Virus record (IMG/VR): IMGVR_UViG_3300021356_000093
Location: 1-31,677 of that record
Length of the DNA stretch: 31,677 nt
Reading direction: 5' to 3' (one strand)
Origin: a virus
Position 1 is the first letter of the stretch. Every line of letters begins with the position of its first letter. This document shows positions 1 to 31,677 of the stretch, piece by piece. The notes beneath the pieces were generated by a model. The model saw only the letters and a list, made by a program, of their open reading frames with translations. It was not told the origin of the DNA and did not search any database. The translations under genes were made by a program, and so were the position numbers.

Positions 1-279
1 CGTCCCCTTGAATCCTAATTCTATTGATAGAACTACTGTGAGAATTAATTCCCACGCAAATATGTTTTTTAGTACGTTTAATGCTTTGTAAGTTTTGAAA
101 CCCTCTCTTTTGATTCCTGCGATTACTCCGAAGAATCCATCTAACAACATCACAGCTACTACTGCCAAATACTGCTCTGTATTATCGGCAGTCAAATTCA
201 TAAAGTAACTACCCATAAATCCACAAAACGCAGAAATACCCATAGCGAGCTGAGTCGTTGTTGATTTCAATAATATCAT
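1..279 (-). CDS. Holin-like membrane protein, C-terminus cut by window edge
   Basis: An open frame begins with ATG at 279 and runs off the window at base 1, giving 93 codons with no stop. It translates to a hydrophobic protein with membrane segments around residues 12-26, 37-57 and 75-90. The middle holds LDGFFGVIAGIKREG followed by a KALNVLKN segment. This pattern (membrane helix, D..G...A..R/K, a short basic stretch, then another helix) resembles phage holins of the toxin-secretion/phage-lysis type (Phage_holin_4 group). It is the last visible gene of the lysis module and follows another small membrane protein, which fits a holin making membrane lesions so the amidase can reach the wall. 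The family call is from pattern memory only; a generic phage membrane protein is possible. Confidence 0.6.
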   Translation of the reverse strand, partial: MILLKSTTTQLAMGISAFCGFMGSYFMNLTADNTEQYLAVVAVMLLDGFFGVIAGIKREGFKTYKALNVLKNIFAWELILTVVLSIELGFKGT

Positions 280-311
280 TTTATCACCTAACAAATTCAT
301 TTTTCATAGAT

Positions 312-560
312 TTATTTTTTTGCGAACTTCTCTAATCCAGCAATACCAAATGAACCTAATGTGATTATAACGAATGAGTTGTAAATAAACTCCTGTACCA
401 CTAAGTCTTTACCGAAGTAGCCAGTTACCAAATCTGCCAATGCAAATATTACCATTACTGCGAACGAAAGGAAACCAATTACGTTTTTCTCATTCATATC
501 GTTGTCGTCTTTGAATATATCTTTAAAAGCCATCCAATTACTCCTAATCTTTTGTAACAT
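312..560 (-). CDS. Small two-helix membrane protein of the lysis module
   Basis: 82 aa. A charged N-terminal 25 residues (KIRSNW..KDIFKDDNDMNEKN) is followed by two hydrophobic helices at about residues 27-48 and 57-76, with a short basic C-terminus (EKFAKK). The start has a strong ribosome binding site, AAGGAG, six bases before ATG. It lies 32 bases ahead of the holin-like gene and after a roughly 107-base gap, so it may begin a new transcript. Size and topology fit a holin, antiholin or similar lysis accessory protein, but no family-defining motif is visible and the role is inferred from position. Confidence 0.7.
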   Translation of the reverse strand: MLQKIRSNWMAFKDIFKDDNDMNEKNVIGFLSFAVMVIFALADLVTGYFGKDLVVQEFIYNSFVIITLGSFGIAGLEKFAKK

Positions 561-601
561 TGGAACTCCTTATACGAACTTATTTTGGGTTAAACTTTTT
601 C

Positions 602-624
602 AACTATAAATAGTTTTATTTATG
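602..624 (-). promoter_or_regulatory. Palindrome and weak late-promoter-like box upstream of small membrane gene
   Basis: The 561-667 gap contains an inverted repeat (AACTA-TAAA-TAGTT, 602-615). Just upstream in the minus direction lies CATAAATA (624-617), one base from the T4 late promoter box TATAAATA. It sits about 57 bases before the start of the 82-aa membrane protein. The palindrome also reads TATAAATA on the plus strand, which would point the wrong way. There is no TTTG-N20-TATATT promoter here. In AT-rich DNA such a match can arise by chance, so this is a weak call. Confidence 0.22.
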
Positions 625-667
625 AGAAACTGATTGAATTATCCCACATTAATGGTATTATTTCTAA

Positions 668-1258
668 TCAATCTTTATCGGATGCGTATTTCACACCCAT
701 AATTGTACCTACAATTGAAAACGCATTGGTGAGTAGAATACCAAACATATTTGACCAGGTACTACCAATAATTTGTGTTTCTTTATCATTTACTATAGCG
801 AATCCATACATTAATGTGGTTAATGTTCCAACACCAATTATCACAAATAATGCTACTCTTACAATTGTACCAATCAACTCAAACTGAGATTTCTTTTGTA
901 TTAGGTCTAAGTCCTCAAGCGCTTTATCTTTTGATTTTTCCGCATCTTCTCTGAGTTTGTTTGCTTCTTGCTCCGATTTGTGTGCTGCCTCTAATGCGTT
1001 TTGAAGTTCAACCATCAAATCATCAGTTTCGTTTTGCTTAGCAACCAACTCTTTGTTTTGTTTCTGAACTTGCTTTGTTACCGATAACCGCTTTCGCCGT
1101 GAATCGGTATCTCTACTTTTACATACTTTCAAGTATTCAGAGAACTCCAAATCATCTTTACTTGCCGATAATACTTTTAGAATGTTTCCCTCTAAGTATA
1201 TTTTCTTTTCTTTGGCTAATTTAAGCAGCTCATCTCTACATATCTTCTTTGCATCCAT
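668..1258 (-). CDS. Coiled-coil membrane protein of the lysis/signalling module
   Basis: 196 aa of unknown family. Residues 1-60 are charged and mixed. About residues 58-125 form a long, highly charged heptad-like stretch (KQNKELVAKQNETDDL, HKSEQEANKLREDAEKSK), a probable coiled coil. Two membrane helices follow at about 128-151 and 166-188, with a short tail YASDKD. It is 3 bases from the next upstream gene (1262-1762) and in the same run as a histidine kinase and response regulator. A cytoplasmic coiled coil linked to membrane helices would suit a sensor partner, spanin-like or holin-regulating role, but nothing in the sequence proves any of these. Confidence 0.75.
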   Translation of the reverse strand: MDAKKICRDELLKLAKEKKIYLEGNILKVLSASKDDLEFSEYLKVCKSRDTDSRRKRLSVTKQVQKQNKELVAKQNETDDLMVELQNALEAAHKSEQEANKLREDAEKSKDKALEDLDLIQKKSQFELIGTIVRVALFVIIGVGTLTTLMYGFAIVNDKETQIIGSTWSNMFGILLTNAFSIVGTIMGVKYASDKD

Positions 1259-1261
1259 AAC

Positions 1262-1762
1262 TTACTTTTCTTCTAATAATTGTTTCAGTCGTATCTGTTC
1301 CAATCTCACATCAAAATTCTCTTTCTGAAGCTTTTCAATTTTCTGTTCCAACTCTTCTCTGTACATCTTAGTGATATCTTGTTGTTCTTTATCACTTTTT
1401 TGAGATTCTATTTTTCGGGCGATTCTTCTGATATTACTCAATGCACTAATTGCGATTACAACCCACCCCCAATTCATTGGAGTCCATTGAATTGTATTGG
1501 TTAGGAAGTGAATAAGTACAAAAAGTACAGCCATTCCACTATATCCGATTGCAAATAAACGTCTGGTTTGTAAACTATTATAAACAACCGAGTGTAGAGT
1601 ACCATACCCAATCAACACACTAATAATAGCAACGTACCATAAATCTGGAAAGAACTCAGCTTCCAATACAATGGGAGCGAATATAAGCCATATCAGTCCC
1701 TGCAAAACCTCAGTTGGTTCTGAATCGTGATATGTTAAGATATGCCCTAATTTCTTTATCAT
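1262..1762 (-). CDS. Membrane protein with C-terminal coiled coil
   Basis: 166 aa of unknown family. The N-terminal two-thirds contains about four hydrophobic segments (near residues 20-32, 42-58, 72-88 and 98-110). A charged helix follows from about 117 to the end (KMYREELEQKIEKLQKEN), a likely coiled coil facing the cytoplasm. Its start overlaps the stop of the response regulator (1759-2205) by 4 bases, so translation is probably coupled. It resembles the neighbouring 668-1258 protein in having membrane helices plus a coiled coil, with the order reversed. The two could interact through their coils; that is inference. Confidence 0.75.
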   Translation of the reverse strand: MIKKLGHILTYHDSEPTEVLQGLIWLIFAPIVLEAEFFPDLWYVAIISVLIGYGTLHSVVYNSLQTRRLFAIGYSGMAVLFVLIHFLTNTIQWTPMNWGWVVIAISALSNIRRIARKIESQKSDKEQQDITKMYREELEQKIEKLQKENFDVRLEQIRLKQLLEEK

Positions 1763-2205
1763 TTATATACTTTGAACGGATTTGTTTTATTTACATACCC
1801 ATCATAATCTTCTCTAAATTCTTCTAATCGTGGTTCAATATCATCCGATTTTACTAACCAGAATTGAGCCCCTGCTGCTTTAGCTTTCTCAATCTCTTGG
1901 GTATCATCTGATGATGATATAATACCAATAACACAACCGTTACCATAATCAGTATTAATTTTACGAATCAGCTCAATACCATCAAATGATGAACCTATAA
2001 TGTTCAAATCAACGAAAACACATTCTGGTCTTTCGTGATTAGGGTCATCTGGAAACCATTCTTTGAATTTTCTATCCGCCTCATCCGAAGAGTTGAGTGC
2101 CTCTAATGAAAGAGTTATATCTAAGATGCTACACGCATCCTCAAACACCAAGTGGAATAAATCCTCATCATCCACCAATAAAATTGAGTTAATCATATTG
2201 CTCAT
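1759..2205 (-). CDS. CheY-like response regulator receiver protein
   Basis: 148 aa, a single receiver domain with no output domain. All conserved positions are present: the acidic pair D12-D13 (LLVDDED), phospho-acceptor D66 on strand 3 (VFVDLN), S98/S99 on strand 4 (GIISSSDD) and K119 on strand 5 (FWLVKSDD). A short acidic/proline insert (WFPDDPNHERPE, about 50-61) precedes strand 3. The gene overlaps the histidine kinase stop by 4 bases (ATGA), so kinase and regulator are a cognate pair. With no DNA-binding domain it should signal by protein contact, as CheY does. The adjacent membrane/coiled-coil proteins or host factors are candidate targets. A receiver in a T4-like lysis module is unusual. 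Confidence 0.93.
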   Translation of the reverse strand: MSNMINSILLVDDEDLFHLVFEDACSILDITLSLEALNSSDEADRKFKEWFPDDPNHERPECVFVDLNIIGSSFDGIELIRKINTDYGNGCVIGIISSSDDTQEIEKAKAAGAQFWLVKSDDIEPRLEEFREDYDGYVNKTNPFKVYK

Positions 2206-3452
2206 TTTAACCTTATCCTTAATTTAGTTCCTGGGTTAGTTTTTTCTGCTGTTATATCAAAACCATGTTCTTTTAGAATTGCTATACAAATATTCAATCC
2301 CAAACCTGAACCACTTTCTTTCTGTCCTTGTTTTCTAATGTATGGTTTTGATAAATTCTCAAACTCAGTTTGAGTCATACCTCTACCATTATCCTGTACA
2401 CATAATGTGTTACCATCTTCCATAAATATCATAACAGTTTTCGTTCCACTATCGTTATACTTCAATCCATTACGAATTAAATTATCAATGGCTGTACAAA
2501 AGAGTGGTTCGTTTACATCTATCATTACTAATTCATCAATTACCACCTGTTTTGAGTATGATGTTGATGATAAATAATTTTTCAGTATTTCTCTTAAATC
2601 AACTTCTTTTGTATCCAACTGAACATCTTCTTTTACTAAGTTAGTGAATTCTTTTACACCAGCATAAACCTTCTGAGTGTGTTTTAGCCCTTCATCTAAC
2701 ATTTTAAGTGGTGCTTCAATTTTTAACTCTTTGATTGTTTCATCATTCAATCTTCTTCTAAGAGATGATAATCCTCGTGGCATATAAGTGTTGATACCAC
2801 TATGCATATCGTGTCTAAGAATCTTAGCAGCGTGTTCTAAGTATGAGTTCTTTTGGTTAACTATATCTTCAGCTTCATGTTGTGCAGTAATATCAGTTGC
2901 TATTTTAAGTATCGTATCATATTCACCATTTGAGTTTTTGATTGGTGTATAGTTACCATATAACCATCTCTTTGAACCATCCTTAGCAACTCTCTCAAAC
3001 TCACCAGTTATACTTTCTCCACGTCGTAGGGTTTCCCAAAATTCTAAGTATTCTTTACTTTTAGCGTATTCGGGAGTAACCATCGCAGAATGTGGTTTTT
3101 TAATCATATCCCCCTCTGTACATCCAACTAATTTACAAAAGTTATCATTTGCTTTAATGATGTACCCATCCATTGTTAGTGTAACAACAAGATTAGATTG
3201 ACTGATACCAGCCAACTGAGAGTTTACCTTTTCTTCTCTAATCTTTATATTGTTTACAAACTCGCTTACAACCTTAAAGAATGGAGGCATAAAGAATACA
3301 ACACACCCCCATCCGAACTTAGCAAGAAATAAAGTTGGTTCACATAACCCAAATACAATACACGTTTGTACAGCAAAGAAGGTTAACATAATAACCCCCG
3401 CCACTGCCAAAGAGATTTTGGCGTTTAACGATATCCCATCAAGAGCTTTCAC
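2202..3452 (-). CDS. Membrane PAS-domain histidine kinase
   Basis: 416 aa. Two adjacent membrane helices lie at about residues 12-32 and 46-62, with almost no periplasmic loop. A PAS/PAC domain follows at about 82-192 (MDGYIIKANDNFCKLVG ... DGSKRWLYGNYTPI ... ILKIATDIT). The dimerisation helix has an H-box RHDMH with candidate phospho-histidine H214. The ATPase domain has an N-box with N324/N328 (DNLIRNGLKYN), G1 DNGRGM (354-359) and G2 GSGLGL (381-386). All catalytic elements look intact. It should autophosphorylate and pass phosphate to the overlapping receiver protein (1759-2205). The lack of a sizeable external domain suggests it senses membrane state or a PAS ligand. It lies directly downstream of the DUF2892-like gene and the amidase. 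Confidence 0.95.
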   Translation of the reverse strand: MKALDGISLNAKISLAVAGVIMLTFFAVQTCIVFGLCEPTLFLAKFGWGCVVFFMPPFFKVVSEFVNNIKIREEKVNSQLAGISQSNLVVTLTMDGYIIKANDNFCKLVGCTEGDMIKKPHSAMVTPEYAKSKEYLEFWETLRRGESITGEFERVAKDGSKRWLYGNYTPIKNSNGEYDTILKIATDITAQHEAEDIVNQKNSYLEHAAKILRHDMHSGINTYMPRGLSSLRRRLNDETIKELKIEAPLKMLDEGLKHTQKVYAGVKEFTNLVKEDVQLDTKEVDLREILKNYLSSTSYSKQVVIDELVMIDVNEPLFCTAIDNLIRNGLKYNDSGTKTVMIFMEDGNTLCVQDNGRGMTQTEFENLSKPYIRKQGQKESGSGLGLNICIAILKEHGFDITAEKTNPGTKLRIRLK

Positions 3453-3653
3453 TTAGAGTTCCGATTTCTTAAACCCACATTTAGCGAAGAACCACTTAGA
3501 TGGGCAGAACCCAGTCCACACACCAACGTTCAGCATAAATGTTACAAAAATCACCACACCCCAAGATTGAGTGAAGTACCCTGTTAGTAATACTAACGAC
3601 ATCAACAAATACACCATTCGTGTATCTGTGATACTATTCAATAATTCTTTCAT
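3453..3653 (-). CDS. DUF2892-like small inner-membrane protein
   Basis: 66 aa with two membrane helices (about residues 12-27 and 30-46) and a cysteine-containing C-terminus, GFCPSKWFFAKCGF. The two-helix hairpin followed by GxCPxxxxxxKxG matches the DUF2892/YgaP-type membrane domain. The start has a clear AAGGAG ribosome site. The stop abuts the histidine kinase start (3452), so the two are co-translated. Whether it is a partner of the kinase or a lysis accessory protein is not evident. Confidence 0.75.
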   Translation of the reverse strand: MKELLNSITDTRMVYLLMSLVLLTGYFTQSWGVVIFVTFMLNVGVWTGFCPSKWFFAKCGFKKSEL

Positions 3654-3667
3654 AATTACTCCTTAGT

Positions 3668-3790
3668 TTAAAACATTGTTATGGTGTGCATAAATGCAAT
3701 CCACAATCTAAGTCGTAACCTTTTCCAAAACGATAGTGATTTGAATTCTTCTGTATCGAAGATATCCTCTATTTCCTTAAACTCTTTCAT
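3668..3790 (-). CDS. 40-aa small protein between amidase and DUF2892 gene
   Basis: An ATG at 3790 comes one base after the amidase stop and opens a 40-codon frame ending with TAA at 3668. The product has an acidic first half (KEFKEIEDIFDTEEFKS) and a basic, hydrophobic second half (FWKRLRLRLWIAFMHTITMF) that could be a membrane-anchoring helix. It exactly fills the gap between two lysis-module genes and its position suggests translational coupling. The composition looks protein-like. No family is recognised. Confidence 0.5.
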   Translation of the reverse strand: MKEFKEIEDIFDTEEFKSLSFWKRLRLRLWIAFMHTITMF

Positions 3791-3791
3791 A

Positions 3792-4673
3792 TTACAACCC
3801 CGCCAACATATCTAATAGTTCCTGTTGTGGGAACATATCGAATTTATCTTTGCGGGTGTTTGTGTGAGTCCACACACCTTTAATTCTACCATAGTATGCA
3901 TCTTCATTGAATTCAAATGCATCAGCACCTTTTTCTTTAACCAATGTTGGTAATCCAGCTCTGATATCAATACCATCTCTTTCACCAATCCAAAGAATCC
4001 ACTTTCTGAGTGCTTCGATTTGGTCATCTGAATATCTGTGCCAAGTTTTGAATCCTCTGAATGGTTTATCTAATTCAACCAACTGTGATTCGTGTACTCT
4101 GGTTCCCGCATATGTTTTACCATCCTTAACGTATCCAAAGTTACATACTTCGATACCTACTGAATGTGTATGCATGTGTTGTGAACCATTCTTTCCCAAG
4201 TGCCATCCATATGCACCTTCTGGAAATGCTTGAACCATTACACCATCGTATGATTCATCATTTCCCTTTACCGACGGTCCACCCAATACAAATTCAGTTG
4301 CAACAGCACCACGAGAATCTCTACCCCATTGGTCTATACAATTGTATGGATTGTGCCATCCAGCAGTATGATGTAAGAAACAATATTCTTTATTTGTTGG
4401 GCCTGATTTATATTCCCCAACTGGAAGGAAATGTCTGTTTACGATTAAACCATTTTCCGTTTCGTATGTTTTTTCAGAATCATCAGTAGTAGCGATACCC
4501 ATACAATCCCAAGTGGCAGGGCCAACAATACCATCAGCAACCAGACCGTTGATTTTTTGAAACTCTTTAACTGCTGCCTCAGTTCCCTTACCGAAAATCC
4601 CATCTGCTCCAATCCCAAGAAATTCTTGTAATAATTTTACTTCATTTCCACGTGAACCAACTTTTAATAACAT
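3792..4673 (-). CDS. Endolysin: peptidoglycan-binding domain plus N-acetylmuramoyl-L-alanine amidase
   Basis: 293 aa. Residues 1-57 form a PG_binding_1 domain (GSRGNEVKLLQEFLGIGADG ... GPATWD). From about 90 to 285 there is an Amidase_2/PGRP-type domain, with a zinc-ligand region FLHHTAGWH (H101/H102), the core strand HSVGIEVCNFG (about 170-180) and a late histidine VWTHTNTRKDKFD (H270). It should cleave the amide bond between muramic acid and the stem peptide and act as the phage endolysin. No signal peptide is visible, so export would need a holin, and candidates lie downstream. The start has an excellent GGAGG site. The N-terminal wall-binding domain is common in phage amidases. Confidence 0.94.
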   Translation of the reverse strand: MLLKVGSRGNEVKLLQEFLGIGADGIFGKGTEAAVKEFQKINGLVADGIVGPATWDCMGIATTDDSEKTYETENGLIVNRHFLPVGEYKSGPTNKEYCFLHHTAGWHNPYNCIDQWGRDSRGAVATEFVLGGPSVKGNDESYDGVMVQAFPEGAYGWHLGKNGSQHMHTHSVGIEVCNFGYVKDGKTYAGTRVHESQLVELDKPFRGFKTWHRYSDDQIEALRKWILWIGERDGIDIRAGLPTLVKEKGADAFEFNEDAYYGRIKGVWTHTNTRKDKFDMFPQQELLDMLAGL

Positions 4674-4685
4674 TTATTTCCTCCA

Positions 4686-4994
4686 TTACTTTTTCTTTTT
4701 ACCAGCACAATGTGCTTTTTGTGAAAACCCCTTTGGATTATTACAATCGATGCTCCGCTTGTACTTATCACTCCACTCTTCATCTATCTTTTTGATAAGT
4801 TCCTCTAATGCTACCTCAACTTTGTTAGGTAAATTAGATTGCTTAGTATCTACAAAATCTTTCACATCTTTTGTTTTCATTGATTTAGCTGCATCCTTCA
4901 CATCTTGCGATACATCTGAAGGTTTTACATCACCCTTTTTAAGAGCGTAAACCAAACTCATAAACTTTTGTTGTGCTTTTGATTTTGCTGGCAT
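4686..4994 (-). CDS. DUF3008-like small basic protein
   Basis: 102 aa. The N-terminus MPAKSKAQQKFMSLV, followed by a KDVKDFVDTK segment, matches the DUF3008 family of small bacterial and phage proteins of unknown role. The C-terminus (RSIDCNNPKGFSQKAHCAGKKKK) carries two cysteines and a basic tail; a similar tail occurs on other phage proteins in my recollection. An AAGGA ribosome site lies 7 bases before ATG. It is the first gene of the amidase/two-component run and ends 12 bases before the amidase start. The function is unknown. Confidence 0.78.
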   Translation of the reverse strand: MPAKSKAQQKFMSLVYALKKGDVKPSDVSQDVKDAAKSMKTKDVKDFVDTKQSNLPNKVEVALEELIKKIDEEWSDKYKRSIDCNNPKGFSQKAHCAGKKKK

Positions 4995-5024
4995 AATAAT
5001 CCTTAGTGTTCTTTTGTATAAGTA

Positions 5025-5201
5025 TTATTCAGGAAGAAAAACATATGCCATTGGTACAACCCATTCTCTATCAAATGGGTCAGCAAGTTTAATTTCTTGC
5101 TTTTTTTCGTCTACCGATAAAACTATCACCCTCTCTCCAACCGGCAGGCAGCCGTTGTGATTGGTGAAGGTCATCTTCATTCGTGTTTTTTGCCTTTCCA
5201 T
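5025..5201 (-). CDS. 58-aa hypothetical protein overlapping the gene upstream
   Basis: Starting at ATG 5201 (or internal ATGs at 5180/5174), a frame runs to TAA at 5025. The C-terminal 45 residues look like a folded small protein: NHNGCLPVGERVIVLSVDEK, then ADPFDREWVVPMAYVFLPE. The alternating hydrophobic strands suggest a small beta barrel. It overlaps the 68-aa gene at 5089-5295 in another frame. It fills what would otherwise be a 94-base gap before the DUF3008 gene. The ribosome site is poor. Either these are two overlapping genes or an old frameshift has split one gene. Confidence 0.5.
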   Translation of the reverse strand: MERQKTRMKMTFTNHNGCLPVGERVIVLSVDEKKQEIKLADPFDREWVVPMAYVFLPE

Positions 5202-5295
5202 TGTTTTTTCTTTTTATTTTCTCTCGTCCACCATGTAGTTCATCCAAATCATCCCACTCGTCGGATGCATAATCGTTCATCCTAATCTTACCCAT
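5089..5295 (-). CDS. 68-aa charged hypothetical protein
   Basis: A small hydrophilic protein: acidic N-terminal part (MNDYASDEWDDLDEL), then a basic stretch (GREKIKRKNNGKAK) and an arginine-rich end (FIGRRKKARN). An AAGGAAC ribosome site precedes ATG 5295. No family is recognised. Its 3' half overlaps the 58-aa frame at 5025-5201. Two A-AAA-AAC heptamers occur in frame (5209-5203 and 5191-5185), but a -1 shift at the first ends quickly at a stop and does not reach the overlapping frame. Confidence 0.55.
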   Translation of the reverse strand: MGKIRMNDYASDEWDDLDELHGGREKIKRKNNGKAKNTNEDDLHQSQRLPAGWREGDSFIGRRKKARN

Positions 5296-5315
5296 GTGTT
5301 CCTTTTTTTGTATAA

Positions 5316-5555
5316 TTAACGGATTATATTTAGCTTAGATATCACATCCAAAAATTCTTCTGGTGTGTATTCTTTACTCTTTTCATCTTTAATTTTTATA
5401 TGCTCCAGCGTATCGGGATACTTATGAACCATTCTTTGAAATATTTCGAATCCCTGGTCTGCCCAAAAGTTTTTAAATGAGATTTCACCCAATACGTTTG
5501 TTGAGTATTGAACCCCGTTATCCTCATCATCTGGAAGTAAAATGTAGTACATCAT
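5316..5555 (-). CDS. 79-aa conserved-looking phage hypothetical protein
   Basis: It begins MMYYILLPDDEDN, continues through NVLGEISFKNFWADQGFEIF and ends DVISKLNIIR. The mix of short strands and helices is typical of a small folded domain, and the opening resembles small uncharacterised proteins I recall from marine T4-like phages. It lies 16 bases after the GT2 gene in the same direction and has no clear Shine-Dalgarno, so coupling to the upstream gene is likely. The function is unknown. Confidence 0.7.
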   Translation of the reverse strand: MMYYILLPDDEDNGVQYSTNVLGEISFKNFWADQGFEIFQRMVHKYPDTLEHIKIKDEKSKEYTPEEFLDVISKLNIIR

Positions 5556-5571
5556 AACGCATATAAATACG

Positions 5572-6783
5572 TTAGTTCAAACGAATTAATGAATTTTCGT
5601 AAGTTTTTACCTTATTGATTGTTATCTCAAATATGTCCAATTCGAACTTTCCAACCTCAATTTCATTAGACTCAAGTATGGTAGATAGTTGTTGTATGAT
5701 GTTATATGAATTTTGAGTAACTTTATTTGCATCAAACCTCAAAATTATATCAGAATCCACCCCATCTTTGTTAATTCTTTGGGTCAAATCATAATCTGTA
5801 TTAGGTTGTTCCGTCTGAATATACTCATCTATTTTACTTTGTTCGATATCAACATAGATGTTATCACACCACGGTTCTAACATACTAAGGATAATTTCAT
5901 TAGCATTGAATATTCTGAATTGTATATTATATTTTGGTGGTACAATTGGTTTCATCAAACTATCATGCTTACAATAGTGTCCCCACTTTCTAAGGAAGTT
6001 TCTAGTAGAACGTTGGTTCTGAGTTAACCACTCGTCAGTTTCTCTGTTCTTCATAAACACTTCACCATTTGGATTTCGCTTTGCCCCATCGGCAAATCTA
6101 CTACCCCTACAAGTCATATGATACACAAACCCATCCCAAGTCTGAATAAACTTATACCCATTCAGATGGAATCGGTTAAAGATATCAGTATCCTCTTTTG
6201 ATTGTGGTGCGAATAGTGGGTCGTGCCCACCAATTGATGTAAAATCTTCTTTGAACAAAAACCAAGGTGCAAAGATACCCTCTGTAGTTCTACCCTGCTT
6301 TAGTGATGGAATCTGATGTAACAAATCATCTTCCAATTCCACAAACTCCTCCGGCTCAATACCAAAATCCATCAGAATCTTCTCAGGCCCATCGGGATGA
6401 AGTGGTGGTTCAATGCGAGTTAATGAAACAACACTTAATGGTTTAATATGTTCCAATACAGATTCCAATGCGCCAGGACAAAGATACATATCCGCATGAT
6501 AGATTCCTACGATGGGTGTGGTTGCTACCTCATTAATCAATCTATCGTATAAGATTGTATGTCCTAAACGTGTCGGTCCTTCGTTTCGAATTGCTTTGAA
6601 GTTTGGGTCTGTCTCCATCATTTCCTGGCACCATTCCCAAGTCCCATCATTACTGAAATCATCAGCAACACAAATGGTTGGTTCATCACCACCATTCTTT
6701 CTAATTGATTCATACGACCACTTCAGATACTTCAGATTGTTTCTGCTTGGTTGAATGAATGATATATCTTTTTTACTTAACAT
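5572..6783 (-). CDS. Family 2 (GT-A) glycosyltransferase with unknown C-terminal domain
   Basis: 403 aa. The N-terminal 250 residues have the GT2 fold: the start SFIQPSRNNLKYLKWSYESI, the nucleotide-sugar motif VADDFSNDGTWEW (about 39-51), and a DxD-equivalent IYHADMYL (about 114-121). A later WDGFVYHMTCRGSRF resembles the acceptor-side region. Residues from about 285 onward form an extra domain (strands with DIFEITINKV near the end) that I cannot place. The gene sits behind its own promoter (6798-6829) with only about a 14-base leader and no clear ribosome site. It probably adds a sugar to a phage or host glycan, in concert with the operon just upstream. Confidence 0.88.
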   Translation of the reverse strand: MLSKKDISFIQPSRNNLKYLKWSYESIRKNGGDEPTICVADDFSNDGTWEWCQEMMETDPNFKAIRNEGPTRLGHTILYDRLINEVATTPIVGIYHADMYLCPGALESVLEHIKPLSVVSLTRIEPPLHPDGPEKILMDFGIEPEEFVELEDDLLHQIPSLKQGRTTEGIFAPWFLFKEDFTSIGGHDPLFAPQSKEDTDIFNRFHLNGYKFIQTWDGFVYHMTCRGSRFADGAKRNPNGEVFMKNRETDEWLTQNQRSTRNFLRKWGHYCKHDSLMKPIVPPKYNIQFRIFNANEIILSMLEPWCDNIYVDIEQSKIDEYIQTEQPNTDYDLTQRINKDGVDSDIILRFDANKVTQNSYNIIQQLSTILESNEIEVGKFELDIFEITINKVKTYENSLIRLN

Positions 6784-6797
6784 AGTGTAAATTTTAC

Positions 6798-6829
6798 TTA
6801 ATATACGAAATTATTCGGAAATATCCAAA
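6798..6829 (-). promoter_or_regulatory. Bacteroidetes-type promoter for the 403-aa glycosyltransferase
   Basis: Minus strand: TTTG (6829-6826), 20 bases, then TATATTAA (6805-6798). The layout is the same as four other gaps in this window and matches the Bacteroidetes -33 TTTG / -7 TAnnTTTG consensus, with an A in the sixth and eighth positions of the -7 box. An imperfect inverted repeat, TTTGGAtatTTCCGAA, overlaps the -33 element. The start codon follows 14 bases after the -7 box. Confidence 0.68.
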
Positions 6830-6836
6830 TTATCTC

Positions 6837-7922
6837 TTACAAGAGATGTGGTTTAGCTTCGCTAATACCACTATTAGTTACAATCACATATTGTGGCATG
6901 TACTCTCTGAGATTCTCTGCTCCGGCATAAGATAGTGCCGATTTAACACCATCCAACAGCCCATTGATGATAAACTTAACACCACCCTTATATGGGATTG
7001 TAGTGGATTCACCTTCAACATTTCTTGCTTCTTGCCCATGTGTTACTTTGGTTTCCAACGAAGCAGAACCTCTGTATCTCTTATACAGCCCATTTGGTGT
7101 TTCTACAATCTGACCAGGTGCTTCATCAGTTCCAGCTAATAATGAACCTAACATCACACAATCAGCACCAACTGCCAATGCTTTTGCAATATCACCACTC
7201 GTTCTGATACCACCATCTGCCATAACTGGTGTGGTTGCTACCAAATCAACTTCTTTTAAAGATGTTACGTTTGGAACACCGAATCCGGTCTTAACTCTGG
7301 TCGTACAAAGTGAACCCCCGCCAATACCAACTCTCAATCCATCGGCACCTGCTTCTTCTAATCTTTCTGCTGCTTCAGCTGTTGCAATGTTTCCAGCGAT
7401 AATATCAACGTGAGATGATAACATCCGCTTGCACCAAATAACCATATCTAAAACATTCTGGTGGTCACCATGTGCTACATCAATAAGAAGAACATTTGCT
7501 CCCGCATTAACGAGAGCGTTAGCTCTATCCTTATCCTCTTCCTGAACACCGATTGCTGCCATAATTGGAATCTTACGTTCTTCAGCGTGCCAATCATCGT
7601 ACATTACTCCCCAAGTTTCGGCTAATCCAAAATCATCTGAGTAGAATGATTCTTTCAATCTGCTCACAATATCACATTGCCTTTCGATACTCATAAATCT
7701 GTGAATGCACCCCACACCACCAAGTTCTGCCATTTTGTATGCCATATCAAATTCACATACTGTATCCATAGGTGATGCTACAATTGGTCGTAGTAATCCA
7801 TATCTTCTACTCAACTTAGTGTTTAAGTTGATTCCTTTTCTCGATTTGATTTCTGAGAATTTTGGTACGAGTTGAATATCATCATAGGTTAACGCATAAC
7901 CATTATCATTTGTGTAGTTCAT
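6837..7922 (-). CDS. GMP reductase/IMP dehydrogenase family enzyme
   Basis: 361 aa, a TIM-barrel of the IMPDH/GMPR family with no CBS domains. Signatures: LTYDDIQLVP near the N-terminus, ASPMDTV (49-55), the catalytic cysteine loop GGGSLCTTRVKTGFG (C206) and the phosphate-binding region MADGGIRTSGDIAKALA (234-250). The KTGxG after the Cys loop, the absence of the IMPDH flap Arg-Tyr motif, the EGESTTIPYKGGV segment and the length (about that of GMPR) favour GMP reductase (GMP + NADPH to IMP + NH3). IMP dehydrogenase is not excluded. It is the last gene of the glycan operon, sharing TAATG with the sialyltransferase-like gene. The usual GPGS is GGGS here. Confidence 0.88.
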   Translation of the reverse strand: MNYTNDNGYALTYDDIQLVPKFSEIKSRKGINLNTKLSRRYGLLRPIVASPMDTVCEFDMAYKMAELGGVGCIHRFMSIERQCDIVSRLKESFYSDDFGLAETWGVMYDDWHAEERKIPIMAAIGVQEEDKDRANALVNAGANVLLIDVAHGDHQNVLDMVIWCKRMLSSHVDIIAGNIATAEAAERLEEAGADGLRVGIGGGSLCTTRVKTGFGVPNVTSLKEVDLVATTPVMADGGIRTSGDIAKALAVGADCVMLGSLLAGTDEAPGQIVETPNGLYKRYRGSASLETKVTHGQEARNVEGESTTIPYKGGVKFIINGLLDGVKSALSYAGAENLREYMPQYVIVTNSGISEAKPHLL

Positions 7923-8539
7923 TATCTGTATATTTTTATTACGTTTTTGGTTTCATATTCTTTGAATATCTCCTTCTCTGCATCAAAGGAGTGCATATTT
8001 CCAGGAATAACACTTTCCCAATAATGCCTTCTTTTATTTTCTATATTACCATGGTCAAACCCAAAAACAGATATTTTATCTGAATATGTTACTGCTATCA
8101 GTAATCCAAGAAACCCAACTGATGGGTGGGTATTTATAAAAGAACCCCCCCACTGGATATAACCTTCTGAAATAAAGTTTATATAGTTTTTATTTAGATT
8201 TGATAATACCCCTTTGTGAAATTCTTGCCAATTGTAACCCTTAACAAAAAAGTGCTCACCGACCAAAGATGATATAAAGTTGGGGTCATGATTCTCAAAT
8301 CGTTTTGGGTCTGATGTCCCCGCAAAGCAATGGCCGTTCATAATACGAATATCTGTACGACTACCTACGTGTTTTTCATATCCTAAAGTTCGTGCTGCAT
8401 TAAATCTAATAATGGTATCATGCTCATCAATTAAACTACCATATTCCATATCTAATAGAATACCACTACTACCAACAAGAGCTACGGAGCCGATATTGTT
8501 AAAGTTATAAGAGGATATATTTTGTAACTCTAAATTCAT
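7922..8539 (-). CDS. GT29 sialyltransferase-like protein
   Basis: 205 aa, resembling family GT29 sialyltransferases. The L-motif-like region is at 18-62: SVALVGSSGILL, IDEHDTIIRFNAA, GYEKHVGSRTD. The S-motif-like region is at 138-162: THPSVGFLGLLIAV and KISVFGFD. A final HYWE (172-175) matches the VS motif. GT29 enzymes transfer sialic acid or a related sugar from a CMP-activated donor. A CMP-sugar synthetase overlaps it directly (ATGA at 8539-8536), so donor synthesis and transfer are co-expressed. No signal anchor is present, unlike the eukaryotic enzymes, so it is probably cytoplasmic. It is short for the family. Confidence 0.85.
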   Translation of the reverse strand: MNLELQNISSYNFNNIGSVALVGSSGILLDMEYGSLIDEHDTIIRFNAARTLGYEKHVGSRTDIRIMNGHCFAGTSDPKRFENHDPNFISSLVGEHFFVKGYNWQEFHKGVLSNLNKNYINFISEGYIQWGGSFINTHPSVGFLGLLIAVTYSDKISVFGFDHGNIENKRRHYWESVIPGNMHSFDAEKEIFKEYETKNVIKIYR

Positions 8540-9216
8540 TGGTTCATCATAAATTCTGCCAAATCAAACTCAAATTGAGTATCAATATCGATTGAACGAT
8601 TTCTAGGCATAAAATATCCCTTCGTTTGACCTACATAGTAATTTTTATTTTCCCTAAGTTTTGAAGTCCAAGACCCATATAATGCTCCATTTGGTCTGTA
8701 CACCATTGGGTGGTCTTGACTTCTACTATTACCATTCTGCCACGGTTGAGTCTGGTCGTAATCTTCTATAATATTGTTACCCTTAACAACCAATCCCAAC
8801 GTTGGTGGAAACTCCATTTCAGTATATGATAGAACTGAATCGCTATCCTCATCTAACAACTCAGATGCTTTTACAAAATCATCGGATACTTTCATAGGTG
8901 AAGTTGGTAGAGTCAGCCAAATTTGCTCATAATCATCATCAATAAAGTGTAACACAGTATCAATCACTTTAGAAGTATCGGTTGCTAAATCATCAGGACG
9001 CTTAACAACATCTAAAATTGTTGATGAGTAGTTTTTAGATACTAATGACAGAATCTCATCATCATCTGATGTAAATATTACTTTATCAAACACTTTAGAA
9101 TTTATCACAGAATCAATGGTGTAGAACACCAATGGTTTACCATTCAATGGTCGTATATTCTTACGAGGCAATCTTTTACTTCCCCCACGAGCAGGAATTA
9201 TGCATAATCTTTTCAT
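8536..9216 (-). CDS. neuA: CMP-acylneuraminate/nonulosonate cytidylyltransferase (NeuA-type)
   Basis: 226 aa. Motifs: the N-terminal nucleotide-binding loop IIPARGGSKRLPRKNI (6-21), GKPLVFYTID, TSDDDEIL, LPTSPM, YRPNGALYGS (about 174-183) and the C-terminal SIDIDTQFEFDLAE. The ARGGSKRxPRKN loop and the RPNGA segment are those of NeuA-type CMP-sugar synthetases; KdsB has a different loop (PARYxSTRxPGKP). It should couple CTP with a nonulosonic acid to give a CMP-sugar for the overlapping GT29-like transferase. Which acid it accepts is unclear, because the only synthase nearby is KdsA-like. Confidence 0.92.
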   Translation of the reverse strand: MKRLCIIPARGGSKRLPRKNIRPLNGKPLVFYTIDSVINSKVFDKVIFTSDDDEILSLVSKNYSSTILDVVKRPDDLATDTSKVIDTVLHFIDDDYEQIWLTLPTSPMKVSDDFVKASELLDEDSDSVLSYTEMEFPPTLGLVVKGNNIIEDYDQTQPWQNGNSRSQDHPMVYRPNGALYGSWTSKLRENKNYYVGQTKGYFMPRNRSIDIDTQFEFDLAEFMMNQ

Positions 9217-9218
9217 TT

Positions 9219-9794
9219 TTATGTTTTTCTATTTGCGTTTATTTTTTTGTCTAAATTAGTTAATACAACATCTTCGACATCGTGGTCTAAAAATTCTGAT
9301 AACTTCTTTATTTCTTTTTTATCTCCACTAAAAAACTTTTCAAAATTTATAACGGTTAAATTTACAATCCCCTCACTTAATTTTTTAGTGGAATAGTGAT
9401 TAATTACTTCTTCATCAATATTGCCATTATCTATTTTTTTTTGAAGAAAAAATTCTGATGCCTTATGCCTTTTACGACTTTTAATTAAATCATCTAAATT
9501 ACGTTCAAAAACTAAAACATCATTGTAATTATATTTTTCTAAAAGTTCAAAAAGTTTTTTATGTCTAAGTTTTGTAAAAAGTTCATTTGAAATAAAATGG
9601 TCATCAAACTTGTTATAATAATTCAATATATTTTCACAACCCTTTTCAACGCTTTGATTCAAATATAATTCAGTGTGTTTATCTGTGCTCTTATTAATAT
9701 TTCTACCTTTATAATTGGGTACTTTAGGAAAAACAATTTGCTGTAGAAATGTTGAGCCTGCTTTGTGAAATCCAATATGTATTTTTTTTCCCAT
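9219..9794 (-). CDS. Sulfotransferase-like protein
   Basis: 191 aa. The N-terminus IHIGFHKAGSTFLQQIVF (5-22) matches the 5'-phosphosulfate-binding loop of PAPS-dependent sulfotransferases (HxKxGTTxLQ, with S for the first T). Later features are VFERNLDDLIKSRKRHK (about 94-110), which could hold the 3'-phosphate-binding Arg/Ser, and LTVINFEKFF near the C-terminus. It is lysine- and asparagine-rich and more AT-rich than its neighbours. In this operon it may sulfate the glycan. The family call rests on the loop; the remainder is divergent. Confidence 0.68.
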   Translation of the reverse strand: MGKKIHIGFHKAGSTFLQQIVFPKVPNYKGRNINKSTDKHTELYLNQSVEKGCENILNYYNKFDDHFISNELFTKLRHKKLFELLEKYNYNDVLVFERNLDDLIKSRKRHKASEFFLQKKIDNGNIDEEVINHYSTKKLSEGIVNLTVINFEKFFSGDKKEIKKLSEFLDHDVEDVVLTNLDKKINANRKT

Positions 9795-9830
9795 TTATTT
9801 TAAATTAAAAGTACCAAATCTATTTTGATA

Positions 9831-10517
9831 TCAATCGTTTTTTATAATATAACTACCAAATTTACTTCTATCAGTTCGTAAGAAATGAGTACCAAAATAT
9901 CCATCAATTTCAGAACTGTATGAGCTAACATCATCTATAATATTTCTATCACTTAGAATTTCCAAAAAATCTTCAGATATTTTTGAATTAACGTGTATAG
10001 GGTCCGCTTTCCAATCTTTAGCTTTGTAACTATTTTTGGTTCTAAGTTCGCTATCAATAGTTTTTGAAAATACATCTATCACCATATCACCATATCTCTG
10101 TTTTAGCAAATTGTTAAAATACAATAGTGCTGGTTGGATTGGGTCATAAGCTCCTGTGGGTGTGATAATATAATCGATACTTTCTAATTCTAAATTAGAT
10201 ATGTTATCTAAACACTCATTTAAGTACCTCTCATCAACATAAGGTTTTACTTCCAATCCCTTATGTAACTCATCCCAATGAGGTGTCCAGTGCTTTTTTA
10301 TTGGGAATCTACAATTTGGTTCACCCAAATACAGAAAAGTTAAACATTCAGATTTATCAATATTTGATAATACTTTTTTGATTTTTGTGTTTACTTCTGT
10401 TATATTGGATTTATCAAGATTTATATACATTCCCGAACCCATAAAGAATGGGAAAATGTTTTTACGATAAGCAAAACTTCGAGTATGTGATTCTCCTAAA
10501 ATAACTAAGTTTTTCAT
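9831..10517 (-). CDS. SGNH/GDSL hydrolase-like protein
   Basis: 228 aa from ATG 10517, one base after the upstream stop. A start at 10550 would add 11 unlikely residues overlapping the FkbM gene. The N-terminus NLVILGESHTRSF has the SGNH block-I look, with S10 as the candidate nucleophile, although GESH replaces GDS. The C-terminal KADPIHVNSKISEDFLE gives the D-x-x-H dyad. Such proteins remove or transfer acyl groups on glycans. Between sugar-synthesis and decoration genes, an O-acyl esterase or acyltransferase role is plausible. The 10550 start remains possible. Confidence 0.62.
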   Translation of the reverse strand: MKNLVILGESHTRSFAYRKNIFPFFMGSGMYINLDKSNITEVNTKIKKVLSNIDKSECLTFLYLGEPNCRFPIKKHWTPHWDELHKGLEVKPYVDERYLNECLDNISNLELESIDYIITPTGAYDPIQPALLYFNNLLKQRYGDMVIDVFSKTIDSELRTKNSYKAKDWKADPIHVNSKISEDFLEILSDRNIIDDVSSYSSEIDGYFGTHFLRTDRSKFGSYIIKND

Positions 10518-10518
10518 T

Positions 10519-11220
10519 TTATCTTTTCTTGAATATTGAGGTTTGGCCAATATTAGTTATGTGGAAGTGGGGTAAATATTTTTGATGGATATCTTTTCTA
10601 TTATACTTACTATCATTGTACGATTCGTGAAACTCTACAACCATTGCATTAAAGTTCTTAAAATAGTCAAACATATAGTAAAGGAGGTCATATTCTTCGC
10701 CTTCGATATCACAACTTAAAAATGTAAATTTCTTATTGTATTGGCGTTCCAAATCAAGTGGTGTCACAGTCTCCATATTCACCGATGTGTACTTACCCCA
10801 AGCAGTATCATTACCCTCAAGATGTTTTTTTCTAATTATGGAACCTGATAAACTCAATCCATTATAGTTAAAATTTACAATTCTATTGTTATACGATACG
10901 GGTGCATTTTTGATATCAAACAAAAAGTTGTTAATATCTCTATTGTGTTTAATGTTTTCGATTAGAGTGGGATTTGCTTCTACTGCAACAAGATTGCTAC
11001 TATCGGATATCAAACTTGCAATAATACAAGAGGTAACACCAAGACTTGAACCTAAATCAAGAACAACATCCGATTCGGATATTGCATTTCGCACCCCCAC
11101 AATTTCTTCCTGTTCATATGTACCCAAACTAAGTCGGTTTTGAACTGGTGTGTTTTTCTGGTATTTCAAATTTTCATTGAAAATTGATATTTTTACTCCA
11201 TTATATTCAAGATTTACCAT
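10519..11220 (-). CDS. FkbM-family methyltransferase
   Basis: 233 aa. SAM-binding motif I is VVLDLGSSLGVTSCIIA (about 50-66), motif II is NLVAVEANPTLIENI (the acidic residue binds the ribose), and the FkbM-type late motif is LSCDIEGEEYDLLYY (about 168-182), followed by VVEFHES. FkbM enzymes O-methylate sugars and polyketides. The gene lies 10 bases after the dioxygenase gene and directly before the SGNH gene in the glycan operon, which suggests O-methylation of a glycan residue. Its substrate cannot be read from sequence. Confidence 0.88.
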   Translation of the reverse strand: MVNLEYNGVKISIFNENLKYQKNTPVQNRLSLGTYEQEEIVGVRNAISESDVVLDLGSSLGVTSCIIASLISDSSNLVAVEANPTLIENIKHNRDINNFLFDIKNAPVSYNNRIVNFNYNGLSLSGSIIRKKHLEGNDTAWGKYTSVNMETVTPLDLERQYNKKFTFLSCDIEGEEYDLLYYMFDYFKNFNAMVVEFHESYNDSKYNRKDIHQKYLPHFHITNIGQTSIFKKR

Positions 11221-11230
11221 AATATGTTAT

Positions 11231-11902
11231 TTATTTACAATGTGCTCTAACTACTAATCTACTTTTACCATCTTCACACTCACCACCTTTGTGAAAGGTA
11301 TCTGTATCAAATACAATCATCGTACCCGCCTTAGCTTCTACAGGTTCAAATGGGTACTCATCCTTTAATTCGGGATAATCCAATTCAATTCGGTTGAGTA
11401 CAGTTTCGTAATCTTTAGAAGACCATGCCGATTCTCTTAACTCCTTACCCTTACTTCTGGAGCCAGGAGATACACTAAATGCCCCATTAGTTTTATCTAC
11501 ATCTGTAAGATACACAAAAAACTTCAAGCAATTAGTTCTATCAAAATGTAACCAACCATTTCTAGCTAAACCCTCATCACTTTTGTAATCATATGTTGCA
11601 TAAATTGAACTACAAAACCCAGTATCAGTACCACGATAAATTTTATCTAGTGCTCGCATCCAATCGGAATCATACAACTTATGTGTATAGCTATCAGTTG
11701 AGAAAGATTTAAGAGATGGCCCTCTGTAGTTTCTACCGAACTCATAGTGTCCGCCTTGAGATTCACATAAATCTAAAACTTCATCGTGCAATCCGCTAAG
11801 AAAATCACCAGTAACGTATTCGTTTATTAGAAATACACCATCTGATTTTAATAACTCTACCATATCTGATATAGTAGCACCTTCTTCTAATCTCTTAATC
11901 AT
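11231..11902 (-). CDS. PhyH-like 2-oxoglutarate/Fe(II) dioxygenase
   Basis: 223 aa. The iron facial triad is clear: H119 and D121 in WLHFDRT, and H204 in DTFHKGG, with R215 (KSRLVVRA) placed to bind 2-oxoglutarate. The segment TNGAFSVSPGSRSK between them is typical of phytanoyl-CoA dioxygenase (PhyH)-like enzymes. It would hydroxylate a small molecule or glycan precursor. Its start overlaps the kdsA stop by 4 bases. PhyH-like enzymes occur in bacterial sugar and natural-product clusters. Hydroxylation of the operon's acidic sugar or a carrier is an inference. Confidence 0.88.
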   Translation of the reverse strand: MIKRLEEGATISDMVELLKSDGVFLINEYVTGDFLSGLHDEVLDLCESQGGHYEFGRNYRGPSLKSFSTDSYTHKLYDSDWMRALDKIYRGTDTGFCSSIYATYDYKSDEGLARNGWLHFDRTNCLKFFVYLTDVDKTNGAFSVSPGSRSKGKELRESAWSSKDYETVLNRIELDYPELKDEYPFEPVEAKAGTMIVFDTDTFHKGGECEDGKSRLVVRAHCK

Positions 11903-12657
11903 TTTATCTCATCTTTTAACAAATCTACCATCTCACCCAAAGGTAATACAGAATCAGCATCCGAATATGAAAGAGGTGGGTTTGGGTGTGCCTCTGCAAA
12001 TACACCATCGTAATTGAATATATCAGTTGCCTTAAAATATCTTGCTGCTAAAGTCGGATTACCACCCATTCTACCGTTTGGTTTTGGTAGTTGTGCTGAG
12101 TGTGTTGTATCAAAGATAACTTTATCGAAGTGTTCTTTCATAAAGTCAACACTTGAGAAATCAACAACAAACTGAGAGTATCCGAATGCAGAACCTCTTT
12201 CAGTAACCCAAACACTACAATCTGGGTTTGTATTTTTCAACTTATCAATACCCTTTACCATATTTTGTGGGTTCATCCACTGTCCCTTTTTGATATTTAC
12301 TTCATTGGAAAGTCGAGCAGACTCAACCAACAAATCAGTCTGTCTACATAGAAACGCCGGAATTTGGATTAGGTCCACTACATCAGAAATCTTTTCTACT
12401 TGATGTGTTTCATGTACATCGGTTGTAACTTTAAGACCTGGAAAATCCTTCTTCAGTTGTTTAAAAATCTCCATGCCCTCTTCCAATCCAGGTCCCCGTT
12501 GACCTGTGATTGAACTCCTATTCGCCTTATCGTAAGAACCTTTAAAATAAAAATTCTTATCTTTCACATATGGGTAAACCGCCGCTAATACTTCGTATGA
12601 TAGCTCATACTTTTCTAAACTACACGGACCTATGATATATACTTTATCCTTATTCAT
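11899..12657 (-). CDS. kdsA: KDO-8-phosphate synthase (KdsA-like)
   Basis: 252 aa, a DAHP/KDO8P synthase TIM barrel. Key features are IIGPCSLEKYEL (about 8-19), the KdsA-specific YFKGSYDKANRSS and GPGLEEG, TTDVHETHQ, IPAFLCRQTDLL, RGSAFGYSQFVVD, FDTTHSAQLP and AEAHPNPPLSYSDADSVLPL. Together these identify KdsA rather than NeuB. The reaction is PEP + D-arabinose 5-phosphate to KDO 8-phosphate. It is about 30 residues shorter than E. coli KdsA. It overlaps both neighbours by 4 bases, next to a HAD phosphatase-like gene (a KdsC-like step) and an aldolase. A specificity shift to another aldose phosphate is possible. Confidence 0.93.
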   Translation of the reverse strand: MNKDKVYIIGPCSLEKYELSYEVLAAVYPYVKDKNFYFKGSYDKANRSSITGQRGPGLEEGMEIFKQLKKDFPGLKVTTDVHETHQVEKISDVVDLIQIPAFLCRQTDLLVESARLSNEVNIKKGQWMNPQNMVKGIDKLKNTNPDCSVWVTERGSAFGYSQFVVDFSSVDFMKEHFDKVIFDTTHSAQLPKPNGRMGGNPTLAARYFKATDIFNYDGVFAEAHPNPPLSYSDADSVLPLGEMVDLLKDEIK

Positions 12658-13535
12658 AATACTTTATTTACTGCATTTATAATTTGTTGCTTCTGCTCTT
12701 CAGTTGGCTGTTTAAACGGGTTTCTATCAAATTTAATATATCCCATATGTTTTAGTGCTGTTCTCATAGATAGGTGCCACCCATTCTTCATAAAAATATC
12801 AAACAGTGGGGTTTCAACAGTTCTGATTATCTTATGTGCTTGTGTATGTTGTGAATCAAAATAATCATCATAGAATATCTCTTCCCACACCGGATTAAAT
12901 GAACCGACCCCAACTAAATAAGTAGTAGCACCATGTGGTTGAAGAGCCCAAAATCGTTTCATACTTCCACCAGCTACAATTACCTCTAAATTAGATGGAA
13001 TATTAGTTGTAGAGTGCATTAGATTACCTGCTTCTTCTTTCATACCAATGAACCCATCTATTTCCGATAATCTATCCAATAAGGGTTTGCTGTATTCATA
13101 TGAACCACCCATTCCCTTTTTAAGTATGTTACCATGCACAAGAATATCAAAATTAGATTTTGAACAAATTTCTTCAAAAAACTCTACAATCTGGTCATCA
13201 TCATAGTATCTCTCAGGAAATAAAATTAGTAGAGAAGTGTCCATTGGTTCAAAATTAGAATTCATCCAATCTATTTCTTCTAATAAATGTTTTGTACTCA
13301 ATGGGGGTAATCCCAATATCTTTTCTCCATCAAAACTAGATACGATGGTATTTAACTTCCGAACCTCATCAACCGAAAGTAGGTTGTATTGAGATGTTCC
13401 AGCAGTAGTCATTGCTATTTGTGCTCCAGTACCACTCAAATACTGAATGTACTTTTTAGTAGATTCTAAATCTAAGTTCTCATGCACATCGAATGATGGT
13501 GGTATTGGATATACAGGCGCTCTGAATTTATTCAT
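12654..13535 (-). CDS. N-acetylneuraminate lyase/dihydrodipicolinate synthase family aldolase
   Basis: 293 aa, the usual length for the pyruvate-dependent class I aldolases. The N-terminal barrel has IAMTTAGTSQYNLLSVDE (about 40-57, equivalent to GTTGE..tLs..E). The Schiff-base lysine is K166 in GFIGMKEEAGN. The normal YNxP tyrosine region is replaced by VHGNILKKG (about 133-141), so substrate handling may differ from typical NAL or DapA. In this operon it probably forms or cleaves a 2-keto-3-deoxy sugar acid rather than making lysine precursors. It overlaps kdsA and the HAD gene by 4 bases each. Confidence 0.87.
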   Translation of the reverse strand: MNKFRAPVYPIPPSFDVHENLDLESTKKYIQYLSGTGAQIAMTTAGTSQYNLLSVDEVRKLNTIVSSFDGEKILGLPPLSTKHLLEEIDWMNSNFEPMDTSLLILFPERYYDDDQIVEFFEEICSKSNFDILVHGNILKKGMGGSYEYSKPLLDRLSEIDGFIGMKEEAGNLMHSTTNIPSNLEVIVAGGSMKRFWALQPHGATTYLVGVGSFNPVWEEIFYDDYFDSQHTQAHKIIRTVETPLFDIFMKNGWHLSMRTALKHMGYIKFDRNPFKQPTEEQKQQIINAVNKVL

Positions 13536-13846
13536 ATCTCTTCTATTCGTTTAGTTTTATCACATATAAGTAAATCGTATGGTGGTTTCTCCCCCACACT
13601 TAAATGGTGATACTTACACCCCCACTCATCTAATTGATTTTTAGTTACATCATACCAATCAATACCAGTTACACTACCTCTAGCAGTCCAATAAGTTATC
13701 GTATGTCCTTGTTCATACAATATACAAATTTTTTTTATATTATCCAAATTTGGAATAGCATTTTTGTAATCTCTACCCAATGATGATTTATCTAACCCAT
13801 CTTTATAGAAACAAATGGTATCATCAATATCTACATATATGTTCAT
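13532..13846 (-). CDS. Small HAD-family phosphatase, capsule-cluster type
   Basis: 104 aa. HAD motif I is VDIDDTICF (D6/D8), motif II is TYWTARGS (Thr/Ser), and the motif III/IV region is GEKPPYDLLICDKTKR, with lysine and aspartate. No cap domain is present. Such 100-130-aa HAD proteins are common in surface-polysaccharide clusters. Next to KdsA it could supply the KDO-8-phosphate phosphatase step normally done by KdsC, although KdsC is longer (about 170-190 aa). It overlaps the neighbours at both ends by 4 bases. Confidence 0.8.
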   Translation of the reverse strand: MNIYVDIDDTICFYKDGLDKSSLGRDYKNAIPNLDNIKKICILYEQGHTITYWTARGSVTGIDWYDVTKNQLDEWGCKYHHLSVGEKPPYDLLICDKTKRIEEI

Positions 13847-14463
13847 AATGTATCGTAGTAAGCGTTTTGTTTTTCTTGTCTACCAATATCCTTCGGGTGG
13901 TATAGTGCTAACTCCTCAGCCATTGGTAAATGTGATAGGGTTTGGAATCCCTCTAAAACCTCATGCACTTTGTTAACCCATTTGATGTTATCTGAGTTTT
14001 TATAGATACGATACTGCATATCAGGCCAGTTAACCCATCCGTTTTCGTTTACATTCCATCCCCACTTTTGAATGTGTTCATCTGTTAACCCATCTACCGT
14101 ATTTACTCTGGGTACTAAGATTACATCAATAGCATTCTCTTTTAGAATAGCGGGTAAGTTCTCCATCAGAACTTCATGTGGAATTTCATCTGCATCAATC
14201 TGAAATATGTAATCACCACTACACATTTCGGTGAGTTTATTTTTCATGTCCGCAAAGTGTCCATCGAACTCATATGGAAACCATAAAAATCCACCATTTA
14301 TTGATTTACTTCTTAGATAATCTTCTACAGATTTTTTTCCATTCTTAGAATCGAATAAAACCACAACTTCATCACCACCCCTCTTATTCTCTAAAAGAAA
14401 GGGGATGAGTTTTTGTATTTCTACAAACTCATTACATACTGTAACTGCGTAACTAATTTTCAT
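13843..14463 (-). CDS. Family 2 glycosyltransferase, first gene of the glycan operon
   Basis: 206 aa. A short GT-A fold: the start ISYAVTVCNEFVEIQKLI, VVVLFDSKNG, then the metal-binding DxD in YIFQIDADEIPHEV (about 85-98). The C-terminal half has KWVNKVHEVLEG. The closest general type is the WaaE/SunS-like GT2 group that adds hexose or heptose to LPS core or peptides, judged by pattern only. It is the first gene after the promoter at 14482-14513, with a leader of about 18 bases, and overlaps the HAD gene by 4 bases. Confidence 0.85.
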   Translation of the reverse strand: MKISYAVTVCNEFVEIQKLIPFLLENKRGGDEVVVLFDSKNGKKSVEDYLRSKSINGGFLWFPYEFDGHFADMKNKLTEMCSGDYIFQIDADEIPHEVLMENLPAILKENAIDVILVPRVNTVDGLTDEHIQKWGWNVNENGWVNWPDMQYRIYKNSDNIKWVNKVHEVLEGFQTLSHLPMAEELALYHPKDIGRQEKQNAYYDTL

Positions 14464-14481
14464 AATGTATCTATATTAAAA

Positions 14482-14513
14482 CAAATATACGAAAAATTGT
14501 TCATTTAAACAAA
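14482..14513 (-). promoter_or_regulatory. Bacteroidetes-type promoter for the 11-gene glycan operon
   Basis: Minus strand: TTTG (14513-14510), 20 bases, then TATATTTG (14489-14482). The -7 box is an exact TAnnTTTG match, the best in the window. Unlike the other copies it lacks the TTTGGA..TCCAAA palindrome, so it may be constitutive or differently regulated. The first gene starts 18 bases after the box, and ten further genes follow with overlaps or short gaps down to 6837. Confidence 0.72.
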
Positions 14514-14571
14514 CATTATCCTTCTTTTTTTATTCTTGCTCCACTATCATAGCCAACGTATTGATACTCAG

Positions 14572-15093
14572 TTAGTTACGATTTTTCTTTTGTTCAGCTT
14601 CCAATCTTCTGAGTTCCGCTTCTTCTTCCATCTTCCTTCTTCTCGTATCTCTATCCGATATCTTATCGTATTTACCCCAATCGTAGTTTACTGCTTGAAT
14701 TGATTTGATATCCAATAGATTGAATGTACGATATGCTGCTTTCAATTGCTTTTCAGTTTTGATTTCTGATGTATAAAACACTTTAGATGCTTCATTAATT
14801 TGAATCTTAGCCAAATCTAATCTTTTAACCTTTGATGATTTGGATATAACCTCATTGTAAATTTCTGAAATTTCCTGAAGTTTGGATGGACTTACTGCAT
14901 CTAAAGATAACCCGTGTAACTTACCATCGGTGGTATTGGGCCATTTTGGTTGTAGTACAAATACGAGATACAACTTTGTCCCCGTATCCTTTTTGTACTT
15001 AATTTTAACCACCATACCCCGCTCCATCTTACTTTTCGTAATTGGAGTGGGGTCTGATGTTTTCCTCAAATGAGTATTGTAGTATCCTGGCAT
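14572..15093 (-). CDS. 173-aa phage hypothetical protein with charged C-terminal helix
   Basis: The central part (MVVKIKYKKDTGTKLYLVFVLQP ... GKLHGLSLDAVSPSKLQEI) looks like a compact alpha/beta domain similar to small basic nucleic-acid-binding folds. The end (RRRKMEEEAELRRLEAEQKK) is a charged helix or coiled coil. It shares TAATG with the GT4 gene upstream. No family is recognised. The roughly 108 bases after it hold the glycan operon promoter (14482-14513) and an unexplained open stretch in another frame. Confidence 0.72.
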   Translation of the reverse strand: MPGYYNTHLRKTSDPTPITKSKMERGMVVKIKYKKDTGTKLYLVFVLQPKWPNTTDGKLHGLSLDAVSPSKLQEISEIYNEVISKSSKVKRLDLAKIQINEASKVFYTSEIKTEKQLKAAYRTFNLLDIKSIQAVNYDWGKYDKISDRDTRRRKMEEEAELRRLEAEQKKNRN

Positions 15094-16421
15094 TACTCAG
15101 TTACCTTTTTTAATTTAGGTAGTTCTACTTTTGTTGGTTCTTCTTTCTTTTTCAACTTTGGTAATGTCAACCCAACAGTTTGTGGTTTAGTGTTAACATC
15201 TTCAAGCTGAGTCCCCAATAGGGTTACCATATGTTCAAATGTAAACCTATCTTTAGTGTATTGTCTATGTTTTCTGGACTTCTCCAAATACTTCTTATAA
15301 TTATCGAACATATCCTTCATAACACCACCAGCAATACCATAATCTATTTCAAACCACTCAGCATCTTCCAATAAGAATTGCTTATCTGCTGCTGATGGGT
15401 GTACTTTTGTTAGATTACCCCCAACCAAAGTTACCATTTCAGAATTTAAGAAATCCGTATGGCCCGACCAAGCTGATACTACCATTGGTTTACCACTAAT
15501 CGTTGCTTCCAACAACGGTCTACCAAATCCTTCACCTCTCGTAAATGAAACGTGTGCTTTAACCTTTGGGTGGTTATACAATGCGTTCATTTCTTCATCG
15601 GTTAAATCGGCATGGAGTAAATAGATGTTAGGTAATCTAACCGAATCACATTGTGATTTAATCTCTTCAATCATTTTTCGAATTCGAACTCTATCTACCA
15701 ATGATGTACTACCACCACTTGTTTTTAGTATTAGTGCTGGTTGTTTTGATTTATTCTTAAATGCGTTTATGAATGTCCAAATCAAACCACCTACGTTTTT
15801 TCTATCTTGCTGAAAATCTCCTTTGAGCCAATGCCCAACAAACAAAAATGCAAATGGTTCTTTAACATCTTTTAGTGCATCATCAATACCCACTTCGGAT
15901 TCAGCTTTATTATCATATATGTTGATATCGATACCTTCAAATAAAACATCAACTGGTGTTGTACATTTTAATTGCCCAACCGTTTGATTTGTTTGCTGGT
16001 CTTTCTTATCAAATGTGGTACTTTCTATCACCTTCTTAGTAAACTCAGATGATACTAACACCTTATCCATTCGATTAATCCCCTCCAAACACGCGGGTGG
16101 CATGATTGTGGTTTCTACACCAGCAGTTACACCAATGTTATAATCTCCAACTGGTTGGAACTCGTTTGGTACAGTAATCTGAATCCAAACATTTGGCTTT
16201 CGGTCCTCCTTTTGAAAGATGATTCTACTCAATAAATCATCATCTACACCTGGCTCCAAAACATCCATTGCGGTTTGCCCCCATCTCTGTGATAGGATTT
16301 TGATTTCCCAATCGGGTTTTGATTTAATTAGAGCTCGAACAAAATCTCTACTTCTTGCCCCATAACCACTACGAGTGGAAATCGGACAACTTACTACACA
16401 AAACTTTTTTATATCTTCCAT
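15093..16421 (-). CDS. GT4-type (GT-B) glycosyltransferase
   Basis: 442 aa. The N-terminal Rossmann half has CPISTRSGYGARSRDFVRAL (about 10-29). The C-terminal half has the donor-binding E-x7-E pattern SFTRGEGFGRPLLEATISG, followed by KPMVVSAWSGHTDFL, as in GT4 glycosyltransferases. The last 45 residues are a lysine-rich, low-complexity tail (LPKLKKKEEPTKVELPKLKK), with a duplicated LPKLKK element, probably a flexible linker or contact region. It overlaps the other GT4 gene by 13 bases, so they are likely co-translated and may act in succession. The donor and acceptor are unknown. Confidence 0.87.
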   Translation of the reverse strand: MEDIKKFCVVSCPISTRSGYGARSRDFVRALIKSKPDWEIKILSQRWGQTAMDVLEPGVDDDLLSRIIFQKEDRKPNVWIQITVPNEFQPVGDYNIGVTAGVETTIMPPACLEGINRMDKVLVSSEFTKKVIESTTFDKKDQQTNQTVGQLKCTTPVDVLFEGIDINIYDNKAESEVGIDDALKDVKEPFAFLFVGHWLKGDFQQDRKNVGGLIWTFINAFKNKSKQPALILKTSGGSTSLVDRVRIRKMIEEIKSQCDSVRLPNIYLLHADLTDEEMNALYNHPKVKAHVSFTRGEGFGRPLLEATISGKPMVVSAWSGHTDFLNSEMVTLVGGNLTKVHPSAADKQFLLEDAEWFEIDYGIAGGVMKDMFDNYKKYLEKSRKHRQYTKDRFTFEHMVTLLGTQLEDVNTKPQTVGLTLPKLKKKEEPTKVELPKLKKVTE

Positions 16422-17806
16422 AATACTACTTCATTAATTGGTTGCCATTTTTCTAGTGCGGTTTCCATACATTCAACAAAACGATTACCCATTTGTGATG
16501 CGGTCATACCACTTTCTTCAGATTTCATCCAGTGTGAACCTTCCAATCCACATTCAATTCTACGTTCTTCTGGAGTATCATACCACTGTCTTAGAGCTTT
16601 TGCTGCATCTTCGTATGAACACCTATCATCAAAAATGTATGGAGTTGCAGGTGAACCCTGAAGTGAACGATTCGTAGGCCAAATTGGATTTACCCAACTA
16701 CCCCAACTTAAATTTTGTGGTAGCTTTTTTCTGTTGTGTAGCGAACCCAACTCAACATATTGTTCTGCTGTGATATACTCACCATCAATCGTAAAGTTAC
16801 ATTGGTCTTGCATACCACCAGTTACATTAACAATAATCGGTGTCCCAGCATTTACTGATTCACAAGTTGCTAATCCGAAACCTTCATTAGATGCCATATT
16901 AATTGTAACATCAGCAAGATTGTAAACCAAATTCAAATCATCGGTTGAATATTTACTATTGGTGAATACTACATTGTAATCTGGACAAACGTTCTTAATG
17001 ACCTCATTCAAATCAGTACCATTCGGGTCTACTTGCTGAGTGTGGAATAGTAACACCACATCTTTAGCTTCTTCAGCAGTAAGAGTATCACAAAACTCCT
17101 TATATGCCAAAACTACATCACCAGGATTCTTTCTACGAATATTTCTGTTATTGTATAATACCACAAATTTCTTATCTTCAATACCCAATGATTTCTTCAT
17201 ATTCAATACAGATTGGTATTCTTCAGAATCCTTTGAGATTGGTTTATATCGTTCAGATACACCATGTGGTACATAGCGAATCTGCCAATCTTCCATTGCC
17301 ATACCAAACTTTTCCATAACACGTTTGTTGATACCATACGTTTGTTTTGAGATACCCATCAGCAAATCACAACTTCCATAGAAGGGTGCATTCCACATCG
17401 GGTCTGGCAAATCATCCCAAATGTTATAGTAGAAAATTGGAATGTGTCTACGAATCTCATCTTCCATAGAATACAACCATCCCCAAAAGCGAGGGTCGGT
17501 GAAGTGTAGGATTGCATCTGGGTTTTCAGTAGTGATTATCTGCCTAAGCATCTGTTGATTACCATAACCACTCGATGGTATGATTCTAACACTTGCATCT
17601 GTGATACCTGCTTCTTTATTGATATCATCCGATACATCAAAAAACTTTCCCTCATCGGGATGCTTTACGGCCGCACCTACTTGCAACCAATCGAATTTAT
17701 GAGCTGTATGTAGTACCAGCTCTTTTGACATTGTGGCGATACCACTATGTAACCTTAAATCATCTGATAGTAAAAGTATCAGAGGTTTTTTTCTCTGTTC
17801 GGTCAT
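16409..17806 (-). CDS. GT4-type (GT-B) glycosyltransferase
   Basis: 465 aa. The N-terminal acceptor domain starts ILLLSDDLRLHSGIATMSKELV. The C-terminal domain has NRNIRRKNPGDVVLAYKEF and the GT4 signature MASNEGFGLATCESVNAG with the two glutamates, then TPIIVNVTGGMQDQ. AAAGGA lies 9 bases before the start. Upstream is the repeated leader motif TACTTATATACAAA (17832-17819). It is 12 codons longer than most GT4 proteins of this shape I know and is followed by a second GT4 gene in a 13-base overlap. Together they may build a phage-specified glycan. Confidence 0.88.
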   Translation of the reverse strand: MTEQRKKPLILLLSDDLRLHSGIATMSKELVLHTAHKFDWLQVGAAVKHPDEGKFFDVSDDINKEAGITDASVRIIPSSGYGNQQMLRQIITTENPDAILHFTDPRFWGWLYSMEDEIRRHIPIFYYNIWDDLPDPMWNAPFYGSCDLLMGISKQTYGINKRVMEKFGMAMEDWQIRYVPHGVSERYKPISKDSEEYQSVLNMKKSLGIEDKKFVVLYNNRNIRRKNPGDVVLAYKEFCDTLTAEEAKDVVLLFHTQQVDPNGTDLNEVIKNVCPDYNVVFTNSKYSTDDLNLVYNLADVTINMASNEGFGLATCESVNAGTPIIVNVTGGMQDQCNFTIDGEYITAEQYVELGSLHNRKKLPQNLSWGSWVNPIWPTNRSLQGSPATPYIFDDRCSYEDAAKALRQWYDTPEERRIECGLEGSHWMKSEESGMTASQMGNRFVECMETALEKWQPINEVVLWKI

Positions 17807-17847
17807 AACTTTTTTTCCTTTGTATATAAGTATTTAACTCAGTTTAA

Positions 17848-18243
17848 TTAATTCATATATGTAACACGTTTTCCAAATCGTTGTAACAATTTTTCAAAGT
17901 GTTTTTGCTCTGATGCTTTAATTCCACCAAAGTAGAATATCTTATCAGCGTGTTTTACTACACAATCATATTGGTGTAGTGTTTGGGTTGGATGAAATGG
18001 TTTATCATAGTAATCATCAGTCATACCACTATACAAATTCCGACTCGTATGAGCCGGATTATATTCTGTATATCTTAAACCGAATTCTAATGCGTACTTC
18101 CTAACATATCGTTCAGTACCATCTTTATTTCCTCTGGTTATGATGTTAACATCAGTCCCCAACCTATTTTTGATGGTGAATAAAAATTCTCTTAGTTTTC
18201 TAACATTTTCATATTTCGGTGAACCTATTATCGCTACGTTCAT
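17848..18243 (-). CDS. SLOG/YspA-like nucleotide-binding protein
   Basis: 131 aa using ATG 18243, where the protein-like sequence MNVAIIGSPKYENVRKL begins. The frame stays open to 18354, but those residues lie within the transglycosylase gene and look unnatural. The Rossmann-like opening, VNIITRGNKDGTERYVRKYALEFG (about 36-59) and ADKIFYFGG (about 101-109) resemble the DUF2493/YspA branch of the SLOG superfamily, which binds nucleotide-like ligands. It overlaps the upstream gene by 35 bases. The function in the phage is unknown. Confidence 0.72.
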   Translation of the reverse strand: MNVAIIGSPKYENVRKLREFLFTIKNRLGTDVNIITRGNKDGTERYVRKYALEFGLRYTEYNPAHTSRNLYSGMTDDYYDKPFHPTQTLHQYDCVVKHADKIFYFGGIKASEQKHFEKLLQRFGKRVTYMN

Positions 18244-18754
18244 CTTTCTTAGATTGTTTTTTGAGTTGCCTTTGTACTTTGTTCCAATATCTTTTTGTAC
18301 CACCCTTTTGAGCCCAGTTCGGACCACCATTCCATGCCCTTGCGATTTCTTCATATGTTGCGTTTTCGTGATGATAATTATTTACTACATAAAATATCTG
18401 AACCGATTTTGTTCGGCTCCATCTATCTTCCAGAGTATATCGTTTCTCTACGTTTTGGAGTTCTAAGATTCGATTACACTCTCTTAACATAATTGGTCGA
18501 ATCTGTAAACACCCAACAGCATCTTCTCGTTTGTTGTAAGCCGAATCATTATCTCTACTTTCAACCCAAATCATAGCTTCAATTAATGGAGCTAAATCCA
18601 CCACACTCTTTACCTCAACCAAATCTGGTTTAGGTACGACCTCTTCAATCTCAATTTCTTTAGGTTGAAGTTTAATAATTGGTCTTTCTGTGTGGTATTC
18701 TGAGGTTGATGTAAAACCTACCACAAACGGAATCAATAAAATTAACTTTCTCAT
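18209..18754 (-). CDS. Exported SLT-type lytic transglycosylase-like protein
   Basis: 181 aa. An N-terminal signal sequence is likely (MRKLILLIPFVVGFTSTS: basic n-region, 11-residue hydrophobic core). A linker follows to about residue 53, then a goose-lysozyme/SLT-like fold: catalytic glutamate E65 in MIWVESRDNDSA, GCLQIRPIML (GxxQI motif) and ARAWNGGPNW (AYNxG motif). It should cut the glycan strand of peptidoglycan on the outer side of the inner membrane. It lies far from the amidase lysis module, among replication and nucleotide genes, and overlaps the nuclease gene by 4 bases. Confidence 0.8.
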   Translation of the reverse strand: MRKLILLIPFVVGFTSTSEYHTERPIIKLQPKEIEIEEVVPKPDLVEVKSVVDLAPLIEAMIWVESRDNDSAYNKREDAVGCLQIRPIMLRECNRILELQNVEKRYTLEDRWSRTKSVQIFYVVNNYHHENATYEEIARAWNGGPNWAQKGGTKRYWNKVQRQLKKQSKKDERSDNRFTEI

Positions 18755-19698
18755 ACTTTATGTCTATTTTCTTTCGGACATTTATCGTAATCATTTTTGA
18801 ATGGACAGTACTTACAATTCTTATTGTTCTTACCAGCCATAGCTGGGAACTCAGAATCAATTCTGTAACTACCATCTTCATTAAATGAGTTTCTGATAAA
18901 ATCTTCGAAACTTTTAGTAATTTTATTCAATGTTGGTTTTCCACTAGCTGGTGTAAACTCCTGAACTCGCTTCTGAGCGAACATCATACCCTCATTCAAC
19001 TTACGTTTTACGATAAAGTATTTTGTACTGATGTTATCAAGTGGATACCCATATTGTTCAGATAGGAACTTCTTATAAAGAACCAACTGAGCAGTTTTGG
19101 TTTTATCAGCCTTCTGCCACTTATTCCAACCTAATGTAGATGTTTTGATATCCCAAATCTGAAGTTTGTTTTCATACATATCCTCAAACACCAAATCTAA
19201 GAATCCCATCATATGTACATTGTGAGATTCCATAGCTTTAGCATATATGGGTAATTCGATAGCTAACAACCTCATATGGCGTGTGTTGAAGTAATCTAAT
19301 CGATTTTTCGTAACAAAGTTTAGAATCTCAATACCATCTTCTAAGAATTCTTCCATCTCAGAAGGTGTACTGAAATCTATACCCGTTTGTTCACGCATCT
19401 TCTTATACTCATCCACCATACCATCATACAACATTTTACCCAAATCCATCTCAGATGCTTCTTTAGGAGATTTGTTGTACAACACATCCAACCAACTTTG
19501 AAGAGTTTCGTGCATTGCTGTACCAAACACTAAATGTAGTGATGGGTCGAATGTACGATGACCATCCATATAATTCAGTTTCCACTGTTTAGGGCAGTTT
19601 GCGTACATTGTATATTGAGAGTAAGATACTCTCGTATCATCAGGTTGTGGTTCTTTCACACCTAATGCAAATATGTTATTTATCTTACTATCTTTCAC
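18751..19698 (-). CDS. PD-(D/E)XK nuclease with Cas4/AddB-like Fe-S cysteine cluster
   Basis: 315 aa. An N-terminal SYSQYTMYANCPKQWKL carries Cys35, followed by FGTAMHETLQ with H63. The nuclease core is MMGFLDLVFED and LQIWDIKTST (D..DxK). The C-terminus has three cysteines (C295, C298, C307) in NCKYCPFKNDYDKCP. The one-plus-three cysteine layout is that of 4Fe-4S RecB-family nucleases (Cas4, AddB, Dna2). The start is GTG at 19698, only 4 bases after the -7 box of the promoter at 19703-19734, so the mRNA may be leaderless or translation may begin a little later. It probably acts in phage recombination or end processing. Confidence 0.9.
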   Translation of the reverse strand: MKDSKINNIFALGVKEPQPDDTRVSYSQYTMYANCPKQWKLNYMDGHRTFDPSLHLVFGTAMHETLQSWLDVLYNKSPKEASEMDLGKMLYDGMVDEYKKMREQTGIDFSTPSEMEEFLEDGIEILNFVTKNRLDYFNTRHMRLLAIELPIYAKAMESHNVHMMGFLDLVFEDMYENKLQIWDIKTSTLGWNKWQKADKTKTAQLVLYKKFLSEQYGYPLDNISTKYFIVKRKLNEGMMFAQKRVQEFTPASGKPTLNKITKSFEDFIRNSFNEDGSYRIDSEFPAMAGKNNKNCKYCPFKNDYDKCPKENRHKV

Positions 19699-19702
19699 TA
19701 TA

Positions 19703-19734
19703 CTAATATAAGAAAATTATTTGGAATATCCAAA
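19703..19734 (-). promoter_or_regulatory. Bacteroidetes-type promoter with palindrome, upstream of nuclease
   Basis: Minus strand: TTTG (19734-19731), 20 bases, TATATTAG (19710-19703). TTTGGA-TAT-TCCAAA is a perfect six-base inverted repeat whose left arm contains the -33 TTTG, so a bound dimer would control access. The GTG start of the nuclease follows 4 bases after the box. Confidence 0.7.
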
Positions 19735-19757
19735 CAATTTGGTTAATTTTTTTACGA

Positions 19758-20195
19758 TTAGTAGAATTTTACCTCTACTCCGGTTTCATTGAACATCTTC
19801 ATCGAACGAATGGCTGATTCACTCCACTTATCTCCAACAGCCCCACCACTTCTTTCACAATAGATTGTTTTAATTCCGGCATTGATGATTCCCCTTGCAC
19901 AATCAGCACAAGGAATCCCGCACGTCAAATACATCGTACATCCCTTTGTAGATACTCCGATTCGAGCAGCGTTATAGATTGCATTACGTTCGGCGTGTTC
20001 AAACCAATAGTATTTCTCAGGTCGTTCTTGTCGTTCTGGTCGAGAATCAACAATACCTCTGGGGAATGAGTTGTACCCAGTTGATACAATTTCGTTATCT
20101 ACTCCAACTATAAGTGCACCAATCTGAGTACGTTCATCCTTAGATTTTAGTTTGACCTGATGTACTATATTTCTAAAATACTCTTGCCAATTCAT
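19758..20195 (-). CDS. Deoxycytidylate (dCMP) deaminase family
   Basis: 145 aa, the full length of ComEB-type dCMP deaminases. The zinc site is H67-A-E69 (FEHAERNAIYNAA) with PCADC (C96, C99). N-terminal VKLKSKDERTQIGALIV and GYNSFPRGI are typical of the dCMP branch. It converts dCMP to dUMP, feeding thymidylate or a modified uracil nucleotide. Its start overlaps the phosphoesterase gene by 4 bases. Residues for allosteric dCTP/dTTP control cannot be judged by eye. Confidence 0.93.
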   Translation of the reverse strand: MNWQEYFRNIVHQVKLKSKDERTQIGALIVGVDNEIVSTGYNSFPRGIVDSRPERQERPEKYYWFEHAERNAIYNAARIGVSTKGCTMYLTCGIPCADCARGIINAGIKTIYCERSGGAVGDKWSESAIRSMKMFNETGVEVKFY

Positions 20196-20872
20196 ATTTC
20201 TAATACATTTCCGTTTGAAGTTAATTTACCAAAACTACCATCCTTCACTACTGAACCATTAGAGAACGTTGTACCCAATCCACTCAACTTCATTGTTCCT
20301 TGATTGATGATATCTCGATGATTGTGGATGTGTCCAAATAAACACAACTTTGGATTTACTTCCATTACTCTATTCAGAAGAGATTTATCACCACACCGTT
20401 CTATATTACCACTCCTATCCAAAGATAAATCTAAGATACCTTTTGGGGGTCCGTGGGTGATTACAATATCAACATCTTCATCAATGGCTTTTCTCCAAAA
20501 TCTTTCTAACTTAGTTCTATCTTTGTTGAAAGCCCATCCAAATCCAAATGTTGGAGTATGAGGTGAACCGAAGATTTTTAATCCTTCAATGGTAATACTT
20601 TCATTTTCCAAATAGATAATTTTGTGTCTTTCAAAATCCTCTTTGGTTACGAATTTGTTTTCAATAGAAGTGTCGTGATTTCCAGCAACAAATATCTTAT
20701 ACGGAATCTTTAGTGTACGATACCAATCAATAAAACCCCTTACTTCAACTTCATTAGGATACGGGTCTCTTGGATTAGAACAATCCCCACTAAAAATCAC
20801 CATATCAATATCAGTTGGAACTTCCAACAACCTATGATAAGTGTGTGTATCTGATATATGCCAAATCCTCAT
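20192..20872 (-). CDS. Calcineurin-like metallophosphoesterase (MPPED type)
   Basis: 226 aa. Metal-binding motifs in order: HISDTH (D8, H10), FSGDCSNP (D30), AGNHDTS (about 63-69), VITHGPPKG and LFGHIHNH. The GSPHTPTFGFGWAFNKDR segment and the ITHGPPKGILD block are characteristic of the MPPED/class III phosphoesterases. It probably hydrolyses a phosphodiester or phosphomonoester of a nucleotide; the substrate is unclear. It sits immediately upstream of dCMP deaminase with an ATGA overlap, which suits a nucleotide-metabolism role. Confidence 0.9.
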   Translation of the reverse strand: MRIWHISDTHTYHRLLEVPTDIDMVIFSGDCSNPRDPYPNEVEVRGFIDWYRTLKIPYKIFVAGNHDTSIENKFVTKEDFERHKIIYLENESITIEGLKIFGSPHTPTFGFGWAFNKDRTKLERFWRKAIDEDVDIVITHGPPKGILDLSLDRSGNIERCGDKSLLNRVMEVNPKLCLFGHIHNHRDIINQGTMKLSGLGTTFSNGSVVKDGSFGKLTSNGNVLEI

Positions 20873-20883
20873 AACTTAATCGA

Positions 20884-21021
20884 TTAATATCCGATTACCA
20901 TCTCCCATTTTAACCAACCAATAATAAACTCTAAATCACCATTGAGCTGTCTATCATGTGTTACTTTAATGTAAGGTAGCAAGTATAACTGCCCCCAAAT
21001 GTTAACAAATGCTAGTCTCAT
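20884..21021 (-). CDS. 45-aa small conserved-looking protein
   Basis: ATG at 21021 overlaps the TGA of the DUF1599-like gene (TGATG), and the frame runs 45 codons to TAA at 20884, filling an otherwise empty 148-base gap. The product (MRLAFVNIWGQLYLLPYIKV ... GDLEFIIGWLKWEMVIGY) is aromatic-rich with clear strand and helix periodicity and reads like real protein. No family is recognised. Translational coupling and a good fit to the gap support it. Confidence 0.65.
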   Translation of the reverse strand: MRLAFVNIWGQLYLLPYIKVTHDRQLNGDLEFIIGWLKWEMVIGY

Positions 21022-21431
21022 CACTTAGCCCACTTCCCACGTTGAACAATCTGAGCAATCACACCATACACACTCAAATCCTGATATGTATCTTGTACGG
21101 ATTCACCCACTTCATCTGGCTGTCCCAATACAACCAATTGCTTCAAACGTTGAACCTTATCGTTGATTCTGAACCACAACCCCGTCAATGATAACTTCTT
21201 ATCATCATCGGTTTTCAAATCAGTTCCCACCGAAATGTTACCTGGCCCATAGTTCCGTTGCTTCTTACAAAATGTATCGTACATCTCATCCAAAATCACT
21301 TTGAACTCATTTGTGGTTTCAGGATACATTCGTTCACAGTATTGTACTGCAGTTTCTTCTTTTGTTGTTGTAACCACACGTTCACCTCTGTGAACTACTT
21401 TGGTTTTTGATTCTCTTAATACTTCACTCAT
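21021..21431 (-). CDS. DUF1599-like nucleotide modification associated protein (Nmad1)
   Basis: 136 aa. The region from about residue 28 on (YCERMYPETTNEFKVILDEM, CKKQRNYGPGN, GLWFRINDKVQRLKQL, GESVQDTYQDLSVYGVIAQI) fits DUF1599, which has been grouped as nucleotide modification associated domain 1 in phage DNA-modification gene neighbourhoods. The E..D..D pattern late in the protein resembles all-alpha NTP pyrophosphatases (MazG-like). It overlaps the clamp loader small subunit gene by 4 bases. A role in trimming or controlling a nucleotide pool is inferred. Confidence 0.78.
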   Translation of the reverse strand: MSEVLRESKTKVVHRGERVVTTTKEETAVQYCERMYPETTNEFKVILDEMYDTFCKKQRNYGPGNISVGTDLKTDDDKKLSLTGLWFRINDKVQRLKQLVVLGQPDEVGESVQDTYQDLSVYGVIAQIVQRGKWAK

Positions 21432-21880
21432 TTCAGTAACTTTTTTGCTTCTTTATCGGTTAAACCATATTTCATCAATATTGTAATAACCTCTTCTTTT
21501 GGTAGAATTTCCAAATAATCAATAACCTCCCTCTGAGATACACCATACCACTTTGAAAGGTGTACTAACAAATCTTTATTGTACTTATCCTCTTTCTTAC
21601 CTTTGATGTACTTATCAAATGTTTTTTGCTTTGGTAGGAAGTCCAAATAAACTTTGTAGACATCTCTCGCTGAGAGTAATCCGATGGTGTATTTCTGAAG
21701 AACGTTAACGATTGGTAATAAGTCCAAATTCATACTCAACCACCTATTGATGATAAAAGGAGTAAACGATTTCTTATCCATCTCAGATAGAGATTCCCAA
21801 GCAACCTTTTTCTCCTTTATACCACTCAAATGTTCGAATATGGTTTTGGCCTTTACTCCAGTATCACTCTTCTTAGCCAT
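21428..21880 (-). CDS. 62: Clamp loader small subunit (gp62-like)
   Basis: 150 aa. The central signature PFIINRWLSMNLDLLPIVN (about 41-59), VYKVYLDFLPKQKTFDKYIK (about 75-94) and the terminal YGVSQREVIDYLEIL match T4-superfamily gp62, which joins gp44 to load the sliding clamp on primer-template DNA. It overlaps the Zn-ribbon gene upstream by one base and the DUF1599 gene downstream. It is shorter than T4 gp62 (187 aa), as in many marine relatives. Confidence 0.88.
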   Translation of the reverse strand: MAKKSDTGVKAKTIFEHLSGIKEKKVAWESLSEMDKKSFTPFIINRWLSMNLDLLPIVNVLQKYTIGLLSARDVYKVYLDFLPKQKTFDKYIKGKKEDKYNKDLLVHLSKWYGVSQREVIDYLEILPKEEVITILMKYGLTDKEAKKLLK

Positions 21881-22143
21881 TAAGGTAACAACTCTTTAGG
21901 TAAGAATTTCTCAGATACATTACCACACTCAGCGCAACGAACGACTGGAATTGGTAACATTGATTTTTGCCCATTTGGTGATTGTACCGCTGGTACTTCT
22001 TTGAACATTGTAACTTCTTCGAAGAAGATACTTTCACAATTCTCACAACGAACAGTATCCAACTTAGTTGGGTCTAACTGCATTTGTGCTTGTGGTGGTT
22101 TCTGACCACCCATTCCTACTACTTTACTTTTACCTTTTGCCAT
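21880..22143 (-). CDS. Zn-ribbon protein in the clamp-loader operon
   Basis: 87 aa. Two CxxC knuckles, VRCENCESIFF and VRCAECGNVSE, about 40 residues apart, form a zinc ribbon. The first 25 residues are flexible (GKSKVVGMGGQKPPQAQMQ). It is 6 bases after the gp44-like gene and overlaps gp62 by one base, so it is made with the clamp loader. A DNA- or RNA polymerase-binding accessory role is possible. The specific function is unknown. Confidence 0.8.
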   Translation of the reverse strand: MAKGKSKVVGMGGQKPPQAQMQLDPTKLDTVRCENCESIFFEEVTMFKEVPAVQSPNGQKSMLPIPVVRCAECGNVSEKFLPKELLP

Positions 22144-22149
22144 AACAAA

Positions 22150-23079
22150 TTATCCTTTTATATCAATTAAAATTTCCAACAACATAGCTACGATGTTGAT
22201 TTCCTTATCTACAACCGATGCATCTTTGTATTGTGCATCTGCAATTTTAAGTATGGTGTTACCTACCTTTCCATTTGCGAAATCTTCCACATTATCATAT
22301 AAGAATCTGTAGAATGGTGTGAAATCCTTCACTTTAGAATCTGCAATAATCTGTCTGGTTTTTAGGAACAACTCCTTCACATTACCATCTGATTTGAGTA
22401 CGGTCAATACCTCATCCATATAGTTTGCCTGAATTGTAGATGTTTTATCAATCTTCAACTCACCACCAATAACTTGCCGCTGTCCTGCGTTTAGAACTCT
22501 ACGAATATCAGGATACCCACTATTCACCAAAATAGCCAAATCACCCATCTCATAATTCACTCCCTCAATATCTAAGATTTCTTTCAAGCGAATCGCAACT
22601 TCTTTCTTAGATGGTGGAGTGATTCCGAATGTCTGACATCTACTTTGAATTGGGTCGATGATTTTCTCAACATAATTACACGTCAAAATGAATCTGGTTG
22701 TTCGAGAGAACGTTTCCATCAGATTACGAAGTGCTGCTTGAGCGTTTGGTGTCAAGTAGTCCGCCTCATCCAAAATAATCACTTTCCACTTACGGAATCC
22801 CATAGAAGATGCGAATCCTCTAATCTTATCCCTTACCGTATCAACATTGTTTTCATCCGATGCGTTGATGTACATCACATCACAATCAATCTGATTAGTG
22901 ATGATTTTAGCCAATGTGGTTTTACCAGTACCCGCTTGTCCGTACAATAGAAGATGGGGAACATCTTCATTCTCAATGTAAATCTTTACCTTTTCAAGAA
23001 TGTGTTCGTTACCAACGTAACCCTCTAATGTGTCTGGGCGGTACTTCTCAACCCATAATGTATTTTCTGTGCTATTCAT
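22150..23079 (-). CDS. 44: Clamp loader ATPase subunit (gp44/RFC-like)
   Basis: 309 aa, an AAA+ ATPase. Signatures: EKYRPDTLEGYVG, Walker A YGQAGTGKTTLA (46-57), Walker B VIILDEAD (100-107), sensor 1 ILTCNYVEKI and the SRC motif IQSRCQ (144-149). The C-terminal third is the alpha-helical collar domain. It uses ATP to open and place the sliding clamp. It starts one base into the DUF4338 gene stop and is followed by the Zn-ribbon and gp62-like genes. Confidence 0.96.
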   Translation of the reverse strand: MNSTENTLWVEKYRPDTLEGYVGNEHILEKVKIYIENEDVPHLLLYGQAGTGKTTLAKIITNQIDCDVMYINASDENNVDTVRDKIRGFASSMGFRKWKVIILDEADYLTPNAQAALRNLMETFSRTTRFILTCNYVEKIIDPIQSRCQTFGITPPSKKEVAIRLKEILDIEGVNYEMGDLAILVNSGYPDIRRVLNAGQRQVIGGELKIDKTSTIQANYMDEVLTVLKSDGNVKELFLKTRQIIADSKVKDFTPFYRFLYDNVEDFANGKVGNTILKIADAQYKDASVVDKEINIVAMLLEILIDIKG

Positions 23080-24287
23080 TATCTTCCGACTTCTTTTAAG
23101 TACTTATTTTTCATTTCATCCCAACTCATACCAATCGCATCGATATAAAACAAATGTTCTGGCTTTAATCTACCCTCTGAATGTAGTTTTGTGTATCGTT
23201 TGATTGCTTTTTTCTTCCACCACTTACTGATATAATCCACACCCTCTTCGAACTTTTGCTTCATCTTCAAATCATCTTCTCCGATTTCATCACGCAAAAA
23301 CTCAGGTCCGTTTTCATACATCATAGCGAGATATACACCTCTCTTAAATCCGTGGTGGTAATCAGATTGCTTGATACCACATTCTTTGAAAATCTGCCCT
23401 AATATCTTTTGTTTGATACCACTCACAGGTCCACTAGCAACACCCATACTTTTTCCATTTCGGATTCTTTCATTTGTGATTGCTTCGGTGTACCACTCTG
23501 ACCTTTCTTCTTTCAACCATTGATGCCAAGGTTCGTAATACTTATCATCTGGTTTGATAGAAATCTTTCCTGCCGATTCGCCCAATGTTTTGAAATGAGG
23601 TATCCCATTGTATTGAGAGTGAATCCCATATAGAGATGTAGTTCCAACTGCTATAAGGGTTTGGCCATACTTCTCTTTCCAAAACTCTCTTACTTCAGGA
23701 ACAGTAGTCATCATAGCAACCAACTTACCTCCTAAGAAGTTATAACCCAATGGTTGAGTACAAACAATAGTCGATGCGATTGTGGTATGGTTGAGTTTAC
23801 CTTTTTTAAACTTATCATCTTTACTCCATCCGATATAATCATCTCTAACTTTCATTGATGTTACATCTGATGCCAATGATATTTGCCCTAAGAGTTTACC
23901 CGTAACCCTATCCTTAACATTAATCTTAACGTTACGACCTGGATTTGCGGTAAATCCCATAGTATGAATCATTCGTCTGAGATACGCCCACTTTGTGGAA
24001 TCCTTACCATCTTCGATAATTTCAACGTAGGGTTCTAATGCTTCAATTTCTTTAATGGTTTGTTCAACATTATTGATATCACTCGGTGCCCATTGTGTAT
24101 CATACAATTCGGCAATCTGTGATTTATCCCTAATCATAGAAGGTTCTTGTAACTCTACCCATTTCTTGTATAGAGTTTGCTCTTCAACACTCATCTTAGA
24201 AAGATAATCCATATTTTCGATTAGCTCTCTCTTTTGAGTTTCAAAGTCAAAGACTGGTTTGGCTGGTTCGGTATCCCAAAAACTCAT
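23079..24287 (-). CDS. DUF4338/DruA-like protein inside the replisome operon
   Basis: 402 aa. About residues 128-216 carry a pattern I recognise from DUF4338 (the DruA protein of Druantia defence): GKLLGQISLASD, VRDDYIGWSKDDKF, LNHTTIASTIVCTQP, LGGKLVAMMTT, VREFWKEKYGQTLIAVGTTSLYG. The N-terminal 110 residues are helical (EEQTLYKKWVELQEP) and the C-terminal 170 are rich in aromatic and basic residues. It lies between clamp and clamp loader genes, so it is expressed with the replisome. DUF4338 has no established activity that I know. The order of its motifs parallels Mom/GNAT proteins, so an acyltransferase or DNA-modification role is conceivable. Confidence 0.72.
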   Translation of the reverse strand: MSFWDTEPAKPVFDFETQKRELIENMDYLSKMSVEEQTLYKKWVELQEPSMIRDKSQIAELYDTQWAPSDINNVEQTIKEIEALEPYVEIIEDGKDSTKWAYLRRMIHTMGFTANPGRNVKINVKDRVTGKLLGQISLASDVTSMKVRDDYIGWSKDDKFKKGKLNHTTIASTIVCTQPLGYNFLGGKLVAMMTTVPEVREFWKEKYGQTLIAVGTTSLYGIHSQYNGIPHFKTLGESAGKISIKPDDKYYEPWHQWLKEERSEWYTEAITNERIRNGKSMGVASGPVSGIKQKILGQIFKECGIKQSDYHHGFKRGVYLAMMYENGPEFLRDEIGEDDLKMKQKFEEGVDYISKWWKKKAIKRYTKLHSEGRLKPEHLFYIDAIGMSWDEMKNKYLKEVGR

Positions 24288-24294
24288 ATATTCC

Positions 24295-24990
24295 TTATTT
24301 AATCTCTACCAAGTAGTATTTTGCTGTAATAGTATCTGTTTCAAACTCAATGTAAGATAATCCCTGCGATGAAATCTTCAATGTAGCAGATTTAGAACCT
24401 CTGTTAGCATTTAGGATTTCTTTCAAATACTTCGCTGAGAATGAGATTGGTTGAACATCACCATCACACTTACAATCTACTGAGATAGAGATTCGGTTGG
24501 TGTTGATTGTTGAATAACCCAATACGACCTCACCCTTACCACCAATACAGCTAAAGGTAAATGTATCTGATTCACTCAGTGCACCTTTTGATTTGATGAA
24601 CTTAGATGTAAACTCATCATCCAAAGTGATTTCAGCATTGAATGGTGGAACTTGCTTCAAATCAGGAACCACAGGAATAACAGAAAGGTCAGCCAACATA
24701 TAGTTTACCGATGTACCCTTATCTGAAAACTTAATGTAAGAATCTGTAGATGCTACCTCTACGTTTGATTCCAATACACCCAATAGTGCTTTTAGTTGTG
24801 ATGTGGTGTAAACACCAAATTCCCCATTCGGAAATTCACCTTCTTTCGAAGTTACTTCACCAAGCAGAGTTTTATCATCTGAGATAAAACTAACATTCAT
24901 TTCAGAATCAGAAGATGTAATCTTTACTGATTCAACTTCACCACCGAGATTGTATCGATTGATGAAACTCTCAATACTTGCTTTTTTCAT
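24295..24990 (-). CDS. 45: Sliding clamp (gp45-like)
   Basis: 231 aa, close to T4 gp45 (228). It has no catalytic motif, as expected for a clamp. The alternating strand pattern (ASTDSYIKFSD, DTFTFSCIGGKGEVVLGYS, FSAKYLKEILNAN) and the C-terminal TITAKYYLVEIK match the phage and PCNA clamp fold. The gene is directly downstream of the polymerase, with its own promoter at 25025-25056 and a leader of about 34 bases. It tethers the polymerase and may act in late transcription, as in T4. Confidence 0.9.
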   Translation of the reverse strand: MKKASIESFINRYNLGGEVESVKITSSDSEMNVSFISDDKTLLGEVTSKEGEFPNGEFGVYTTSQLKALLGVLESNVEVASTDSYIKFSDKGTSVNYMLADLSVIPVVPDLKQVPPFNAEITLDDEFTSKFIKSKGALSESDTFTFSCIGGKGEVVLGYSTINTNRISISVDCKCDGDVQPISFSAKYLKEILNANRGSKSATLKISSQGLSYIEFETDTITAKYYLVEIK

Positions 24991-25024
24991 AAGACGTTGT
25001 TAAATTATTTATTGTTTAGTGATA

Positions 25025-25056
25025 CTAATATACGAAATTATTTTGGAACTTCCAAA
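25025..25056 (-). promoter_or_regulatory. Bacteroidetes-type promoter with palindrome, upstream of clamp gene
   Basis: Minus strand: TTTG (25056-25053), 20 bases, TATATTAG (25032-25025). TTTGGAA-G-TTCCAAA is a perfect seven-base inverted repeat overlapping the -33 element, the longest in the set. It begins one base after the polymerase stop codon, so polymerase and clamp can be expressed at different levels. Confidence 0.73.
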
Positions 25057-27573
25057 TTAAAATCCAAAAAATTGTGATGCTTTTGCTAAGTTTGGATTTG
25101 GCTTCTCCCAATTCATTGCTTTGTAGAAATCATCGAGTTTATTCTCCAATTCCTTCTGCCAAATCAAATCATAATCAATGTACTGTTGTACTAAATCCAA
25201 AATCTCTTTAGGGTCATTGTATCCAGTCAATCCAACCGAATCCAATCCTAATGGGTTACTTTTCAAATACACCCATTTAATCTTATCACCATCTTTCATT
25301 GGTTCATATTTGTATGGTGCATCATAATACTTCAGTAGTTGGTTGTAAGTAAGTGCTGCTTTAACGTGCGCTGGTGTTCCTTTCATAAACTCCCCCAATG
25401 CTTGATTCTTAAATGTGTACTTACTCATATCCTTCACTGCTGAGTTCTTTGCGATATCAATAAAGTATTGGTCGGTCATACCATCTTTGTACTTTAGAAT
25501 CTTATCATCGATATCATCCTTTGGTTCATCCTTTAGAATATCCATCAATACAGTACTCATCACCTCTTTGAAGTAAGTTGGGAACGAACTACGTTTCACA
25601 TCCAATCCCTTCACATCCAACTTATCACAATTTACGGTATTATCGTTGATAATCCATTGAGCATATCTTTTCTTCGATACCCAAAACCCACCCTTAGCGA
25701 TAGTTTCCTGCTTAATATCAAATCGATGTGAATCGATGTTGAACATCTTCTTAGCCATAGTATCATACACCATATTAATATGGTCTTGAACCTCTTTAGC
25801 CACAGATAGAATTGCAGGAATCATTTCTTCATCGGATTCCATATTGATATTTGGATTTCTAGCCTTAACAAGCGGACCTGCCTGATAGAATACAGAATCA
25901 GTATCGGTGTACACATTGTAGTCAGCATCTTTACCAATGTTCTTAATGTAGTATTGGTTAGCAATCATCTCAGTAGTCTTAATTACTGTCTGACCCGTTA
26001 ACGTAACCGCCTCTGCATTATCCACATCATAGAATCGGAACGATGGAAGTCCCAATACTCCATAGAGTGAGTTCAACATAATCTTCTGCACTAACTGGCG
26101 CTGAGAGTAGAACTTATACAATTCATCGTTACCCTCCTTACCATACTTCTTCATCAGGTCTTTGTACTCAACCCTCTTATCAAACCACACATTCAAAATC
26201 TCAGGAATTACCCCAATCTTATCCTGTCGATACAAAACACCATTTGATGCAACTGATAACTCCATCTTCTTAATGAAATTATCAAATTGTTCTTTTGGTA
26301 ATGGTTTTGATTCACCACCATTGTTATCAACGATACTATATGAACCCATTGTACCCTTCATATGAGATTCAGCAGTATATCCTTTAACCTTACCCATTTT
26401 AGTTTCAGGTGAGATGTTGATACTCATAATGATGGATGGGTATAGTGATGTTAAATCCAAATCGTAAACCCACTTATACAAACCAGGATTCGGTTCTTTT
26501 ACATATGCACCAGTGAATTTACCTTCACCATCAGAACCATCTGCATTTTTTTGTTTACGAGCGGGTTTGTTGGGTGCAATCCTACCACTCCTTCTTAGGA
26601 ATGTCAAAATAGCACCCTCCAACCACTTTGATGAAAATAAGAAATCCTCATAAAATACGTGACCTGCATGACAGATTGCTCTAGCCAATTCGATAAACTG
26701 AAGTTTCTTATCCATCTCCACAACCAACTCCACATCTACTAAGTTGTATTCGATGAATTTCTCAATATCATCTCTGAACAATTGGTCGAGGTTTCCCTCA
26801 TATTCAATCTTACCTCTACCCAACTCCATCTGAGCGATGGTGTCCAATCGATAGTTTGGGTACTCAGTATATGTGAAGTTCTTAAACAATGCGATGTAAT
26901 CCAACGCAGATACACCCGCAATAATGTAACGTTTACGATATTTGTTCCAATGTACCTTTTTGATTGGTGATAGTCGGTTTGCTACTGATGTTCCGAACAA
27001 CCGCTTCAATCGGTTGTAAAGATAGGTAACATCAAAGAAATCGATATTCCATCCAGTAATGATAGTCGGTGAAATCTCTTCCCAACTATTGAGGAATGCA
27101 CTCAACATCGCCTCTTCATTTTTGAATGAACGTACCTTCGCCCCCTTAATGGTTTTATCTATTTCATCACCCTCATTGAGAACGTAAACAGTGTAATCAT
27201 TTGTTACTGAATCGTGGAATGCAACCGAAGTGATTGTATTCTCCGCTTTCTCAGTATCCGGCAACCCACTATTCATCTCAACCTCAATATCAAAGGTTAG
27301 AATAGTATGCCCAGTCGATACCTCATCTGAATCACCATACTCATCAATCAGAAAACGAGTCATCTCATTTACATCAGATTCGTATAACTTCAGATTATCC
27401 TCTTTGTTCCAATAATTGATTTTCTTTAATCTCTCACCATGAATGGATTCATGCGAACCATTCCCATCTCTCACATAAGCATAGTTACGATACTTCTTAG
27501 TGAAATAACCTTTCTCATCATCCCAACAATGGATGATACCCCCTTCTTTTTCATAATATGCGTTCTGATACAT
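25057..27573 (-). CDS. 43: Family B DNA polymerase (gp43-like)
   Basis: 838 aa, slightly shorter than T4 gp43 (898). Exonuclease motifs: FDIEVEM (Exo I, about 94), GWNIDFFD (Exo II, about 174) and EYNLVDVELV (Exo III, about 275). Polymerase motifs: DLTSLYPSII (A, about 373), KIMLNSLYGVLG (B, about 497) and YTDTDSV (C, 555-561). The last residues, SQFFGF, look like the clamp-binding peptide seen at the end of T4 gp43. Proofreading and polymerisation sites are intact. It starts 3 bases after the glycosyltransferase stop. Confidence 0.97.
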   Translation of the reverse strand: MYQNAYYEKEGGIIHCWDDEKGYFTKKYRNYAYVRDGNGSHESIHGERLKKINYWNKEDNLKLYESDVNEMTRFLIDEYGDSDEVSTGHTILTFDIEVEMNSGLPDTEKAENTITSVAFHDSVTNDYTVYVLNEGDEIDKTIKGAKVRSFKNEEAMLSAFLNSWEEISPTIITGWNIDFFDVTYLYNRLKRLFGTSVANRLSPIKKVHWNKYRKRYIIAGVSALDYIALFKNFTYTEYPNYRLDTIAQMELGRGKIEYEGNLDQLFRDDIEKFIEYNLVDVELVVEMDKKLQFIELARAICHAGHVFYEDFLFSSKWLEGAILTFLRRSGRIAPNKPARKQKNADGSDGEGKFTGAYVKEPNPGLYKWVYDLDLTSLYPSIIMSINISPETKMGKVKGYTAESHMKGTMGSYSIVDNNGGESKPLPKEQFDNFIKKMELSVASNGVLYRQDKIGVIPEILNVWFDKRVEYKDLMKKYGKEGNDELYKFYSQRQLVQKIMLNSLYGVLGLPSFRFYDVDNAEAVTLTGQTVIKTTEMIANQYYIKNIGKDADYNVYTDTDSVFYQAGPLVKARNPNINMESDEEMIPAILSVAKEVQDHINMVYDTMAKKMFNIDSHRFDIKQETIAKGGFWVSKKRYAQWIINDNTVNCDKLDVKGLDVKRSSFPTYFKEVMSTVLMDILKDEPKDDIDDKILKYKDGMTDQYFIDIAKNSAVKDMSKYTFKNQALGEFMKGTPAHVKAALTYNQLLKYYDAPYKYEPMKDGDKIKWVYLKSNPLGLDSVGLTGYNDPKEILDLVQQYIDYDLIWQKELENKLDDFYKAMNWEKPNPNLAKASQFFGF

Positions 27574-27576
27574 GAG

Positions 27577-28710
27577 TTAAATATACAACTTTTTATGTAG
27601 TTCTCCAAGCATTACCCCTTCATTTTTTGATAGTTGTTTTGCTCTGTCTACTGATTTCAATTCCTGCTCTTTTCTGAATGATTCATCATCCAACATTCTA
27701 TCCAAATACTCAAAGAATTCTTTTTTGTATTTGAAGAACATACCATTCGGGTCTATTTCGTAATAACAATCGGATTCCTGCCAAATCATTGGAGTTCCAT
27801 TCATCATACAATCAGTACCACTTACACTCCAACCATAATTGGTTTGCCGCATCTGTACACCAACTGTACAATCCTGCAATCTCTTATAGTATTCGTACTT
27901 TGGTACTTTCGTATTATCCACCCAACCATGTGGTGGTTTACCGTTTAATTGTGGAATCCAAACTTTGAAATCCTGCCGTTGTTCACGATATTCTTCCATC
28001 AACTCCATAAATTTAGGATACCCTTTGTATGCAGCCGCTCGGTGGTTGAATACGATTACCTTTTCCTTTTCTGGTTTTGGTTCGGATACTATTTTGGATT
28101 CTTCCAACCCTAAGTTCCAAACAGTGAGAATATCATCCAACTTCTGAACAAACTCTTCATTGAATGTTTCTCTCGCCTCCTCTAACACTCTATTCTTCTG
28201 GTCTTGCGTATTTAGATAGCAGGTTTCCATCTGAGATATACCCAATAGTTCGATGGGTAACCACAACCACTTTGCTTTACCAGGTCTACGGTCTACACCA
28301 TTACAGGATTTCATTTCCCACCAATGGCAGTATCCAACTATCTTAGTGTTGATATCATTTTTGTATCTACCAACTTGAGGCCAATCTGGTAGATGTGAAT
28401 AGATTACATCATAATCAATATCCTTTAGAAGTTTGATTAAATTATCAGATGGGAATGAGCGTTGGTTCATCATATCACCTGGAATATCAATCTGATGTTG
28501 TTTTACATTTGGCAGGTTTAGTTTCTTAGTAACCTTACCTTTTGGTACTAAAACATGCCAATAGTATTCACCATACTTCTCCAATCCTTTAATGTGGTTA
28601 TGAATCACATCAATGAATGAATCTTTCTCAATATTAGAAGAATTGGTGATATTAGGTATCACCAACACCTTTCTAGCATTGTTATAATCTACACTATCCC
28701 AAAAATTCAT
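27577..28710 (-). CDS. GT-B glycosyltransferase adjacent to DNA polymerase
   Basis: 377 aa. The N-terminal half has RKVLVIPNITN, YDVIYSHLPDWPQVG and KIVGYCHWWE. The C-terminal half has VIVFNHRAAAYKGYPKFMELM, DCTVGVQMRQTNYGWSVSGTDCMMNGTPMIWQES and a final helical segment. This is a divergent GT4-like donor-binding half, in which the usual E-x7-E is hard to place. It overlaps the endonuclease VII gene and ends 3 bases before polymerase. Position among replication genes raises the option that it glycosylates phage DNA bases; a glycan role as for the other GT4 genes is equally open. Confidence 0.8.
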   Translation of the reverse strand: MNFWDSVDYNNARKVLVIPNITNSSNIEKDSFIDVIHNHIKGLEKYGEYYWHVLVPKGKVTKKLNLPNVKQHQIDIPGDMMNQRSFPSDNLIKLLKDIDYDVIYSHLPDWPQVGRYKNDINTKIVGYCHWWEMKSCNGVDRRPGKAKWLWLPIELLGISQMETCYLNTQDQKNRVLEEARETFNEEFVQKLDDILTVWNLGLEESKIVSEPKPEKEKVIVFNHRAAAYKGYPKFMELMEEYREQRQDFKVWIPQLNGKPPHGWVDNTKVPKYEYYKRLQDCTVGVQMRQTNYGWSVSGTDCMMNGTPMIWQESDCYYEIDPNGMFFKYKKEFFEYLDRMLDDESFRKEQELKSVDRAKQLSKNEGVMLGELHKKLYI

Positions 28711-29129
28711 ATTGCCTTTTCTATATCTTTAAGTATTTTTGATTTCTCTTCATCGGTTTTGGTTTTGGTTAGATACTTTAGTATTTTCACTACTGATTGA
28801 ATATCATCACCAATCTTACCCAGCCCAACATTACACTCACTACACAACCAACCTCTAAACTTATCTGTTTGGTGGTTATGGTCTAAGTGTAATCTATCGG
28901 TTACTTTACCACAAGATTCACATTTACAATCTGTGGGTTTAGGGTGGTGTTTCTTCAACTTATAAAGAACTTTGGCGTTTTGTGTGGTACACCCTCTACA
29001 GGTTTTACTATTGAGAACTAAGTTCTCCTGCATCTTACCTTTCTTAGTTCCACGACTAACCCATTGATAATTGTTAGCTGGTTTGTTTTTGCCACATTGT
29101 TTACATCTTACTTTTTCTACCGGATACAT
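28707..29129 (-). CDS. Endonuclease VII-like Holliday junction resolvase (gp49-like)
   Basis: 140 aa (T4 EndoVII is 157). A Cys4 zinc site is built from VRCKQCGKNK near the N-terminus and KTCRGCTTQ. The His-Me core is TDCKCESCGKVTDRLHLDHNHQT with FRGWLCSECNVGLGKIGDD, the recognisable EndoVII arrangement (LDHxHxTGxxRG..C..CN). It would cut branched DNA before packaging. A general HNH homing nuclease is an alternative because the zinc arrangement differs from T4. It has its own promoter (29150-29181) and ATGA overlap with the glycosyltransferase. Confidence 0.82.
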   Translation of the reverse strand: MYPVEKVRCKQCGKNKPANNYQWVSRGTKKGKMQENLVLNSKTCRGCTTQNAKVLYKLKKHHPKPTDCKCESCGKVTDRLHLDHNHQTDKFRGWLCSECNVGLGKIGDDIQSVVKILKYLTKTKTDEEKSKILKDIEKAI

Positions 29130-29149
29130 ACATTTTATCTCTTATACTA

Positions 29150-29181
29150 CTAATATAAGGAATATTTTCCAATCCACCAAA
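29150..29181 (-). promoter_or_regulatory. Bacteroidetes-type promoter upstream of the EndoVII-GT-polymerase run
   Basis: Minus strand: TTTG (29181-29178), 20 bases, TATATTAG (29157-29150). The spacer is less palindromic than in other copies, though TTCCAAT and ATTGGAA arms flank the TTTG (about 29190-29168). It would drive endonuclease VII, glycosyltransferase and DNA polymerase. The leader to the start at 29129 is 20 bases. Confidence 0.68.
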
Positions 29182-29182
29182 T

Positions 29183-29674
29183 TTATTGGAAACTTTTTTT
29201 GTACAAAGACCATTCAACCTCTACCTCATCTGATATTACTGATGAGAATATGGATGGTTGGTATGGTTTAACCTTTAAGGTCATACCCGCTTCATTTGGT
29301 GTTTTGTTATCCTTAATTGTATTACATCGATTACAACACGTTACCAAATTATCCCAAGTGTTTTTACCACCTCTGGATTTTGGAATGATGTGGTCTATTG
29401 TAAGATTCTTTTTGGATTTACAATATCCACACGCATATCCATCACGCTTCATAATTCTCTTACGATTCACTTTTATACCCTTATTCCGATATCCGATATA
29501 ATTGAGTAATCGTATGATTATTGGTTTTGCGAATTCACCAATCGTTGTTACGATTTTATTTACATCCTCTTTCACAATCTCAGCTTTACCCTTCATTACA
29601 AGAATGAATCCGCGCCGCATGTTTGTTACGTTCAATGGGGTGTAATCTGAATTTAGAACTAATACTTTATTCAT
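29183..29674 (-). CDS. HNH endonuclease
   Basis: 163 aa. A typical N-terminal half, VLVLNSDYTPLNVTNMRRGF, precedes an HNH core: GYACGYCKSKKNLTIDHIIPKSRGGKNTWDN and VTCCNRCNTIKDNKTP. Two CxxC pairs hold zinc, DH carries the general base, and N lies in WDN. This stand-alone HNH type is widespread in bacteria and phages. It could be a homing, packaging or restriction-like nuclease. It overlaps the kinase-like gene by 3 bases (TGATG). Confidence 0.92.
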   Translation of the reverse strand: MNKVLVLNSDYTPLNVTNMRRGFILVMKGKAEIVKEDVNKIVTTIGEFAKPIIIRLLNYIGYRNKGIKVNRKRIMKRDGYACGYCKSKKNLTIDHIIPKSRGGKNTWDNLVTCCNRCNTIKDNKTPNEAGMTLKVKPYQPSIFSSVISDEVEVEWSLYKKSFQ

Positions 29675-30027
29675 CAGTACATCTTTGAAATCTCTTCCGT
29701 TATTCCATAATCAACAAGTACAAGTCTACCTTCATATGTGCCCCAATTATCGATGTTGTGTAAATCACAGTTTGTAACGTTTAGTTCTGGTATCTCCCCT
29801 TTAATCCTCTTAACATCACGCGTTCGGAAGGCCGATGGTTTACTTGCTTTGGGTTGACATACAATCCCACCCAACCCCCAAAGAGTTGGAACAAGATTAG
29901 TTGATTGGTATTTACTCCACAACTTACGTTCATTGATACCTTGTAACCACCCCCTGCGGTCAATGGGTATCTTTAGTACATATCTTTTAGTGATGAATAC
30001 CACACGAGTTGAAATTCTTATTTTCAT
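29674..30027 (-). CDS. Minimal protein-kinase-fold-like protein
   Basis: 117 aa. An N-terminal pair of strands with an invariant-type lysine (YVLKIPID), a helix with glutamate (GINERKLW), a hinge-like GGIVCQPK, and a C-terminal catalytic-loop-like NCDLHNIDNWG followed by LVLVDYG match the kinase/APH order: VAIK, alphaC Glu, HxDxxxxN and DFG. At 117 aa it is less than half a usual kinase and lacks most of the C-lobe. It could be an active mini-kinase (sugar, nucleotide or protein) or a binding relic. The catalytic Asp and Asn and the DYG are all present. Confidence 0.6.
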   Translation of the reverse strand: MKIRISTRVVFITKRYVLKIPIDRRGWLQGINERKLWSKYQSTNLVPTLWGLGGIVCQPKASKPSAFRTRDVKRIKGEIPELNVTNCDLHNIDNWGTYEGRLVLVDYGITEEISKMY

Positions 30028-30039
30028 TAGTTCTATTCT

Positions 30040-30840
30040 TTACCAAAAACTTTCAGTATTCTCAGCCACATAAGTAGTTTTATGATTCACAACCTCTGTA
30101 TTGAAATCATCCGTATTCTTTGGATATGGTTTGATTTCATGCTTCAATCGTTTTATCAAATCTTTCTTCTCTTTTTTGTTTTGTGGTAATAGTTGGATGT
30201 ATCTGTGCTTTGGCGGCTCCATTCTTCTCCAAAATTCACTATGTCCCTCTTTACCGATTTCATTTTTAAGATGGTCTAAATTGGAACTACCCCAAAGCGA
30301 ATATACCGTTCTACTATGAATCCAATTATATGGGTCTTTTGTAAGTGAGATACCATAGTTTGGCATTAGTGCGATATCGGTTGATAGCCCTTGATAAATC
30401 CAATTAGTTGCCTGATAAATCTTACCTAAGTGTTCTTGTCCCGCATCAGCATATGATATCAACAACTTAATGTTCTTATCATTATCCTTTAACCATTTGA
30501 ACGTTTGCCCCATTGCATATGATTCGATGTTTGAACCATACCCATCATCAATGTACAACCTGGTTAATTCTAATGCATTATCTTTGGTTAATCCTTCACA
30601 AACAGAGGTTGCTGCTCTTGCTCCAACGGGGAATCCATATATTGCACATCCAATGAGTTTATCTTCTCCAAACTGAAATGAATCACCATCAGTTTTGTAG
30701 TAGATTCCCAATGCGTACCTACACGCAGTCCAAGCGTGAGTGTAGTGCTTCTTAACGATGATATCCTTAGCAATTGATTTTGCTATTGGTGCTACATGCA
30801 CTTTAGATACATCACAATATATTTTACCGTCCTCTTTCAA
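30040..30840 (-). CDS. Mom-like DNA modification protein, copy A
   Basis: 266 aa. GNAT-type Mom-family pattern: HY (32-33), KLIGCAIYGFPVG (61-73), LELTRLYIDDGYGSN (90-104), ISYADAGQEHLGKIYQATN (128-146). In phage Mu, Mom converts adenine to a carbamoylmethyl form that resists restriction. The start is TTG at 30840, chosen because its N-terminus (MKEDGKIYCDVSKV) aligns with copy B; this gives a 17-base overlap with copy B. Residues 1-151 align without gaps to copy B. The C-terminal 110 residues diverge more. Reaction and target base are inferred. Confidence 0.82.
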   Translation of the reverse strand: MKEDGKIYCDVSKVHVAPIAKSIAKDIIVKKHYTHAWTACRYALGIYYKTDGDSFQFGEDKLIGCAIYGFPVGARAATSVCEGLTKDNALELTRLYIDDGYGSNIESYAMGQTFKWLKDNDKNIKLLISYADAGQEHLGKIYQATNWIYQGLSTDIALMPNYGISLTKDPYNWIHSRTVYSLWGSSNLDHLKNEIGKEGHSEFWRRMEPPKHRYIQLLPQNKKEKKDLIKRLKHEIKPYPKNTDDFNTEVVNHKTTYVAENTESFW

Positions 30841-31582
30841 TTGGTTCTAATTTATGTACTTCCATCTCAACATCCTCACTTCCCTTTGGATATGGGAACG
30901 ATGGGTGCTTTAAATTCTTCAATAGTTTTCTACGTTCACCACCTTTAGCCAATATGTAAACGTATCTGTGTTTTCTTGGTTCTTTACGAATCCAAAAGGG
31001 TTTATTTACCTGCTCTTGTATTTTCTTAGGGTCGTTTGTTTTGTATTGTGGGAATATGGTTTTACCATGTATCCACCTCCCATCTTCTTCAAACTTAAAA
31101 CTCCAACTATCGTTGAATCTGAGTTTGTTACCCTGATAAATCCAATTAGTTGCCTGGTAGATTGTTCCAGCATGCCCTTCTTTTGGGTCTGAGTAGGATA
31201 TGAGTGCTTTTACTTTTGGAGCGTTTGTTCTCAACCAATCAAATGTTTGGGATAAGAACCAACTCTCAATATTTGAACCATACCCATCAAAAACAAACAA
31301 CCGAACCAATTCTAATACTTCAGTTCTATCTAACGTTTCTGATATGGATTGTCCTGTTAATCTACCAATTGGGTCACCATAACATGCAACTCCAATCAAC
31401 TTATCTGTTGAACCAAAGAACTGATGTGATTCATCTTCAACGTATAATCCCAATGCGTATGATACCTTTGTCCACAACCCACTATAATGGTTGTTGATTA
31501 TGATATCTTTTGCTACCGATTTAGAAATCGGTCGGACTGATAGTTTAGATATATCACAATAGTTCTTTCCTTCTTCTTTCAT
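30824..31582 (-). CDS. Mom-like DNA modification protein, copy B
   Basis: 252 aa, a paralog of the next gene, alike throughout the first 151 residues (HY 32-33, KLIGVACYGDPIG 61-73, LELVRLFVFDGYGSN 90-104, ISYSDPKEGHAGTIYQATN 128-146). YSDPxxGHxGTIYQATN is the strongest Mom-family segment. Both copies keep the His/Tyr, Arg and Asp-type conserved positions, so both may be active. They may act on different sites or as a heterodimer. Its ATG shares a base with the preceding stop (TAATG). Confidence 0.84.
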   Translation of the reverse strand: MKEEGKNYCDISKLSVRPISKSVAKDIIINNHYSGLWTKVSYALGLYVEDESHQFFGSTDKLIGVACYGDPIGRLTGQSISETLDRTEVLELVRLFVFDGYGSNIESWFLSQTFDWLRTNAPKVKALISYSDPKEGHAGTIYQATNWIYQGNKLRFNDSWSFKFEEDGRWIHGKTIFPQYKTNDPKKIQEQVNKPFWIRKEPRKHRYVYILAKGGERRKLLKNLKHPSFPYPKGSEDVEMEVHKLEPIERGR

Positions 31583-31677
31583 TATTGGTATTTATCAAAC
31601 TCACCCACTAACAAATGTGTCCAAGTTTCATTCCTAACAATTCTACGAATATTCGCAGGTGATACTCCGTGATTTCT
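31582..31677 (-). CDS. C-terminal end of a gene with HTH-like tail
   Basis: An open frame enters from the window edge and stops with TAA at 31584-31582, encoding 31 residues. NHGVSPANIRRIVRNETWTHL resembles the small helix-turn-helix at the end of phage HNH/homing-type nucleases and similar DNA-binding proteins (G(I/V)S...I..I..N.TW.H(L/V)). The rest is outside the window. It is translationally coupled to the Mom-like copy B. The nuclease identity is only suggested. Confidence 0.6.
   Translation of the reverse strand, partial: RNHGVSPANIRRIVRNETWTHLLVGEFDKYQ

Follow-up and report, generated by a model that had tools for sequence, protein, structure and literature searches.

A near-obligate histidine kinase, receiver, and coiled-coil membrane protein triad in uncultured phages and its repeated association with lysis genes

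A histidine kinase (HK), a lone response-regulator receiver (RR), and a coiled-coil protein with two transmembrane (TM) helices (CC) form a near-obligate three-gene signaling module in phages, and the 31,677-nt IMG/VR virus fragment analyzed here (the window) carries one copy of it. The triad is repeatedly, although not universally, found beside lysis genes. Our best reading, to which we assign a probability of about 0.5, is that it is a phage phosphorelay whose membrane-effector output tunes lysis. An earlier note on this DNA had taken the HK-RR pair as the unit; the pair is indeed complete and conserved, but what is conserved as a unit is three genes, with both HK and CC present at 202 of the 213 RR loci in our combined set.

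The replication genes of the window include clamp-loader subunits and a B-family polymerase of the T4 kind, which is about 33% identical to cyanophage gp43 and 48.6% identical to the polymerase of Microcystis phage Mel-JY01. On the minus strand, the gene order is amidase endolysin, 40-aa open reading frame (ORF), 66-aa TM protein, HK, RR, a protein that we call m166, CC, 82-aa holin-like protein, and partial holin (Table 1). The HK and RR genes share a 4-nt overlap, and since the genes from the 66-aa protein through CC overlap or abut, they are probably cotranscribed. The pair thus has an amidase endolysin on one side and a PF05105-type holin on the other, much as the earlier note had described, but it is not directly downstream of the endolysin, from which it is separated by the 66-aa TM protein and the 40-aa ORF. 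In sister loci, the gap held here by that ORF (3668-3790) is occupied by a PF05105-type holin. A full-length relative of the partial holin (locus L059) scored 28.1 bits against the PF05105 cutoff of 22.2 and matched the PHROG 199 holin family, and hhalign (97%) relates the 82-aa holin-like protein to another small family found near the triad. In the first survey, m166 was present in 26 of 82 loci and the 66-aa membrane protein in 46 of 82; searches of Pfam and PHROG returned no clear family for the former and no family match for the latter.

Table 1. The triad and its neighboring genes in the window
Feature	Coordinates	Strand	Remarks
HK, histidine kinase	2202-3452	minus	416 aa, GTG start; triad gene 1
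RR, lone receiver	1759-2205	minus	148 aa; triad gene 2
CC, coiled-coil two-TM protein	668-1258	minus	Triad gene 3; proposed output
m166	1262-1762	minus	Multiple TM helices and C-terminal coiled coil, by inspection; between RR and CC
66-aa small membrane protein	3453-3653	minus	Immediately upstream of HK
40-aa ORF	3668-3790	minus	Hydrophobic C-terminal stretch
Endolysin, PG_binding_1 and Amidase_2	3792-4673	minus	Pfam 9.5e-15 and 2.9e-8; PHROG endolysin 5.1e-16
82-aa holin-like two-TM protein	312-560	minus	hhalign
Partial holin, PF05105 Phage_holin_4_1/PHROG 199 family	1-300	minus	Runs off contig end

At the level of sequence, HK and RR have the hallmarks of a two-component system, namely, a kinase with His, N, G1, and G2 motifs and a receiver with an acidic pair, Asp, Ser/Thr, and Lys. 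Pfam assigned HATPase_c (6.6e-15) and PAS_3 (2e-14) to HK and Response_reg (4.6e-8) to RR; the HK dimerization domain had no HisKA match in Pfam. HK comprises two predicted N-terminal TM helices (by inspection), a PAS domain, a dimerization helix bearing H214 (LRHDMHSGIN), and HATPase_c. It retains H214, N324/N328, D354-G358, and G381-G385, and RR retains D12/D13/D66/S97/K119; across 173 full triples, these residues were invariant, with the exceptions of N324 (172/173) and G381 (160/173). The AlphaFold model of RR is a lone (beta-alpha)5 receiver without an output domain (pLDDT, 86.5), and its closest fold in the PDB is Rcp1. An intact membrane PAS kinase overlapping a receiver that lacks an output domain, as first noticed in the letters alone, is therefore borne out by the Pfam matches, the residues, the 4-nt overlap, and the model. 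RR is the most conserved of the three proteins, with a mean column identity of 87% over 27 rows; in 82 nonredundant triples, mean identity was 76% for RR, 59% for the HK core, and 56% for CC, and RR identity remains at least 60% across two deep viral clades.

We used HK, CC, and RR as separate IMG/VR queries, and all three retrieved the same cassette. HK matches occurred in at least 596 IMG/VR stretches, and homologous loci number in the hundreds with the same gene order in those examined, which is far beyond chance. Ten of the 11 RR loci without a full triad are cut by a contig end. The other, L205 (amidase, RR, and CC at L205:36-2020), is the sole locus with enough upstream sequence yet no HK beside RR. 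Among 66 further loci reached via CC, RR was found in 65, and the exception starts 108 bases from a contig end. Of 24 long contigs read piece by piece, 23 had a called RR, each with both HK and CC near it. CC is the gene directly after RR in 116 of 134 loci; in the remainder, one or two genes intervene. The HK-RR-CC order was constant in the first survey, whereas m166, the 66-aa protein, and the lysis genes were variable. Natural RR-CC or HK-RR fusions were not found among the triad loci examined. Distance correlations among HK, RR, and CC were only moderate (r, 0.44 to 0.58) and are left out of the evidence.

Sensor composition differs among phages. Some triads contain PAS-PAS or GAF-PAS kinases, and some phages, many of them large, carry two HKs in tandem that have the same kinase core, together with a single RR and a single CC. 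The extra kinase, which stands beside the membrane HK, has a signal peptide, a periplasmic part, and one TM helix or is soluble. With varied sensor sets and a single RR and CC, the output is more constant than the input. Several other genes lie among those for the kinases and receiver: a homing-endonuclease-like gene (phrog_314; 5.5e-20 for L239) inserted between the second HK and RR (L239:5273-5995 and L191:3324-4046), a 541-aa protein with WYLNGKxHREDGPA-like repeats between HK and RR (L066:9245-10870), and a secreted-looking protein of ∼200 aa, with no family match, between two HKs (L182:3938-4540; also in L198, L192, L207, L239, and L191).

CC begins with a 75-aa N-terminal domain (LEGNILK...KRLxxTKQxQxQNKEL), continues as a long coiled coil into TM1, and ends with a very short loop and TM2. 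Its AlphaFold2 model, from which the helix pattern alone was used (pLDDT, 81.8; pTM, 0.35), has helices at residues 3-18, 26-29, 37-156, and 162-194, the long one being ∼120 residues and reaching into TM1. TM2 is the most conserved segment of CC (0.92), above the coiled coil and the N-terminal domain, in the 82 nonredundant triples. There was no PDB fold match at an E value of ≤0.001, the Pfam match to PF23809 (E value, 0.0097) was below the cutoff, and CC has a single confident viral match, to an uncharacterized phage protein with 49% identity. We rejected CC as a holin homologue, given hhalign values of 1.0% and 3.9% against the two neighboring holin-like families; the earlier note had proposed that the pair might gate a holin/antiholin. 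As CC is not recognizable as a holin, it may help, restrain, or time a separate holin or otherwise affect the membrane, and since separate holin and lysin genes lie beside the triad, neither role needs to be filled by the triad itself. A protein of ∼177 aa and no known family follows CC in 36 of the 82 loci of the first survey (for example, L081:7551-8084).

A bacterial relative offers a clue to the partner of the receiver. Locus L144, from Bacteroidetes, is an HK-RR-HK locus in which the HK core is 55% identical to a phage HK and RR is about 67 to 70% identical to phage RRs (67% to that of the window). The gene after RR begins with the CC N-terminal domain (33% identity over 143 aa; E value, 2e-17) and continues into HisKA-like (just under the Pfam cutoff) and HATPase_c kinase regions, in contrast to phage CC, which ends in a TM hairpin. 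In an alignment of the L144 protein with ten viral proteins, 16 positions of the 75-aa domain are invariant. Given this fusion to a second HK, and the near-obligate linkage in phages, we propose the CC N-terminal domain as the RR partner; the simplest reading of the sequences is that it would be a docking partner of the receiver, linked with a membrane hairpin in the phage proteins and with a kinase in the bacterial one. The receiver had been expected to act by contact, and it now has a specific candidate partner in CC, encoded directly after RR or one or two genes on.

The triad spans two deep viral clades and contigs of about 4 to 430 kb. Its contexts include T4-like ones with RNR and a DnaB-type helicase, baseplate genes, head and tail genes of another type, and contigs of jumbo-phage size. 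Neither RR nor CC was found in 50,697 deposited phage genomes, where HK had weak generic kinase or PAS matches only, and plasmids yielded generic receivers and no triad. Among 84,980 species genomes of bacteria and archaea, the HK patterns recovered three loci: two are on contigs of Bacteroidetes MAGs, and the third is on a phage-like contig from another bin. A wide bacterial origin was rejected, as a strong RR-profile match was confined to the two source MAGs among 395 phylum, 291 order, and 196 family genomes sampled (the order sample was run twice, apparently as the same set except for the center genome), and a profile search of the sampled Bacteroidota genomes found the CC N-terminal domain in only one. 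The two bacterial copies form one cluster in the tree, placed near the midpoint with a viral superclade on either side. The pair, which recurs at hundreds of viral loci but hardly ever in bacteria, is thus not a recent host insertion absent from related phages, the outcome that would have counted against the original proposal. Signal peptides ending before Q are a Bacteroidetes signature, and those encoded in triad loci end in this way; Shine-Dalgarno use is weak (9 of 42 starts). Together with the Bacteroidetes MAGs, these features suggest that the hosts of triad phages are Bacteroidota.

Endolysins near the triad belong to four unrelated catalytic families (Amidase_2, GH19, M15_3, and phrog_3000), each of which is found both upstream and downstream of it. 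We searched 42 long contigs for these families; eight had no lysin of the four, and among the 29 nonredundant contigs with a lysin, it lay within 3 kb of RR in 16, against 2.19 expected and with none of 200,000 simulations as high, an enrichment that is inflated because the families were picked after being seen near triads. For this reason, a family-blind test was run on 20-kb pieces of 24 of the long contigs, covering, at a distance of 4 kb, the 30 families that occurred in five contigs or more; these contigs overlap those of the four-family test and share ancestry with them. After HK, RR, and CC themselves, the top family was the GH19 endolysin (6 of 8 within 4 kb versus 0.72 expected; P = 1e-5), followed by a holin-like 81-aa protein (5 of 7 versus 0.79 expected; P = 3e-4) that looks similar to the 82-aa holin-like protein of the window (312-560). 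Next came a 115-aa membrane protein (P = 0.006) and the phrog_3000 lysins (P = 0.0085), and the rest were near expectation.

A lysin is found within 5 kb of the triad in 26 of 55 nonredundant loci whose flanks are complete, and a lysin or holin-like gene in 32; the contigs share ancestry, and many are fragments. About half of the complete nonredundant loci have none of the four lysin families within 5 kb. The triad of one T4-like group is flanked by other small genes on one side and baseplate genes on the other, and that of another group is placed between tail and head genes. The wiring of the pair to lysis, as originally suggested from a single locus, is therefore supported as a strong and repeated tie (16 of 29 contigs) but not as a universal one (26 of 55 loci).

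A phosphorelay that tunes lysis could work as follows. HK would autophosphorylate at H214 upon a membrane, redox, or ligand state perceived via its TM helices and PAS domain, and the phosphate would pass to D66 of RR. Phosphorylated RR would then bind the 75-aa N-terminal domain of CC, and binding would be relayed along the coiled coil to the TM hairpin with its near-invariant second helix. Finally, the hairpin may assist, block, or time membrane permeabilization and hence the release of whichever endolysin the phage carries. We infer all four steps from gene-level facts, with confidence falling in the order given: the phosphate steps draw on two-component chemistry and the intact residues, and the relay and lysis steps draw on location and the conservation of TM2. 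Two kinases feeding one RR and one CC would fit a node at which a decision is taken, for instance on when to lyse or on inhibiting lysis once superinfection occurs.

Much of this evidence could also be accommodated by a membrane-state or superinfection exclusion system, in which phosphorylated RR drives CC to block injection or protect membrane energy and the lysis genes are neighbors simply as fellow late membrane-acting functions. The nearly invariant TM helix of CC, the many small membrane proteins nearby, the triad contexts without a nearby lysin, and kinases whose periplasmic parts could sense incoming phages would all suit such a role. We nevertheless consider it unlikely, as the enrichment near the triad of a holin-like family, and of lysins that belong to four unrelated families and lie to either side of it, favors a closer tie to lysis.

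Two further readings seem more doubtful still. The pair might rewire host two-component signaling or jam it, the latter an alternative offered in the earlier note, with RR giving phosphate to host proteins or draining it from them; as a lone receiver resembling Rcp1, RR could talk to host kinases, and both HK and RR have Bacteroidetes relatives. Those relatives are very rare, however, and an RR that keeps at least 60% identity between two deep clades suggests fixed phage partners over varied host ones. A dedicated third gene, kept in essentially all loci, and branched sensor sets that feed one RR also argue against jamming, which is thus quite improbable. Similarly low odds attach to a transcriptional or developmental switch, for example one governing the onset of late genes, in which CC would be a relay tethered to the membrane. 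One T4-like group does have the triad near baseplate genes and a gp55-late-sigma-like gene (by inspection; no family match), but RR and CC have no DNA-binding output and the window shows no excess of T4-type late promoter motifs (TATAAATA, 3 sites versus 4.6 expected).

We found no earlier description of the triad in the open-access papers searched. Like bacterial lone-receiver two-component systems of the Rcp1/CheY/Spo0F type, the triad has H, N, G1, and G2 motifs in HK and a (beta-alpha)5 receiver with D/D/D/S/K; unlike them, it is phage encoded and includes a coiled-coil two-TM protein of no known family, and its receiver is more conserved than its kinase. T4 lysis inhibition by RI/RIII and T, which to our knowledge involves no kinase and no receiver, is the nearest functional analogue. 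There, phage sensing sets lysis time via membrane and periplasmic proteins, with RI acting by direct binding to the holin T (PMC8385771, PMC11413866). The Clostridium difficile phage phiCDHM1 likewise encodes a histidine kinase, in an agrBDC set with the signal genes AgrB/AgrD and no response regulator (PMC3901668), whereas the window has RR and the neighboring window proteins scanned against Pfam and PHROG include no AgrB/AgrD family. HK genes, sometimes two, also occur in uncultivated marine pelagiphages, where the available part of the report ties them to a curli (T8SS) cluster and mentions no response regulator or CC-like gene (PMC9599517). A survey of jumbo phages described a divergent receiver that was never found with HKs (PMC7824862).

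More broadly, and with somewhat less than even odds, we suggest that the triad represents an undescribed class of virus-encoded signaling, a near-obligate circuit of HK, RR, and membrane effector that integrates one or more sensors and decides lysis in a large radiation of uncultured phages, probably of Bacteroidota. The choice of lysis time has been described mainly in phages like T4 and lambda, in which holin/antiholin contacts operate without kinases. If the suggestion is right, phages of a large uncultured group use their own phosphorelay for this choice, which would open a direct route to studying how marine and lake viruses perceive the physiology of their hosts. It would also add a new membrane output for a lone receiver, with lysis timing testable by point mutants of H214 and D66. 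A complete phage two-component system with a dedicated membrane partner, present at hundreds of viral loci, appears undescribed in the open-access papers searched even if its output is something other than lysis.

Several other minus-strand genes of the window merit mention. A DruA-like protein (PF14236, 8.5e-22) is encoded at 23079-24287 in the T4-type replication cluster, between a clamp-loader ATPase gene and a clamp-like gene (the latter by inspection). A sugar/nucleotide cluster at 6837-13535 contains IMP dehydrogenase, a CMP-sugar-type cytidylyltransferase, and NeuB/KDO-8P synthase-like and aldolase-like genes (the last two by inspection). Two similar adjacent genes lie at 30040-30840 and 30824-31582, and the match of the first to the Mom family (PF25680, 5.5e-45) hints at DNA base modification.
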